Assembly: GCA_944364615.1 (NCBI GenBank)
Contig: CALVWF010000002.1
Coordinates: 124,001 to 188,000 of the forward strand
Reading direction: 5' to 3'
Length of the DNA stretch: 64,000 nucleotides
From: an uncultured Clostridia bacterium
GTDB lineage: Bacteria > Bacillota > Clostridia > Christensenellales > CAG-314
The notes beneath the pieces were generated by a model. The model searched no databases and was not told where the DNA came from. It worked only from the letters and a program-made list of their open reading frames with translations. Positions within the stretch are counted from its first letter, which is position 1. Each line of letters opens with the position of its first letter. This document shows, one piece after another, positions 1 to 64,000 of this stretch. Both the position numbers and the translations under genes were made by a program.

Positions 1-2
1 GC

Positions 3-938
3 ACGACGATAGGCGTTGTGGGTGAATCCGGTTGCGGTAAAACCACTTTGGGCCGTACCATACTCAAACTGTACGATTCCGACGGCGGTAAGATATATTT
101 CGACGGAGATGACATCACCGACCTGAAACGCAGCGAGATGATCAAGTACCGTACCGACATTCAGTTGATTTTCCAGGATCCCTATTCCAGTCTGCCTCCG
201 CGTATGACTGTAGGAAACATCATTGCCGAAGCGGTAAGAGTGCACAACATCGTTCCCAAATCGGAAATTAAAAACTACGTTCACAAGATAATGAAACAGT
301 GCGGACTGCAACGCCATTATTACGACAGATATCCGCACGAATTCAGCGGCGGTCAGCGTCAGCGTATATGTATAGCAAGAGCGTTGGCGGTAAAACCCAA
401 ACTCGTCATATGCGACGAACCTGTATCCGCTCTTGACGTGTCCATTCAGGCGCAGATAATCAATCTGCTCAAAAAACTGCAAAAAACAGAAGGACTTACC
501 TATGTTTTTATTTCGCACGATTTGTCGGTGGTAAAATACATAACAGACAAAATAATGGTAATGTATCTCGGCAATGTAATGGAAACGGGCGAAACAGACG
601 AAATTTTCGACAATCCGTTACATCCCTACACAAAGGCATTGTTTTCGGCAGTGCCTGTACCCGATCCCGATGTTAAAATGGATCGTATTATTCTCGGCGG
701 AGACATCCCGTCACCTGCCAATCCTCCCGAAGGTTGTAAGTTCCACACCCGTTGCAATCAGTGCATGAACGTGTGCAAATTCAAACAACCGCAGTACATC
801 GAACATGTAAAAGGACATTTTGTCGCATGTCACCTGTACGACGAGGAAGTGATGTCGCATCTTGACAGATATGAGAAAGAGTACCGCGAATTGCTTGCTG
901 CCAAAGAGCAAGAAGAAAAGAATGAAAAAGAAAAATAA
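3..938 (+). CDS. oppF: Oligopeptide ABC transporter ATP-binding protein, OppF type (5' end cut by window)
   Basis: This is the ATPase half of a peptide importer; it hydrolyses ATP in the cytoplasm with an OppD partner. The reading frame is open from base 3, so the N-terminus lies outside the window. Visible motifs are Walker A (GESGCGKT), Q-loop ([11 protein letters not shown]), signature (FSGGQRQR), Walker B with its glutamate (VICDEP), the switch histidine (FISHD) and the C-terminal cysteine-containing oligopeptide domain ([11 protein letters not shown]). It is closely similar to the complete OppF at 53016-54044, including the unusual PYSSLPPR, but carries about 25 extra charged residues at the C-terminus. 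It overlaps the next gene by 17 bases, implying coupled translation. The rest of this transporter presumably lies upstream. Family certain; substrate inferred from family. Confidence 0.93.
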   Translation, partial: TTIGVVGESGCGKTTLGRTILKLYDSDGGKIYFDGDDITDLKRSEMIKYRTDIQLIFQDPYSSLPPRMTVGNIIAEAVRVHNIVPKSEIKNYVHKIMKQCGLQRHYYDRYPHEFSGGQRQRICIARALAVKPKLVICDEPVSALDVSIQAQIINLLKKLQKTEGLTYVFISHDLSVVKYITDKIMVMYLGNVMETGETDEIFDNPLHPYTKALFSAVPVPDPDVKMDRIILGGDIPSPANPPEGCKFHTRCNQCMNVCKFKQPQYIEHVKGHFVACHLYDEEVMSHLDRYEKEYRELLAAKEQEEKNEKEK

Positions 939-1179
939 TGCCGACAAAAAAGGCAAAAAGAAAAAAATAAATTACGTAGACGACGGTCACACGGTTTACA
1001 GTATGGACGGAGTAGACGGACCTTTCTGGAAAAGAGGCAAGAACGACGGCGTCGGTCTCACCCGGAAGGAACGTTGGGCGGTTATAAAGGCTGCCTTTAC
1101 GACATATCTGCCAGCGTTTTTGTGCGTGATATGCTGTTTTGCAATCGCGGTAATACTGATAGGTCTGTGGCTTGGTTAA
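922..1179 (+). CDS. Small one-helix membrane protein downstream of oppF (copy A)
   Basis: 85 residues: a very basic N-terminus, a motif DDGHTVYSMDGVDGPFW, then LTRKER and one C-terminal hydrophobic helix ending in LWLG. I do not recognise a named family. The start at 922 is chosen because it overlaps the oppF stop and gives a protein matching the one at 54041-54283, which also directly follows an oppF. The shared pattern is DDGxT(V/I)xxM..VDG..W, TRxER, IKA(A/G)F, LP.FL and a terminal LWLG. The site before the start is only a weak purine run (AGAAGAAAAG), so translation is probably coupled to oppF. The helix predicts a membrane location with a cytoplasmic or wall-facing N-terminal tail (orientation unknown). 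A role as accessory subunit of the peptide transporter is inference from context. Confidence 0.8.
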   Translation: MKKKNNADKKGKKKKINYVDDGHTVYSMDGVDGPFWKRGKNDGVGLTRKERWAVIKAAFTTYLPAFLCVICCFAIAVILIGLWLG

Positions 1180-1195
1180 AAGGAGTTTTGGTTAA

Positions 1196-4100
1196 ATGCG
1201 TAAGATAATTATTTGCTTGTTAATGGTAATAGTGATGTTCAGCCTTGTGGCTTGCGACGCACTCGGCGTTGTCGTCACACCTGATACAAGCGCGGAAAGC
1301 GGACAGTTGGGCGTGCTCAGAACAGATTCCAAACTGACGCAGGATCAGTTGATGTCACAAATCAAGGCCGAGTACCTCATCGAAAACAACGGTTACAGAG
1401 CGGATGACGATGTAGTCGTAATGGTTACTTTGAAGGACGAGGCACTTATAGACACCTACAACAGACGTTACAGCAATGAGATTTCATCCGTAGGCGAATA
1501 TGCCAAGACTGCCGAAGGCGTCGAACAGGTGCAGAAAATTGCCGAAAAGCAGGATAGATTGTTGTCTGCTTTAAAAGCGGACGGTCTTATAGAAGATGTG
1601 GAATATACTTATACCACAGTCATAAATGCCGTTGCAATTACCGTAAAATACGGCAATCTTGACAGACTCGACGACTACACGCTGGTGGACGACGTTATAC
1701 TGTCGGAAACATACAACCTTCCGCAGTCTACCGAATCCACGGAAAAGACGGTGGTGGAAAACGACGTTGACGTTTACCCCACAGGTATATTCGATTCGAG
1801 CAACGTTTCTTACAGCGGAATACACACAGCCGTTGCTATACTGGACTCCGGTTTCGATTGCAGTCACTCGGTTTTTGCCAATCAGCCCGAGGGCGAACTG
1901 CTCATTACAAGAAACAAGGTTTCCGACATGCTCAGCAATACTCAAGAGGTCAGCAACGCAGTAAAGGGAACGCCCGGACTTAAAGTTTCCGACGTTTATT
2001 ACAGCGACAAGATTCCCTTTGCCTACGACTACGCCGACAGCGACCCCGACGTTTTTCCTTACGATTCCGAACACGGAACGCACGTTGCGGGCATTATAGG
2101 CGGTAAAGACGACACCATTAAGGGCGTTGCCACAAACACGCAACTTGTGCTCATGAAGGTTTTCCCCGACCTCGATGATGGCGCTCCTTCCGAAGCAATA
2201 CTTGCGGCACTCGAAGACGCCGTGTTGTTGCAGGTGGACGCAATCAACATGTCTTTGGGTTCGTCCTGCGGTTTTGCAAGCGAAGTAGACGAATACAAGA
2301 TAAACGAAGTCTACGAAAAAATCGGTCAGAGCGGTATCAGTCTTATTACTGCGGCAAGTAACAGTTACAGTTCGGCTTTCGGCGGCGAACAGGGTAACAC
2401 AAACCTTGTTACCAACCCCGATTCAGGCACGGTAGGTTCTCCTTCCACATATGTCTCCGCACTGTCAGTTGCTTCCATCAGCGGTACCAAGAGCAAGTAT
2501 ATCGTCGCTTCAGAAGGTAACACGGCTTTCCATACCTTCTACTTCCTTGAATCCAACTCCATTTCCGGCGAAGAAAACGACTTTTTCGGCGAACTGGGGC
2601 TCAGTCAGGGGGAGACCCGTACATTTGAATACGTCACCGTTCCGGGCGTAGGACTTAGCGTCAATTACGCGGCAATAGACGTCAGGGACAAGATTGCTCT
2701 GGTAAAGCGCGGTGACAACACATTTGAAGAAAAAGCACAGATTGCCAAGAGCAAGGGCGCAATAGGCTGTATCATTTACAACAACGTCGAAGGCAGTATT
2801 TCGATGTCGATGGGTAAGAGCGATCACATTCCCACCATCTCAATTTCAAAGGATGACGGTACTGTTCTCGCATCCAAAAAGAGCGGAACGCTTACTATAA
2901 GTTACAGTCAGCAGGCCGGTCCTTTCATGTCAGACTTCTCCAGTTGGGGACCCATGCCTTCGTTGGAACTCAAACCGGAAATCACCGCTCACGGCGGAAA
3001 CATTCTCTCATCCGTACCCGGTGGCGGTTACGACACACAAAGCGGTACAAGTATGGCGTCTCCCAACCTTTGCGGTATAGTAGTGCTTATACGTCAGTAC
3101 CTCAAAGAAAAATTCCCTGAAAAGTCCATGCAGGAAATAACCGCATTGACCAATCAGTTGATGATGTCCACGGCAAATATAGTTTTGAACGAAGACGGCA
3201 ATCCCTATTCGCCTCGTAAACAGGGCGCAGGTCTTGCAAGTCTTATAAATGCGGTGACAAGTAAGGCGTATATCACCGTAGACGGCACGGACAGAGCAAA
3301 ACTGGAACTGTACGACGATCCCGAAAGAACGGGCGTTTACACGATGAAGTTCAACGTGGTAAACTTCTCTGATCAGGAAGTAAACTACGATTTGTCCGTA
3401 ATAGGAATGACGGAAAGCGTTTCTACTTCAAACGACAAGTATGTGGCTGAAAAGTCACAGTTGCTCAACGGTACTTGGACGGCAACGGTGGACGGCGTTG
3501 CACAGAACAGCGTCACCGTAAAGCCCAACAGTCAGGTGGCTGTGGAACTGGTGTACACTCTGACGGATGACGACATGCTGATGATTGACAGACTGTTCCC
3601 TTACGGAATGTACGTGGAAGGTTTTGTCAAACTGACGGCAGCGGATTCCGCCGACGTCAACCTCAATGTTCCTTTCCTCGCGTTTTACGGCGACTGGACG
3701 GAAGCGCCCATGTTCGACAAGACGTATTACGAAGTGGAGAGCGAAGCGCACAACGAAGCCATTGACGATGAAGACAAGATCAAGGCAGATTACTACGCTA
3801 CAACGCCTTACGGTTCGTATCTGTACAATTACATAATCCCTCTCGGAACGTATCTGTACGATATCGATCTGTCAAAATACGATGCAATACCGGCAACCGA
3901 AGATCACATTGCGATCTCCAACGTGTTCGGAACAATAGACGGCATTTCTTCGGTGTATGCGGGACTTTTGCGTAACGCCAAGGAAATGGTGTTTACCATC
4001 ACCGACAAGGTGACGGGGGAAGTCGTTTACGAACTGACCGACTACAACGCGGTAAAGGCTTACTCGCTGGGCGGTTCACCCATTCCTTACTTCAACTACC

Positions 4101-7100
4101 TTAAAATAAGTTCGTTGCAGGAAGGATTTATCAACAACCGTCAGTACGAATTCAAGATGCAGGGCAAACTTGACTACGGCGACGGCGGTACCGACACGAA
4201 TGTTAGAAACAGTTTCAGTTTCGACTTCTACATGGACAACGAGGCACCGGTACTGAAAGATGTTTCCTACGAGAAGGTCTACGACAAGACTTTGAAGAAA
4301 GACCGTTACTACATCACATTGACGGTTTACGACAATCACTACGCACAGTCCATTACGCCGTTACTGTTCAATTCCAGTTCGAGTTACACGGTGCTTTCCG
4401 CAAATCCCATACCGATATACGGCGAAAGAAATTCCGAAACGGCTGTACGGTTTGAAATTACCGATTACCTCGAAGATATTTACGCAGACAAACTCATTAC
4501 CAGCGCGTTGGCGTTCTCCATTGACGACTACGCTTTGAATTCGGCTATATACATCTGCCAACTTCCCGGAACAAAGGGTGACTTCAAATTTACTTCCGAC
4601 GGTTCGATGTCCGGAACAAGCATGTCTATACTCAATGTCACCGAAGGCGAGGTCGTAGACCTTACGGAATATCTTGCAACGGGCGACAGCACTGTGGACG
4701 CCGACAAGGATTACCTCAAATACCTCAACTGGGCATCTTCCAACACATCGGTAGTGGAAGTTAAAGAAGGTCTTATCAAGTGCCTCAAACCGGGTATAGC
4801 AACGGTTACGGTCACCGAACAGATGGACCTTAAAGCCGCCAACATAATCATAAACGTAAAAGCCAAGGCGCAAACGGTTGCCAGAATGAGCGTGTCTGAC
4901 GATGCAGACAGCACAACGGTAAAGAATCTGAGATTTTCCTACTTCGATACGCTGTTCGCTTACTCGAGAGCGGCGCAGACAAGTGAAATCGGTTCTACGG
5001 GAAGCAGAATATTCCTCAGCAGTCTGGCATCGGGCATCAGTTTCTATCCCGGAGAAAAGGTCAAACTGTATTACGATCTGGATCCGTGGTATGCCGAAGA
5101 CAATTACGACTTCAGTTACTCTTCGACAAACGAAACGGTTGCGGTTGTCAATCAGGAGGGCGAAGTAACCGCGTTGAAGGAAGGCAGCGCCACCATAACT
5201 CTGAAAATCACCAACAAGCACACAGGAGTGACCTCCAACATAATGGCAAGCGTAAGACTGACCGTCAAGAGCGAATTTGTCATAGAAGACCGTGTTCTTG
5301 TTGCGTACAAGGGACTGGGCGGCGAAGTTGTCATTCCCGACGACGAAGGTATACTTTACATAGGTTCGTATGCGTTCTGTCTGTACGAAACGGACTACGA
5401 AGTGGAACTTCCCGAAGACGACTATGACGCAAACAAGATACCTTCCGCAAATACTTCGGTAACGTCGGTAGTTATTCCGTACGGAGTGGAAGACATTCAG
5501 AAATATGCGTTCTACAACTGTTCCAATTTAAAGGAAGTGCAACTTCCCTCCACCGTTAAATACATCAGGGAATACGCCTTCTATAACGACAAGAAACTTA
5601 CTACAATAAACCTTGAAGATACCAAGACTGGAACGATCGGTGCCAAGGCGTTCTACAAGTGCGAAAGCCTTGAACAGATTGACCTTACAAAGGTGTTCGC
5701 CATAGGCGCAAACGCTTTCGAAGGTTGTATCAGTCTTACATCCGTCGATCTTACAGCGTTGAGAAACAGCGGAGCGGAAATTTTCAAGGATTGTTCAGTG
5801 CTTTCCGACGTAACGTTGGGTGAAAACACCAAGTTGTCCTCTGCAATGTTCGCACGCACTGCGGTTGTCAGCGTGGACATCTACGAAAAGGTAAACATAC
5901 CCGAATTTCTGTTCGCTCAGTGCAAAAACCTCGAAAGCGTGACATTGCACAACAGCATTGTTTCGGTGGGTAAAGGAGCATTCAGCGAGTGTACCGCGCT
6001 TACTCGGTTCAATCTGGACGAAGGTGTGGAAATAGGCACGCTGGGAGAACAGATGTTCTACGGCGATACTGCTCTTGACACCGTGACTTTGCCCGACAAT
6101 ACGCTGACGGTAGGTGCGTACGCTTTCCTTGACTGTACATCTTTGCAGACTGTTGTGTTCGGACCCGACACTTATATCGAAAAGATAGACGGTACCGTTT
6201 TCCAGAATACATCCGTAACAACCTTTGATGTGACGGACAGCAAGTACTATTCCGCAGACCAACAAAACGGACTGTTGCTCAACAAAGAGGGCGATACCGT
6301 AATATTCGTTGCAACGGGAAAGGATTATTCCTCCGCGGAATTGGTACTGGACTACGAAAATATCGCTCCCGCAGCATTCAGCGGTATCAATGTGGTTACG
6401 GTCACATTCACCAAAGCGGTAAACGTCGGCGACTACGCATTTGCAAACTGTAAGGATCTTGCAACGGTAAACTTTGCCGATGCCGAAGGTTCTGTTGTAG
6501 GTAAACATTCATTCAGATATGCTACAAGCCTTGTTGCGGTAAACAACCTTGACAAGGTAACCGCGGCAGGCGATTACGCTTTTGCCAATACCGGTCTTAA
6601 AGAAGTCACCACAGGCGACGACTCACAGTACGGAGAAGGAGCGTTTTTCAGTTCCAAGTTGCAACAGGCTACTCTCGGAGCAAACAGCAATTACGGACTG
6701 GGCGCATTCCAGGATTGCGTATATCTCGAAACGGTAAATATGCCCGCAGCGGGCGGTGTGCATTTTGGCAGAGGATGTTTCGCACGTGACGTAAGTCTCA
6801 AAACGATTGATCTGTCCAAGACGGACGACACAATCGAAGCGGAAACATTCTACGGCTGTACTTCTCTCGCAACGGCAAATCTTACCAATGTAAAACATAT
6901 AGGCGATTACGCCTTTGCCGATTGCAGTGCTTTACGTATTCTCACGATGCCTGTTGTCGAACGTATCGGAGAAGGCGCGTTCGGCAGATATTCCGAAAAC
7001 GGAGGAGCTCCTCAGTTCTCCGCAGTGCAACTTCCCGCAACTCTTACACAGATAGGAGACGGCGCATTCCTCGGTTGCAGCGGTCTTACGGAAATAACTC

Positions 7101-8650
7101 TTCCCGAAGGTCTTACCGCTGTACCCAACTATACGTTTGCTTACTGCAACAATCTTAAAACGGTTGTTTTGCCGGATTCGGTAACTACCGTAGGCGAATA
7201 CGCTTTTGCAGGTTGTTCGAGTCTTACTTCCGTCAACCTCGCAAACGTTGAAACTTACAAGGACTACGCTTTCACAAGCGCAAGCAGCCTTGCAAACGTC
7301 GACTTGTCAGGCGCGGTCAACATCGGATTCGGAGCGTTTGCTTCCACATCCGTTACCGGCAACATCAACGCTCCAAGTCTGGAAGTCGCAGGCGATTACG
7401 CTTTCCAGCAGGCAAACATTGTTTCTTTCGATGCGCCTGTTCTTAAAAGTATAGGTATCGCTTGTTTCCACGGAAACAGTAACATGAAGGAATTCGTGCT
7501 GTCCGACAAACTGGAATATCTTGGCGTACAGGCATTCCTCGATTGCAGTTCTCTTACCGACTTCTTCTATAACGGAGCGGACGGCAAGACAAACGACGGC
7601 AAACTGAACGATTTTATAACTCTTTACGACGGTATTTTGTACACTGTAATGCCGTCTGGAGATTTGCAACTGACATCAGTACCCGCAAATAAGAACATCA
7701 ACAAACTGACGGTGCAGGAAGGCACTGCAAGAGTTGATTTGTTTGCAGGTAACCAGAACAAAAACATCACTTCGATAGTTTTGCCTGACACAATGAAGTC
7801 GATAGGTAACTACGCTTTCTACGGTTACGACAACCTCGACAGCGTGGAATTCAGATCCTTTACCGCTCCTACACTGGAAAATTCCTACAATGACGACGCG
7901 TCTTTGTCGGAAGGAGATCCCGGTTACGATCTGTTGCACGGTTACTTCGAAATCATGGGTTGGGAACTCTGCTACTTCAACTTTGTCAACCTGTTGGGCA
8001 AGGAAGAACCTATCAATATGATACTTCCCGCCAACGAAGGTATAGAAGGTTACGATTCGCTTGTGTTCCGCGTTTACTTCGGCAATATCGAAGACGCCGT
8101 TCGCAGCAACTATGTCGCAAGAGACAAGAATCTGGTGCAGTTCTTCGAATATGCAAAGGAAATTGCTCAGATAAAGACTATCGCAATGACGGATGACACT
8201 CTTATAACCAACGCAGTGTCCGCTTACAACGCCATTACTCAGGATCCTACCGATTACGGTTACAGCAAAGAGCAGTATGACGAATATGTCACGATGGTGC
8301 TCGAAGCAAAAGAAACTCTGCGCAAGTTGAAGTTGTCAAATGCAAGTCTTGCCGCTCAGCAACTGCAGACGGAAATAGACGCACTTCCACAAGAGTTTGA
8401 CATCAAGGATCTTGCAATGTTGCAGGACATCGCTAACAGAATTTCCAAACTGACAGCGTCGGAAAGAATGTTGCTCGATCTTACAAATTACACCAAGTTG
8501 CAAAACGGTCTTACCGAATACAATCAAGCGGTACAGGAAGAAATAGGAGCAATCAAAACAGTCGTTGACAACACTTATCTGGCAGTAGCCGCAGGTGCTG
8601 CCGTTGTCGCCGTACTGGGAGCGCTTGCTATCAGACGCCGTTTTATGTAA
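1196..8650 (+). CDS. Giant lipid-anchored subtilisin-family protease with PA, Ig-like and BspA-like LRR regions
   Basis: 2484 residues; start fixed by AGGAG 12 bases upstream. A lipobox (SLVAC, Cys20) predicts N-terminal lipid anchoring. The S8 catalytic triad is visible: Asp217 (AILDSG), His293 (HGTHVAG) and Ser619 (SGTSMASP). A PA-type insert lies at about 470-560, inside the catalytic domain as in cell-envelope proteinases (lactocepin/C5a peptidase type). A beta-sandwich region follows (about 700-1130), two Big_2-like Ig domains (about 1140-1225 and 1280-1360, with SSTNETVAVVNQEGEVTAL), then BspA-like LRR_5 repeats (about 1385-2225, core AF..C.SL..V.LP), a helical stretch and a C-terminal membrane helix ending in RRRFM. 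No LPXTG is present. It follows the oppF/one-helix pair and heads a run of lipoproteins. I infer surface proteolysis feeding the adjacent peptide importer; the target protein is unknown. Confidence 0.9.
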   Translation: MRKIIICLLMVIVMFSLVACDALGVVVTPDTSAESGQLGVLRTDSKLTQDQLMSQIKAEYLIENNGYRADDDVVVMVTLKDEALIDTYNRRYSNEISSVGEYAKTAEGVEQVQKIAEKQDRLLSALKADGLIEDVEYTYTTVINAVAITVKYGNLDRLDDYTLVDDVILSETYNLPQSTESTEKTVVENDVDVYPTGIFDSSNVSYSGIHTAVAILDSGFDCSHSVFANQPEGELLITRNKVSDMLSNTQEVSNAVKGTPGLKVSDVYYSDKIPFAYDYADSDPDVFPYDSEHGTHVAGIIGGKDDTIKGVATNTQLVLMKVFPDLDDGAPSEAILAALEDAVLLQVDAINMSLGSSCGFASEVDEYKINEVYEKIGQSGISLITAASNSYSSAFGGEQGNTNLVTNPDSGTVGSPSTYVSALSVASISGTKSKYIVASEGNTAFHTFYFLESNSISGEENDFFGELGLSQGETRTFEYVTVPGVGLSVNYAAIDVRDKIALVKRGDNTFEEKAQIAKSKGAIGCIIYNNVEGSISMSMGKSDHIPTISISKDDGTVLASKKSGTLTISYSQQAGPFMSDFSSWGPMPSLELKPEITAHGGNILSSVPGGGYDTQSGTSMASPNLCGIVVLIRQYLKEKFPEKSMQEITALTNQLMMSTANIVLNEDGNPYSPRKQGAGLASLINAVTSKAYITVDGTDRAKLELYDDPERTGVYTMKFNVVNFSDQEVNYDLSVIGMTESVSTSNDKYVAEKSQLLNGTWTATVDGVAQNSVTVKPNSQVAVELVYTLTDDDMLMIDRLFPYGMYVEGFVKLTAADSADVNLNVPFLAFYGDWTEAPMFDKTYYEVESEAHNEAIDDEDKIKADYYATTPYGSYLYNYIIPLGTYLYDIDLSKYDAIPATEDHIAISNVFGTIDGISSVYAGLLRNAKEMVFTITDKVTGEVVYELTDYNAVKAYSLGGSPIPYFNYLKISSLQEGFINNRQYEFKMQGKLDYGDGGTDTNVRNSFSFDFYMDNEAPVLKDVSYEKVYDKTLKKDRYYITLTVYDNHYAQSITPLLFNSSSSYTVLSANPIPIYGERNSETAVRFEITDYLEDIYADKLITSALAFSIDDYALNSAIYICQLPGTKGDFKFTSDGSMSGTSMSILNVTEGEVVDLTEYLATGDSTVDADKDYLKYLNWASSNTSVVEVKEGLIKCLKPGIATVTVTEQMDLKAANIIINVKAKAQTVARMSVSDDADSTTVKNLRFSYFDTLFAYSRAAQTSEIGSTGSRIFLSSLASGISFYPGEKVKLYYDLDPWYAEDNYDFSYSSTNETVAVVNQEGEVTALKEGSATITLKITNKHTGVTSNIMASVRLTVKSEFVIEDRVLVAYKGLGGEVVIPDDEGILYIGSYAFCLYETDYEVELPEDDYDANKIPSANTSVTSVVIPYGVEDIQKYAFYNCSNLKEVQLPSTVKYIREYAFYNDKKLTTINLEDTKTGTIGAKAFYKCESLEQIDLTKVFAIGANAFEGCISLTSVDLTALRNSGAEIFKDCSVLSDVTLGENTKLSSAMFARTAVVSVDIYEKVNIPEFLFAQCKNLESVTLHNSIVSVGKGAFSECTALTRFNLDEGVEIGTLGEQMFYGDTALDTVTLPDNTLTVGAYAFLDCTSLQTVVFGPDTYIEKIDGTVFQNTSVTTFDVTDSKYYSADQQNGLLLNKEGDTVIFVATGKDYSSAELVLDYENIAPAAFSGINVVTVTFTKAVNVGDYAFANCKDLATVNFADAEGSVVGKHSFRYATSLVAVNNLDKVTAAGDYAFANTGLKEVTTGDDSQYGEGAFFSSKLQQATLGANSNYGLGAFQDCVYLETVNMPAAGGVHFGRGCFARDVSLKTIDLSKTDDTIEAETFYGCTSLATANLTNVKHIGDYAFADCSALRILTMPVVERIGEGAFGRYSENGGAPQFSAVQLPATLTQIGDGAFLGCSGLTEITLPEGLTAVPNYTFAYCNNLKTVVLPDSVTTVGEYAFAGCSSLTSVNLANVETYKDYAFTSASSLANVDLSGAVNIGFGAFASTSVTGNINAPSLEVAGDYAFQQANIVSFDAPVLKSIGIACFHGNSNMKEFVLSDKLEYLGVQAFLDCSSLTDFFYNGADGKTNDGKLNDFITLYDGILYTVMPSGDLQLTSVPANKNINKLTVQEGTARVDLFAGNQNKNITSIVLPDTMKSIGNYAFYGYDNLDSVEFRSFTAPTLENSYNDDASLSEGDPGYDLLHGYFEIMGWELCYFNFVNLLGKEEPINMILPANEGIEGYDSLVFRVYFGNIEDAVRSNYVARDKNLVQFFEYAKEIAQIKTIAMTDDTLITNAVSAYNAITQDPTDYGYSKEQYDEYVTMVLEAKETLRKLKLSNASLAAQQLQTEIDALPQEFDIKDLAMLQDIANRISKLTASERMLLDLTNYTKLQNGLTEYNQAVQEEIGAIKTVVDNTYLAVAAGAAVVAVLGALAIRRRFM

Positions 8651-8663
8651 CGGAGGAGTAGAA

Positions 8664-9200
8664 ATGAAAAGATTCAGATTAATTATTTCAGCGACGATTT
8701 TGTGCCTTGTAATGCTTACGGCTGTTGCTTGCAACTCTGCGGTTGCAAGCATAACCAAGGCGCAGAGTCTTGCGGCACAAAACGCCACAACGGTGCAGTG
8801 CATCGCGATTGTATCGGACGGAGATACGGTAGTGTACCGTTACAGCAAGGAAATAGTCGTCATGAGCGACTCAATGTCCGTAACCACAGCCGAAGCGACG
8901 CTCGATTCGTCTTTTGAACTCAAAGAAAACACCAAGTCGGAGGAAATGCCTTTAAACAGAAACGCTTTGAAATCGCTTAACCTTACGGAAAGCGTCGTTA
9001 CCGAAGTAGTTTCCGAACAATCTTCCGTTTCTCTTAAAGTACTTAAAGAAAACATCGGTACGGTGCTGGGCGTTGATATAGGCGCAACTTCCGACGCGGT
9101 TGTGACGGTACAACTGGACGGAGACAGATTAAACAGCATTTCAATGACTTTTACGACTGCTACCAAATCTGTTGAGATTCAATATGTTTACAGTTATTAA
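8664..9200 (+). CDS. Small predicted lipoprotein, function unknown
   Basis: 178 residues starting at the ATG behind GGAGGAG, 13 bases after the protease stop. The signal peptide ends in a lipobox (TAVAC, Cys23). The mature part is a threonine- and serine-rich, probably all-beta domain (alternating hydrophobic segments such as VQCIAIVSDGDTVVYRYS and VVTVQLDGDRLNSISMTF). I recognise no family. Its tight spacing puts it in the same transcript as the subtilase and the next lipoprotein. Confidence 0.8.
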   Translation: MKRFRLIISATILCLVMLTAVACNSAVASITKAQSLAAQNATTVQCIAIVSDGDTVVYRYSKEIVVMSDSMSVTTAEATLDSSFELKENTKSEEMPLNRNALKSLNLTESVVTEVVSEQSSVSLKVLKENIGTVLGVDIGATSDAVVTVQLDGDRLNSISMTFTTATKSVEIQYVYSY

Positions 9201-9212
9201 GGAGGTAGAACA

Positions 9213-11516
9213 GTGAAAAGATTACTGGCCATTTTAATTGTTGCGGTAATGCTGTTTTCTCTGACGGCATGCAATCCTTCACCTGCTGCCGAAAAGCCCG
9301 CAACACCTTCCAACGTAAGTGCAGACGACAAGGGGCTTATAACCTGGGATGCGGTGGACGGCGCTATAGGTTACGTAATTACAATTGACGGAACGGATTA
9401 TTCCGTAACGGCAAATTCCTACCAGGCATCTTCCGTAACAAAAACATTTACTTACAGCATCAGGGCGGTAGGCAAGGATTACCAACTGTCCGAACCTACG
9501 CAGACATTTACATTCGAAGCTAAGGAGATTGTTGCTCCCGGTCCCGACCTCAACGGAGTGACAGTGGGTATTGAAAGCGGTTCGGAAATACACAGCGGAA
9601 AGACGCTTCAACTTACAGCCAATGTAAGCGGTGCGGAAGATACTTCCGTTACCTGGAAAGTCACCCTGGGACAGGATGTAATAACCGTCGACGCAACAGG
9701 CCTTGTCACAGCCAAGGAAGTGACTTCGGACGTAGTTGTGGAAGTGGAAGCAAGAAGCAACGCCAACAGCGAAAAATTTGCCACAAAAACTCTTACCGTT
9801 GTAGCAAAACCCGACCTTACACAGGAGATGCTCGACGCTTTGCAGGGAGAAAGGGTTTATTTCGACGGATTTATCAACATAACGGTTTATTCGTTGGGAC
9901 CTTTTTCTAAGGTGGAAAGCACTTATACTACGGTAATAAAAACCAAGTCGGACGGCGAACACTGGTACGGAGAATATATCAACTCCACAACAGGTGCCGC
10001 GGCAGGTCTGTACTGCGCAAACCATGACGGATACGCTACAAACGTGGGACTCAATTTCAACAACTCGGAAGAATACGAACCCATGCTTGACGACGACGGC
10101 AATAAAATAAGTTGGGAAGACTCGGGTCTGTACAACAACTTCAACGGACTTACAGTCGACGACTTTACCTTCAACGAAGACACTTGGCGTTACGAGTATA
10201 ACGGCGATGACGGACTGGACAAAAAGGTAATTGCCTCAGCCAACCCGTACGACTTTGTAGTAAACGGATTTGCTCTTATAATTTCCGGAGACGTTATTTC
10301 CGGTATATATGCCAAGAGCGGTGACGATTACACAGTCGTCGACGGTTACAGATCCATTCAGGAAATGACCGTTGCAATCGTTGTCGACGACAGTATAGAA
10401 GTTCCTACCGTTAACAAATACATTCATATGCCCGTACACGACAAATTGCAGACGGCAATAGACAATATGAAGAACCTTACGTCCTACACAATGGACTACA
10501 AGGAAATCGTAGCCTCTGCATATGCCACGGGTGTAGTCGAAGCGGGATTTGTGGAAACAATAACTCCTGACACTCTGCATTTCGTTCCGTACAGTGTTAC
10601 GTATACGGAAGATCTCGAAGAAATTCACACTCCGGATCCTTCAGGAAGTTACGGCTACCGCAAGTTCGAAGACAATCTTTACAACGCTTACTACAATTCC
10701 GAAACGGGATATGTCGCAAGCCGTGCATATCAGTCGTCGGTGAACGAGGCAAGACCGTCATTCGACTTTGCAGCGGCGATATTTACTTCCCACTACGAAG
10801 ACGAGGAAACGGGTGAAACCCGGTACTACGTTGCAGACATGATGTCGGGAGTCGCTTCCACATTCTACAACTGTGTGGGTAACGACAAATCGCTTTACGG
10901 AATATTTGCGACAAGAGGTTATACAAGTCAAACTGAGTCGTTTACACCGTACGTGGTAGTAAAAGACGGCTATATAACCGAGGCTTGTTTCTATTTCAAT
11001 ATGGGACTGATGTACGGCGTCGTGGAATTGAAATACAGCGATTTCAACACAACCGTAACGCCTGCAGAGGCAACGTTCGAAGGTTTCGAGGTACGGCAGG
11101 TTCCCGACAGTTGGACTCAGTTGAGCATTATTGTTCCCGGCGAACTGGGAGATACGGAGTCCGACGAGGAACGCAACGCTCAGGAATACTGGAACGAATT
11201 GCTGGGCGACAGCAGTGATGAAATACCTTTCTTCGGCAATGCTTTGGGCGACACTTACGGATTCGGCATGGCAACGTTGCGTAAACCGGCAACGGAATCC
11301 AATGTGAAGAAAACAGTTCAGTTGTATTACGATGTTCCTCTGGACATCGATTACACAATATCCAGTTCTTTGGAAAAGGTGCAATCCTATCTCGTATCTT
11401 TGGGATATGTCAAAAACGAATACGGCGAATATCACAAAGGCGATATTTGGGTAGCGCCCGTTGACAATCAATTGGATTTATATATCTATGTATGGGTAGT
11501 TCCTACAGCAGAATAA
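9213..11516 (+). CDS. Lipoprotein with Fn3-like and Ig-like N-terminal domains
   Basis: 767 residues with a GTG start behind GGAGGT, 12 bases after the previous stop. The lipobox is SLTAC (Cys20). An Fn3-like domain follows (about 28-110, with LITWDAVDGAIGYVITIDG), then a Big_2-like domain (about 118-200, with TWKVTLGQDVITVDATGLVTA). The remaining 560 residues are an acidic, aromatic-rich, beta-predicted region I cannot assign. It shares architecture and local motifs with the next gene: LTxEM after the Ig domain, a xLQxAxDxMK segment near the middle, and RQ(V/I)PxxW near the C-terminus, so the two are diverged tandem paralogs. A surface binding role is inference. Confidence 0.82.
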   Translation: MKRLLAILIVAVMLFSLTACNPSPAAEKPATPSNVSADDKGLITWDAVDGAIGYVITIDGTDYSVTANSYQASSVTKTFTYSIRAVGKDYQLSEPTQTFTFEAKEIVAPGPDLNGVTVGIESGSEIHSGKTLQLTANVSGAEDTSVTWKVTLGQDVITVDATGLVTAKEVTSDVVVEVEARSNANSEKFATKTLTVVAKPDLTQEMLDALQGERVYFDGFINITVYSLGPFSKVESTYTTVIKTKSDGEHWYGEYINSTTGAAAGLYCANHDGYATNVGLNFNNSEEYEPMLDDDGNKISWEDSGLYNNFNGLTVDDFTFNEDTWRYEYNGDDGLDKKVIASANPYDFVVNGFALIISGDVISGIYAKSGDDYTVVDGYRSIQEMTVAIVVDDSIEVPTVNKYIHMPVHDKLQTAIDNMKNLTSYTMDYKEIVASAYATGVVEAGFVETITPDTLHFVPYSVTYTEDLEEIHTPDPSGSYGYRKFEDNLYNAYYNSETGYVASRAYQSSVNEARPSFDFAAAIFTSHYEDEETGETRYYVADMMSGVASTFYNCVGNDKSLYGIFATRGYTSQTESFTPYVVVKDGYITEACFYFNMGLMYGVVELKYSDFNTTVTPAEATFEGFEVRQVPDSWTQLSIIVPGELGDTESDEERNAQEYWNELLGDSSDEIPFFGNALGDTYGFGMATLRKPATESNVKKTVQLYYDVPLDIDYTISSSLEKVQSYLVSLGYVKNEYGEYHKGDIWVAPVDNQLDLYIYVWVVPTAE

Positions 11517-11540
11517 ATTTAAAACAAAAGGAGAGTAGAA

Positions 11541-13913
11541 ATGAACAGAACGGCATCGAAAAAGGTGGTTGCGCTGGTTCTTGCACTGTTGCTGGTAATG
11601 TCAAGCGTATTGGTCGCTTGTAATCCCACAACTCCGCAATGCACAACGCACGTCGACCTTGACAATGACGGAAAGTGCGATGTCTGCGGCGCAGATATGC
11701 CCAAATCCGTCGAAATAACAGTAACGGCAGAAAAGAACACAATCAACTTCGACGAAACACTGCCTGTCAAGGTGGAAGTTAAAAACGCCGAAGACACAAG
11801 TTACACATGGTCTTACAGCAAAGAAAACGTTGTAGTAGTTGAAGACAACATTATTCGTGTTGTGAAGACTGACATGATCGTCGACATCTTCGTAGTGCTC
11901 ACAGCAACGTCGAACGCCGACAAGACGAAATCAGCCGATTTCGCTCTTACGGTCAAGGCTCCCGTTGTGGAAGGACAGGTAGGTGAACTTACCTCCGAAA
12001 TGATTCAGACAATAGGTAATTCCAACATTACCGTTACCGGCAAACTGACCGACCACTACATCGATTACGCACAGCCTTACAACAGTTACGATTCCGTGTA
12101 CAACATGACTGTTAAAATGAATGACAACGAATGGCAGGGTACATGGAGTGCTGAAGGCTCGACGGAAGAAATTTCCAACCATTACAGAAAGGGCAGTGAT
12201 GACAACCTTGTGGTAAACGAAAACGGCGAAAAGGGCAACGCTCTCGAAGAACTGTACATAAACAAGGACAATCAGGTTGCTTCCAAGGTCATCACCAACT
12301 CTTCGAGTATTCCCGCGATATGGCAGAGTCAGCACCTGTGGAATCACCTTTCACAACTCAACGTCAACAAGTTTGTGTATGACGCCGAAAACGAAGTTTA
12401 CAGTTACGAATACGATGCAACAAACGTTGACGAACTGTATTTCCTGACATATCTGTCCTACAGCCTCACACCCGTACTTACGGAAACGCTGTACAAGGTT
12501 TATCTCAAGATAGAAAACGGTGCAATCACACAACTTATTGCACAGACGGAACCTGTACTTTACCCCGAAGACGCCGAAGAACCCGACGCAACAAGTTACT
12601 CTGTAATAGAACTGACTTTCTCCGACATCGGTACGACGGAAATCGAACAGCCCGCAACTTATGAAGCGGGAGAAAATTCCAACGTATTGCAAAAGGCTCT
12701 TGACGCGATGAAGCAAGCAAAGAATTACACGTTCCATGCAGTAGACACACAGCAAAGCGCTCCTGCAACGGATCCCGGCGATTACGAAATGTCCGCATCT
12801 TTGTCAAGCGGCACCGCAAATCTGGTGCTGGGAGACAAGACGGTTGCAACCGGTTCCGCAGGTCTGCAAGGCTGGGTAACGGAAGGAGAAATTCTGTTGT
12901 GCGAAACTACAAAGTACGATTACGCAATGGATGACAAGTTGTACCGTCTCGAATACTACGGTTACAAGCAGGTGGAAGAAGGTTACTACGACGAATTCGA
13001 CTACGACTCGACCAACAACGCTTATTACGGCGTCAAGAGAATGGCGGGCAATATGTTCGAACAGATGCCCGGTTTCGATTTCTCAGTAAACCTGTTTGAA
13101 TATGTAAGGTCCAAGACTGTCAACGGTGTTACCAACTACACCTTTGTGCTCAGAGAAAACAACATCAGCAAGGATATAGCAATGGAACTTGGCATTTACT
13201 ACGCACAGGATTCATCCGCTTCGTTGCAGTCCAACTTTGAATTGGTAGTAAACGAAAACGGCGTAGTTTCCGTAAAATATCCTTACGAACTCACCGCAGG
13301 ATATTCCGGCTACATCACCGTAAATTACTACGATCTCGGAACAACCCAAATGCCTGAAGAAGGATTGTTCGACAATTACGTACAACGTCAGATTCCTCAG
13401 ACATGGTCTTCTACAGAAACAAAGTATTACAGTCCCGACTGTTCGGCTCTGACAAGTCAGACAGTAAATTCGGACATCGCATTTGCCGATGCTTACGGAA
13501 CAAAGTATCAGAGTGCGCAATTCCCTCAGGCAGCATTGTTCTACAATGTGTTCGGTGACAACGTTTACGGACCGTTCTACAACTACGATCAGACGGGCGA
13601 AGACGCCGAAGGCAACGCGGTTTACAGAAAGTACATTTCTCTTACCGTAGAAATAGACGATTATGACGAAAATGTAAGAATTACCGCTGAAACTTACAAT
13701 GCGACAATGAACAAACTTCTGGTAGAACTTGCAAAACTCGGATTCGTAGTCGACAACGCGAACACCGACACCACAGGCGGTGCAACCGGTTACAGCGACA
13801 AGACAATGACATTTATCAACGATGACCTCGGTTTGCAGATCAGAGTGGAAAACAACCGTACCAAGTATTTCTGGATTGATATTTTTAACGCAGGAGATTT
13901 TCAACTTAACTGA
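11541..13913 (+). CDS. Lipoprotein with CxxH/CxxC N-terminal motif, paralog of the upstream lipoprotein
   Basis: 790 residues; ATG behind AAGGAGAG. The lipobox is VLVAC (Cys27). Just after it lies Cys34-x2-His37 followed by an acidic DxDxDG loop and Cys46-x2-Cys49 (HVDLDNDGKCDVC). That motif could bind a metal and recurs near the N-terminus of many Clostridia surface proteins. An Ig-like domain (about 57-140, YTWSYSKENVVVVEDNIIRVV) precedes a long beta-rich acidic region related to the previous gene (LTSEMIQTI, LQKALDAMK, QRQIPQTW). It lies 24 bases after the preceding gene, in the same transcript. Ligand and function are unknown. Confidence 0.82.
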   Translation: MNRTASKKVVALVLALLLVMSSVLVACNPTTPQCTTHVDLDNDGKCDVCGADMPKSVEITVTAEKNTINFDETLPVKVEVKNAEDTSYTWSYSKENVVVVEDNIIRVVKTDMIVDIFVVLTATSNADKTKSADFALTVKAPVVEGQVGELTSEMIQTIGNSNITVTGKLTDHYIDYAQPYNSYDSVYNMTVKMNDNEWQGTWSAEGSTEEISNHYRKGSDDNLVVNENGEKGNALEELYINKDNQVASKVITNSSSIPAIWQSQHLWNHLSQLNVNKFVYDAENEVYSYEYDATNVDELYFLTYLSYSLTPVLTETLYKVYLKIENGAITQLIAQTEPVLYPEDAEEPDATSYSVIELTFSDIGTTEIEQPATYEAGENSNVLQKALDAMKQAKNYTFHAVDTQQSAPATDPGDYEMSASLSSGTANLVLGDKTVATGSAGLQGWVTEGEILLCETTKYDYAMDDKLYRLEYYGYKQVEEGYYDEFDYDSTNNAYYGVKRMAGNMFEQMPGFDFSVNLFEYVRSKTVNGVTNYTFVLRENNISKDIAMELGIYYAQDSSASLQSNFELVVNENGVVSVKYPYELTAGYSGYITVNYYDLGTTQMPEEGLFDNYVQRQIPQTWSSTETKYYSPDCSALTSQTVNSDIAFADAYGTKYQSAQFPQAALFYNVFGDNVYGPFYNYDQTGEDAEGNAVYRKYISLTVEIDDYDENVRITAETYNATMNKLLVELAKLGFVVDNANTDTTGGATGYSDKTMTFINDDLGLQIRVENNRTKYFWIDIFNAGDFQLN

Positions 13914-13965
13914 TTAACTAAACGACAAGCCGATTGTAGAGGCTTTAATGAAAGGAGAGCCAACT

Positions 13966-16900
13966 ATGAAAAAGACATCAGCAGTACTTATAATACTTGC
14001 ATTGCTGACTGTCGTAACGCTTGTTACTTGCGGATGTACGGGAGGAACGGAAGATCCTCCCGTTAATCCTAAGGTGGAAGTTACGGCAATAAACGGCAGT
14101 GTAGATATCAAGGACAGTGCAGTAGCCGATTACGATTACACAACGCTGTTTTCCGTTAAAGAAGACGACGTCGCGGTAACCGTAACCAGATCCATGCTGG
14201 ATTTGTCGCAGGTCTCGTCTGCTGTGCAATCCTTTATCGTAAAGTGTACCTACAAGGAACAACAGGCAAGCGTGACGGTAAATGTAATTCCTACCGTTTA
14301 TGAGGTAACGCTGTCACAGCAATCGGTTACCGTCAAACAGTATCTGGCGTTGCAGTACGATTACAATCAGTTTTTTACTGTCAGCGTTGACGGAGTTACC
14401 GTTGACATCACGTCCGACATGGTCACAAACGGCGTAAAGGCTGAGGCAGGAGAATACGAATACACCGTTTCTTACGGCGGTGCGGAGAAAACTCTCAAAG
14501 TCATCGTAATCGACGAACACGATGTACTTGTCGCACCTTCCTATATAGTGCTTGCGCTCACACCGTCGCAACTGGAAGATTACGACTTTACGCAGTTGTT
14601 TTCGCTGTATGTAGACGGCGAAGCGGTACAGGTTACAAGTGACATGGTGGACAGTTCCGCTTTAAACGGTGCACAGACGGGCAACGATTATCAGGTGACA
14701 TTTGCGTACACTTTTGACGGAAAGGTTTACGACGCAAGCGTTACTGTCGAAGTAGTGGCGGAAGCGGAAGTAAAAGTTTCCACCCGTCAGATAGTAACTT
14801 ACCCCAACAGCGAATACATAGATCTTACTACTCTGTTTACCGTTACCAAAGGAGAGGAAGTTATTCCCGTTACCAATGAAATGATAAGCGGTACAATAGA
14901 CTATTCGCAGGAAGGAATCAACACCATCACTTTGACGTATGAAGGCAAAACTTACGTTTCTACGGTCGAAGTGAAGAGAGGCGTTATTATAAACTACGCT
15001 TCCGGTGATGTCGTAACGGTAAAACTGGGCACGGACAAGAATTTTTATTCTTTTGCCGATGACTTTGTGGTATTGGTCAACGGATTGCGTTTCCGCGGTA
15101 TAGAGGAATTTATCGACGTTTCAGAAGTCAACTTCAACGAAACGGGAGATTATGCGGTTACTATTACCGTTCCGTACAACAATCAGCCTGTAGGGCTCAG
15201 CGGAGCCAACTTTGTATACTTTGAAAAAACAATCACTTACAAGGTTGTGGACACAGAATACACAATGTCGGTGATACAGGAAGAAGTAGTGTTGCCGGAA
15301 GGTACTACGGAATACAACTTCTTCAGTAACATCAAACTTGTCCGCAACGGTCGCAACTGTCAGGTGGGAGACAACCCGGACTGGGTGACGAGCATTTACT
15401 GTTACGGCGAAGTAACTTCTCAGATAGACTTTGCCAATCAGGCAAGACAACTTGTTACGATAGACGTGTACGTCAACGGACCGGATTCCGATCCCGTAGA
15501 AATCAGTTACTATCTGACCGTTAAAGGAGAAGTGACAATCACTTCCCAAGACCGTGTAGTGTTCGGAGGCGAAACCGTATTCACAACCGATTTGTTTACC
15601 GTTGTGGAAAACGGACAGGAAATCGAAGTTACGTACGATATGGTAAGCGGTAAAGCGGACACCTTTACAGCGGGGGTTTACTATATCACCGCGCAGTACA
15701 AGGGTGTTACCGCCACAGCAAAAGTCGTTGTGATGAATCCGGGTCTTATAGGCACCTACACGACGTTACAGCGTACAATTCCGCAGACGTCAACGGAAGA
15801 TGAGGAAGGCTACGAAATAGGAACGACAACTCCCTCTTCCCGTCTCGGAAAACTTATAATAACCTCTGACGGCGGCATTACATTGCGCAATAAAGAAGCG
15901 CAGTTCATCGGGGCGATAGACGAAAACACCGCTTTGATAAAGTGGGGTTCGTACGAATATACGCTCTATTATAACGACGGTATCGTAGTGCTTGATCCCG
16001 ACAACTCGGTAAAATTAGGTTATAACGAAGACAAACGTCCGATGGTCTACTTCAACACCGACATGTGGACGATTGAAAAAATGGTCGTGGTGGATTCCTC
16101 ATCGTTGAACGTGCTGGTTGCCACCTATACCTGTCATTCCTTTGACACATTCCGCATAACCTCCGCCGACGGAATGGTAACAAAGTGGTTCGGACTTAAA
16201 ATAGCCCTTGTCTCCAAGACGGCGAGCGACACGATTTACGAAGTGTCGTGGGGAGACGTGATCTATTCCGACGGATTCGAAGGAAATCAAGGCGAATACG
16301 CGTCCATTACCTTTGACGGCGTCACCGCAAACTTCGAAATGACGGATGACACCACCGGCAAAATCGACCGCTCTACCGACGACAGACCTTGGGCAGGACA
16401 AATCTTTACCGGTACGGTTGACGGCAAAAGTGCCGAAATCGTCTACAATCAGTACGAAGGCGTCACCTATTCGGTGGACAGGCAGACAGTTGCAAGCGCA
16501 ACATTTTCCGAACTGGGTTCGATGAAGAACGGCGGTAACAATTACAACGAAAACACTTTACTGCTCTATTCTTTCGACGAAAACGACGGATTTTATTCCT
16601 ACAAGTTCAACCTCGATTTCCAGACAATGACCTTTACATTGTTGCCGCAAGACGGACTTTTCGGTAAATACATTTCCGACGACGGTACAAGTTTCCTGTT
16701 TATCGACGGTTACGGCACCGGTGTAATGAGTTTCGACACGTCAAGTTACGTAACAACGACATTCTGTTATACCTTGCACAATCAGGAACTGAAAGTAACG
16801 TTTACCGACACAAACATTACGTTTAACTACGGTAAATACTTTACATTCAGCCTTGCCGATCTCAAAAACGTGCTGACGGTAAGATACAGCGCCGACGGTT

Positions 16901-18258
16901 CCTTTACGGGCGTTGTGTATACCAACAGCGTAATCACCGACGGAGCGGTAGTGGAGTTTACTACAAATACCGTTGCCGCAGGTTCCAATTGCAAACGTGA
17001 CATTGTCAACGGTATCAGAATAGTGACGAAAGACGGCGAACTTACCTACGAACAGAAAACTGCGAGAGTGGGCAACAAGTCGGTGGTGGATACAACCGCT
17101 GTAGATATCAACAGAGCGGGAATTTATCAGATTAAAGTCAACATAACGGTTGACGGACAACTTGTGGAAACCTACTACGCCGTTCAGGTGGTCACCGCAC
17201 GTTACAACGGTAATCCGCTTGCTTCCAACTACGGAAATGCAATTGCAAATGCTGCGTACAACCTCCGCGTTGACGAATACGGAATGGCAGTGCTTGTAGC
17301 CAACGGCGTTACATATCAGGGATTTGCGGTTATAGCCGACGATGATCTGTCGTTCAGGGCAAGAATGTTTGCAACCGACGGAACATCAGTAACGCTTAAT
17401 GCCAATGTGATTGCAACCGGAATAATCTCCGTAAACTGCAGCGGTGCCGTTACATTCAACGACTGTTTCACAACCGGAACGGTGAGCGTTGCAGGCTGTG
17501 ACGGACACGTACTGTACAGAATTACGGTCGACGGAGCCGATACCTACATGTATGCCGTTGCACAATATGCAAATGTTCAGACGGTAAACGTAACAACCGA
17601 TGAACACGATTCGTCTATACTGTTTGTGCAAATAGCGCAAAACAACACGATAGTTGTCAAGGCAACGTGGGGAACGGACGCGAAAAAAGGTCTGTTGCTG
17701 TCTGATTCGTTACGCGGTGTATATACGGGCGTCAGCGGAAATCTGGTAATCGACGGATTCGGAAGCGCAACCGTCGGAGCCGTTTCCGGCGAGTATGTTG
17801 CAGAAGGTAAATCGGTTACATTCATTACATCAACGACAGTAAGAGCATTCGAACTTGACACCGACACAATGACTTACACCGAACTCAATGTCAACGTTGC
17901 CGGTCTTATAGCAGGCAAACAGTTCAGCGCGACACACTCTTTTTACGGCGGTTCGATGCTGTACTACGCAACTACGACATTTACGTTCAACGGCGACGGC
18001 ACAGTGACTGCCGTATCGGTCTGTGACGAATACGAAACCGACGAAGGACTTTATCAGCCTTCCTATGCGGACAAAAACGGCGTAACAGGTACCTATACGG
18101 TAGAAAAAAATGAGATAATAATAAAAATTAACGGTCAAACATTTGCATTTGTTGTGCGTAATGTGGTAAAATGTAAGAATATTATATGCAAGAGTACAAC
18201 ACTTTCAAGCGACGACATCGGTTATTTCAAAATCGATACCGTTTTTGAAGCAAAATAA
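13966..18258 (+). CDS. Lipoprotein with seven tandem Ig-like repeats
   Basis: 1430 residues from the ATG at 13966. An in-frame ATG 18 bases upstream lies before the AAAGGAGA site, so the downstream start is preferred. The lipobox is TLVTC (Cys22). Residues about 40-620 are a tandem array of roughly 75-90-residue beta units, each opening with a pattern like Y(D/N)(Y/F)TxLFxV followed by VxVTxxM; I count seven, the fifth and sixth more diverged. The C-terminal half has beta-rich modules with G.Y....L.IDG.G.AT motifs also seen in the next gene (for example GVYTGVSGNLVIDGFGSATV). I recognise no catalytic motif. It is probably a stalk-like surface protein; the ligand is unknown. Confidence 0.82.
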   Translation: MKKTSAVLIILALLTVVTLVTCGCTGGTEDPPVNPKVEVTAINGSVDIKDSAVADYDYTTLFSVKEDDVAVTVTRSMLDLSQVSSAVQSFIVKCTYKEQQASVTVNVIPTVYEVTLSQQSVTVKQYLALQYDYNQFFTVSVDGVTVDITSDMVTNGVKAEAGEYEYTVSYGGAEKTLKVIVIDEHDVLVAPSYIVLALTPSQLEDYDFTQLFSLYVDGEAVQVTSDMVDSSALNGAQTGNDYQVTFAYTFDGKVYDASVTVEVVAEAEVKVSTRQIVTYPNSEYIDLTTLFTVTKGEEVIPVTNEMISGTIDYSQEGINTITLTYEGKTYVSTVEVKRGVIINYASGDVVTVKLGTDKNFYSFADDFVVLVNGLRFRGIEEFIDVSEVNFNETGDYAVTITVPYNNQPVGLSGANFVYFEKTITYKVVDTEYTMSVIQEEVVLPEGTTEYNFFSNIKLVRNGRNCQVGDNPDWVTSIYCYGEVTSQIDFANQARQLVTIDVYVNGPDSDPVEISYYLTVKGEVTITSQDRVVFGGETVFTTDLFTVVENGQEIEVTYDMVSGKADTFTAGVYYITAQYKGVTATAKVVVMNPGLIGTYTTLQRTIPQTSTEDEEGYEIGTTTPSSRLGKLIITSDGGITLRNKEAQFIGAIDENTALIKWGSYEYTLYYNDGIVVLDPDNSVKLGYNEDKRPMVYFNTDMWTIEKMVVVDSSSLNVLVATYTCHSFDTFRITSADGMVTKWFGLKIALVSKTASDTIYEVSWGDVIYSDGFEGNQGEYASITFDGVTANFEMTDDTTGKIDRSTDDRPWAGQIFTGTVDGKSAEIVYNQYEGVTYSVDRQTVASATFSELGSMKNGGNNYNENTLLLYSFDENDGFYSYKFNLDFQTMTFTLLPQDGLFGKYISDDGTSFLFIDGYGTGVMSFDTSSYVTTTFCYTLHNQELKVTFTDTNITFNYGKYFTFSLADLKNVLTVRYSADGSFTGVVYTNSVITDGAVVEFTTNTVAAGSNCKRDIVNGIRIVTKDGELTYEQKTARVGNKSVVDTTAVDINRAGIYQIKVNITVDGQLVETYYAVQVVTARYNGNPLASNYGNAIANAAYNLRVDEYGMAVLVANGVTYQGFAVIADDDLSFRARMFATDGTSVTLNANVIATGIISVNCSGAVTFNDCFTTGTVSVAGCDGHVLYRITVDGADTYMYAVAQYANVQTVNVTTDEHDSSILFVQIAQNNTIVVKATWGTDAKKGLLLSDSLRGVYTGVSGNLVIDGFGSATVGAVSGEYVAEGKSVTFITSTTVRAFELDTDTMTYTELNVNVAGLIAGKQFSATHSFYGGSMLYYATTTFTFNGDGTVTAVSVCDEYETDEGLYQPSYADKNGVTGTYTVEKNEIIIKINGQTFAFVVRNVVKCKNIICKSTTLSSDDIGYFKIDTVFEAK

Positions 18259-18316
18259 TTTTGCGTATTTATAACTCTGACCAAGTTAAAGGTTAATATC
18301 TTAGGAGGGAAACCTT

Positions 18317-21300
18317 ATGAAAAACAAAAGTCTGTTAATACTTTTAGCATTGATTCTTGTTTTCGTAATGAGTTTGGGAGTCGGTTGTCACACTCACCAA
18401 TACGGCGAATGGCAACTGACTACCGATCCCACCGAAACTACTACGGGTGTGGCTGTCCGCACCTGTGAAACTTGCGGTGGTACGGAAACTAAGGATGATG
18501 TTCCCGCCTTGTCCGACACGGAAACATGGACAATGAAGGAAACTCCCGCCACTCACGAAGAAGACGGTTCCAAGGTCTACACTTCGGAGTACGGCACTGT
18601 AACAATAGTTATTCCCAAAGGTCAGCACGCTTACGGCGCATGGGAAATCACGGTAAAGCCCACGCTTGATACCACGGGTACCGCAACGCGCGTATGTGAA
18701 TGCGGAGACGTGGACGAAGTGACGCTTGCCGCATTGTCTGACACATCGGTTTGGACGGTAAAGACCAGTACGCCTTCAACGTGTACGGTAAAAGGCAGCA
18801 CGGTTTATACTTCCGAATACGGCGAAGTTACCGTAGAACTTCCTCTTGCACCTCATACATACGGCGCATGGACAATCACGGTAAAGCCCACGCTTGATAC
18901 CACGGGTACCGCAACGCGCGAATGTGAATGCGGAGACGTGGACGAAGTGACGCTTGCCGTCTTGTCTGACACATCGGTTTGGACGGTAAAGACCAGCACA
19001 CCTTCGACGTGTACGGTAAAAGGCAGCACGGTTTATACTTCCGAATACGGCGAAGTTACCGTAGAACTTCCTCTTGCACCTCATACATACGGCGCATGGA
19101 CAATCACGGTAAAGCCCACGCTTGATACCACGGGTACCGCAACGCGCGAATGTGAATGCGGCCACGTGGATACAAAAACAGATGTTCCCGCTCTCAGCGA
19201 TACAGCAGTGTGGACGCCGTCGGTAACCGAAGCGGATTACAACAATCCTACAGTTACAACATATACTTCCGAGTACGGAACGGTCGTTGTAACAGGAAAC
19301 GACAAACTTGTCGCTCCTTACGACAACAAAACTTACTCTCCCGTTTATGTTCAACTTGACGGCAAATTTAACGATACCGTCAGCGTCGGACAGTCGTGGA
19401 ACAAAGCATTGCTGACAGTTAATGCAAACGGCGAAGCATCCAATACTTCTTTCCCATGGAAAGGTGAAGGTCAGTTCGTTATGATCGATCCCGAAACGGG
19501 AAAATTCGAAATTCATTGGAACGACGACGGTGAACTTGCAACGACATCTGGTTACGTAGACATGGCAACGGGCGTATTTGTATTTCCTTTCTTTAGCACA
19601 TACGACTATTTCCATATCGCAGTACCCTCCGATGTTGCAATAACATCTTCTCTTTTCAAGGCTTCAGTCTTCAACGGTGCTGTTGCAGTACAGTATGTCA
19701 ACGGCGAAACGATCTGCAACATCTTTGTGACGGGCAACACTGTTTACATGGGAGTTACATTCGTTGCGGACGATGAAGGTTTGACAGTCGACCAATTGTA
19801 CGCAGCCAAGACTCTTACTGTAAAAGACAACAAAGGTAACAATATCGTAACTTACGTCGAAGACGCCGAAGGCAACCTTGTAGTCGCAGACGGTTTGCAG
19901 GGATCGTACGAAGGTTCTCTCGGTACGCTTACTCTTTCCGGCAGCGGACTTGCTACGCTGGACAACGGCGGTGAAATTGCCAACGGTACATATGTCAAGA
20001 GCGAAACAACAGTAGGTCTTTACATCAACGGCAAATATTACGACGTTACGTTGAGCGGCGAAACTTATACTGCAGTCGCAACGGAAGTTACATTGACGTT
20101 CAACACAAACGGAACGACTCCCGACGGAGAATTTACAGGTTCGGTAAGCGTAAATGTCAACATAGAATACAAACTGCCCGAACTTACAAACGCTACGATG
20201 CAGTTCAAGGGTTGGTTCTACGACGCTTACTGCACTCAACCCGTTGAAGAACCCTTTATTCCCACAGCATCGGTAGAACTGTACGCTTTGTGGGCGGTTA
20301 AGGTGGAAATCAATCTTGTAGGTACACTGGAAGGCGACGAAACAACATTGTTGCTGGGCGAAGGAGACATCATTTACGACTACCTGCCCGTATACACTGT
20401 AGACACGGAAAACAACAAGTATTTTGTAGGTTGGTTCCTTGACGCCGAATTTACTACCGCTCTTTCCGAAGACGCATTTGTTACGGCAGGTGATTCCGGC
20501 TTCAACGTCTATGCTAAATGGGAATCCGCATTTACGATGAGCGGCGAATATAAGGGCTGGAATCTGTACAGCAGCGGTGGATCCACTCAGTCTGTATCCG
20601 GTATGTCGTATTCAGCGACTATTTCTCCCTCAGGCGAATTTACCGCATCCAGACTCAATGCGGGTACAATTGACGCTCAGTATAAGGGCTTGACAGACGG
20701 TGCGCTTGTTATGGACGGCGCTTACGTTTACTACAATCACGAACTGGGCATTTTGTGGTACAACTACGGAAAGAGTGCTACAGGCGTATCTACGGATACT
20801 GTGTTCCTGATCAAGGCTCAGGGTATCACATCCATCGATTATTCAAGAAAGAATTTCGACGGTATATTTACTGTATGGATGACTGTCAACTTTGCCGACA
20901 GTTCCGTTAATGTATTCCTCTACAATAACAGAGTATACGCAAACGTAACGTGGACGGACGGTGTGACGGCTCAACAAGGTTACAATACGGACAACATTGT
21001 TTACGCAAGCAACGGAGAGGCTATCGTTGCCAATAAAGGCGGTCAACTTATAGAACTGGACGGATATCAGGGTACTTACACAGGTACAGAAACAGACGCT
21101 CTGGTAATTGACGGTATCGGTAACTTCACATGGGGTGCCAAAACAGGTAGTTACGCCAAGGCTTCCACATCCGAAGTGCTTGAACTTTATGTAAAAGTTG
21201 ACGGTGCAAATACCGAATACTGGCAGGTAACATTGGGAGAAGGTACTTATACGGCAACAAAACCGGAAGTCACCATTACGTTCCAGTTGGTGGGACCGGA

Positions 21301-23956
21301 AGGCGTTACGGAAGTGATGCAGTCCATGACCGTCAACATCAACATCGAGGCTACATTGCCTGACGGTAACGAATACAACACGGCATTTGTGTTCAACGGT
21401 TACTTCACCGATCTCGAATGCGAAAATGCCGTTGCGACACCGTTTATTCCTTCTGCAACAAACACGGTTATTTACGCTAAATATTCCGCACCCGCAGTGC
21501 TTACCATTGTTTACAACGACGGTGCTACGGAAAACAGCGTTATTACCTACTCCGTAGGCGACACCGTAACAGTGGAACGTCCCGTGTACGAAAAGCACAT
21601 GTTCGTAGGTTGGTACACAACAGCCGAATTTACCGAAGGAACTGAATGGGAAAGCGGAACGGCAATTACGGAAGACACAACGATATACGCTAAGTGGGAA
21701 GTCGCTCCCGTATACAACGCTGATTACGGTATAATGCGTGTACAGAGTTATGACGAAGTGGCAAGTAACTCCAACCTTTATGCTAACGGTTCGGTGTCAT
21801 TCGATCCCTACGGCGTAGCACCCAGCGGAAGTTACCCCTTCAACTCGTCATCGAAGATAGACTACGTCGACGAACTTGCAGGCAAGATTACAGTAACGAT
21901 CGGAAGTTCGGTGTACAACGCTTACATACATCCGACAACCGGCATCATCATAATGAACTACCGTTCCGGTGCAGATACTCCTATGGAAGAAGTGTTCCTG
22001 CTTACTCCTTTTGAAAGTACCGGTCTCAGCTCGAAATCCGTATCTTCATCTTATTGGGGCAACGGTTTCGGACGTGCAATTCAGTACACCTATGACGGAA
22101 CGACCTATAATATTCTGGTAAAAGACAGCGTTGTTTACTTTGACGTTGCGTTCAAGTCATCCAACGACTTTGCGGCGGAAGACAACAATGTGGCAGGCGT
22201 TGATTGTTATACAACAACAGGTCTGTACATCTTTGACTCCGAAGGCGCATTGCTCGAACAGCCCGATACGGAAATAACGCTTGACATGAACGGTCATTCC
22301 GAAAATGTCACAGTGACTGTAAACAGCGGATTTGTCGTGAATTTGGCAGAATACAGTCCCGAGGCTGAAGGCTTTATCTTCCGCGGATGGTACACCGACA
22401 GCGATTTCACAACAGTCGCAGAGACACAGTACATTGCAACCGCAACGACAACGCTTTACTCCAAGTGGGACGAACAGGTAACGTTGACCTACAAGTATCT
22501 TGACGGCACAACGGAAGATCTGGTAGTTACTACCTATTTCGCTAACGACAGTGTGACGGTACAAACGGTAACGTTTATGTACGGCGAACTGGTATTCGAA
22601 GGCTGGTACACGCTTGACGGAACCACCACAGGCGAATGGGGCGAAAAGTTCGAAACGGGAGACTCTGTCACCGCCGACACAACGCTTTACGCTAAGTGGG
22701 TTGAAGGTTACACGATGAACGGAAATTACATCGGCTGGAACCTCTATCAGGAAACTTCCGATACAAGAGAAATATCGGATATGTCGTACGAAACCACAAT
22801 CGATGTTTTGGGTAATTTCTCGGGAAGCAACCTTACAGCCGGTCAGATTGACGAACAGTACAAGAAGGTAACCGACGGTGCTTTAATGCTCGGAGCAAAA
22901 TATGCTTATTACAATCATTCGGTAGGTATCTTGTGGTATTCGTACAGTTCAAACGCTACCGGTGTAGGATCGGATACATCTTTCCTCATCAAGGCGGACA
23001 ACTTACAATCAATTGAGTATTCAGGCATGAAATATTCCAACAGCAGCAAGTATGTGGCTTGGATGACAATACATTATGCGGATGGATCTACCAGAAACGT
23101 ATTTTTGTACAACGACACGGTTTATGCCGACGTAACGTGGACAGACGGAATTACCGCTCTTACGGCAAAAGACAACAACGTTGCCGTTTACAACAGCGAA
23201 GGCGAATTCATTATTGCTAAGACTAACGGTGAATTAGTGGGTCTGGACGGCTATCAAGGTACTTATACAGGAACTTTCAACGGCGACAGTGAAGCAACCG
23301 AAATTGTCGTGGACGGTACAGGCGTAGCAACCATCGACGGAGTCCAAGTGTCTTATACGATGTCTGAAGGTAACATGTCATTTGTTCTCAACAATCGCAT
23401 GATGACGGTTGCACTGACACTTGAAGGATTTACCTATCAGCCCGTTCAGGACGGTTTGCAGGGAACTTATACCTTACCTGACAACGCAGGTACCATCACT
23501 CTTGACGGTTACGGCAAAGCGGGAGACGCAACATACGTTTTGTCCGGAACAACGTTGACCGTTTATACTGCCGAAGGATCGACCGATTACGGTATCGATG
23601 TCGAAAACAAGCAATTGTTGGGCAAGAGTATCTTTGCAGGCTATGTATTTACAGGTACTTACGTTTACGGTTCCGGTTGGTATTCCGAAGAATACGAGTA
23701 CACAATCACATTTGACGATTCCGTGGAAATCAAAGGTACGCTCAAACTGTCAGAGGCATACGGTTCCACATCGTATACGTTTACCGCTACGTTTGACGGA
23801 AGCAAACTGGTAATGACGCTTACAAGCGGAAGTTACTCCGGAGATACGATCGAAGCAACGCTCAGCGGAAATACGCTTACGATCAACAAGGACTTCGGTT
23901 CGTATGACTACGATATGGAAGGAAGTACGGCGACTTGCGAAGGTTTCGGAGCATAA
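18317..23956 (+). CDS. Giant multi-repeat lipoprotein with InlB-like repeats and four related ~200-residue modules
   Basis: 1879 residues; ATG behind AGGAGG. A lipobox-like LGVGC gives Cys24. The N-terminus has four ~76-residue units with paired cysteines (RECECGDVDE or RTCETCGG); the first is diverged, and units 2-4 are almost identical in DNA. Then InlB B-repeat-like units (pattern xF.GWY.D..FT....F..A....LYAKW) alternate with four related modules at about 315-500, 745-950, 1140-1310 and 1475-1650. Those modules carry motifs such as GWNLYxxxSDT, YYNHxxGILWY and VFLIKA. G.Y.G...L.LDG.G.A motifs follow the modules. It is the last gene before the terminator at 23991. A surface adhesin or binding role is inference. 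Confidence 0.85.
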   Translation: MKNKSLLILLALILVFVMSLGVGCHTHQYGEWQLTTDPTETTTGVAVRTCETCGGTETKDDVPALSDTETWTMKETPATHEEDGSKVYTSEYGTVTIVIPKGQHAYGAWEITVKPTLDTTGTATRVCECGDVDEVTLAALSDTSVWTVKTSTPSTCTVKGSTVYTSEYGEVTVELPLAPHTYGAWTITVKPTLDTTGTATRECECGDVDEVTLAVLSDTSVWTVKTSTPSTCTVKGSTVYTSEYGEVTVELPLAPHTYGAWTITVKPTLDTTGTATRECECGHVDTKTDVPALSDTAVWTPSVTEADYNNPTVTTYTSEYGTVVVTGNDKLVAPYDNKTYSPVYVQLDGKFNDTVSVGQSWNKALLTVNANGEASNTSFPWKGEGQFVMIDPETGKFEIHWNDDGELATTSGYVDMATGVFVFPFFSTYDYFHIAVPSDVAITSSLFKASVFNGAVAVQYVNGETICNIFVTGNTVYMGVTFVADDEGLTVDQLYAAKTLTVKDNKGNNIVTYVEDAEGNLVVADGLQGSYEGSLGTLTLSGSGLATLDNGGEIANGTYVKSETTVGLYINGKYYDVTLSGETYTAVATEVTLTFNTNGTTPDGEFTGSVSVNVNIEYKLPELTNATMQFKGWFYDAYCTQPVEEPFIPTASVELYALWAVKVEINLVGTLEGDETTLLLGEGDIIYDYLPVYTVDTENNKYFVGWFLDAEFTTALSEDAFVTAGDSGFNVYAKWESAFTMSGEYKGWNLYSSGGSTQSVSGMSYSATISPSGEFTASRLNAGTIDAQYKGLTDGALVMDGAYVYYNHELGILWYNYGKSATGVSTDTVFLIKAQGITSIDYSRKNFDGIFTVWMTVNFADSSVNVFLYNNRVYANVTWTDGVTAQQGYNTDNIVYASNGEAIVANKGGQLIELDGYQGTYTGTETDALVIDGIGNFTWGAKTGSYAKASTSEVLELYVKVDGANTEYWQVTLGEGTYTATKPEVTITFQLVGPEGVTEVMQSMTVNINIEATLPDGNEYNTAFVFNGYFTDLECENAVATPFIPSATNTVIYAKYSAPAVLTIVYNDGATENSVITYSVGDTVTVERPVYEKHMFVGWYTTAEFTEGTEWESGTAITEDTTIYAKWEVAPVYNADYGIMRVQSYDEVASNSNLYANGSVSFDPYGVAPSGSYPFNSSSKIDYVDELAGKITVTIGSSVYNAYIHPTTGIIIMNYRSGADTPMEEVFLLTPFESTGLSSKSVSSSYWGNGFGRAIQYTYDGTTYNILVKDSVVYFDVAFKSSNDFAAEDNNVAGVDCYTTTGLYIFDSEGALLEQPDTEITLDMNGHSENVTVTVNSGFVVNLAEYSPEAEGFIFRGWYTDSDFTTVAETQYIATATTTLYSKWDEQVTLTYKYLDGTTEDLVVTTYFANDSVTVQTVTFMYGELVFEGWYTLDGTTTGEWGEKFETGDSVTADTTLYAKWVEGYTMNGNYIGWNLYQETSDTREISDMSYETTIDVLGNFSGSNLTAGQIDEQYKKVTDGALMLGAKYAYYNHSVGILWYSYSSNATGVGSDTSFLIKADNLQSIEYSGMKYSNSSKYVAWMTIHYADGSTRNVFLYNDTVYADVTWTDGITALTAKDNNVAVYNSEGEFIIAKTNGELVGLDGYQGTYTGTFNGDSEATEIVVDGTGVATIDGVQVSYTMSEGNMSFVLNNRMMTVALTLEGFTYQPVQDGLQGTYTLPDNAGTITLDGYGKAGDATYVLSGTTLTVYTAEGSTDYGIDVENKQLLGKSIFAGYVFTGTYVYGSGWYSEEYEYTITFDDSVEIKGTLKLSEAYGSTSYTFTATFDGSKLVMTLTSGSYSGDTIEATLSGNTLTINKDFGSYDYDMEGSTATCEGFGA
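18633..19161 (+). repeat. 228-bp near-perfect tandem repeat, about 2.3 copies
   Basis: The segment beginning ACGGCGCATGG recurs at 18633, 18861 and 19089, a strict 228-base (76-codon) period. Copies differ at only a few positions until identity breaks off at about 19161. Being in frame, it can vary in copy number without breaking the protein. Confidence 0.9.
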
Positions 23957-23984
23957 CCGATTCAAAAAGCAAAGTATTTACACG

Positions 23985-24020
23985 AAAAAAAGAAGGCAAC
24001 TTCGGTTGCCTTCTTTTTTG
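23985..24020. terminator. Bidirectional intrinsic terminator
   Basis: Ten-base stem AGAAGGCAAC / GTTGCCTTCT with a TTCG tetraloop, flanked by an A-run on the left and a T-run on the right. It separates the + strand lipoprotein run from the convergent - strand gene at 24063. Confidence 0.93.
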
Positions 24021-24062
24021 TGCAAATTTTATATTTGTCGTAAGTTGTCAAGTGTCGTTGCG

Positions 24063-24674
24063 TTACACCGAATGTAACGACAGTTCAACGAGTTTGCCGT
24101 ATTGACGTGCAAGTCTGACTGCCTCTGCGGAAATCTTGCCGTTGCGACGCACGATTATTTCGTTGTTGTAGGAAATGGTCTTGTCAACGGTACGTCCTAT
24201 CAGAAAATTAAAATCTCCGCTTCTGCGACATACGGTATTTACGGTTTTTTTGACAGGAAGTGCGGGAGCAACGGGCTGTTTGCTTTTTTTGACGCGTTTT
24301 TTAAGCAGTATGACATCCTGCGCAATCAATATTGAAGAGGGCGAGAGACTTTTTTGATCGGTAAGTATTTTTCTGACGTTACATCCGTCTGTCACTATAT
24401 CTTTTACCGTTGCTATGCGCACACCTTTGGTGTTGTAAATTTCTTTTCCCAGCGTGCATATGCCTTCTCGTTTACAGGCAAGACATCCGCTGGCAGTCAC
24501 CGCATTGTTGCAATCGGACAATTTTTCAACGGAGTAACAGCCTGTCGTGGTTAAAATCGCCGTAACTTTGGATACTGTATCGTCAGTAAGTATCTGAATT
24601 ATGTTTCCGAATTTTTTGCCTGTCGTAATGTCTATAAGCGGTTTGCCGGTCAACCGAGTTGTGTACAGTAACAT
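24063..24674 (-). CDS. PRC-barrel-like protein with a cysteine cluster
   Basis: 203 residues. The start at 24674 is chosen because AAAGGAGGG lies just before it; an upstream in-frame ATG at 24701 lacks such a site. The N-terminal half looks like two PRC-barrel-type units (LTGKPLIDITTGKKFGNIIQI and LGKEIYNTKGVRIATVKDI), a fold found in photosynthetic reaction-centre H subunits, RimM and the sporulation-associated YlmC/YmxH proteins. Five cysteines (Cys46, 55, 64, 67, 73; the core is GCLACKREGIC) sit between the two units and could hold a metal. The C-terminal part is a basic linker plus a short domain. No signal peptide, so cytoplasmic. Function is unknown. Confidence 0.75.
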   Translation of the reverse strand: MLLYTTRLTGKPLIDITTGKKFGNIIQILTDDTVSKVTAILTTTGCYSVEKLSDCNNAVTASGCLACKREGICTLGKEIYNTKGVRIATVKDIVTDGCNVRKILTDQKSLSPSSILIAQDVILLKKRVKKSKQPVAPALPVKKTVNTVCRRSGDFNFLIGRTVDKTISYNNEIIVRRNGKISAEAVRLARQYGKLVELSLHSV

Positions 24675-24740
24675 AAATCCCTCCTTTAAATTGCCTTGCA
24701 TCGTTATATTTTAATGTATTCCGATATTTGATAAAAATTA

Positions 24741-24768
24741 TTGCAATTGGCAATTTATATGGTATAAT
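24741..24768 (+). promoter_or_regulatory. Sigma-A-type promoter for the SPFH/zinc-ribbon pair
   Basis: TTGCAA, 16-base spacer, TATAAT, about 47 bases before the ATG at 24815. Confidence 0.75.
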
Positions 24769-24814
24769 AAACAAAAAGGCTAATTTTTGCCTGCAATCAC
24801 AAGGAGATTTTACT

Positions 24815-25870
24815 ATGGGTTGGTTCAGAAAACAAATGTGGAAGGTTCTCGAATGGAAGGACGAAAGCAGCGATACGCTGGTTTACCGTTTCCCGATGAA
24901 CGATCAGGAAATAATGAGCGGATCTCAACTTACCGTCAGAGAATCGCAGGTGGCAATTTTCGTGCATCTGGGACAGATAGCCGATGTGTTCCTTCCCGGT
25001 AAATACAAGTTGACTACTCGTAACCTGCCGATATTGTCCGGCATAGGCAGTATATGGTATCAGGGCGAATCGCGTTTCAAGGCGGAACTGTATTTCGTAA
25101 ACACCAAGCAGTTTGTGGATCAGAAGTGGGGTACTACCAATCCCATTGCTTTGCGTGACAAAGACTTCGGTATGGTGCGTATCAGAGCGCACGGCGTTTA
25201 CGGTTTCCGTGTAAACGACGCCGCCAAGTTCATGAAAGAAGTGTTCGGAACAAAGGGACTTTATACCGTAGAAGACATTTCGGGACAGTTGCGCAATATG
25301 TTGCTGTCACAGATGAGCGACACAATTGCCGAAAGCAAGATTTCCGCTCTGGACATGGCAAGCAACTACGAAGAGTTCGGCGGAATGGTGCTCAACAACG
25401 CACGTCCTAAGTTTAACGACCTGGGACTGGAAATAACCAATTTTACGATTGTCAACATCAACTTCCCCGAATCGGTGGAAAAGGCCCTCGACGAAAGAAC
25501 GTCACTGGGAATACTGGGCGACAAAATGGGTACGTATACTCAGAAAAAGGCAGCCGACGCTCTTGCCGACGCGGCAAAAAATCCCGGTACGACAGGTACT
25601 TTTGTAGGAATGGGAATGGGAATGAATGTAGGCGGTGTGCTGGGCAACGCTTTCGGTACCATTTCACAGGCAAAGGACGCTCCGGCAAAGTCACAGATCA
25701 GACCCACCAAACACTGCACTGAGTGCGGCGCGGAAATTTCTGCCGACGCCAAATTCTGCGCCGAATGCGGAGCAAAGCAACAATCCGACAAGATTCATTG
25801 TCCTCAATGCGGAGCGGAAGTAAAAGCGACTGCTAAATTCTGCCCCGAATGCGGAACTAAATTGAAGTAG
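24815..25870 (+). CDS. SPFH/Band-7 domain protein with C-terminal double zinc ribbon (YdjI-like)
   Basis: 351 residues; start set by AAGGAG 9 bases upstream. The bulk (about 20-290) matches the SPFH/virion-core-protein family, of which Bacillus YdjI is the known example; such proteins assemble on the inner face of the membrane. A glycine/methionine-rich linker (GMGMGMNVGG) leads to two C-terminal zinc ribbons (CTECG...FCAECG and CPQCG...FCPECG). The next gene, 5 bases downstream, is a zinc-ribbon membrane protein, reproducing the ydjG-ydjI pairing. In Bacillus this set works with the stress protein PspA; I see no pspA gene in this window. A membrane-stress role is inferred from that comparison. 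Confidence 0.85.
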   Translation: MGWFRKQMWKVLEWKDESSDTLVYRFPMNDQEIMSGSQLTVRESQVAIFVHLGQIADVFLPGKYKLTTRNLPILSGIGSIWYQGESRFKAELYFVNTKQFVDQKWGTTNPIALRDKDFGMVRIRAHGVYGFRVNDAAKFMKEVFGTKGLYTVEDISGQLRNMLLSQMSDTIAESKISALDMASNYEEFGGMVLNNARPKFNDLGLEITNFTIVNINFPESVEKALDERTSLGILGDKMGTYTQKKAADALADAAKNPGTTGTFVGMGMGMNVGGVLGNAFGTISQAKDAPAKSQIRPTKHCTECGAEISADAKFCAECGAKQQSDKIHCPQCGAEVKATAKFCPECGTKLK

Positions 25871-25875
25871 TAATT

Positions 25876-27036
25876 ATGTACGACGAAAAAGGAAACAAAA
25901 CCACTTTACGCAAGTCGTCTCAGCACAAATGTCCCAATTGCGGTGCGTATCTTGTATATGATCCCGAAACACAAGACATGATATGCGAGCATTGCGACAG
26001 TAAGGTGGACATAAAATTTAATTACGCTGTAAGAGAACGCGGCTTTGACGAACTGGAAAATGCTCCCAGATGGTCGGACAGCAATGTGGAGTGTTACCGC
26101 TGTTCCAACTGCGGAGCAAGCACTGTGATGGACAGGGACACCTTGGCAACATCGTGCCCTTACTGCGGTTCGCCCGTGGTAGTGGAAACGAAAAAACGTT
26201 CCTACGTGCGTCCCGACACGGCAATACCTTTTCAGGTGACGGATGAGGAGGCTCGCGACGGTATACTCAAATGGCGTCGCAAGAGAATTCTTGCGCCCCG
26301 TGATTTCCGCAAACACATTGCCATCGACGAGATGAAGGGCGTTTATCTTCCCGTATGGACTTTTGACAGCAATACCGAAACTTTTTACAACGGCAGACTC
26401 GGCAGACGCAGAACCCGTACGGTGCGCCGTAACGGTAAGACTTATACCGAAACTTACATAGACTGGTTTTATGTAAACGGCACGGTAAACATGGCGTTTG
26501 ACGATATTCTGGTGCGCGGAAACAACAACGTTCCCGAAAAATATTTCGACAAACTTAAACCGTTCCCTCAACAACTGTATGTAGTTTACGACGACAAATA
26601 TCTTGCAGGATATATCGCAGACAATTACTCTGTTCAGCCTCTCGACGCATACGAACAGGCAAAGGAAAGAATGCGAAACAGAATACACAGCGAGATACTG
26701 CGAATGTACAACGCCGACGTTGTAGGAGTGTTGAACCTGGACGTTCGTATAAAAGACCGTTCTTTCAAGTACGCAATGCTCCCTGTGTACATAACTGCAA
26801 GTAAATACCGCAACAAGGTGTTCAATCAGTACGTTTCCGGCGTCTTTAATGCAAACAAACAGGTAAAGGTTGCGGGACGTTATCCCAAGTCTCCGCTCAA
26901 AATAGGATTGCTGATTGCGTTGGGACTGGCTTTATTCGTAGGTGCGTTTCTGATAATGAACCGTTTCGGCGGATTTGACAACGTCGATATATCTTTTGCG
27001 TTAGGTCATGTCAAAAACAGTTTGACAATTTGGTGA
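25876..27036 (+). CDS. Zinc-ribbon membrane protein (YdjG-like)
   Basis: 386 residues. Two TFIIB-type zinc ribbons at the N-terminus (CPNCG...CEHC, about 18-42, and CSNCG...CPYCG, about 75-100) are followed by a basic middle domain. One membrane helix (LLIALGLALFVGAFLIM) lies near the C-terminus, at about 342-360. There is no signal peptide, so the ribbons are presumably cytoplasmic. The start is 5 bases after the SPFH gene, with no good ribosome site of its own, suggesting coupled translation. By analogy with Bacillus YdjG it would recruit the SPFH partner to the membrane; that role is inferred. Confidence 0.82.
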   Translation: MYDEKGNKTTLRKSSQHKCPNCGAYLVYDPETQDMICEHCDSKVDIKFNYAVRERGFDELENAPRWSDSNVECYRCSNCGASTVMDRDTLATSCPYCGSPVVVETKKRSYVRPDTAIPFQVTDEEARDGILKWRRKRILAPRDFRKHIAIDEMKGVYLPVWTFDSNTETFYNGRLGRRRTRTVRRNGKTYTETYIDWFYVNGTVNMAFDDILVRGNNNVPEKYFDKLKPFPQQLYVVYDDKYLAGYIADNYSVQPLDAYEQAKERMRNRIHSEILRMYNADVVGVLNLDVRIKDRSFKYAMLPVYITASKYRNKVFNQYVSGVFNANKQVKVAGRYPKSPLKIGLLIALGLALFVGAFLIMNRFGGFDNVDISFALGHVKNSLTIW

Positions 27037-27048
27037 AACGGGTATAAT
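27022..27048 (+). promoter_or_regulatory. Promoter for the DUF1858 gene
   Basis: TTGACA (27022-27027) and TATAAT (27043-27048) with a short 15-base spacer; reading the -10 two bases later (TAATAT) gives 17. It overlaps the end of the preceding gene. Confidence 0.7.
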
Positions 27049-27104
27049 ATTGTAACGTAAAAGTTGCTACGGCAATACTAACAGAAATAAAGGAGATCTT
27101 TGTC

Positions 27105-27293
27105 ATGATAACAAAGGATATGAAAATTGTTGAAGTTTTGCAAGTCAATCCCAACACGGCAAGAATTTTTACATCTTACGGAATGGGATGCATTCACTGC
27201 CTGCTTGCCAACAGTGAAACAGTCGGAGAGGCTGCAATTCATCACGGCGTCGACGTGGAAGAAATGCTTGCACAACTCAATGCTGTAAAGTAA
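27105..27293 (+). CDS. DUF1858 domain protein
   Basis: 62 residues, ATG behind AAAGGAGAT. The whole protein fits the DUF1858 family: a short helical domain with MKIVEVLQVNPNTARIF, the conserved GMGCIHC (Cys29, Cys32) and a C-terminal VDVEEMLAQLN. Relatives occur free-standing or fused to redox proteins and are thought to bind a metal or cluster through the cysteines. It is monocistronic, with its own promoter and terminator. Its partner is unknown. Confidence 0.9.
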   Translation: MITKDMKIVEVLQVNPNTARIFTSYGMGCIHCLLANSETVGEAAIHHGVDVEEMLAQLNAVK

Positions 27294-27310
27294 AACATAT
27301 CAACTGTTAA

Positions 27311-27336
27311 GGACGAAACGTTGTTTCGTCCTTTTT
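27311..27336 (+). terminator. Intrinsic terminator of the DUF1858 gene
   Basis: Nine-base stem GGACGAAAC / GTTTCGTCC with a 3-base loop followed by a T-run. Confidence 0.92.
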
Positions 27337-27581
27337 CGTTGGTAAAATACGCTGCATATATATTAAACCTGTTTAATATAATTTTATCTGTACAGTGACT
27401 TGGTACCCGACAGTCATGCAATTTACGACTGCAAAAGCACAGGCATCACAGTGTACCCGTAACGTGAAAGATACCATTGACTTATATATCAAATAAATGT
27501 ATTTTATATAATAAATTAGATAAATATATGTAATAATGTCGTAAAAGATTGAAAAACACTTAAAAAACGTTTGACATTTAT
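27337..27581. other. AT-rich gene-free spacer
   Basis: About 245 bases, strongly AT-rich, between the DUF1858 terminator and the next promoter. I see no ORF with a ribosome site. Confidence 0.6.
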
Positions 27582-27610
27582 TTGACAATTTAAGTTTGCG
27601 ATATTAAAAT
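27582..27610 (+). promoter_or_regulatory. Promoter of the large surface-protein/peptide-transporter run
   Basis: TTGACA (27582-27587), 17-base spacer, TAAAAT (27605-27610). A second TTGACA lies 11 bases upstream. The start of transcription would be near 27617. Confidence 0.75.
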
Positions 27611-27616
27611 ATTAAT

Positions 27617-27775
27617 CATTAAACCAGCCTGAAATTTAATATTCGCATTTCCACTGTTTCGCAACAGTGTATCTGTAGTTATTTCAGGGTGTATTATATC
27701 AACATAGAATTGTTGATTTGATACGCTCTTTTTTATTTCAGTCGGGTTAATTTACAAATATTCAGGAGGGAAAAT
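27617..27775 (+). promoter_or_regulatory. Structured 5' leader with an intrinsic terminator (candidate attenuator or riboswitch)
   Basis: The leader RNA can form an outer stem CCTGAAAT (27629-27636) / ATTTCAGG (27681-27688) enclosing a hairpin CACTGTT-TCGC-AACAGTG (27652-27669). Immediately after comes a long hairpin, 27691-27724 (GTATTATATCAACA / TGTTGATTTGATAC with one mismatch), followed by a run of Ts. That is terminator geometry placed before the first gene and its AGGAGG. I cannot match it to a known riboswitch class. It may also release a short RNA. Confidence 0.6.
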
Positions 27776-30700
27776 ATGAGTAAAAGATCAACCTTGCTTG
27801 TACTTGTTGCCATCTTGTTGGTAGCGGTGCTGGGGCTGACTGCATGCGGTGAGGAAGAACTTCCCGTTACATATAAGGTCACCTTGACAGACGGAGCAAG
27901 TACAAACACCTACACAGTGCAAGAAGGCACATTGTTTACTCTGCCGACTCTTCAACAGTCCGGTATGGCTTTTGAGGGCTGGCTTTCAGGCAATGAAACT
28001 GTGACGGGCGTTGTGGAAATCAATGCCGACACAACATTCACCGCCCAGTGGACCAAGGCTACGGTTACAGTATCTTACGCTGTTCCGCAGGGTGTTACCG
28101 CTCCGCAGAGCGTAGAATCGTCAGACGGACTGAGTATTGTCCTTCCTGACGGCGCGCAGGCTGCGGGACATACATTTGTGTGGAACGTGGACGGCAAGTT
28201 GTATATGCCCGGCGAAAGTGTAGTTGTCAAAGGTACAGACGGTGCTATGACAATTACAGGTGAATTCAAGCAAAACGTTACCGCTATTTTCAATGTCGAC
28301 GGACAGGAAGTCGCGTCTGCCGAATCGTTTGTCGGTTCGACATTCGTTACTGCCGATCAGCCCGAATTGCCAAACGGCGTTATTTTCAAGGGTTGGTCAT
28401 GTGACGGCGAAGTTTACACCGCAGGGGAAACTTTGGACGCTGAGGCAGGCATTGTTTTCGAAGCAGTGACCGCTAAGGCTTATCCCGTAACTTTCTACGC
28501 GGAAGACGGCAAGACAATCGTTGATTTGCAATGGGTGGAAGAAGGAGCAAACGCTGTCGAGCCTGCTTACGAATATCCCGCTCAATACGGCTGGTATGAA
28601 GAATTTAAGGGACTTACGGCAATGGAAGCCATCTCGGCTCCCACGGCGGTGTATCCGGTGTACGAATATGTACCTTCCGACCTTGCGTTGATGAAGTTTA
28701 CCGAAATCGAACAAAACGGTCAAACTGTTGCTTATGCCGTAAGCAAGGCGGATTCTTTGCAGAGCGTGACGGATTTGTATCCCGAAGTACTCAAACTTCC
28801 CAAGGAATACAACGGTCTGCCCGTAGTTGCCGTTTATTCGTCGGTTACAAGCACATCCTATTCCGCGACTAACATCAAGAAGAGCGGTTTCTCGACAAAC
28901 ACAACTACAACCAAAGTAGTTGTACCCAACACTTACGTTGAATTTATGTACGGCAGTTTTGCCGATTGCAGCGCATTGGCTGAAGTAGAATTCGAAGAAG
29001 GCAGCAATCTGGAAACTATCGGTGCGTTGGCTTTCGCTTATGCGCCCTTCGCACAGATTGAAATTCCTCAGAGCGTTACATATATCGGTAAGCTTGCATT
29101 CGTAGGTTGCGGTAATCTTGCTTCCGTTACATTCGAAGAGGGCGACAAACCTCTGACATTCGAAGACGAAGCATTTGCCGTCGAAAGAAGTACTCCCAAC
29201 GCAACAACGTATCCTTACGAATGTTCGCTTGCTTCTTTCACATTCCCTGCAAGAACATCTTACATCGGCGCAAGAGTTTTCAAGTACAACTTGACTCTCG
29301 AAACGCTTGCTTTCGAAGAAGGCAACACTCCGCTGATCGTCGGTGACAACGCATTCAACGCTTCTACTTCGACATTCAGCGCAAACCTTACGACAAACCT
29401 TACCAAGGCTTATCCTTTCAAGGTCACCGAAATCAACTTCCCCGCAAGAACCGCTTATATAGGCGCGGGTGCTTACGCCGGTCAGATCTGGTTGGAAGAA
29501 CTGTCCTTCACCGAAGGTTGCATGTTGCAGACAACAGGCGTTGCGTCATTTGCTCACACTTTGTCGCTGACATCCATTTCATTCCCGACAGGTTTGAAGG
29601 AAATAGGCAACAGTACTTTCGCAACAACGGGCAATACGATTACCTATTATTCCGAAGAATCGCCTGCAACGCTCATTACTCCTACCGAAGGATTCGGATT
29701 TAAAGGAACAGGTTCGGCGTTTACGACGCTGACAATCCCCAACACGGTAGAAGTCATCGGACCGTATGCTTTTGCCGGAGCAACTTCTCTTAAAACGCTG
29801 AAACTTACTTCGGACAGCAAAAACGATCATCTTAAAACAATAGGCAAAAACGCATTCTACTGCAATTCAAGTTTCTGCAGCAATGCGGTGCTCAGGTCCA
29901 TTACGTGGTCGACAAGCATTGAAGTTATTGACGACAACAACTTCTTCGGTTACACCAAATTGGGAACGATCAATCTCAACTCTCTGACAAAACTCAGATG
30001 GATTGGTGACCATGCGTTCGAACTCAGAGCGGAAGCAACTGCGGAAAGTTCGGCAATAACGGTAACCTTCCCCGCATCCAATCTTGCTTACATCGGAACA
30101 GACGCTTTCCTTAACAGAAAGATCAACAAGATTACGTTTACCGACGGCGCGGCAGTACCCATGACCATTGCCGACGGCGCATTCAGCGGTGAATGGACGA
30201 GCGGCGGCGGCATCGAAGGCGCAATCGCGGCAAGCACATTTGCTTCTGATGGTGTTACGATACCCGCTTATATAACTTCTATAGACAGCGCGGCATTCCG
30301 TTATATCACCGATTTCGGCGGATTTACGGTAGACAGTGCTAACCCCAACTATTACTCCTACGACGGCGTGCTTTACGCAAAGGGCGTAAAGGGACTGGAA
30401 GTTTACAACGTTCCTTTCAACAAGACGGAGTTCAAGATGGCGGAAGGCTGCACGCGAATTGCTCCTTACGCGTTTGACGTAACTTCTCTTACGGAATTTG
30501 ACTTTACCGACATCGAATATATCGGTGACTACGCATTCCGTGCATCTGCGCTCAAAGAAATCAACATTCCCGATACGGTTACCGAAATGGGACAGAGAGC
30601 GTTTGAAAACGGTGTTGCGGTAAAAGTGACATTCAATGCGCCCGTTCTTACAAACGGTTCATTCGGATACCAGTACTCGATGGAAGAAATTCATGTGGGT

Positions 30701-31591
30701 GAGAACGTCAAGACCATTGAAACAAACGCTATCGCTAACCTGATGAAACTCGAAGGCGGCAAATGGTTGCAGCCCGCTCTTACCAACGTGTATTTCGAAG
30801 GCACCGCTTTGAAGGAAATTACAGGTAAACCGTTCAATTCCGTGGGTGACATTTTCCGTATAGTAGTTGATGCGGATCTGGTAGACATTTACAAGGAAGA
30901 CGCAAATCTGTCCAATGTCAAGGATCTTATCACAACGGCAACTACGGTAACCTTCGAAGGCGCTGCGGAAGGCGGTACCGTTGAAGTAGGTTTGGGTGCA
31001 CCCGTTCCCGTCAACAAGATTCCCGAAGCAGGCGAAGGATTCGTATGGGCGGCTCAACAGGCTGACGGCACATATCTTACACCTGCCAACGGCGTTGCCG
31101 AAAATGCCGTATTCACAAAGACAGACGCTACTACCGTAGTAACACTTACATTTACCGGAGTATACATGGCTGACGGTACTTATGTCAGAGAAAAGAGCAC
31201 GACCATTATGCTTGCAAAGGGCGCGGCATTGCCGGAAGGATTCGAGGCTCCCGTTCATTACATGACCAAACAGACATCCAACGCTTGGGAATTCTGTATA
31301 TGGACAAACGCCGATGGTGTTGCTCTTGAAAATATCGCCGCATTCGACACCGACATGGTATTTACGGGTCAGAAAGCGGTGGAAGTGACAATCAAGTACA
31401 ACGATACCGAAGAAAAGTATTACGTTGTAGCAGGTCAGCAGTTTACCCTTCCCGAATCTGTTGTCGTCAGCGGAGGTAACTGGTTTGTAGTGACAAGCGG
31501 CGCGGTAACGGAAACCGTGTATGATTTTGCTCAGGCGGTAAACGCAAATCTGACAATTCAGTACGTGGTACCGGCGGCAGTCGAAGGTTAA
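27776..31591 (+). CDS. BspA-like LRR lipoprotein with InlB-like repeats
   Basis: 1271 residues; ATG behind AGGAGGG. The lipobox is GLTAC (Cys24). The N-terminus (about 28-320) contains InlB B-repeat-like units (MAFEGWLSG...FTAQW and VIFKGWSCDG). Residues about 320-1040 are BspA-type LRR_5 repeats (for example FADCSALAEVEF, AFVGCGNLASVTF and YIGKLAF). The C-terminus returns to InlB-like beta units. No wall-sorting motif is present. It is the first gene after the structured leader and so probably the most directly regulated. Family members bind host or microbial surfaces; the ligand here is unknown. Confidence 0.88.
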   Translation: MSKRSTLLVLVAILLVAVLGLTACGEEELPVTYKVTLTDGASTNTYTVQEGTLFTLPTLQQSGMAFEGWLSGNETVTGVVEINADTTFTAQWTKATVTVSYAVPQGVTAPQSVESSDGLSIVLPDGAQAAGHTFVWNVDGKLYMPGESVVVKGTDGAMTITGEFKQNVTAIFNVDGQEVASAESFVGSTFVTADQPELPNGVIFKGWSCDGEVYTAGETLDAEAGIVFEAVTAKAYPVTFYAEDGKTIVDLQWVEEGANAVEPAYEYPAQYGWYEEFKGLTAMEAISAPTAVYPVYEYVPSDLALMKFTEIEQNGQTVAYAVSKADSLQSVTDLYPEVLKLPKEYNGLPVVAVYSSVTSTSYSATNIKKSGFSTNTTTTKVVVPNTYVEFMYGSFADCSALAEVEFEEGSNLETIGALAFAYAPFAQIEIPQSVTYIGKLAFVGCGNLASVTFEEGDKPLTFEDEAFAVERSTPNATTYPYECSLASFTFPARTSYIGARVFKYNLTLETLAFEEGNTPLIVGDNAFNASTSTFSANLTTNLTKAYPFKVTEINFPARTAYIGAGAYAGQIWLEELSFTEGCMLQTTGVASFAHTLSLTSISFPTGLKEIGNSTFATTGNTITYYSEESPATLITPTEGFGFKGTGSAFTTLTIPNTVEVIGPYAFAGATSLKTLKLTSDSKNDHLKTIGKNAFYCNSSFCSNAVLRSITWSTSIEVIDDNNFFGYTKLGTINLNSLTKLRWIGDHAFELRAEATAESSAITVTFPASNLAYIGTDAFLNRKINKITFTDGAAVPMTIADGAFSGEWTSGGGIEGAIAASTFASDGVTIPAYITSIDSAAFRYITDFGGFTVDSANPNYYSYDGVLYAKGVKGLEVYNVPFNKTEFKMAEGCTRIAPYAFDVTSLTEFDFTDIEYIGDYAFRASALKEINIPDTVTEMGQRAFENGVAVKVTFNAPVLTNGSFGYQYSMEEIHVGENVKTIETNAIANLMKLEGGKWLQPALTNVYFEGTALKEITGKPFNSVGDIFRIVVDADLVDIYKEDANLSNVKDLITTATTVTFEGAAEGGTVEVGLGAPVPVNKIPEAGEGFVWAAQQADGTYLTPANGVAENAVFTKTDATTVVTLTFTGVYMADGTYVREKSTTIMLAKGAALPEGFEAPVHYMTKQTSNAWEFCIWTNADGVALENIAAFDTDMVFTGQKAVEVTIKYNDTEEKYYVVAGQQFTLPESVVVSGGNWFVVTSGAVTETVYDFAQAVNANLTIQYVVPAAVEG

Positions 31592-31618
31592 AATCACATT
31601 AATACTATGACCGCAAAA

Positions 31619-31644
31619 TGCAAAGGGTATCTTTACCCTTTGCA
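31619..31644 (+). other. Intercistronic hairpin without T-run
   Basis: Perfect 11-base stem TGCAAAGGGTA / TACCCTTTGCA with a TCTT loop. No U-tract follows, so it is not a typical intrinsic terminator; it could be a processing or stability element. Confidence 0.6.
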
Positions 31645-31744
31645 CTTTGCGCGTCTTAGATAAAATTGACTTTATTAGCGCAAACGTATCAATTTGTCGG
31701 CGCAAATTCATTGTTTGGAATTTGTGCTTGCAGGAGGAAAAGAA

Positions 31745-34700
31745 ATGAGAAAAAAGATACTGATTACAGCATTACTGCTCACTGTCATTGTTTGCTGTAT
31801 GTCGTTGTTTGCGGCATGCGACAAAGACACCGAGATTGTAATCACGCTCAATGAAAACTACGACAACGGAAGCACGATGACCGTTGTTGCAAATCAGGAC
31901 GGTTCCTTTGACCTCGGAGAAGATCCGAAGCGTGACGGGTTCCGTTTCGACGGCTGGTTTACCGACAGCGAGTGTACGGTTCCTTTTGACAAAGACAAGG
32001 TGGAGGCTTCTCTGACTTTGTATGCCAAGTGGTTGGATCTGTCTCAATACGCTGTAATAACGGTAGACGTTTTAGGGGACGAACAACAGCAATACGTACT
32101 TAAAGGGGAAAGTTTCACTTTGCCGCAATGCGAAGTATCGGTTGACGGCAAGGTGTTTGACGTATATATATCAGACGGAACAAATTACGCCGAAGGACAA
32201 TCGGTGACGGTAGAAGGGGATATGACATTTACCGCACAGTTTGTCGATGCGTATTCCGTAACGGTCGATTGTAACGGTGGATTTGGAGATACCACGACAT
32301 CCAAGGTAAAAAGAGGCGACAGTTTCACATTGCCTGCCGCTCCGTTACATACCACCAAGACATTTGCTTCATGGATGGATCAGTACGGCGTAGAGTATCA
32401 GCCCGGTGAAGTAGTTACGGCTATCAATGAGGACTATACCTTTACCGCCATGTGGCAAGGAGCAGTAAAAGTTTCTTACAACCTCAATCAGGGGGAAAGC
32501 GAAACCGCTCTGCCCGATAACAATTACGAGACAGGTGACACGTTTATCGTTACCGACGTCGTTCCCGAAAGAGTGGGCTACCTGTTTGACGGCTGGTCGG
32601 ACGGCAGAAATGTTTACAGCGCGGGGGACGAATATACGGTCGGTTCGCGCGATGTGGTGCTTACGGCACAATGGAAAAAAAGCGGTACGGTTGTATTCCA
32701 CGACAACACGGTAATGCGTGACGAAGAAGACATTGTGGTTTACGTGGAACTGGGAGGCAAGGTTTCTCCCGTTACTCCCGCAGACCGTCCCGACTACACC
32801 TTCGGCGGATGGTTCATCGATCCCGAATGTACAAGACAGTGGATATTTGAAGTGGAAACAGTTGACGGTGTAGTGGATCTTTACGCAAAGTGGAGTCACA
32901 ATTACCTGCGCTTTACGGCAGTGGACAACGGAAATGCCTATGTCGTTGCCGGTCCCTCTTACGACGAAGTGCGCAACGGTCAGTTTGACAGATCCATGCT
33001 GTTGCAACTGCCTCAGTCTCTTACACTTCCCACAACATACGAAGGAAAACCCGTTACGGGAATCAAATCCGATTCGGAGGCTATGCGTTACCTCTGCACA
33101 GACGAAAATCATTATCTGTTGGGTGCGTCGCCTTTGAAGGAAATCATCATTCCCGCTTCTTACACATCCGTTGCGGACGAAGCGTTTTACTGGTGCAAAT
33201 CTTTAACTTCAATAAAGTTTGAAGAAAATTCGCAATGTACGTATATCGGAAGAGAGGCATTTTACTCAGTTGAGGGCATAGATGAAATTGTGTTGCCCTC
33301 ATCCGTAACGCAAATAGGACACAGCGCATTCCTGTTCGCGTCGGGTATCAAATCGATAGACTTGTCGCAGGTAAAGGTTACGGTAATAGAAAAACTGACT
33401 TTTGCCTATATGGACAGTCTGGAAACGATCATTTTCCCCGACACGTTGGAACGTATTGAGAAAAAAGCGTTTTACGAAGACAACAAGGTTGCACAACTCA
33501 ATTTCCCCGCAACTCTTACCTACATCGGTAACTATGCGTTCAGCAACGGCTCCGGCGACTCAACAAGATTGCTGCAAAACGACGGAGATTACTGGGAACA
33601 TTACGAGTCTGTCCGCGACGAACAGGGCAATTATTACGAAGATTGGACAAATACGCAAAGTTGTCTTGAAAACATATTCATTCCCAAGGCTGTGACGTTT
33701 ATAGGCGACGGTGCGTTTGCCTGGGCAAAAAATGCCAAGACTCTCGTGTTCGAGGACGGCGGTCCCAACCTTACGCATATCGGAGCATACGCCTTCTACG
33801 CATGTAAGTCGTTGACTACAATAACACTTCCCACAGGTCTTACGTTCCTCGGAGGAGCAATCGAATACGACGAGGACGGAAATCCCTACAACGTCGAAGT
33901 GCTGTACGAGTACAACGAGTACGGTCAGGCAACGGACGTAATACAGGCGTACGGAAATACATTCAGACTGTGCGAATCGTTGACAAGTATTGTTATACCC
34001 GAAGCGATCGACTGGATGTTCCCCAATATGTTCCGTGACTGTAAGAGTCTCACAAGCGTTACGTTCCTTTCGGAGGAAATGGACTTTAACGCATCACGCG
34101 GCGCATTCAGAGGTTGCAGTTCTCTCGAAACGTTTGAAATTCCCGCGTCCGTTACCGTAATAGGCGACTATACGTTTATGGATTGTACTTCCCTTCAGAC
34201 GGTTACGTTTGGAACGGGCAGCCAGTTGATAAACATTTTTGCAGGAGTATTCCGCAATTGTTCGTCTCTTACGTCGATAAGTCTGCCCAACTCCGTACAG
34301 GGTATCGCGGGCGAAGCGTTCTACGGCTGTTCCAGCCTTACCGAAATTACACTGCCCGAGTCCGTAACAAGCATAGGAACCCACTTCTCTATGGTCAATT
34401 CAAGTAACGGCACGATGGCATACGGATATGTTTTCGCTTACAGCGGAATAACGTCTCTGTATATTCCCAAGAACGTATCCTATATATCTCCTCTTGCGTT
34501 TGCCGAAATGCACGAACTGCTGACATTTACAATGGACGACGATTGCCGTGCGACATCATTCTGGTCGGACAGCCGTTACGTAGGCGGAGGTTACACATTC
34601 TACAACAGCGACAAGTTGCAGGAAATCAACCTGTGCAAAGACTTCGGCTTCAGTTTCCCGACGGTAGGTCTGCCCTTCCCGACAGGCGCGTTTATAGGTT

Positions 34701-35317
34701 GTGACAGTCTTGTGGCAATAAACGCAAGTCCCAATTCCAGCCTGTATCAGACTGTCGAAGGAGTACTGTACAGCAAGTTTGAACAATCCAACGTACTTGT
34801 GGCTTACCCGCAGGGTATCAAGGACGCAACTTACGAAGTGGTAGCGGAAATCAACGGCGTACCCACCGGTCAGATACTCAATATGGCATTTTCGTTTAAC
34901 GAAAATATCAGAAACATTGTCATTCCCGCTTCGGTAAAAACCGTTTCCGCACAGGCGTTCTATATGACCACCAACCTGGAAACAGTTGTATTCGAAGAAG
35001 GAAGTGCTCTTACTTCGGTAGGACAGTACGCTTTTGCGGGCTGTACGACATTCCCGAGAGACGACGCCGGCAACATGCTGCCCAACCTGCAACCGTTGAA
35101 GACTCCGTTAAAGTATGTGGTCATCAACACAGCGGTTCCGCCGCAGATGGCACTGGTTTCCACCGATCAGTACACGCATCACGCATTTACTTATTCTACG
35201 GAAAATCCCGAATTTGCCATCTATGTTCCCGACGAAAGCGTGGAAACGTACAAAACCGCATCGGGTTGGAGTTTGCTTGCAGACTTTATCAAGCCCGTTT
35301 CTCAACTGAACGTTTAA
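31745..35317 (+). CDS. BspA-like LRR lipoprotein with InlB-like repeats
   Basis: 1190 residues starting at the ATG at 31745, which follows AGGAGG; an in-frame ATG 51 bases upstream lacks a ribosome site. The lipobox is LFAAC (Cys25). About four InlB-like repeats lie at 30-400 (DGFRFDGWFTDSECTVPFD, VGYLFDGWSDG and FGGWFIDPEC). LRR_5 repeats fill roughly 455-1180 (AFYWCKSLTSIKF, AFRGCSSLETFEIP and YTFMDCTSLQTVTF). The ending VPDESVETYKTASGW is a typical BspA-repeat terminus. It has the same layout as the previous gene. Surface-exposed; ligand unknown. Confidence 0.88.
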   Translation: MRKKILITALLLTVIVCCMSLFAACDKDTEIVITLNENYDNGSTMTVVANQDGSFDLGEDPKRDGFRFDGWFTDSECTVPFDKDKVEASLTLYAKWLDLSQYAVITVDVLGDEQQQYVLKGESFTLPQCEVSVDGKVFDVYISDGTNYAEGQSVTVEGDMTFTAQFVDAYSVTVDCNGGFGDTTTSKVKRGDSFTLPAAPLHTTKTFASWMDQYGVEYQPGEVVTAINEDYTFTAMWQGAVKVSYNLNQGESETALPDNNYETGDTFIVTDVVPERVGYLFDGWSDGRNVYSAGDEYTVGSRDVVLTAQWKKSGTVVFHDNTVMRDEEDIVVYVELGGKVSPVTPADRPDYTFGGWFIDPECTRQWIFEVETVDGVVDLYAKWSHNYLRFTAVDNGNAYVVAGPSYDEVRNGQFDRSMLLQLPQSLTLPTTYEGKPVTGIKSDSEAMRYLCTDENHYLLGASPLKEIIIPASYTSVADEAFYWCKSLTSIKFEENSQCTYIGREAFYSVEGIDEIVLPSSVTQIGHSAFLFASGIKSIDLSQVKVTVIEKLTFAYMDSLETIIFPDTLERIEKKAFYEDNKVAQLNFPATLTYIGNYAFSNGSGDSTRLLQNDGDYWEHYESVRDEQGNYYEDWTNTQSCLENIFIPKAVTFIGDGAFAWAKNAKTLVFEDGGPNLTHIGAYAFYACKSLTTITLPTGLTFLGGAIEYDEDGNPYNVEVLYEYNEYGQATDVIQAYGNTFRLCESLTSIVIPEAIDWMFPNMFRDCKSLTSVTFLSEEMDFNASRGAFRGCSSLETFEIPASVTVIGDYTFMDCTSLQTVTFGTGSQLINIFAGVFRNCSSLTSISLPNSVQGIAGEAFYGCSSLTEITLPESVTSIGTHFSMVNSSNGTMAYGYVFAYSGITSLYIPKNVSYISPLAFAEMHELLTFTMDDDCRATSFWSDSRYVGGGYTFYNSDKLQEINLCKDFGFSFPTVGLPFPTGAFIGCDSLVAINASPNSSLYQTVEGVLYSKFEQSNVLVAYPQGIKDATYEVVAEINGVPTGQILNMAFSFNENIRNIVIPASVKTVSAQAFYMTTNLETVVFEEGSALTSVGQYAFAGCTTFPRDDAGNMLPNLQPLKTPLKYVVINTAVPPQMALVSTDQYTHHAFTYSTENPEFAIYVPDESVETYKTASGWSLLADFIKPVSQLNV

Positions 35318-35324
35318 ATTGTCG

Positions 35325-35354
35325 GTTGTCGGCATTGATTACAATGCCGGCAAC
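35325..35354 (+). other. Intercistronic hairpin without T-run
   Basis: 13-base stem GTTGTCGGCATTG / CAATGCCGGCAAC (one G-T pair) with an ATTA loop, just after the LRR lipoprotein stop and before the second subtilase. No U-tract follows. Confidence 0.6.
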
Positions 35355-35395
35355 TGTTTGACAAAAGAATCAATCTACAAATTGAGGTAAAGAAA

Positions 35396-38300
35396 GTGAA
35401 GACAACTTCCATCAGCAAAACAAAAGCAGTTCTTATAATGCTTCTGTTGTCAGTGCTTATAATCACAGTGTGTATGGGCGGTATTGCGTCTGCTTCCGAA
35501 AAAGGAGTGGGGCAACTTACCGTAACGGATATTTCCGCATACGCTAATTCGTTGGCAGACGACTACCAGATTGTCAGCGACAACAACGAACCTTCTCCCG
35601 ACGATTATGTATGGGCTATCGTTCGTTTCGGCAATGCCAGCGTACTGGACAAGGCTCTCAGCAAAAACCCGAGAGACGTTTACTCTTACATAAACAGTGC
35701 CGATGCTCAGTTACAGGCAAACGATATACTCAACTGGCAAAACAGTTTTCTTGAAAGATACAGCAACGTCATAGTGTCTGCCAGTTACCGCTATACGACG
35801 CTGTTCAACGGAATGGCAGTACGCGTTCAGTACAAAAACATTGACCGACTGTCAGAGGACGTCAACGTGACGGATGTAATTCTGTCCAACACATACGACG
35901 CTCCGAAAAGTATTACTACCAATGACGTAAACGTTTACCCGACGGGTATTTACGATTCTTCCAATGTCGGTTACGACGGAACAAATACGGTAATTGCGGT
36001 ACTTGACACGGGTCTCGATTACACTCATACGGCATTCCAGACAATGCCCACGGGACAACTTGCCTTGACCAAAGACGAAATTACCGCTTTGATGAGCAGT
36101 TTTACCGCTACGGAAATGTCGGCAACCAATTCTCATGAACTGACGTCCGACGAATTGTATGTCAGCGACAAGGTTCCGTTTGCGTACGATTACGCGGACA
36201 TGGATGCCGACGTATATCCCGTAGACAACCACGGTACGCACGTTGCCGGCATCATTGCCGGTAAAGACGATGAAATTACCGGCGTTGCCACCAATGCGCA
36301 ACTGGCTATAATGAAGGTGTTCAGCAACTACGACGAAGGTGCGGGCACAGACGCTATACTTGCCGCATTGAACGACTGTGTTGTTCTGGGCGTGGACGTC
36401 ATTAACATGAGTCTCGGTTCGTCATGCGGATTTTCACGCGAAGAAGACGAACACGCAGTAAACGAAATCTACGACCTTATAAAGGAAACGGGTATTTGTC
36501 TTATCGCTGCGGCAAGCAACGATTACAGTTCCACAAAGGGCTCGCCCAACGGCGACACTCCTTTGGCGAGCAACCCCGATTCGGGAACGGTAGGTTCTCC
36601 GTCGTCGTACGATTCGAGTATGTCGGTTGCAAGTATTTCCGGCGTTAAGACCAAGTATATGCTTGTAAACGGCGAAGAAGCCGTATACTTTACCGATTCT
36701 TCCAAGGGCGGTGCGGAGAAAAACGACTTTTCCGCCGATATGTTACAGGGAGAAAAGGAAAAGGAATTCGAATACGTTGTCGTTCCCGGTTTAGGCGCGG
36801 AAAACAACTACGCTACCGTTGACGTCGACGGCAAGATAGCGGTGGTAAAAAGAGGAACTCTCAATTTCGAAGAAAAGATAATCAACGCTCAAAGCAAAGG
36901 CGCAATAGGCGTAATTATTTACAACAATTTGTCAGGCGTCATCAGTATGAGCGTCGGCAAGGCGGAAATTCCCAGTTGTTCCATTTCGATGGACTTCGGA
37001 AAGTATTTCGAAGAACACCCGGAAGGTACTCTTACATTGTCCACGGATTATCTTGCAGGACCTTTTATGTCGGACTTTTCGTCGTGGGGACCGCTTGCCG
37101 ATCTCGAACTTAAACCGGATATCACCGCACACGGCGGCGACATCTATTCGGCAGTGCGCGACGGCTACGACCATTACAGCGGTACAAGTATGGCCGCTCC
37201 CAATATGTCCGGCGCAACAGTGCTGGTAAGGGATTACGTCAAGAGCAACTTCCCCGACCTGTCACCTTACGAAATCACGGAAATGACATACCGTCTTATC
37301 ATGAGCACGGCGACCATTGCTTACAACGAAGAGGGCAACCCCTATTCGCCACGTAAACAAGGTGCCGGTCTTGCGGACATAGAAAAGTCCATCGATACAT
37401 CCGCTTACCTGTACGTGTCCGGACAGAGTCTTACCAAACTGTCTTTGGGCGACGACAAGTATAAGACCGGTGTGTATAAATTGACTTTCAATATCGTCAA
37501 TATAGGAAGTAAGGCAGTCAGTTACAACATCAATCCCATAGTAATGACTGAATCTATGTCATCGGACGGCAAGACTATTGCTGAAAAAGCGTATATGATC
37601 GACAGCGAAAATACTTACGCCGTATCAGGTGAAGGCATTGCACTCAGCGGTTCATGCGTTACGTTGCAGGGATATTCGGAAGGTCAGATCACTGTTACGC
37701 TCAAACTGTCCGAGCAGGCTAAAAACTATCTTGACGAAAACTTTGTCAACGGAATGTATGTGGAAGGTTTTGTGGAATTGCAGTCGTACAACGAAGACGG
37801 CATCAACCTCAACATACCTTATCTGGCGTTTTACGGCGATTGGTCCGTCGCTCCGATACTGGACGTGACGGCTTACGAAGTAGGTGCCGAGCAGGAAGAC
37901 GACTCCATACTCGAAGAAGACAAGTTGCACGAAGACGCTTACGCAACTCTTCCCATGGGCGGATTCCGTTACGAGGTTTCTGCCGGCGAATACGAAGAAA
38001 GTTACTACGGTATCGGTCAGTTTGCTTACAAAATCGCTGACGGCTACACCGAACCTGCCATTATAGAGGACAAGGCGTCCCTTACAAACAGTCTGGAAGG
38101 CGCATATTCGCTGTACGGTATCGGTGCAGGAGCATTGCGTAACGTAAAGGCCGTTTATATGCAGATCACCGACAGTGTGACCGGTGAACTGATATGGGAA
38201 GACATCGACTACAATGTCAGAAAGAGTTACTACAACGGAGTGCGCGTTCCCGGTTTCGTAGACGTCGGATTCAACGTCAACGAATACAATCTGCCCAACA

Positions 38301-41300
38301 ACAGCAAGTACACGTTTACGATGTGGTGCGAACTGGATTGGGAAAGTTCGGAAAACAATCTCAACGACACGTTCAGTTTCGATTTCTATGTCGATTCCGA
38401 AGCGCCTGTGTTGCTGGAAGACAAAACGCAGGTAAGAGTGGAGTATTCGGGAACAAACAAACGCTATATCCTGGAAACGTACGTCTTCGACAACCATTAC
38501 ATTCAGGGTTACGCCATCGGAACATACAACGGTCTTGACGGCGACGGAAACATGACGGAACAGGAAAGTTTCCACAACTACATAATTCCTTACTATGACG
38601 GTAAACGCAACAGCGAAAACCGCATCGAATACGATATCACCGATTACTGGGAAGACATCAACAACAACGGCGGAAAGATATATCTGCAAGTAATCGACTA
38701 CGCTAAAAACACATCGATTTATCAGTTGGAGTTGCCCGATTCTTCCGCAACGGCGATTTCTTTCAAGAGCAGCGTCAAGAACGTCAGTCTGACGGTAAAC
38801 GATACCAAGGACGTTTCTTCGTCGCTTGTCATGACTCCTGCCGACTTGTGGGTACGCAACCTTGAATGGAGCGTAGACGACACTTCGGTTGCTGTGGTGC
38901 GTGACGGCGTTGTGCTCGGTCTTAAAGAAGGTAACGCTACTCTTACGGTAAAGGATCCCGAGAGCGGTGCTACGGCAACACTGCCCATAATTGTAAAAGC
39001 AGGCACAAAGGACACGATGGATGTAAGCAACATCACATTGAACCGCACTTCTTACAGTGCCGAACGCAACGAAGACATCGATCTTACGGCTACGGTAACG
39101 CCTCACGATCTGTTTGCCGATCTTATAGATTCGTCGTTATTTGCTGATTATACGCTCGAATGGTCTGTCGGCGGATCGGTGTTGCAGTTTGTAACGGAAG
39201 ACGGCGAGGGCAATGAAGTACTTACGGGAAATGTAAGCGGTACAAACACCGTTACGGTACGTGCCACTAAAGAAGGAAGCGGAACAGTGACCGTAAAGGC
39301 AGTCGGAACGTATTACAGCGCAAGTTGCCGTATAACGGTAAAGGACGAATTCGAAGTGGAAGGCGTATATCTTATGAGTTACACCGGACGCGGAGACGAA
39401 AACGGCGTTGTCACCATTCCCGACGATCTCGGAATAATGTACATTTATCCTCAGGCATTCCTGTTCAATGAATACATTACAAAGGTCATAGTGCCCGAAG
39501 GTGTTGAAGAAGTGTACGAAACCGCCATTTACGGCTGCGACAATCTGGAAGAAGTGATACTTCCCGACAGTTGCAAAGTGCTGGGAAAATGGGCTTTGGC
39601 ATGGAACCCGAAACTTAAAAAGGTGGATCTCGGCGGCGTAGATACCGTTGGAGAAATGGCGTTCATCAAGTGCGAGGCGCTGACCGACATAGATTTGTCA
39701 AAAGTGTCATATATAGGTCCGCGTGCTTTCGGCTACTGTACGTCCCTTACGGAAATCGATCTTACGAGTTGTAAGTCAATGGACGAAATGGCGTTCATTT
39801 TCTGCGATTCGCTGAACACCGTCAAGACGGGTCAATATACACCTATAGGCGATTTCGCATTCTATCAATGCCAGAGAATAACCTCGGTAACGCTCAACGG
39901 ACCGAAAGTCGGTCAGATGGCGTTCTACAACAACACATCGTTGCAGTCCGTCACATTCGGCGGTAACGTGGATATCATCGACATCGGCGCATTCTACGGA
40001 TGTGAGCAACTTACCGAAGTAAACTACCTCGGTACGGTCAGAGAAATTGCCGACGCCGCATTTGTAAACTGTGCATTTGACACCATTTATCTGCCCAACG
40101 GTCTGGAAAAACTGGGTACTCAGGTTTACAGTTTCGACAACATCTATGCGGCGGCATACGGCGGGGCGTCCAACGTGATTATAGCCGCTGGTGCCAAACT
40201 GTCCACAATAGGTAACTCTGCGTTTTATATGTGTTCCAATCTTTCGGCATTTACCGTTGAAGAAGGCAATGCTTACCTGTCTTCGAGCGGCGGTGTGCTG
40301 TACGACAAGGCGCAAAAAACAGTAATACTTTATCCTTACGGACTGGCTTCGGAAGAATACGTACTGCCCTCTACAGTCAGCACTGTCGGAGATTACGCAT
40401 TCGCCAATACAAGAATCAAGAGTATTACCGGTCAGAACGTAACTAAGATAGGCACGGGCGCATTTGCAGGAACTTCGGTTTCCGAAGTATCTTTCAGCCC
40501 CGACCTGTATTACATCGGAGACGCGGCGTTTATGTCGACGGGCTTGCTGACTGCTTGGCCGGAGGCGTTTAAGACCGCTCCTCTTACCTATCTCGGAACA
40601 CAGGCATTCCAGTCAAGCGGTTTGCTTGGCGAAGTGGTGCTTCCCGATACTCTTACAGCCGTAGGCGACAGCGCTTTCGCTCAGACTTACATTACTTCTG
40701 TTGACGTCGGCGCGGGAGTTACGACAATTAATTCTAACGCATTTACACAATGCGCAAATCTGGTGAACGTAAATCTTCGCAATACGGAAACTCTCGGCGA
40801 ATTTGTATTCGCTTACTGCACGGCACTGGAAACAATCGATATGTCCACCGTAAAAGAGGCGGGATTCGGTGTTTTCGGTTTCTGTGACTCACTCTACAAC
40901 GTTACCTTGGGTGAAGGGCTTACTGCAATTGCGGACTATATGTTTACAAACTGTCCCAAACTGACAAGCATCACATTGCCCGAAAGCGTAAAGACAATCG
41001 GTGAAGGCGCATTCCTCAGTTACGACAGCACTCAGACAGGCTATGCACAGTCATCGCTGACTTCCATTAACCTTGACGGCGTGGAAACAATAGGCAAACT
41101 GGCGTTCTGCAATCCCTCTCTTACGGAGTTGACATCTCAGTCATTGCGTGAAGTGGGACCGGGGGCTTTCCAATATACGGGTTCCTCCGATAACGGCATA
41201 ACCGCTAAATTAAAGCAGATAAACCTGCCCAATGCCGAATATATCGATACGCAGGCGTTCTACAACAACACCGCTTTGGAAAGCGTTGAAATACCCAATG

Positions 41301-42619
41301 TTTATTTTGTGGGATTTGCGTCATTCCTTCTGTGCACCAAACTGCAGCAGATCGAACTTCCTTCGGCGGAGTATATAGACGACCTTGCTTTCGGACAAAG
41401 TCAGAGACTCGCAACCGTGGAAATTCCCAATGTCGAATATATCGGCGAAGGTGCGTTTGCCTATACGGCAATCAAAGAAATAAGCCTGCCCGCTACTCTT
41501 GAATACATTTCTTCCAAGGCGTTCTATACAGGTTCGTTGATAGAAGTTTACCTCGGAAGCACTCCCGTGACTGCCATTACTGTCGATGAGGCAAATGCAG
41601 TTTACTTCACCGATGATGACGGTGTGCTGTACAGAAATCTTCCCAACGGTTACGTTGCTTTGGTGTACGCACCTGCAAACGGCGGATTGACCGATTACGT
41701 TGCGCTTGACAACACTTTGCGCGTGGATGACTACGCTTTTGCAGGAAACACCACATTGCAGAGAGTTCAGTTGCCCGAATGTTTCAAAGTACTGGGGGAC
41801 GGAGCGTTCTACAATGCCAAGAATCTGGCTACCGTTGAATTCCGTTGTGCCGCAGTTCCCGTGCTGGAAACGCTGTATTCGGAAGCAGACGGAGTGTCGG
41901 CACTTAATTACAAACAGTTTTTAAACGCTGTTTCGGTAAGTCTTGCCGATATGTCCGTTTCGGAAAGCAGTACGGTTACAGTAATTTATCCTTCCAACGG
42001 CAGCGGTTACGACAATTACATCTGGACAAAGTTCGTTACGGAAAGTTCGGCTGACGGCGCAATAGCACGTACCGAAACCACACTGGACATGACCGAGTCC
42101 ATGAGTCAGCTTGCAGGTAAAGAAATAACATTAAACGACGTTGATTCTCTTGTTCTTATGCGCCGTATCTACACGTCGCTGGACAAGGATCAGCAGGCAT
42201 TCCTTGCAGACCTTGTGGCAAATCTCAACAACGCCGAAAAACAGATGTTGCAACTGATAAATACGTTGCTCGACTCATTGCCCGACAACGTTACAATTGC
42301 AGACAAACAGGCGGTTGAGAACGCAAGATCGTATTACGACAAATTGTCAGGCAGTCTCAAATCGCAACTCGATCAATCTGCCGTCGCCAAACTGACATCG
42401 GCGGAATCGCAGTTGCAGGAACTGGAAAATCCCACACAGCCCGAACAGCCGGAAAATCCCGCTCCCGACAACACAGTGCTTGTGACAGTGCTTGTAGTAG
42501 CAGGAGTTGTAGTGGTGGCTGCGGCGGCAACGGCGGCGGTTCTGATTGTGAGAAAGCGCAAGAGTGCAACAAACGATGAGACTGACGGAAGTAACAAGGA
42601 GGACGGTACAAATGAGTAA
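35396..42619 (+). CDS. Giant secreted subtilisin-family protease with PA, Ig-like and BspA-like LRR regions (copy B)
   Basis: 2407 residues, GTG start behind TTGAGGT. The signal peptide ends in an AxA-type site (IASA, about residue 33), so unlike the copy at 1196 it is not lipid-anchored. The triad is Asp204 (AVLDTG), His279 (HGTHVAG) and Ser598 (SGTSMAAP). A PA-type insert lies at about 450-540, followed by beta-sandwich domains, two Big_2-like domains (about 1130-1200 and 1212-1315), LRR_5 repeats (about 1322-2165), a helical stretch, a proline-rich linker (NPTQPEQPENP) and a C-terminal membrane helix with RKRK. No LPXTG is present. Its stop overlaps the next start by 8 bases. It is a paralog of the region-A protease throughout. 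I infer that it makes peptides for the oppABCDF transporter encoded downstream. Confidence 0.9.
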   Translation: MKTTSISKTKAVLIMLLLSVLIITVCMGGIASASEKGVGQLTVTDISAYANSLADDYQIVSDNNEPSPDDYVWAIVRFGNASVLDKALSKNPRDVYSYINSADAQLQANDILNWQNSFLERYSNVIVSASYRYTTLFNGMAVRVQYKNIDRLSEDVNVTDVILSNTYDAPKSITTNDVNVYPTGIYDSSNVGYDGTNTVIAVLDTGLDYTHTAFQTMPTGQLALTKDEITALMSSFTATEMSATNSHELTSDELYVSDKVPFAYDYADMDADVYPVDNHGTHVAGIIAGKDDEITGVATNAQLAIMKVFSNYDEGAGTDAILAALNDCVVLGVDVINMSLGSSCGFSREEDEHAVNEIYDLIKETGICLIAAASNDYSSTKGSPNGDTPLASNPDSGTVGSPSSYDSSMSVASISGVKTKYMLVNGEEAVYFTDSSKGGAEKNDFSADMLQGEKEKEFEYVVVPGLGAENNYATVDVDGKIAVVKRGTLNFEEKIINAQSKGAIGVIIYNNLSGVISMSVGKAEIPSCSISMDFGKYFEEHPEGTLTLSTDYLAGPFMSDFSSWGPLADLELKPDITAHGGDIYSAVRDGYDHYSGTSMAAPNMSGATVLVRDYVKSNFPDLSPYEITEMTYRLIMSTATIAYNEEGNPYSPRKQGAGLADIEKSIDTSAYLYVSGQSLTKLSLGDDKYKTGVYKLTFNIVNIGSKAVSYNINPIVMTESMSSDGKTIAEKAYMIDSENTYAVSGEGIALSGSCVTLQGYSEGQITVTLKLSEQAKNYLDENFVNGMYVEGFVELQSYNEDGINLNIPYLAFYGDWSVAPILDVTAYEVGAEQEDDSILEEDKLHEDAYATLPMGGFRYEVSAGEYEESYYGIGQFAYKIADGYTEPAIIEDKASLTNSLEGAYSLYGIGAGALRNVKAVYMQITDSVTGELIWEDIDYNVRKSYYNGVRVPGFVDVGFNVNEYNLPNNSKYTFTMWCELDWESSENNLNDTFSFDFYVDSEAPVLLEDKTQVRVEYSGTNKRYILETYVFDNHYIQGYAIGTYNGLDGDGNMTEQESFHNYIIPYYDGKRNSENRIEYDITDYWEDINNNGGKIYLQVIDYAKNTSIYQLELPDSSATAISFKSSVKNVSLTVNDTKDVSSSLVMTPADLWVRNLEWSVDDTSVAVVRDGVVLGLKEGNATLTVKDPESGATATLPIIVKAGTKDTMDVSNITLNRTSYSAERNEDIDLTATVTPHDLFADLIDSSLFADYTLEWSVGGSVLQFVTEDGEGNEVLTGNVSGTNTVTVRATKEGSGTVTVKAVGTYYSASCRITVKDEFEVEGVYLMSYTGRGDENGVVTIPDDLGIMYIYPQAFLFNEYITKVIVPEGVEEVYETAIYGCDNLEEVILPDSCKVLGKWALAWNPKLKKVDLGGVDTVGEMAFIKCEALTDIDLSKVSYIGPRAFGYCTSLTEIDLTSCKSMDEMAFIFCDSLNTVKTGQYTPIGDFAFYQCQRITSVTLNGPKVGQMAFYNNTSLQSVTFGGNVDIIDIGAFYGCEQLTEVNYLGTVREIADAAFVNCAFDTIYLPNGLEKLGTQVYSFDNIYAAAYGGASNVIIAAGAKLSTIGNSAFYMCSNLSAFTVEEGNAYLSSSGGVLYDKAQKTVILYPYGLASEEYVLPSTVSTVGDYAFANTRIKSITGQNVTKIGTGAFAGTSVSEVSFSPDLYYIGDAAFMSTGLLTAWPEAFKTAPLTYLGTQAFQSSGLLGEVVLPDTLTAVGDSAFAQTYITSVDVGAGVTTINSNAFTQCANLVNVNLRNTETLGEFVFAYCTALETIDMSTVKEAGFGVFGFCDSLYNVTLGEGLTAIADYMFTNCPKLTSITLPESVKTIGEGAFLSYDSTQTGYAQSSLTSINLDGVETIGKLAFCNPSLTELTSQSLREVGPGAFQYTGSSDNGITAKLKQINLPNAEYIDTQAFYNNTALESVEIPNVYFVGFASFLLCTKLQQIELPSAEYIDDLAFGQSQRLATVEIPNVEYIGEGAFAYTAIKEISLPATLEYISSKAFYTGSLIEVYLGSTPVTAITVDEANAVYFTDDDGVLYRNLPNGYVALVYAPANGGLTDYVALDNTLRVDDYAFAGNTTLQRVQLPECFKVLGDGAFYNAKNLATVEFRCAAVPVLETLYSEADGVSALNYKQFLNAVSVSLADMSVSESSTVTVIYPSNGSGYDNYIWTKFVTESSADGAIARTETTLDMTESMSQLAGKEITLNDVDSLVLMRRIYTSLDKDQQAFLADLVANLNNAEKQMLQLINTLLDSLPDNVTIADKQAVENARSYYDKLSGSLKSQLDQSAVAKLTSAESQLQELENPTQPEQPENPAPDNTVLVTVLVVAGVVVVAAAATAAVLIVRKRKSATNDETDGSNKEDGTNE

Positions 42620-45600
42620 AAAATCCATATTGATATTTACTGTTGTTCTGGCATTGTGTCTTACAATGTTGCTGGGTGCATGTCAGAAGCCCGTACCTTA
42701 TACCCTTACATTCAATACAAACGGCGGTACAGAGGTCGCAAGCATGACTTTTTACGAGGGGGACGCCTTGACGGCTCCCACCTCCGAAAAGGCAATGTTC
42801 ACTTTCGGAGGCTGGTACTCCGACAGTGCATTGGAAAATCCGTTTGAATCCTTTGACAGTATGCCCAAGGGCGATCTGACCCTGTACGCACGCTGGATAC
42901 CGTCGGAAAGCACGCTTATACACTTCAACAGCAACGGCGGATCTGCCGTGACTTCAATAAGCGGAGCGGTGGGAAGTGAGGCGAAAGCCCCCTCTGACCC
43001 GAGCAAAAGAGGTTACTCCTTTGCAGGCTGGTACTCCGACGAACTGTTGACAACGCCTTACGTGTTTGCAGTATTTCCGCAATCGGACATCACCGTTTAC
43101 GCCAAGTGGACGGAAGATACCGAAACTTACGCCAAAGTCACTACCGTAGTCAACGGTAACGAGACCGAATACTTTGTGGAAAAAGGCGAAAAGTTTGTTC
43201 AACCCGATGCCGGTGACGGCTTTGTGGCAAGTTGGTATACGGATGAACTGTATACTACTCTTTACGACTTCGACGGCGCGGTAAATCAACCGCTGACGCT
43301 GTACGGACTTGTGGAAAGCGAAGGATTAGTATTTGACGGCGGTACGGTTGTCGGTTATAATGGAAGTAACCCGGTTGTGAAAATAGCAACCGTGCACAAC
43401 GGCGAAACGGTCACGGCGATAGGCGACAGCGCATTTTGGGGAAATACTTCCCTGACATCGGTGGAACTTCCCGACACTGTAACGTCAATAGGTTTTGCCG
43501 CTTTTTACAAGTGTGCTTATCTTGCTTCGATAAACGTTACCGACAAGATACAGACAATAGGTACGTCTGCTTTTGCCGACTGTTACAGACTGGCTGTGAA
43601 GTTGGACATCGGAGGTGTCGACTATATCAACGCCAACAGTTTTGCCAACTGCTACCTGTTGCCTGAAGTACGGTTTGCCGATGACCTCACTTATGTAGGA
43701 AGTTACGCATTTGCCAACTGTTCGAACCTCGCTGCGGCGGAACTGCCCGACAGCGTCGAAACGGTAATGAACTACGCGTTTGCCGACAGCGGAATCAAGA
43801 CTTTCCGTATTCCGGCAACGATGGTCAATTTCGGCACGGGTGCGCTTAAAAACTGCAGTCTTACAAACATACAAGGTTCTTCCAACACAACTTATATTGT
43901 CAGACAGGGCAGTATGTTTACAGGCAGTTCGTTGGTAGTGTACGTCGATTCGCAATACACCGATTACACTTTGCCCAAGGGCATTACTTCGGTACAGGCG
44001 TTTGCATTCAGTTCGGCGGACAAACTTGAGACTCTCGACATTTCCAACGCACAGAACATCGCTTTCAACGCTCTCAGCGGAATGGACAGCCTTACCTCAC
44101 TGACGTTCAACGGACTGGACAAGGACAATCCTTATCTGGCGTACTGGTTCGGAGCAATCGACGCGGTTTCCAATACCACGGAAAGTCTTTACGTATCCCG
44201 TACTTTAACCGAAGTAACCGATTTGTCCGAGCCTCAATCGGTGGGTGACTTTGCTTATTACGGTTGCCGTAACCTTAAAGTAATCAACGGATACGAAAAC
44301 GTCACCGATATAGGTCGGCAGGCATTTGCGTTTACTGGAATAACGCAATTCGAAATAGGCGAAAATCTTGCTTCTGTCGGCGCAAACGCATTTATTGGCT
44401 GCTACGATTTGGAAAAGTTTATCGTTGACGAAAACAATTCCTCATTTACCGAAAATCAGGGCGGTCTGTACAGCAAACAACTTGACACACTGTACAGCGT
44501 CGCGTCGGTATTGAAAGAGGTGCAGTTGCCCGAACAGTTGAAAACCGTTAAGGAAGGTGCTTTTTACGGCAGTTCGGTAATGGAACTTACCCTTCCCGAC
44601 ACCTTCGAACAATTTGAAAAGGGCGCGTTGAAAAACGCCAACAGTCTTAAAAAACTTACCGTTCCGTTTATAGGCGCATCAGCAGACGCCGACCGTTATA
44701 TGATTTATATTTTCGGCGGAACCGCTACTCCCGCTTCCAACGGCGGAATAACAATCAACGGCATTGCTCCGTATTCTTTGACGGAAATCGTGTTGACCGA
44801 ACCTGTTGCCGAAATACCTTTTGCCGCATTTGCAAACTGCGTTTCGTTGAAGTCGCTTACAAACGACGTTGATCTGAATACTATTGGCGACTTTGCTTTC
44901 TACAACACGGCATTTGAAGAAATAGTCATTGACGACACCGTGACAAGCATTGGCAACTACGCTTTCTATCAGGGAGTTTATACTTCCGTCAAGATAGGCA
45001 GCGGCACGGAAAACGTAGGCAAACTTGCTTTTGCCAACACCAAGACGCTGGAAAGTATCGTGTTCAGCGGAGGAGAATCCAATCTTACCGTAGGCGACGG
45101 CGCATTTCTTCCCGCGTCTGTCAGCATAGACTCCTCTACAACGGCGTATGTTTCGCCGTTGCAACAACTGGTTTTGTCCGACAACATAGTAAGTATAGGT
45201 CAATCGGCATTTACATATGTAGGCAACTACTACGACGAGTCGTCCGGTGAAACAACCGTTTACCCCTTCGAACTTACATTCGACGTGGCAAACAGCCGTC
45301 TTAAAAGAGTGGGCGTAGCGTCATTTGCCTTCGCTACCGTTACAAGCGTAACTTTGCCCGCATCCATAGAAAGCGTCGGTTCGATAGCGTTTGGCGGTTG
45401 TCAGTTGCTGGAAACAGTTACATTCGGTTCGGCGGAAAACAATGCCGACAGTCTGACAATGCTGGAAGACGGAGCGTTCGGCGAAGTGCCGTTTCTCAAA
45501 AACGTTTACATCTACAAGGCTGTCACCTCTGCCGAACAGGTTCCTTCATTGGGCAGCGGTACGGGAACAGGATCCGTCAAGGATATGCCCGTGTTCTACG

Positions 45601-45695
45601 GAACGACTGCGCAGATCTATGTACCTGCAGGCAGCGGAAACATTTACCGCAGCGAATGGTCAAGCATAGCGGGATTTATCGCTGAAATGGCGTAA
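42612..45695 (+). CDS. BspA-like LRR lipoprotein with InlB-like repeats
   Basis: 1027 residues. The ATG at 42612 follows AAGGAGG and overlaps the protease stop (ATGAGTAA), so the two are translationally coupled. The lipobox is LLGAC (Cys24). InlB-like repeats are at about 30-235 (FTFGGWYSDSALENPF and YSFAGWYSDELLTTPY), and LRR_5 repeats from about 240 to the end (AFWGNTSLTSVELP and YAFANCSNLAAAELP). The C-terminus reads AQIYVPAGSGNIYRSEW. It is a shorter relative of the 27776 and 31745 proteins. Coupling to the protease hints that the two act together at the surface. Confidence 0.88.
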   Translation: MSKKSILIFTVVLALCLTMLLGACQKPVPYTLTFNTNGGTEVASMTFYEGDALTAPTSEKAMFTFGGWYSDSALENPFESFDSMPKGDLTLYARWIPSESTLIHFNSNGGSAVTSISGAVGSEAKAPSDPSKRGYSFAGWYSDELLTTPYVFAVFPQSDITVYAKWTEDTETYAKVTTVVNGNETEYFVEKGEKFVQPDAGDGFVASWYTDELYTTLYDFDGAVNQPLTLYGLVESEGLVFDGGTVVGYNGSNPVVKIATVHNGETVTAIGDSAFWGNTSLTSVELPDTVTSIGFAAFYKCAYLASINVTDKIQTIGTSAFADCYRLAVKLDIGGVDYINANSFANCYLLPEVRFADDLTYVGSYAFANCSNLAAAELPDSVETVMNYAFADSGIKTFRIPATMVNFGTGALKNCSLTNIQGSSNTTYIVRQGSMFTGSSLVVYVDSQYTDYTLPKGITSVQAFAFSSADKLETLDISNAQNIAFNALSGMDSLTSLTFNGLDKDNPYLAYWFGAIDAVSNTTESLYVSRTLTEVTDLSEPQSVGDFAYYGCRNLKVINGYENVTDIGRQAFAFTGITQFEIGENLASVGANAFIGCYDLEKFIVDENNSSFTENQGGLYSKQLDTLYSVASVLKEVQLPEQLKTVKEGAFYGSSVMELTLPDTFEQFEKGALKNANSLKKLTVPFIGASADADRYMIYIFGGTATPASNGGITINGIAPYSLTEIVLTEPVAEIPFAAFANCVSLKSLTNDVDLNTIGDFAFYNTAFEEIVIDDTVTSIGNYAFYQGVYTSVKIGSGTENVGKLAFANTKTLESIVFSGGESNLTVGDGAFLPASVSIDSSTTAYVSPLQQLVLSDNIVSIGQSAFTYVGNYYDESSGETTVYPFELTFDVANSRLKRVGVASFAFATVTSVTLPASIESVGSIAFGGCQLLETVTFGSAENNADSLTMLEDGAFGEVPFLKNVYIYKAVTSAEQVPSLGSGTGTGSVKDMPVFYGTTAQIYVPAGSGNIYRSEWSSIAGFIAEMA

Positions 45696-45717
45696 CTTCC
45701 GCAAGGAGGAAATACTG

Positions 45718-46860
45718 TTGAAAAAATTTAGCATTACTGTTCTGTCGATGATTTTACTGACGGTTTGCCTGCTGTTTACTGCATGCAAGTCGGATTTCGA
45801 CCTCGAAGAATGGATAAATTCCGAGGGAAACACGGTAAAAGTCACTATAAACTGTATGGACGGCGAAACGCCCGACAGCAGTACGTCGATAGACTACCGT
45901 GTAAAGCCCGGTTCTCCGATTCCCAACCCCGGAGTGACGGAAAATACCACCGCTCCTACTAGAGAAGGGTACATACTTGAAGGCTACTACCTCGGAACGG
46001 AAGATGGAAACGGCGTAACCTACGGAAGTAGGTGGGACTTTGCAACGGGCAGAGCAAATGAAGATCTTACGCTGTACTGCAAGTGGGAAGTTCAGTTTGT
46101 GATACGTATAGTACACGTGATTGACGGAGTTGCGCAGGAAGATTCCTACACCGATGTGGATGTGTTAAACAACCAGCCCGAGGTGACGTCACTGCCCAAT
46201 CCGATGTGGACAAATCACACTTATTTGGGCAGTGTTTATACTTCAGAAACGTGCAATGAGGAAGACCTGCTGACGGTCAGCAACGACATTCCTTTTGTGC
46301 ACGGCTGCACGGCGGACAATCCCGTGCGTGAAGTGTACGCTCCGTTTATAGAGGGCAACTGGACGCTTGTGCGCACGGCAAAGGATATGCGTACCGTTTC
46401 GCCCGGGTCCAGTCTTTATCTTCTGGCTGACATAGATTTTGCCGATATGACGGATGAAGACGGCTACACGTCGGTTTCAATAACATCGTCGATATTCAGC
46501 GGTAAGATAAACGGTAACGGACATACAATAAGCAATCTCAATTACTTTGTCGAGGGCGCAAGAACTGCAGGTACCGATTCTTTCGGATTGTTCTCCCGTC
46601 TTAAAGGAGCGGAGATAAAAGACGTAGTGTTTAAAGATTGCAGCGTGTCGGTTCGCATCAACCGTACTGCAAACGAATATTTTGTCGGTTTTCTTGCCGG
46701 TCAGTGCGATGAAACGACAATTCTTACCAATGTCACTTTTGACAACGTAACAGTTAAAAGTGTAGAGTTTTCCTTTGCCAGGGATGACGAATCGAAGGCG
46801 GAAGAAATGGAAAAAACAGTGCTGGGCGAAATTTTCGGTCAGGACGAACGCAATGTTTAA
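45718..46860 (+). CDS. Lipoprotein with InlB-like repeat and beta-helix (GLUG-like) domain
   Basis: 380 residues with a TTG start, chosen because AAGGAGG precedes it and the translation begins with a textbook signal peptide. The lipobox is LFTAC (Cys23). One InlB-like unit (about 75-125, EGYILEGYYLGTEDGNG...LYCKW) is followed by a second partial unit. The C-terminal domain (about 220-360) has the pattern of GLUG-associated beta-helices (FSGKINGNGHTISNLNY...FGLFSRLKGAEIKDVVF...VGFLAGQC). It is the last surface gene before the transporter. Role unknown. Confidence 0.82.
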   Translation: MKKFSITVLSMILLTVCLLFTACKSDFDLEEWINSEGNTVKVTINCMDGETPDSSTSIDYRVKPGSPIPNPGVTENTTAPTREGYILEGYYLGTEDGNGVTYGSRWDFATGRANEDLTLYCKWEVQFVIRIVHVIDGVAQEDSYTDVDVLNNQPEVTSLPNPMWTNHTYLGSVYTSETCNEEDLLTVSNDIPFVHGCTADNPVREVYAPFIEGNWTLVRTAKDMRTVSPGSSLYLLADIDFADMTDEDGYTSVSITSSIFSGKINGNGHTISNLNYFVEGARTAGTDSFGLFSRLKGAEIKDVVFKDCSVSVRINRTANEYFVGFLAGQCDETTILTNVTFDNVTVKSVEFSFARDDESKAEEMEKTVLGEIFGQDERNV

Positions 46861-46865
46861 TTTAT

Positions 46866-46891
46866 CTCTGTCGGACTGCAATCCGACAGAG
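46866..46891 (+). other. Intercistronic hairpin without T-run
   Basis: Perfect 10-base stem CTCTGTCGGA / TCCGACAGAG with a CTGCAA loop, between the surface genes and oppA. No U-tract follows, so it could be a processing or stability site rather than a terminator. Confidence 0.6.
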
Positions 46892-46948
46892 TAAATGCCT
46901 TTAAACAGGCGACAACACCGATGACAAGTCGGTTCAGGAGGAAAAGAA

Positions 46949-49480
46949 ATGAAGATTTTTGGCAAAAAAGCAATTTGTCTGATGCTTGCGCTGCTGTTGG
47001 TCATTCCCACAGTGCTTGCGCTGGCGGGATGCAAACAACAGGAATTGCCGTTGGTTATCAGTACCGAAGCATTAGACGGCGTATTCAATCCGTTTACCTA
47101 TACGTCAGGTGCCGACGGAGGAATAGTTAACAACACACAATTGGGAATGTTGTCCATCGACAAAGACGGCAACATAGTAGCGGGAGCCGATCAGCCCACC
47201 GTCGCGCTCGATTATTCAGTGGTGACGACGGGAGATCAGAGCGACTACGACCGTGACGGCGATTACCGCAACTATTACACGGATTACTACTTTGTAATTA
47301 AAGACGGAATCAAGTTCAGCGACGGAACAGACCTTACGATAAAGGACGTGCTGTTCAATATGTATGTTTACCTCGATCCCGTTTACACGGGTTCGTCCAC
47401 GATGTACAGTATAGGAATACAGGGACTGGAATCCTACCGTACTCAGGTGGAAGGGGAAAGCGACGAAGACGCATTCAATCAGACTGCCAGCAACAACGCG
47501 ATGCAACGTCTGGACAGACTGGTGGAATGGTGTAACGAAGAGGACGTTTCGCTCGAAGACTGGTTTGCCGAAGATCAACTTACTGAAGTTAAGGCTGATA
47601 TAGAAAAAACAAAGGAATTGTTCCGCGAAGAATTGCAGACAGACTGGGCAAGCGCGCAGTCGGTGGTGGAAGAGTACGAAAAGTACGTCAACGAAGCCGA
47701 TCCCACACAGCACATTTCTCAGGGTTGGGAAGTGTTCCTCATCATGTACGGCGAAATCACCACCAAGGTCGAAAAGGATCTTCAGGGAAACAAGACCTAC
47801 ACCTTCGCTTACAACGGTACTGACAAAATCGACCACAGCGAACAGGCGTTGATAGATTACGTTTACGGTAACTTCCTTACCGAAACGAACAACAGTTACA
47901 AGGACAAACTGTTGCAGGTCATCACAATGTACAACACAAGCAACACTCTGTACGAATACTTTGTGGCATCCGAAAAGGGCAAGTTGCTGCACCAGGCGGG
48001 CGGAGATACCCTTGCCGTTCCGTCTGTATCGGGAATACAGGTACTTTACACCGATCACATTCCCACCGCAACGGCTACCAAAAACTACGACAAGGAGTAC
48101 GACGTACTTAAAATCCGCATCAACGGCGTAGACCCCAAGGCTATTTACAGTTTCAGTTTCGGAGTCGCACCGATGAATTACTATTCCACATCCGATGCGA
48201 TAGCAAACTTCAAAGAACTGGAAAACACGACGGACGCAGAAGGCAATACCGTTAAAAACTATTCCGGATTCGGAGTAAAATTTGCCGATACCGATTTCAT
48301 GAGCGAATTGGGACAGATACGTGTTCCGAGGGGCGCCGGTCCTTACCGTGCTACGGACAATTCCGCTACGGGAACGGCGGACGACGCCAAAATAGAAGTA
48401 AGTCAGTTCTACAACAACAACATTGTTTACTTCGAAAGAAACAATTATTTCGACACGGTAATGGAAGGCGGACACAACGCATACATCAAGTTTTTGCGTT
48501 ACAAGGTAATTGCATCCAGTTCAATGCTTGACGCGGTTACGGGACGTAATGCAGAAGTCCACATTTCCATGCCTACGGCTACAAGCGACATCAACAATCA
48601 GATACAGCAACTTCAACGTGAAGGAGTAAACATCACCGTAGCAAATCCTCCTTATATGGGTTACGGTTATATCGGTATCAACGCTTCGAAAGTTACGGAC
48701 ATCAACATCAGACGCGCTATAATGCACGCAATGGACGTTACTCTGTGCACTTCTTATTACGGCAGCAGCGATCTCGTGCAGATTCTGTACAGACCAATGT
48801 CCGCAAACAGTCCCTATTACCCCAAAGATGCAACCGCTTACTACGCTTATGACGAAACGGGCGAAACGTCTTTAAGACTTGCGCAGGATGCGGGTTACTC
48901 CATAGACTCAAATACGGGAATCCTGACAAACGCCGAAGGGGAAAAACTGTCTTTCACTTTCACCATTGCAGGCGAAACGGAAGACCACCCCGCATATCAG
49001 ACAATGGTAAAGGCACAGGAAATCTTAAACGACATCGGATTCGACATCACCGTTACCAAGGACACTCAGGCTTTGAGCAAACTGGCAAGCGGCGGACTGA
49101 CAGTCTGGGCAGCCGCATGGTCATCCACTATAGACCCCGATATGTATCAGGTTTACCACAAGGACAGCAAGGCAAGCAGTGTTAAAAACTGGGGCTATCC
49201 ATATCTTCTGCGTGAAGGAACGGTGGAAGAACTGGAAATACTGGACAATCTTGCTTACTACATCGAAGAAGGACGTAAGTACACCGAGTTTGATCAGCGT
49301 GTGAGTTACTATCACGAAGCACTTGATCTTGTAATGGAACTCGCAGTTGAATTGCCCACGTATCAGAGAACGGAAATGTACGTCATCAATTCCGCGGTGA
49401 TTGACAAGGACACTCTTACCGAATGGTCTGTATATCAAAGTCCTATTTCGGAAATCTGGAACATTCAATTTGTATCCTGA
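46949..49480 (+). CDS. oppA: Oligopeptide-binding lipoprotein, SBP family 5, with a large insert
   Basis: 843 residues; ATG behind AGGAGG. The lipobox is ALAGC (Cys28). The flanks are typical of family-5 peptide-binding proteins: IKDGIKFSDGTDLTIKDVLFN near 120, NPPYMGYGYIGINASK and INIRRAIMHAMD near 570-600, and YAWAAAWS-type WAAAWSSTIDPDMYQ near 720. The usual length is about 520-600 residues. The excess is an acidic, largely helical insert at about 155-395 in the N-terminal lobe. It captures extracellular peptides and delivers them to OppBC; peptide specificity is unknown. oppB follows 64 bases downstream across a strong hairpin. Confidence 0.9.
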   Translation: MKIFGKKAICLMLALLLVIPTVLALAGCKQQELPLVISTEALDGVFNPFTYTSGADGGIVNNTQLGMLSIDKDGNIVAGADQPTVALDYSVVTTGDQSDYDRDGDYRNYYTDYYFVIKDGIKFSDGTDLTIKDVLFNMYVYLDPVYTGSSTMYSIGIQGLESYRTQVEGESDEDAFNQTASNNAMQRLDRLVEWCNEEDVSLEDWFAEDQLTEVKADIEKTKELFREELQTDWASAQSVVEEYEKYVNEADPTQHISQGWEVFLIMYGEITTKVEKDLQGNKTYTFAYNGTDKIDHSEQALIDYVYGNFLTETNNSYKDKLLQVITMYNTSNTLYEYFVASEKGKLLHQAGGDTLAVPSVSGIQVLYTDHIPTATATKNYDKEYDVLKIRINGVDPKAIYSFSFGVAPMNYYSTSDAIANFKELENTTDAEGNTVKNYSGFGVKFADTDFMSELGQIRVPRGAGPYRATDNSATGTADDAKIEVSQFYNNNIVYFERNNYFDTVMEGGHNAYIKFLRYKVIASSSMLDAVTGRNAEVHISMPTATSDINNQIQQLQREGVNITVANPPYMGYGYIGINASKVTDINIRRAIMHAMDVTLCTSYYGSSDLVQILYRPMSANSPYYPKDATAYYAYDETGETSLRLAQDAGYSIDSNTGILTNAEGEKLSFTFTIAGETEDHPAYQTMVKAQEILNDIGFDITVTKDTQALSKLASGGLTVWAAAWSSTIDPDMYQVYHKDSKASSVKNWGYPYLLREGTVEELEILDNLAYYIEEGRKYTEFDQRVSYYHEALDLVMELAVELPTYQRTEMYVINSAVIDKDTLTEWSVYQSPISEIWNIQFVS

Positions 49481-49491
49481 CACTACGGCGA

Positions 49492-49520
49492 CGGAAAGAC
49501 CGTGACAAACGGTCTTTCCG
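49492..49520 (+). other. Hairpin between oppA and oppB without T-run
   Basis: Perfect 12-base stem CGGAAAGACCGT / ACGGTCTTTCCG with a GACAA loop. Such structures after binding-protein genes often protect the 3' end of the abundant upstream message; here that is inference. Confidence 0.65.
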
Positions 49521-49544
49521 AGCCACATGCTTTGGGGAAAAACA

Positions 49545-50537
49545 ATGGTAAAATACATAGTAAAAAGAATTCTATATTCAATATTGGTACTGTTGTTGGT
49601 TTCTATGATCATTTACGGACTTGTCAGAGCGTTGCCCAACGACTATATCGACAACAAGTTGTTTCCGATGCTCGAACAAGGTACCGTCAGCGAAGAAGAC
49701 ATACTGAGAATGAAGGAATTGTACGGACTTGCCGACAACTCTTTTCTCGGTATCGTCAAGGGTTATTTCGGCTGGCTGGGAAATGCGTTAAAGGGTGACC
49801 TCGGCGTTTCTTTCAAATACAGCGCGCCCGTTTCCGAAGTGATAGGCGAATCCATGTGGGTTTCCTTTCTCATTGCGCTTATAGCCTACATTCTGGTTTA
49901 CCTGATTGCCATACCTCTCGGTATCAAGTCGGCAGTCAATCAGTACAGCGCACTCGATTACTCAATCACAACATTTACCATGATAGGTATCTCGTTGCCG
50001 AGTTTCTTTCTGGCTACGGTGCTTATAAAAATATTCGCAGTGGATCTCGGTTGGTTCCCTCAGCAGGGACTTGAATCCGCCATGTCAATGGCAACGGGCA
50101 TTCAGAGGCTTCTGGATCAGATTTATCACTGCATATTGCCCATGATCACGCTGGTGGTGCTGTCTATAGGCGGTACTATGCGTTACACCCGCACAAATAC
50201 TCTGGAAGTGTTGAACGCCGACTATATCCGTACGGCACGTGCAAAAGGTCTGTCGGAAAAATCGGTAATTTACAAGCACGTTTTCCGCAATACCATGATT
50301 CCGTTGGTAACTATGATGGCAGGCGTTTTGCCCAGTCTTTTCGGTGGTGCGATGATATTGGAACAGGTATTTGCTTTGCCCGGTATAGGTCAGAAAGCCT
50401 ACGCCGCCCTGACGGTGGGCGACATTCCGTTCATCATGGGATATGAAATGTTTTTGGCAATTCTGGCAGTCATCGGAACACTGTTTTCCGACATTGCCTA
50501 TGTGTTGGTAGACCCGCGCATTAAGTTGGACAGGTGA
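49545..50537 (+). CDS. oppB: Oligopeptide ABC transporter permease OppB
   Basis: 330 residues from the ATG at 49545 (GGGGA upstream, hydrophobic N-terminus directly after MVKYIVKRI); an ATG 18 bases earlier is less likely. Six membrane helices are expected. The cytoplasmic EAA loop is visible as YIRTARAKGLSEKSVIYKHVFRNTMIPLV, read in two parts, YIRTARAKGL and HVFRNTMIP. It pairs with OppC to form the channel. It lies 4 bases before oppC. Confidence 0.93.
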   Translation: MVKYIVKRILYSILVLLLVSMIIYGLVRALPNDYIDNKLFPMLEQGTVSEEDILRMKELYGLADNSFLGIVKGYFGWLGNALKGDLGVSFKYSAPVSEVIGESMWVSFLIALIAYILVYLIAIPLGIKSAVNQYSALDYSITTFTMIGISLPSFFLATVLIKIFAVDLGWFPQQGLESAMSMATGIQRLLDQIYHCILPMITLVVLSIGGTMRYTRTNTLEVLNADYIRTARAKGLSEKSVIYKHVFRNTMIPLVTMMAGVLPSLFGGAMILEQVFALPGIGQKAYAALTVGDIPFIMGYEMFLAILAVIGTLFSDIAYVLVDPRIKLDR

Positions 50538-50541
50538 GTAT

Positions 50542-51630
50542 ATGGAAGAGGAAAGATTGATACAGCCTGAACAACTCGGGCCTGAAAACATAATAGAAAA
50601 CGATTTGCCGGCGGAAAGTCTTGCCGACAAAGTACGAATCATATCTCCCGCACGTCTTGTAATGCGCAGATTTTTCCGTTCGAGACTGTCTGTTGTGGGA
50701 TTGGTAATCATCGTGGCGTTACTTCTGTTTTCCTTTGTGTTCCCGTACTTTACCGGTTGGGGCGAAAAGGAAATAGACTACTCTCCGGTGACAAGTTACA
50801 ATTACGATGAAATAAAGGTCACAGACTCCGACGGCAACATCTACATCGTGTACGAAGTGTCGGAATTCGTAAACAAAGTAAACAAGTTTGCCAAGCCTTT
50901 TACGTACAGCGACGCCGATCACGGCAGCCGTATACACATTCTGGGAACGGACGAAAACGGCCGTGACATTTTCACCAGACTGATGTACGGCGGTCAGAAA
51001 TCCATTACGCTCAGTTTGTTTACGGTAATAATTTACAACTTCCTGGGCATAATTCTGGGCGCGTTTGCCGGATACGTAGGTAAATGGGCGGATCAGTTGA
51101 TAATGCGTATAGTGGATATAATCAACTGTATTCCCAGTCTTCCCATCATGCTCATTCTGTCTGCCATTTTCGAAAGTTGGAAAATACCGCAGGAAATGCG
51201 TATTTATTACATGATGGGCGTTCTGACATTTATCAACTGGACGGGTACAGCCCGTCTTGTAAGAGGGCAGATACTGTTTTTGCGTGAACAGGAGTATATG
51301 GTAGCGGCGGACGCGTTGGGTATGTCTGCTCCGCGTAAAATATTCAAACATCTCGTGCCCAATATAATTCCCCAACTTATAGTATCGTTTACTCTCGGTC
51401 TTGGCAGTATGATACTTTACGAGGCTACACTCGGTTATCTCGGTCTGGGATTCCCGATAGAAGTGGCTTCCTGGGGCAAAATGGTAAACGGCGCGACAAA
51501 CCCCGATATATTGCAGAATTACGCCTTTGTATGGGTGCCTGCCGGCATTTGTATAATACTTGCTGTATTGGGATTCAACTTCGTGGGCGACGGTCTGCGC
51601 GACGCTCTCGACCCCAAAATGAAACGGTGA
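50542..51630 (+). CDS. oppC: Oligopeptide ABC transporter permease OppC
   Basis: 362 residues; ATG behind AGGTGAG, 4 bases after oppB. An N-terminal cytoplasmic segment with RRFFRSRLSVVGLV leads to the first helix. The external loop after it is longer than usual (about 75-130, NYDEIKVTDSDGNIYIVYEV) before the conserved HILGTDENGRDIFTRLMYGG. The EAA loop is AADALGMSAPRKIFKHLVPN. It forms the import channel with OppB. Confidence 0.93.
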   Translation: MEEERLIQPEQLGPENIIENDLPAESLADKVRIISPARLVMRRFFRSRLSVVGLVIIVALLLFSFVFPYFTGWGEKEIDYSPVTSYNYDEIKVTDSDGNIYIVYEVSEFVNKVNKFAKPFTYSDADHGSRIHILGTDENGRDIFTRLMYGGQKSITLSLFTVIIYNFLGIILGAFAGYVGKWADQLIMRIVDIINCIPSLPIMLILSAIFESWKIPQEMRIYYMMGVLTFINWTGTARLVRGQILFLREQEYMVAADALGMSAPRKIFKHLVPNIIPQLIVSFTLGLGSMILYEATLGYLGLGFPIEVASWGKMVNGATNPDILQNYAFVWVPAGICIILAVLGFNFVGDGLRDALDPKMKR

Positions 51631-51640
51631 GGTGACGGAA

Positions 51641-53032
51641 ATGAACAAATTTTTTGACAAGATCAGAAAGTGGTACAACCGCGTCACTCACAAGGACGAC
51701 CCTCACTATATCAGCGCCAAGGAAAGTCGCGAAATAGCAAGGAAAAATCTTCGCATTACGAGAGAATTCGAACAGCGCAAGAAACGCAACATTCCGGAAA
51801 GCGAGTATATTACTCAGATGAAAAACCCCGACAACATTGTGGAGTTCGACGATTTGCACACCTATTTCTTCACCGACGCAGGCGTGGTAAAATCCGTCAA
51901 CGGCGTTTCCTTCGATATTCCCAAAGGTTCTATCGTGGGTGTAGTGGGCGAATCGGGCTGCGGTAAAAGCGTGACCAGTCTGTCTTTAATGCAGTTGGTG
52001 CAGGCACCGCAAGGTCAGATAGTTAAAGGTTCAATACGTTTCCAGACGGAAGACTTCGTGTACGACGAAAAGGGGGCTCCCATACCCGTTTACATTCCGC
52101 TTACCGACGAACAGGGAAATACTGTGTACGACAGCGAAGGCAACGAAGTTCCGCTTACCCGAACGGTCACGGACAAAAAGGGCAGAACGCACGAAGAAAA
52201 GGTTCAGGCGGTGGATAAAGACGGATTTCCCGTTTTTCTTAAGCAACCCAAGACCTACGACGTTGCAAAAATGCCCACTTCGGCAATGAGAAAGATACGA
52301 GGCAAGGAAATATCGATGATATTTCAGGAGCCTATGACCAGTCTCAATCCTATATTTACCGTGGGTAATCAGATTGACGAGGTAGTGTTGTTGCACACCC
52401 CCGGAGCGACCAAGGAAATTGCTAAAAAGCGCAGTATCGAAATGCTCGATATGGTAGGTATCGCCTCTCCCGAATCGGTGTACGAAAAGTATCCGCACGA
52501 ACTGTCGGGCGGTATGCGTCAGAGAGTAATGATAGCAATGGCTCTTGCATGCAATCCGCGACTGATAATAGCCGACGAACCGACAACTGCGCTGGACGTT
52601 ACCATTCAGGCGCAGATACTTGATCTGCTTGCACGCATCAAAAAACAGATAAACGGCAGTATTATGCTCATTACTCACGATCTCGGAGTTATTGCAGGTA
52701 TGGCAGACTACGTAGTGGTAATGTATGCGGGCAGAGTTATAGAACGAGGTACAGTGGAAGACATTTTTGACCGTCCCATGCATCCGTATACGGTGGGATT
52801 ACAGAAATCCAAACCCATTTTAAACAGAGAAGTGGAACAGTTGTACAGTATACCCGGTCAGGTTCCCAATCCTATCGACATGCCGACGTACTGTTATTTC
52901 AAGGACAGATGTCAGCAATCGGTGGAAAAGTGCAACGGCGAATACCCTCCGTTGGTGCAGGTCAGTCCCACGCATTTCGTAGCATGCTACAACTGTCAGA
53001 GCAAAGGAGGCAACGATGAATCAGATAAATAA
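51641..53032 (+). CDS. oppD: Oligopeptide ABC transporter ATPase OppD with an atypical insert
   Basis: 463 residues from the ATG at 51641; GAGGTGA is correctly spaced for it rather than for the GTG 9 bases earlier. Walker A Lys109 (GESGCGKS), Q-loop Gln229 (FQEPMTSLNP), signature LSGGMRQR at about 288 and Walker B Glu313 (IADEPT) are intact. Two oddities stand out. There is an approximately 50-residue basic N-terminal extension. There are also roughly 65-75 extra residues between Walker A and the Q-loop (about 132-205), which read like beta-hairpin text (DEQGNTVYDSEGNEV). Typical OppD has about 55 residues there. It overlaps oppF by 17 bases. Confidence 0.92.
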   Translation: MNKFFDKIRKWYNRVTHKDDPHYISAKESREIARKNLRITREFEQRKKRNIPESEYITQMKNPDNIVEFDDLHTYFFTDAGVVKSVNGVSFDIPKGSIVGVVGESGCGKSVTSLSLMQLVQAPQGQIVKGSIRFQTEDFVYDEKGAPIPVYIPLTDEQGNTVYDSEGNEVPLTRTVTDKKGRTHEEKVQAVDKDGFPVFLKQPKTYDVAKMPTSAMRKIRGKEISMIFQEPMTSLNPIFTVGNQIDEVVLLHTPGATKEIAKKRSIEMLDMVGIASPESVYEKYPHELSGGMRQRVMIAMALACNPRLIIADEPTTALDVTIQAQILDLLARIKKQINGSIMLITHDLGVIAGMADYVVVMYAGRVIERGTVEDIFDRPMHPYTVGLQKSKPILNREVEQLYSIPGQVPNPIDMPTYCYFKDRCQQSVEKCNGEYPPLVQVSPTHFVACYNCQSKGGNDESDK

Positions 53033-54044
53033 CAACGCAGTGCCTTTGCCGCAAACAGAAGTGTGCGAAAACATTGTAGAAGTTAAAAATCTTAAAAAAT
53101 ATTTTCCCGTCGGCAAGAGTTTCTGGGGCAAGCCCACAGGTTATCTGAAAGCGGTGGACGATGTTTCTTTTGCCATCAAACGGGGCAGCACTTTGGGAAT
53201 CGTAGGCGAATCCGGCTGCGGTAAGACGACGCTCGGCCGTACTATTTTACGGCTTCATCCCATTACATCGGGGCAGGTGTTCTTCGAAGGACAGGACATT
53301 TCGTCGCTGTCGGGAGGGGAAATGCGCAAGTTGCGTCCCAAAATGCAGATAGTGTTTCAGGACCCTTATTCAAGTCTTCCGCCGCGACTTCCCGTAGGGG
53401 AAATCATCGGCGAGGCTGTCAAGGTGCACCAAATCGTACCCAAAGAGCAATACCGTGAATACGTTTTGGACATCATGCACAAGTGCGGTTTGCAGGACTT
53501 CTATTTCGACAGATATCCGCACGAGTTCAGCGGCGGTCAGCGTCAGCGTATCTGCATTGCAAGGGCTTTGGCTTTAAAACCGTCTTTTGTGGTATGTGAC
53601 GAGCCCGTTTCGGCTCTCGACGTGTCCATTCAGGCGCAAATAGTCAATCTTTTCAAGCAGTTGCAGAAAAACAACGATCTCACCTACATGTTTATTTCCC
53701 ACGACCTGTCGGTAGTGGAACACATTTCCACCGACGTGGGAGTAATGTATCTGGGCAGCATGGTGGAAATGGCGGACAAACACTCGTTATTCGGCAATCC
53801 GCTTCACCCTTATACGCAGGCTTTGCTGTCGGCGGTACCCGTTCCCGATCCTCATTACAAATCCAAACGCATAATTCTCGAAGGGGATATTCCCAGCCCT
53901 GTCAATCCTCCTAAGGGCTGTAAATTCCATACGCGTTGCAGTAAGTGTATGGAGATCTGCAAGAACGAATGTCCTGAGTTAAAGGATGTGGGAAACGGTC
54001 ATCTGGTGGCGTGTCACCTTTATGACGACAAGGAGAACAAATGA
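53016..54044 (+). CDS. oppF: Oligopeptide ABC transporter ATPase OppF
   Basis: 342 residues; ATG behind AAAGGAGG, inside the end of oppD. Walker A (GESGCGKT), Q-loop ([11 protein letters not shown]), signature (FSGGQRQR), Walker B (VVCDEP) and H-switch (FISHD) are all present, as is the C-terminal oligopeptide domain ([11 protein letters not shown]). It has no insert comparable to that in OppD. Near-identical motif wording to the partial oppF at the window start shows the two are recent paralogs. Its TGA overlaps the ATG of the one-helix protein. Confidence 0.95.
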
Positions 54045-54283
54045 ACAGAAAAGACAAGGAATGGGAAGACGACGGCAGAACTATTGCGGAAATGAACGTG
54101 GACGGTATGCCGTGGTACAATCCCAATATCACCGACAAGAACAAAACGGACAAGGACAATCCCACCAGAGCAGAACGCAAAGCGATGATTAAGGCGGGAT
54201 TCCTTGCCACGTTGCCATTTTTCCTTGCCACTGTGTGCGCGTTCGTCGCATTGATGTTGCTTATGACCTTGTGGTTAGGCTGA
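54041..54283 (+). CDS. Small one-helix membrane protein downstream of oppF (copy B)
   Basis: 80 residues, with its ATG overlapping the oppF stop (ATGA). A charged N-terminus carries EDDGRTIAEMNVDGMPWY, then PTRAERKAMIKAGF and a C-terminal membrane helix ending in LWLG. It is homologous to the protein at 922-1179 and sits in the identical position. I recognise no named family. Consistent linkage and coupling to oppF suggest a transporter-associated role (inference). It is the last gene before the terminator. Confidence 0.85.
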   Translation: MNRKDKEWEDDGRTIAEMNVDGMPWYNPNITDKNKTDKDNPTRAERKAMIKAGFLATLPFFLATVCAFVALMLLMTLWLG

Positions 54284-54289
54284 CTTAAA

Positions 54290-54323
54290 CACGGTTGTCT
54301 TAAAGGCAACCGTGCTTTTTTTT
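54290..54323 (+). terminator. Intrinsic terminator of the opp run
   Basis: Ten-base stem CACGGTTGTC / GGCAACCGTG followed by a long T-run. It is the first U-tailed terminator after the leader at 27.7 kb. Confidence 0.92.
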
Positions 54324-54444
54324 TGTGTTCGTCGCGTTTTGTAATGTTAAAAATGTTTGCGTCGTAGTACTTTCCTGTGATATAAAAATCGGCAGAAGCT
54401 CATAATAATATAATAAAATGTAACCTTGTCACGTAAAATGGGTA

Positions 54445-54473
54445 TTGACTTTGCATTTTTACAATGGTAAAAT
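54445..54473 (+). promoter_or_regulatory. Promoter of the PNPOx-family gene
   Basis: TTGACT, 17-base spacer, TAAAAT, about 35 bases before the ATG at 54508. Confidence 0.75.
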
Positions 54474-54507
54474 ATTTACAAGGAACTGAAATAACAGGAG
54501 GTTTGCT

Positions 54508-54981
54508 ATGCAACAGTATTTTAACAGAGCGATGGAAGTATTAAATGAAAATTTCGGTCATGACGTGGTAGTGGCTCTTGCAACTACTGCCGATGGTAAA
54601 GTCAGTGTTCGTGAAGTGGATTGTTACTATAAAGACGGCAAGATATACGTCGTCACCAATGCCAAGACACGCAAGGTACAGGATATAGAAAAGTGCCCTG
54701 AAGTTGCAATGTGCAAGCAAATGTCCAAGTTGTCGGGTAAGGCTGTCAATATAGGTCACCCCCTTGCTCCGCAGAATATTCAATTGCGTAACGAGTTGCG
54801 CAAGGTATTTGCTCTGTTTTACAATTCCCACATCAACGAAAACGATCCTGACACTTGTATTTTAGAAATAACGCTCGATAAGGTGGAAACATATACACGT
54901 TACCACAGATATACGGTTGACTTCAAGACGAATGAAATAGGGCGCGAACATTATTCTCCTTCGGAATTGTGGCCACAGTAA
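54508..54981 (+). CDS. Pyridoxamine 5'-phosphate oxidase-family (FMN-binding split barrel) protein
   Basis: 157 residues; ATG behind AGGAGG. The N-terminal half shows the split-barrel strands of the PNPOx-like fold (VVVALATTADGKVSVREVDCYYKDGKIYVVTNA followed by TRKVQDIEKCPEVAMC, here split for reading), with a helix before the third strand. The length fits single-domain general-stress or FMN-binding members rather than true PdxH. No signal peptide, so cytoplasmic. It is monocistronic between its own promoter and terminator. Substrate unknown. Confidence 0.82.
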   Translation: MQQYFNRAMEVLNENFGHDVVVALATTADGKVSVREVDCYYKDGKIYVVTNAKTRKVQDIEKCPEVAMCKQMSKLSGKAVNIGHPLAPQNIQLRNELRKVFALFYNSHINENDPDTCILEITLDKVETYTRYHRYTVDFKTNEIGREHYSPSELWPQ

Positions 54982-55000
54982 TTATTTTTAAGTTTGACAT

Positions 55001-55033
55001 GCGGGACTGCATTTGGCAGTCCCGCTTTCGTTT
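55001..55033 (+). terminator. Intrinsic terminator
   Basis: Stem GCGGGACTGC / GCAGTCCCGC with a short ATTTG loop, followed by a T-rich tail (TTTCGTTTT). Confidence 0.88.
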
Positions 55034-55240
55034 TGGCGAAATGCTTTGACGCATTGCGCCCGATTTTACTTTCCGTCCTCCGAAAACCCCGTCGGTGTGC
55101 GGTATAATTTGCACAGGCGGACAGATACTAAACAGTGTAGACGTAACAAAACACCTGTTGTTATATAAATGAGAACACTTGTTATTAATAATATTTAACA
55201 CGGTATAAGTAAATAATATAATTTACGAATATTTGACAAG

Positions 55241-55269
55241 TTGCTACATCGGCTGATTTATTGTATAAT
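55241..55269 (+). promoter_or_regulatory. Promoter of the FMN-binding lipoprotein gene
   Basis: TTGCTA, 17-base spacer, TATAAT, about 60 bases upstream of the ATG at 55332. A TTGACA 8 bases further upstream is too far from the -10. Confidence 0.65.
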
Positions 55270-55331
55270 GTAGCGGTAGAGAAATGTTTGCTCTTACAGA
55301 CAACTATAATTTCAAGGAGAACCAAACAAAC

Positions 55332-57356
55332 ATGAAAAAGACAAAAATTTTAAGCCTTGTCGTTGTTCTGGTAATCGCCCTGACGGTAGTGCTGGCTGCT
55401 TGTCAACCTGCTGCTCCCACAGGCGACGCTCTTGCAGACGTAAAGACTGCAGGTAAGGCAGATATCGACAATTACGCCAAGAACTTTACTGAAAGCGATT
55501 ATACGGCAGATGGCTGGACAACGCTTCAGAAGGCAGTTACAGACGGTAAAGCCGCTGTTGACGCTGCTACTACGGCTGCCGACGTGTTTACTGCTGTAAA
55601 CAACGCTAAGAGTGCAATGGACAAAGTTGCCAAGGCTCCCGTAAGCACGCAAACATACGTATCTTACGGTCTTGTACACGGTCAGGGTTATGTCGGCAAA
55701 GCGACGGTTACTATTGATGCCAACGGAGTTGTAACCGCTGCTGCTCTCGACGAAGCTTGCCTTCCCACATACGTAACGGCTGCCGATCCCGTTGAAGGTT
55801 TTACTGTTGCCGACGAAGTTGAAAGTCATGGCGCGAAAGTCACAAAGAACTTCTATAAAACAGTTAAGTTCGGCGGATATACCGCTACTTACGATGTTGC
55901 TACTCACACTTATCTTATCGACGGACTTCCCATGCTCGACAGATTTGCTTCCATAGTTTACGCTCGCGCATGGTTCGAATCGGCCAACACCGACTCTGTT
56001 GTCGTTGTTTCCGATGACAAGACCGAAGACGGAGATGTAATGAACAGCGCAACATTGCTCAAAACTCAGAACGGTTACTGGGGCGAACCCACGGCACCCG
56101 CTCTCGGTTGGGAAGAAAACGCTGTTGCAACTTCTGCTTTCTTTGTAGAAAATTACGAAGCATTCGTTCCTGCTTTCTACCAGAATGGTCCTGGAAACCT
56201 GTTCTACGGACACAGTGCTAACGGTCAGCCTTGGTTCTGGAACGGCGTTAACACAGGCGCTACATGGACAGACATGGAAGACTACATCACATTGCTTGTT
56301 GTTGCTTACGCTCAACCTTCGCAAAGTTTTGCTTACGGTCTCGTTCACGGTAAAGGTTATGTAGGTGAGGCTACAATAGTTCGCACACAGCAAGGCGTTA
56401 TCGTCAGTGCAGGACTGGAAGAAGCATGCCTTCCCACTTACATTGCTGCTGAAGCTGCAATTGTAGACGTTACAACAACTGATACAGCTTACCCCAGCCA
56501 CGGTAGTGAAGTTACAAAGCACTTCTACACAACAGTTAAGTTCGGTGGAAACACATTCACTTACAGCACAACCGAACACGACTACGTTATGGAAGGCACA
56601 ACATTGAAGGCTTGGTTGGAAGACGAAGCTAACGCTATGGTTTACTTCCTGTCTGTATCCAACGATCAGGTTGCAATTGTAAATGCTGAAGGCGAAGACG
56701 ACTTCACAGTAATGACATCTGCTAAGTTGCTCAAGAGTCAGAACGGTTACTGGTCTACACCTTCCGGTTCACAACTCGGTTGGAAGACAAACGTTGAAAA
56801 GACTGTTGAATATGTGATGAACAACGGTTTCGTTCAGGACGAATTTACTACCGACAACAAGGTAGGAAACGTATTCGTTGACGAAAACGGTGTAAGCACG
56901 GGCGCTACATGGACAGACTTCAACGATTACTATCAACTGTTGAAGAAGGCTTACGAAACTCAGGTTTCCATCGGTTCTTTCGATTACTATATCGAAGCCT
57001 GGAAGTCTCACTACGGTGTACAGGTTGCCGTAACTGTTGAAGACGGTGTTATTACCGGTTTGACAATGTTCAACGACGCAGTTACAGGATGGCGTCAGAT
57101 TACTCCCTCCTTCGACCCCAATGGCACTTACGCTGCTGCACAGGCTGAGTTTATTGAAAGCCTCATCGGATTGTCCGTTGAAGAAGTTCTCGACATGCCG
57201 GCATCCTTCACGGTAACCAGCGGAACAAGAGTTCCTTCCGGTTCCGAAGGCGGTGTTGAGGCTGTAGGCGGAAACGAAATCATGACAGGCGCAACACAAT
57301 CCGAAGCACGTTTGCTGCTTGCTATCTGGAGAGCATTGGGCTATCTCAACGCTTGA
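55332..57356 (+). CDS. Multi-FMN-binding (flavinylated) lipoprotein with FIVAR-like domain
   Basis: 674 residues from the ATG at 55332 (AAGGAG upstream; the in-frame ATG at 55284 would precede the signal peptide). The lipobox is VLAAC (Cys24). A helical FIVAR-like segment (about 30-100, DALADVKTAGKADIDNYAKN...) is followed by two similar ~210-residue units opening SYGLVHGQGYVG and AYGLVHGKGYVG. Each closes with TGATWTD (Thr311, Thr526). A third shorter domain ends in MTGATQS (Thr655). The (S/T)GAT threonine is the site that carries covalent FMN in FMN_bind proteins. PplA of Listeria, a lipoprotein with two such domains, serves extracellular electron transfer; a similar role is inferred. It has its own promoter and terminator, with no electron-transfer operon beside it. 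Confidence 0.85.
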   Translation: MKKTKILSLVVVLVIALTVVLAACQPAAPTGDALADVKTAGKADIDNYAKNFTESDYTADGWTTLQKAVTDGKAAVDAATTAADVFTAVNNAKSAMDKVAKAPVSTQTYVSYGLVHGQGYVGKATVTIDANGVVTAAALDEACLPTYVTAADPVEGFTVADEVESHGAKVTKNFYKTVKFGGYTATYDVATHTYLIDGLPMLDRFASIVYARAWFESANTDSVVVVSDDKTEDGDVMNSATLLKTQNGYWGEPTAPALGWEENAVATSAFFVENYEAFVPAFYQNGPGNLFYGHSANGQPWFWNGVNTGATWTDMEDYITLLVVAYAQPSQSFAYGLVHGKGYVGEATIVRTQQGVIVSAGLEEACLPTYIAAEAAIVDVTTTDTAYPSHGSEVTKHFYTTVKFGGNTFTYSTTEHDYVMEGTTLKAWLEDEANAMVYFLSVSNDQVAIVNAEGEDDFTVMTSAKLLKSQNGYWSTPSGSQLGWKTNVEKTVEYVMNNGFVQDEFTTDNKVGNVFVDENGVSTGATWTDFNDYYQLLKKAYETQVSIGSFDYYIEAWKSHYGVQVAVTVEDGVITGLTMFNDAVTGWRQITPSFDPNGTYAAAQAEFIESLIGLSVEEVLDMPASFTVTSGTRVPSGSEGGVEAVGGNEIMTGATQSEARLLLAIWRALGYLNA

Positions 57357-57379
57357 TCGTCTTTGATTAATTAAACTAA

Positions 57380-57408
57380 ACGACCTTCCTTATCGGAAGG
57401 TCGTTTTT
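57380..57408 (+). terminator. Intrinsic terminator of the FMN lipoprotein gene
   Basis: Stem ACGACCTTCC / GGAAGGTCGT with a short loop and a run of seven or more Ts. Confidence 0.93.
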
Positions 57409-58270
57409 TTGTGCGGAATTATAATTAAACAGTAAAATCCGTTAAAGGTAAATAACTTTAATTAAACAAATTGTGTATAATCGAACGCTAATCAATTTTG
57501 CCGTTCTTTAATACCCAAAGCGTTGTTGACGCAAGATTGTTACAACCGATTCTTCTGTAAAATTTGCAAGAGATTGTAATTAATGTCAATGCGGTATATT
57601 GATAACATCGGCAGACGGCATTAAACTGTTCGGCTTTGCAGAGCGTAGTACGATAGAAAGTATTTACGGGAAAACGTTTTAAAAATAATTTGAGAAAAAG
57701 TAAAATAATGACACTCTAAAATTTCTTCCAAACGCGCCGTTTAAAGGTTTTTTGCAGTTACATAAGTATTTCATTTAATCGTAAAGTCACAGTAGTAATA
57801 AGTTTTTATGTGAAACAATGTAAAACTAAAAGATTAAAGAATTTTTGCAATGCGTAACGTGATGTTCCCTTTGCAGATTCTCTTATTGCTTGTTCCTTGT
57901 TACGAGTTAGTGTAACTTGATTCAACCAACCTTAGGGCATTACAAGCCGTTTAAAGCAGGTTTGTCTGATAACACATCTGCGAAATACGCCGTTCATGTA
58001 GCAGATTCTAAAAGGTACTTACGTGCCACACAATTTAACGGGTGTCTGGTTGTGTTTCAACGACCGACCGTTGACAGCAAATATATTGACCGACTTTACC
58101 GTTTTGCAATCTCAATCTTTAAAATTACTTTTTGCCGTTGCGTCAGGAAAATTATAATACGGTCAAAGTTTTTCTGCGGGACGTATATGTTCAGTCGTTG
58201 TACGGCGGTGCAGTGACTAGTAATAAGTATTGAAATTGTTTTGTCAGGCAGTCTATCGTAAGGGATATTT
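57409..58270. other. Gene-free region of about 860 bases
   Basis: I see no ORF with a credible ribosome site; a 99-codon frame at 57917-58216 has a cysteine-rich, low-plausibility translation. A TATAAT at 57476 lacks a good -35. The region could hide a non-coding RNA or decayed sequence, but I can show no conserved structure. Confidence 0.5.
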
Positions 58271-58274
58271 CAAT

Positions 58275-58300
58275 AAAAAAAAGCAACACCGAAGTGTCGC
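58275..58300 (-). terminator. Intrinsic terminator of the purine permease gene
   Basis: On the - strand: GCGACAC-TTCG-GTGTTGC (one G-U pair in RNA) followed by eight Ts. Confidence 0.88.
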
Positions 58301-58322
58301 TTTTTCGTATTGCTTGTGGTTA

Positions 58323-59762
58323 TCAGTGCGTGAACAGGAACATTGCAATGAACAGCAAGCCGAGTACGTATGTGGCAACGGAAATTTCCTTAGCCTTGCC
58401 TGTAAACAGGTTGATGAAGATGTAGGAAAGAATACCGAAACCGATACCGAAACTGATGTTGTAGGTAAATACCATCATAGCGATAGTGAGGAAAGAAGGA
58501 ACTGCAACGGAAGGATCCGTCCAGTCAAGTTCTTTGACTCCGTTCATCATCAGTACGCCTACGTAAATAAGAGCGGTTGCCGTTGCGCAATTGGGAACAA
58601 GTTGTGCGATGGGAGCAAGGAACATTGCCACCACGAATCCGAGAGCAACTACCAGAGAAGTAAGACCTGTACGTCCGCCTTCTGCAATTCCTGCGGAAGA
58701 TTCAACGAATGTAGTAACGGTGGATGTACCGCAGATTGCACCGGTGCAGGTTGCAATAGCGTCGGCGAGCATTGCTTTGTTCATGTTGGGAACTTCGCCT
58801 TCTTCTGTAAGCATGTTGCCGCGTGCGCAAGCGCCGTAAAGTGTTCCGAGAGTGTCGAACATATCAACGATACAGAAAGCAAGTGCGCTTGTCACAAGCA
58901 ACAGAATCAAGGAACCAACCGTGTTGCCTTCCTGTGCCAGATAGTGAGAGAAATCAAAGCCTTCGGTAAATACCTTTATCAAGGACTGATCAGCCCATTC
59001 TGCAAATGAGTTCAAGGGGTTGCCCAATGTAATCTTAAGGGCATTTTCTCCTGTGTACATGCCTGTGGTAAGTCCGAGCAGGTAATACAGCAGTGCAGAG
59101 CCGATGATTCCGTAGAAGATTGCGCCCTTGACGTTCTTTTTGGAAAGAATTGCAATCGCAAAAACTCCGATGATAGTTACTACAAGAGGCATTATGTTTG
59201 CCCACGAACCGGACAAAATGTTCATGCTGCCCATCGTAACGCCGGTAGAAGTGCTGGGGATTACGAGTTTGGCATTCTGTGCACCGATAAATGCGATGAA
59301 CAGACCGATACCTGCGGGAATAGCGACACGTACTGCATCGGGGATAGCGTAGAAGATCTTTTTGCGCAGACCGGTTACAGTCAGCAGCACGAAGATTATA
59401 CCGTCGATAAGTACGAATACAAGAGCATTGGCGTAAGTGAAATCCATTGCTTGTACGCAGGTGTAAACGAAAAATGCGTTAAGACCCATACCGCTTGCCT
59501 GAGCGAGAGGCAGTTTTGAAAGCAATCCGATGAGTACCGTACCGATGATTGCCGACAAAGCAGTGGCAATGTAGATAGCGCCGTAACTCAATCCTTCAAT
59601 ACCGCCGCTGAACATTCCTGCGTTTACCATCAGGATGTAAACCATTGCCATGAATGTTGTAATACCGGCAATTACTTCCGTTCTTACATTGGTGCCGTTT
59701 TCACTGAGTTTAAAGACTCTGTCAAACCAGCCACGCTTAGTTTCAGTTGTGTTTTCTGCCAT
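58323..59762 (-). CDS. NCS2 (PbuG/AzgA-type) purine permease
   Basis: 479 residues. The start at 59762 is chosen because GGAGGG lies just before it; an ATG five codons upstream is part of that site. It is a multi-helix transporter with the NCS2 hallmarks of the hypoxanthine/guanine/adenine (AzgA/PbuG) branch: IAGITTFMAMVYILMVN near the N-terminus, GMGLNAFFVYT, a GTSTVTTFVESSAGIAEGGRTG block read in parts as TSTVTTFVES and GRTGLTSLVV, and FDTLGTLYGA. It imports a purine base by proton symport. A phosphoribosyltransferase gene lies upstream on the same strand, fitting purine salvage. It is preceded by a leader with its own short ORF and terminator. Confidence 0.92.
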   Translation of the reverse strand: MAENTTETKRGWFDRVFKLSENGTNVRTEVIAGITTFMAMVYILMVNAGMFSGGIEGLSYGAIYIATALSAIIGTVLIGLLSKLPLAQASGMGLNAFFVYTCVQAMDFTYANALVFVLIDGIIFVLLTVTGLRKKIFYAIPDAVRVAIPAGIGLFIAFIGAQNAKLVIPSTSTGVTMGSMNILSGSWANIMPLVVTIIGVFAIAILSKKNVKGAIFYGIIGSALLYYLLGLTTGMYTGENALKITLGNPLNSFAEWADQSLIKVFTEGFDFSHYLAQEGNTVGSLILLLVTSALAFCIVDMFDTLGTLYGACARGNMLTEEGEVPNMNKAMLADAIATCTGAICGTSTVTTFVESSAGIAEGGRTGLTSLVVALGFVVAMFLAPIAQLVPNCATATALIYVGVLMMNGVKELDWTDPSVAVPSFLTIAMMVFTYNISFGIGFGILSYIFINLFTGKAKEISVATYVLGLLFIAMFLFTH

Positions 59763-59990
59763 GATTTTTCCCTCCATATATATTTTTCATTGGCTTTAAA
59801 CTTCTTTTACAAGGCCATCGGCTGAAATTGAAAAACCCCGTTGCACAGGCTACATGCTACGGGATTGTTAAATTTCAGTATATGGCTCCACGGAAACTGC
59901 AAGAAGGGCTTGCATCTGAAAGGGCTGTATGTAACTAAACAATGTCAGCATCTTCATCGTCAGTCTCCTTAGTTCCCTTGGAAAAAAGAT
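59763..59990 (-). promoter_or_regulatory. Attenuator-like 5' leader of the purine permease gene
   Basis: About 228 nt of leader. It holds a 29-codon ORF (59868-59957). Four bases after its stop begins a hairpin, 59863 down to about 59836 (CCCGTAGCA / TGCAACGGG, one mismatch), followed by five Us. The sequence CTGAAATT at the end of the ORF can pair either with TTTCAG in ORF codons 13-14 or with AATTTCAG just past the U-run, giving mutually exclusive folds. I do not recognise a known purine, PRPP or ppGpp riboswitch core, though one cannot be excluded by eye. Confidence 0.65.
59868..59957 (-). CDS. Putative 29-residue leader peptide upstream of the purine permease
   Basis: ATG with AAGGAG seven bases upstream. 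The peptide begins MKMLTLFSYIQPFQ and ends VSVEPYTEI, followed by TAA. The stop lies a few bases before the leader terminator stem, so a ribosome completing the ORF would cover the 5' arm and favour readthrough. No single amino acid dominates, so it is not a classic amino-acid attenuator. Ribosome arrest by a nascent peptide is one possibility. Function is inferred; a chance ORF is the alternative. Confidence 0.55.
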   Translation of the reverse strand: MKMLTLFSYIQPFQMQALLAVSVEPYTEI

Positions 59991-59996
59991 ATTTCT

Positions 59997-60025
59997 ATCT
60001 TAACTTAAACTTAAAAATATGTCAA
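59997..60025 (-). promoter_or_regulatory. Promoter of the purine permease leader
   Basis: On the - strand: TTGACA (60025-60020), 17-base spacer, TAAGAT (60002-59997). Transcription would start near 59990. Confidence 0.75.
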
Positions 60026-60340
60026 ATTAAAATATGATGTTTTTCACTGAAAAACAATGTATATTTTCATTTTTGTTTACCGAAATTAAGAGAAAATTTG
60101 TTACAACTTACCTTTTGAAACATATTTGACAGTATTGTGTCAGTGTAATGCAAAACATACGGTAAAATACAGTCAGATTAAGTGGCGAAACTTTAAGACA
60201 AGATGCTGATTAAAGGTGAATTTCGACGTTGCATCACGTCGTTTATTTAACTGTTTGAAACAACGGGTTTGAAATTCACAACCGACGTGTGTAACGTAGC
60301 CGATGGCAGTTTGGCAGATGCTTTTACGGAAATCGTTGGC
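60026..60340. other. Gene-free spacer
   Basis: About 315 bases upstream of the permease promoter, AT-rich. I see no gene. A 69-codon frame starting at 60269 runs into the duplicated terminator region and is not credible. Confidence 0.5.
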
Positions 60341-60487
60341 GTCATTTCAGACAATCGTAGGTATACGCAAGAAAAGGTCAATGGGAAACACACGGGAGAA
60401 ACGAAAAAAAGGTGTACCTTTCATACACCTTTTTTCGTTGCGACGCAAACGTTCGCATTGACTGAATGGCTAGGGTAGCAGGATTTG
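60341..60487. repeat. Direct repeat copy 1: truncated tRNA-Gln 3' end plus downstream terminator region
   Basis: About 147 bases nearly identical to 60531-60677 at a 190-base offset, with about eight differences. It contains the last 21 bases of the tRNA-Gln gene (60467-60487), then diverges exactly where the remaining tRNA should continue. Its terminator (GGTGTA / TACACC at 60411-60429) is still foldable. Confidence 0.88.
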
Positions 60488-60530
60488 TAAGGAGCGCAGC
60501 GACGGAATAGCGATGGTAACAGAGCGTCAC

Positions 60531-60677
60531 ATCATTTCAGACAGTCATAGGTACACGCAAGAAAAGGTCAATGGGAAATACACGGGAGAAACGAAAAAAA
60601 GGTGTACTTTTCGTACACCTTTTTTCGTTGCGACGCAAACGTTCGCATTGACCGAATGGCTAGGGTAGCAGGATTTG
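60531..60677. repeat. Direct repeat copy 2: 3' part of the intact tRNA-Gln and its terminator
   Basis: Matches copy 1 at a 190-base offset. It spans the tRNA-Gln 3' end (CCA, acceptor and part of the T-arm) and the terminator at 60594-60627. Confidence 0.88.
60594..60627 (-). terminator. Terminator of tRNA-Gln
   Basis: Seven-base stem GGTGTAC / GTACACC with a T/A-run on both sides, so it can stop transcription in either direction. It lies just downstream of the tRNA on the - strand. Confidence 0.88.
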
Positions 60678-60732
60678 AACCTGCGAAATGACGGAGTCAG
60701 AATCCGTTGCCTTACCGCTTGGCTATACCCCA
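60657..60732 (-). tRNA. tRNA-Gln (CTG anticodon)
   Basis: 76 nt with encoded CCA. The acceptor is TGGGGTA / TACCCTA (one G-U pair). The D-arm is GCC-AAGCGGTAA-GGC. The anticodon stem ACGGA / TCCGT holds loop TTCTGAC, giving anticodon CTG (reads CAG). The T-arm is GCAGG-TTCAAAT-CCTGC. The variable loop has six bases, one more than usual for this tRNA. Flanked by a strong promoter and a terminator. A 21-base copy of its 3' end lies 190 bases downstream. Confidence 0.95.
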
Positions 60733-60744
60733 ACGTCAGTTAGT

Positions 60745-60773
60745 ATTATAACTCTTTGCGAAGTTATTGTCAA
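60745..60773 (-). promoter_or_regulatory. Promoter of tRNA-Gln
   Basis: On the - strand: consensus TTGACA (60773-60768), 17-base spacer, consensus TATAAT (60750-60745), 12 bases before the tRNA 5' end. Confidence 0.88.
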
Positions 60774-60803
60774 ACAAATATAACTAAAATTTCTCTGTGT
60801 ATC

Positions 60804-60829
60804 GGAAAAAAAACCGCCTTACGGCGGTT
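60804..60829 (-). terminator. Terminator of the phosphoribosyltransferase gene
   Basis: On the - strand: AACCGCC-GTAA-GGCGGTT followed by seven or more Ts. Confidence 0.92.
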
Positions 60830-60856
60830 GTTTCTCCGCATATATATCGATTACTG

Positions 60857-61393
60857 TTACAGAAGGGGAATAACTCCGAGATAGACTATATCATGTCTTT
60901 CGGCAGCGGGGCCTTCGGCAAGAACAAACGCCTTTTTCCAGATTTCTCCTCCGCTCATTTCTACCAGTTTTTCCAGTCCCTCAAGGCTGTTTCCGGTTGA
61001 AACAACGTCGTCTACAATACACACTTTTTTGCCTTTCATCAATTCGGCGTCGTGTCTGGAAAGGTAAAGTTTTTGTACCGCTCCCGTAGTGATGCTTGAC
61101 TTGATTTCCACTTCAATGCCGTCTTGCATATACAATTTTTTAGACTTACGTGCCACGGCGTAGTAGGGATGTCCCAACTCACGCGCCATTACATGCGTCA
61201 GTTGCAGTCCCTTGCTTTCGGCGGTGATCAGAACGTCGCAACCTTTTACGAGTTTTGCCAGTTCCTTACCGCAGTGCTCTGTCATTACCTGATTGCCGTG
61301 CAGGTTAAAAAATGCAATGTTTACGCCGCTGGGTAACGGAAGAATGGGCAGTTGAGCGGTGTAGCCTTTTAGATCCACTTCAAAGTATTTCAT
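60857..61393 (-). CDS. Type I phosphoribosyltransferase, adenine phosphoribosyltransferase-like
   Basis: 178 residues; AAAGGGAG precedes the start. The PRPP-binding loop is intact as VCIVDDVVSTGNS (about 125-137). An upstream TAESKGLQLTHVMARELGHPYYAVARK block and YLSRHDAELMKGKKV fit the Apt-like branch rather than Hpt or Xpt, but the N-terminus lacks the usual Apt DFP.KGI..RDIT motif. It would convert a purine base plus PRPP to the nucleotide in the cytoplasm. The NCS2 permease lies downstream on the same strand, giving uptake plus salvage, although each has its own promoter. Confidence 0.82.
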   Translation of the reverse strand: MKYFEVDLKGYTAQLPILPLPSGVNIAFFNLHGNQVMTEHCGKELAKLVKGCDVLITAESKGLQLTHVMARELGHPYYAVARKSKKLYMQDGIEVEIKSSITTGAVQKLYLSRHDAELMKGKKVCIVDDVVSTGNSLEGLEKLVEMSGGEIWKKAFVLAEGPAAERHDIVYLGVIPLL

Positions 61394-61439
61394 CTTTGTT
61401 CTCCCTTTCAGGATATTTGTTGTTCTGACAACATTGTAT

Positions 61440-61468
61440 ATTTTACTACATTAAGTTTGCACTGTCAA
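61440..61468 (-). promoter_or_regulatory. Promoter of the phosphoribosyltransferase gene
   Basis: On the - strand: TTGACA (61468-61463), 17-base spacer, TAAAAT (61445-61440). Confidence 0.8.
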
Positions 61469-61631
61469 TATCATTTGCCACACATCGGGAAAAATGTGAC
61501 AAACATCGAAATATACTTTTTCTTTGAACGCGTCGTTAAAAAAAAATAAAAGGTTATCACAAGTATTTCAATCTATTTTCATTTTAATGTGGTATAATTA
61601 ATATATACTTTAAACATATCGGACGGGATTT

Positions 61632-63239
61632 GTGAAACTGCTTGTAAGAATACTCAATATTATACTGACAGTTGCCGGAAGTGCGGCAGCGGTAAATGTG
61701 GTGTTAAACGGATTTACCGACGCTTTTTCATTGATTTTTGCCGTAGCGGTAACTGCAATACAGGTGGCTTTGTTTGTTTACTGTAATGTGCGCAGTACCT
61801 CATTGCGCAAGGCAAGGAAAAACAGTACATCGCTCAATCTCATTTATCGTACGTCTGCAATGTCGGTTGTTGCCGTTGCCATTGTTGCGTTACTGGTAAT
61901 ATACAGATTTTTTTACAGTTTCAGCAGTGATTTTAACATTGCATATATTCAGGCATATGCATTGGTGATCATATTCGTCGTTGCGGTTGTCAGCGTATTG
62001 TTCAGCCGATTGCTTAAAAACCGTATGACTAAACTGTCGGTGTTTGTCAGCGGAGTGATTCTTACAATAGCGTCGTTTATTGTTCCTACAGCGGACACCG
62101 TCGGAATTGTCATTTACTGTGTCGTATTCTTTGTAGGTATAGGTCAGGTCGTAGTGTGGATTTATTCCATGTCGGTGGAAATGAAACGTGTTGCCGTTGT
62201 CGTAAATCTTGACGACACGTCGGCAACTTACATGCAGTGCAGGGATCATATCGGCGCGATGCTTATTGCCCAGTGCGTGTTTGCGTTGGTTGTGATGGGT
62301 AGCGTGGCGTTAAATACTTCATTAAGTTGGCTGAATACGTTGCAATTGACTTGCAGTGTGCTGCTTATTCTGTCGCTGTTTTTCGCGATGATGCAGCCGC
62401 TTGACAGACGGTACAGCAACAAGATAGATCAGTATATGGAAAAGTGCGATCCCAACATCAATTACGAACTGTTGCAACAACAATTGCAGACCACGCTGAA
62501 TACAGGCAGAAAAAGCGTATTTGTCTTGATGTTGCGCAATATTCTGAAACCTTTTTTCCCGGCAAAAGTCAGGGGCAGAGAAAACGTGGATATGTCCGAG
62601 GGCGCAGTGGTGTTTGTAGCAAATCATTACGAAATATACGGACCGATCGTTACTATATTGCGGATGCCTTTTGCAACACGTCCGTGGGTAAACGCGCGTA
62701 TGCTCGACAAAAAGGTGCTTGCAGAGCAGATGCAGTTCGGCGTTGACAACGTGTGTAAGGCTTTGCCTAAAAAACTGCGCAACAAGTTGCCCGATATGTT
62801 GCAACCGCTGGTGTACAAGGTTATGACCAGCATCGAGCCCATTGCCGTGCACAGGGACAGTTCGAGAGAGGTTATAAACACCTTTAAAGACACCGTTGAG
62901 GCACTTGAACAGGGGGACAACATTCTGGTGTTCCCCGAAAAGCCCGAGGCAGGCAAACACTATTCGGACGACGGAGCGGTGGACGCGTTTTACACCGGAT
63001 TTGCAGACATAGGCAGAATGTATTACCGCAAGACAGGCAAAAAAGTCAGGTTTTACCCTGTTTACGTGGACAAGAACAACAGGGAAATAGTAATAGGCGA
63101 GGGATTGGAGTACAACAGCGAAAATCCCAAACAGGATGAAAAACGTCGTATCGCCGAGGTGCTTAACGCACGTATGCAGGCAATGTCGGAACAGGGATTG
63201 GCAAAATTCAACAGCAAAACAAGCAAGAGCAAGAAGTGA
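61632..63239 (+). CDS. Membrane protein with PlsC-like acyltransferase domain lacking the HX4D aspartate
   Basis: 535 residues with a GTG start (GGACGGGA upstream); a TATAAT at 61593-61598 is the likely -10. About eight membrane helices fill residues 1-260. A cytoplasmic domain (about 310-500) resembles 1-acylglycerol-phosphate acyltransferases: VFVANHYEIYGP near 332, RPWVNARML, PIAVHRDSSREV and ILVFPEKPE in place of FPEGTR. The catalytic HX4D motif is degenerate: His332 is kept but the aspartate position is Gly337. It may act on an unusual substrate or be non-catalytic. No partner gene lies beside it. Confidence 0.75.
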   Translation: MKLLVRILNIILTVAGSAAAVNVVLNGFTDAFSLIFAVAVTAIQVALFVYCNVRSTSLRKARKNSTSLNLIYRTSAMSVVAVAIVALLVIYRFFYSFSSDFNIAYIQAYALVIIFVVAVVSVLFSRLLKNRMTKLSVFVSGVILTIASFIVPTADTVGIVIYCVVFFVGIGQVVVWIYSMSVEMKRVAVVVNLDDTSATYMQCRDHIGAMLIAQCVFALVVMGSVALNTSLSWLNTLQLTCSVLLILSLFFAMMQPLDRRYSNKIDQYMEKCDPNINYELLQQQLQTTLNTGRKSVFVLMLRNILKPFFPAKVRGRENVDMSEGAVVFVANHYEIYGPIVTILRMPFATRPWVNARMLDKKVLAEQMQFGVDNVCKALPKKLRNKLPDMLQPLVYKVMTSIEPIAVHRDSSREVINTFKDTVEALEQGDNILVFPEKPEAGKHYSDDGAVDAFYTGFADIGRMYYRKTGKKVRFYPVYVDKNNREIVIGEGLEYNSENPKQDEKRRIAEVLNARMQAMSEQGLAKFNSKTSKSKK

Positions 63240-63267
63240 TTTACAACATTTGCTCAACAGACAGTCA

Positions 63268-63301
63268 AGTCGGACGTTGTTTACGGCGTTCGACTTTTTG
63301 T
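63268..63301 (+). terminator. Intrinsic terminator of the acyltransferase-like gene
   Basis: Ten-base stem AAGTCGGACG / CGTTCGACTT (one G-T pair) with a 10-base loop and a T-run. Confidence 0.82.
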
Positions 63302-63575
63302 ATGGAAATTAAGTCACGTACGGTAATTTTGTGCGCAGACAGGTTTTAAAGCGTTAAAGTTTGTGTGCGTTTTTGAGATATTTTCAGGCGCAACCGAGCA
63401 ACGAAGAAACAATACAAATCGCAGTACTACAATCGGCAACATTGTTGTTTATGCCATTTAACGTCTTTATTTGCCGACAAAGTAGCATTGCCTGACTTTA
63501 CGGAAAATTATTTTGTTAACGCTCAGCCGATATTCGGCAATTTACAACGCGTTCGGGCAAGTCTTTTAGACAAGA
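63302..63575. other. Gene-free spacer
   Basis: About 275 bases between a terminator and the next promoter; I see no gene or repeat. Confidence 0.5.
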
Positions 63576-63604
63576 TTGACTTAATGTATTTTGTGATTTA
63601 TAAT
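63576..63604 (+). promoter_or_regulatory. Promoter of the MGMT-family gene
   Basis: TTGACT, 17-base spacer, TATAAT, about 27 bases before the ATG at 63632. Confidence 0.8.
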
Positions 63605-63631
63605 TTAACGTAAGGTTTAAAAGGAGAATAT

Positions 63632-63940
63632 ATGTCGGGATTTTACGAAAAAGTTTATAGTCAGGTATGCCGTATTCCCTGCGGAAAGGTGGCAACTTAC
63701 GGACAGATAGCACGACTGTGCGGAAATCCGAGGATGTCCCGTCAGGTGGGGTGGGCATTGCACGTCAATCCCAGACCGGGGGTAATTCCCTGTCACAGAG
63801 TAGTCAACAGAAACGGTATGCTGACAGGCGCATTTGCTTTTGGCGGAATGAGCGTGCAAAGAGACCTGCTCGTCAGTGAAGGGGTAGAGGTTCAGACAGA
63901 CCGAGTGGATCTTGACGTTTACCTGTGGGATGAAAAGTAG
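63632..63940 (+). CDS. MGMT-family DNA alkyltransferase-like protein (single DNA-binding domain)
   Basis: 102 residues; ATG behind AAAAGGAGA. It covers only the C-terminal domain of O6-alkylguanine-DNA alkyltransferase: VATYGQIARLCGNPRMSRQVG (helix-turn-helix and arginine finger region, read as YGQIARLCG then RMSRQVG), VIPCHRVVNRNG with the acceptor Cys54, and the closing GGMSVQRDLLVSEGV. Short relatives without the N-terminal domain are usually alkyltransferase-like proteins in which that Cys is Trp or Ala; here the Cys is kept, so methyl transfer is possible. Monocistronic. Confidence 0.9.
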   Translation: MSGFYEKVYSQVCRIPCGKVATYGQIARLCGNPRMSRQVGWALHVNPRPGVIPCHRVVNRNGMLTGAFAFGGMSVQRDLLVSEGVEVQTDRVDLDVYLWDEK

Positions 63941-64000
63941 TAAGCAATTTTGTCCATGGCCGGTTGAAAAAACATCGGATTCATGTTACAATAAAACAAG

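Follow-up and report, generated by a model that had tools for sequence, protein, structure and literature searches.

An attenuator-like leader with a short upstream ORF precedes an AzgA-type purine permease gene in an uncultured Clostridia genus

In the window, the 64-kb piece of DNA analyzed here from the 1.69-Mb genome of a gut Clostridia bacterium (metagenome assembly), an intrinsic terminator stands between the promoter and the start codon of a purine permease gene, and a short ORF ends directly ahead of this terminator. The question raised by this locus is what decides whether the polymerase reaches the permease gene. The tiny ORF and the terminator hairpin probably make this decision, as described below. 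The nearest relative is the congeneric Candidatus Limihabitans stercoravium (G001), and every comparative statement refers to two sequences, those of the window genome and G001. The features of the locus are as follows.

58323..59762, minus strand: NCS2 permease gene of the AzgA/AZG (adenine/guanine) type (Pfam, structure match and alignment of starts)
59831..59866, minus strand: intrinsic terminator, stem AATCCCGT...ACGGGGTT followed by TTTTT (terminator scan)
59957 (ATG) to 59868 (TAA), minus strand: upstream ORF of 29 codons, MKMLTLFSYIQPFQMQALLAVSVEPYTEI (sequence)
59899..59913, minus strand: local hairpin GCAAG-loop-CUUGC within the ORF, found in both genomes with invariant pairs
59886..59983, minus strand: long-range helix predicted to enclose the ORF region, pairing 59983-59965 with about 59906-59886 (minimum free energy, MFE)
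59969-59965, minus strand: Shine-Dalgarno sequence AGGAG of the upstream ORF (sequence)
59982..59987, minus strand: T6 run about 10 nt past the −10 element, at about +4 of the transcript (sequence)
60025..59997, minus strand: sigma-70-type promoter TTGACA-17-TAAGAT (consensus scan, 10/12 matches)
60657-60732, minus strand: tRNA-Gln gene

The permease matches the Pfam family Xan_ur_permease (5.5e-36), and its best match among solved structures is the plant adenine/guanine permease AZG1 (8irl, E 2.1e-63). Translation of the permease likely starts at the ATG at 59762 (MAENT), which is preceded by GGAGG at 59775-59771; the alternative upstream ATG at 59777 is TTG in G001 in the alignment of starts.

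The promoter, the 29-codon ORF with a good ribosome site, and a terminator about four bases past the stop codon had been described in the first-pass annotation, and all three are present as described. The U-run of the terminator occupies 59835-59831 and the stem 59866-59834, and its GC portion (CCCG) begins 4 bases past the ORF stop. Two terminator-like sites are found within the scanned stretch by the terminator scan, against 0.3 expected from shuffles. A consensus scan of the minus strand from 60300 to 59700 gave no promoter-like site besides the one upstream of the terminator. Since the sole promoter-like site precedes the terminator, the permease gene appears to be transcribed through it, and the layout is that of a leader-ORF attenuator: a promoter, a short ORF with a ribosome site, an intrinsic terminator, and no other promoter seen. 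Across 1.23 Mb of the genome, an ATG ORF that has a Shine-Dalgarno sequence and ends near a terminator was found at only 4 of 968 gene starts, so that this layout is not routine there.

The known kinds of leader should be considered. Searched on its minus strand, the segment 59763-59990 gave no Rfam family at the gathering score and no credible match up to an E value of 10. The purine riboswitch model (RF00167) has no match at the gathering score either, in agreement with the earlier reading that no known purine riboswitch is present; the same model was found in five related loci (L006, L011, L027, L049, and L050) as positive controls. The peptide was also correctly said not to be rich in one amino acid: the ORF has no run of codons for a single amino acid as in leader peptides of the trp/his type.

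The leader is conserved in G001, where it aligns over its whole length with 75-76% identity, and the attenuator-like arrangement proposed at first is thus kept in the only congeneric genome. The identity is distributed unevenly. The promoter is identical at 28/29 positions, with the whole 17-nt spacer unchanged. The initial transcribed part (12/17) is followed by a divergent stretch ahead of the ORF Shine-Dalgarno sequence (2/11). From the Shine-Dalgarno sequence to codon 3 of the ORF, 19 of the 21 positions are identical, which would occur with a probability of 0.0015 at the rate of the ORF body (35/60, 58%). The segment from GGAGCC to the terminator is again nearly identical (21/23), and the terminator matches at 28/36 positions, its core stem being invariant and the inner stem being longer in G001. 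The region past the terminator (36/55) leads to a permease ribosome site that is identical throughout (16/16).

The changes in the ORF body should be compared with those in the permease gene. The changes fall on the three codon positions as 7/10/7 in the ORF body and as 66/23/212 in the permease gene. The codon changes of the ORF body comprise 12 nonsynonymous and 1 synonymous, and fourfold sites of the permease genes differ at 116 of 221, indicating that the rate of change in the ORF body is close to that of unconstrained sites. The aligned ORF in G001 has 27 codons, and a 1-nt indel before the stop puts the two ORF ends in different frames, giving VEPYTEI-stop in the window and CGAIY-stop in G001. 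Peptide-level selection on the upstream ORF is not seen in this comparison, and the body appears to drift like neutral sequence. The first-pass annotation had suggested that a purine acts on the ribosome or the nascent chain, and had named synonymous-biased conservation of the ORF as a check. The alignment lends this suggestion no support, because neither a synonymous bias nor a conserved frame before the stop is found. As regards the peptide sequence, this is the lack of ORF conservation in relatives that the annotation had itself listed as a refutation. The purifying selection near the peptide end that marks nascent-peptide arrest of the TnaC/SpeFL/ErmL type is likewise absent between the window and G001.

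The position of the stop codon is kept despite the different frames: in both species the ORF stops no more than about 10 nt from the terminator stem, as expected if position, not sequence, matters. In a simulation of neutral drift, however, an ORF of such length ending near the stem survives in 42% of cases. The openness of the ORF is therefore weak evidence, and the conserved start region is the better evidence. That translation may matter at all is suggested by the conserved Shine-Dalgarno sequence and start codon.

The best-fitting explanation of these observations is a genus-restricted transcription attenuator in which the location of the ribosome on the ORF, not the peptide made, sets terminator read-through, a reading to which we would give a little less than an even chance. 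RNA polymerase would start at the promoter, near 59990, and a ribosome may then start on the 29-codon ORF. The terminator directly behind the ORF would halt transcription unless its hairpin is prevented from forming. Most likely, a ribosome on the last codons or the stop codon would shield the 5′ arm of the terminator, so that the polymerase could pass. Both the effect of translation on termination and its direction are inferred. Read-through would then report how closely the ribosome trails the polymerase, or how long it lingers at the end of the ORF. A shortage of purine or nucleotide as the signal is a guess from the gene controlled.

Work on other systems bears on this step from both sides. 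In Escherichia coli, the ribosome represses terminators almost fully when they lie a few nucleotides past a stop codon, and termination is complete once that distance exceeds about 27-30 nt (PMC4824070). Without a pause site, the first 100 bp are rarely enough for the ribosome to catch up (PMC4824070), and polymerase outruns ribosomes in Bacillus subtilis (PMC7858274). Attenuators with a leader ORF are known in Bacillota, as in bmrB of B. subtilis (PMC4191407). In G001, the ORF stops about 9 nt ahead of the terminator stem, so a ribosome there would mask the stem less, which argues against shielding. The distance from stop codon to terminator was also considered as a sign of uncoupled transcription, but a crude finder gave the same values for the window genome and E. 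coli, and this measure is uninformative.

The RNA pairings of the leader give a mixed picture. The first-pass annotation had noted two mutually exclusive partners for CTGAAATT (59878-59871) at the ORF end. Both exist in the window, i.e., AATTTCAG past the terminator (59829-59822, 8 bp) and TTTCAG (59921-59916, 6 bp), but they are not both conserved: TTTCAG is absent from the G001 ORF, and the two genomes have just 5 bp of the other pairing in common (UGAAA/UUUCA). The pairing of CTGAAATT with AATTTCAG extends the terminator and would form only once the polymerase has passed. No exclusive antiterminator against the AATCCCGT arm is convincingly common to both leaders; direct shielding of the stem by the ribosome would make an antiterminator unnecessary. 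The whole leader folds better than its own shuffles (z −3.1), with a large share coming from the terminator, while the ORF regions folded alone give z −1.7 and −1.6 for the two leaders. The long-range helix is the MFE structure in both genomes though its 5′ arm has diverged. Its cognate arms are in sum 7.1 kcal/mol more stable than swapped arms, a weak test, as 20 of 500 shuffles do equally well and one swapped pair is almost as stable as the cognate one. RNAalifold on the two leaders finds one pair changed on both sides. In the prediction, the ORF AGGAG is paired with CUUCUU at the ORF 3′ end (pairing probability >0.8), and the long-range helix and the GCAAG/CUUGC hairpin are mutually exclusive. 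It is suggestive only that the helix would hide the ORF ribosome site after the end of the ORF has been transcribed, in competition with the hairpin.

The main rival to an attenuator governed by ribosome position is an RNA aptamer of a kind not recognized so far, either an orphan riboswitch or a protein-binding leader, that controls the terminator, with the ORF being incidental or its start segment being part of the fold. We consider it rather unlikely, though it deserves the most attention of the alternatives. Guanine riboswitches often occupy the same position before AzgA-type permease genes of related Clostridia, the diverged 5′ arm pairs with the ORF 3′ end in both species, and GGAGCCATATACTGAAA is invariant though read in different frames, indicating that it is kept as RNA or DNA and not as peptide. 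However, the fold of the ORF region exceeds its shuffles just mildly, and both the single two-sided pair change and the arm-swap result are weak. The leader is also restricted to one genus and, within the 73% of the genome searched, to the permease gene, and a well-spaced, conserved Shine-Dalgarno sequence with an ATG would be coincidental. Control might instead be exerted at the promoter, which seems improbable: a repressor would bind the dyad AAGATA-N4-TATCTT, or transcription would slip on the initial T-run in a UTP-sensitive manner, as reportedly occurs at codBA and pyrBI of E. coli, and the terminator would merely lower expression. The dyad (59982-60002) is perfect and lies over the −10 element and the start, the T6 run doubles as the 3′ half of this dyad (AAGATA-GAAA-TATCTT), and G001 keeps the arms, with the loop GAAA replaced by AACG, as well as the 17-nt spacer. 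The NCS2 leaders of G001, G004, G032, and G039 have a T-run in the corresponding position. A run of 5 to 8 T, about 8-11 nt past the −10 element, is seen in five NCS2 leaders of the family and one leader of another family (59982-59987; L002:861; L109, L107, and L110 upstream of the NCS2 gene; L174 in G144, the other family), against only 1 of the 100 best promoters in 434 kb of the window genome. On the other hand, 1.23 Mb of the genome contain no other copy of the dyad and spacer, which means that there is no regulon, and the T-run was noticed post hoc, not predicted. UTP sensing by the initial T-run was rejected, as promoters with a T-run in other members of the order precede unrelated genes.

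The two remaining explanations are less probable still. A nascent-peptide sensor, in which the leader peptide together with a purine or a similar ligand would hold the ribosome on the last part of the ORF, is very unlikely. The ORF stop adjoins the terminator, and the last codons in the other frame of the window would read FRGAIY-stop, beside FCGAIY-stop in G001, so that an ancestral C-terminus is arguable. The FRGAIY frame, however, lacks a start codon in the window and is separate from the ORF, the C-termini of the two ORFs differ, the codon changes are those given above, and the identity runs on beyond the stop codon. Least probable of all is the absence of regulation, where a small transcript or a chance ORF is followed by a leaky terminator. 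The survival of the ORF under drift and the confinement of the leader to the genus would fit, but purifying selection on the start region and the terminator together, and the lack of a second promoter between the terminator and the permease gene in the scan, speak against it.

Similar leaders were sought elsewhere. DNA, pattern, profile, and covariance-model searches found homologues only in the two congeneric genomes, and none before any other gene in the searched part of the window genome. A covariance-model match in G004 (E 0.003) proved to be the terminator behind an unrelated gene. The AzgA-type genes of related Clostridia often carry the guanine riboswitch at this position, as in the five control loci, and others have short, plain leaders. 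A search of about 100 NCS2 loci, from the order and from outside it, gave no further convincing leader ORF. Two genomes of the same family have similar but incomplete layouts before the permease gene. Both have a promoter, an ORF, and a hairpin, but in G032 the ribosome site of the ORF is poorly spaced and the U-run of the hairpin comes late, and in G039 the ribosome site is good but the hairpin lacks a real U-run. These are leads, not support. The attenuator-like leader is real and lineage-specific, an instance of a familiar kind of switch in a new setting. It is conceivable, though unlikely, that a lineage-specific attenuator responsive to purines or nucleotides replaced the guanine riboswitch before AzgA, acting by ribosome position on an ORF of free sequence or by an undescribed aptamer.

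The leader can be compared with three known systems. The pyrBI leader (pyrL) of E. coli, whose peptide sequence is thought not to matter, likewise combines a T-run near the start, a short ORF, an intrinsic terminator, and a nucleotide-related gene. Its terminator lies inside the ORF, and it relies for sensing on UTP-dependent pausing at a U-rich tract (partly general knowledge, partly PMC4824070), whereas the ORF of the window stops before the stem, no such conserved pause tract is found, and the gene is a purine permease. The bmrB leader of B. subtilis bmrCD, also from Bacillota, has a leader ORF, an intrinsic terminator, and translation-dependent read-through (PMC4191407). In contrast to the leader here, which has no conserved antiterminator and no known link to drugs, the 53-codon bmrB ORF overlaps both the terminator and the antiterminator and senses ribosome-targeting drugs. 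The guanine riboswitch RF00167 is found at this position in related Clostridia, ahead of NCS2 purine permease genes, but the leader does not match it and has an ORF. If translation of an ORF of free sequence sets read-through, purine uptake would here be under a leader-ORF attenuator in a member of the Bacillota, a group in which purine uptake genes usually use the guanine riboswitch and in which tight coupling between ribosome and polymerase has been called into question. If not, the leader merely adds to those of no assigned class, in an uncultured genus.

Several further observations concern the surroundings. In the window genome, a hairpin with a long T-run lies between a promoter and a gene at L145:6300-6345, before an XRE-cupin regulator and a potABCD-like polyamine transport operon, and is possibly another attenuator. 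Some early matches to a promoter with a T-run (L145, pot operon region) were terminators of upstream genes. At 55284-57356 on the plus strand, a putative lipoprotein of 690 aa with internal repeats YGLVHGxGYVGxAT... is encoded, for which Pfam gave no family above the cut-off. The tRNA-Gln gene and a phosphoribosyltransferase gene lie upstream of the permease gene on the same strand. The latter (60857-61393, minus strand, PRK07322 type, annotated as adenine phosphoribosyltransferase) is close to the permease gene, and a similar gene is directly upstream of the NCS2 gene in G028, G031, and G039. The segments 60354-60486 and 60544-60676 are near-identical copies spaced by 190 nt, which end in the 3′ part of tRNA-Gln and both contain the hairpin GGTGTACNTTTCNTACACC followed by a T-run. 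The copy at 60354-60486 holds only the tRNA end fragment and resembles a remnant of a duplication or of an element inserted at the tRNA end.
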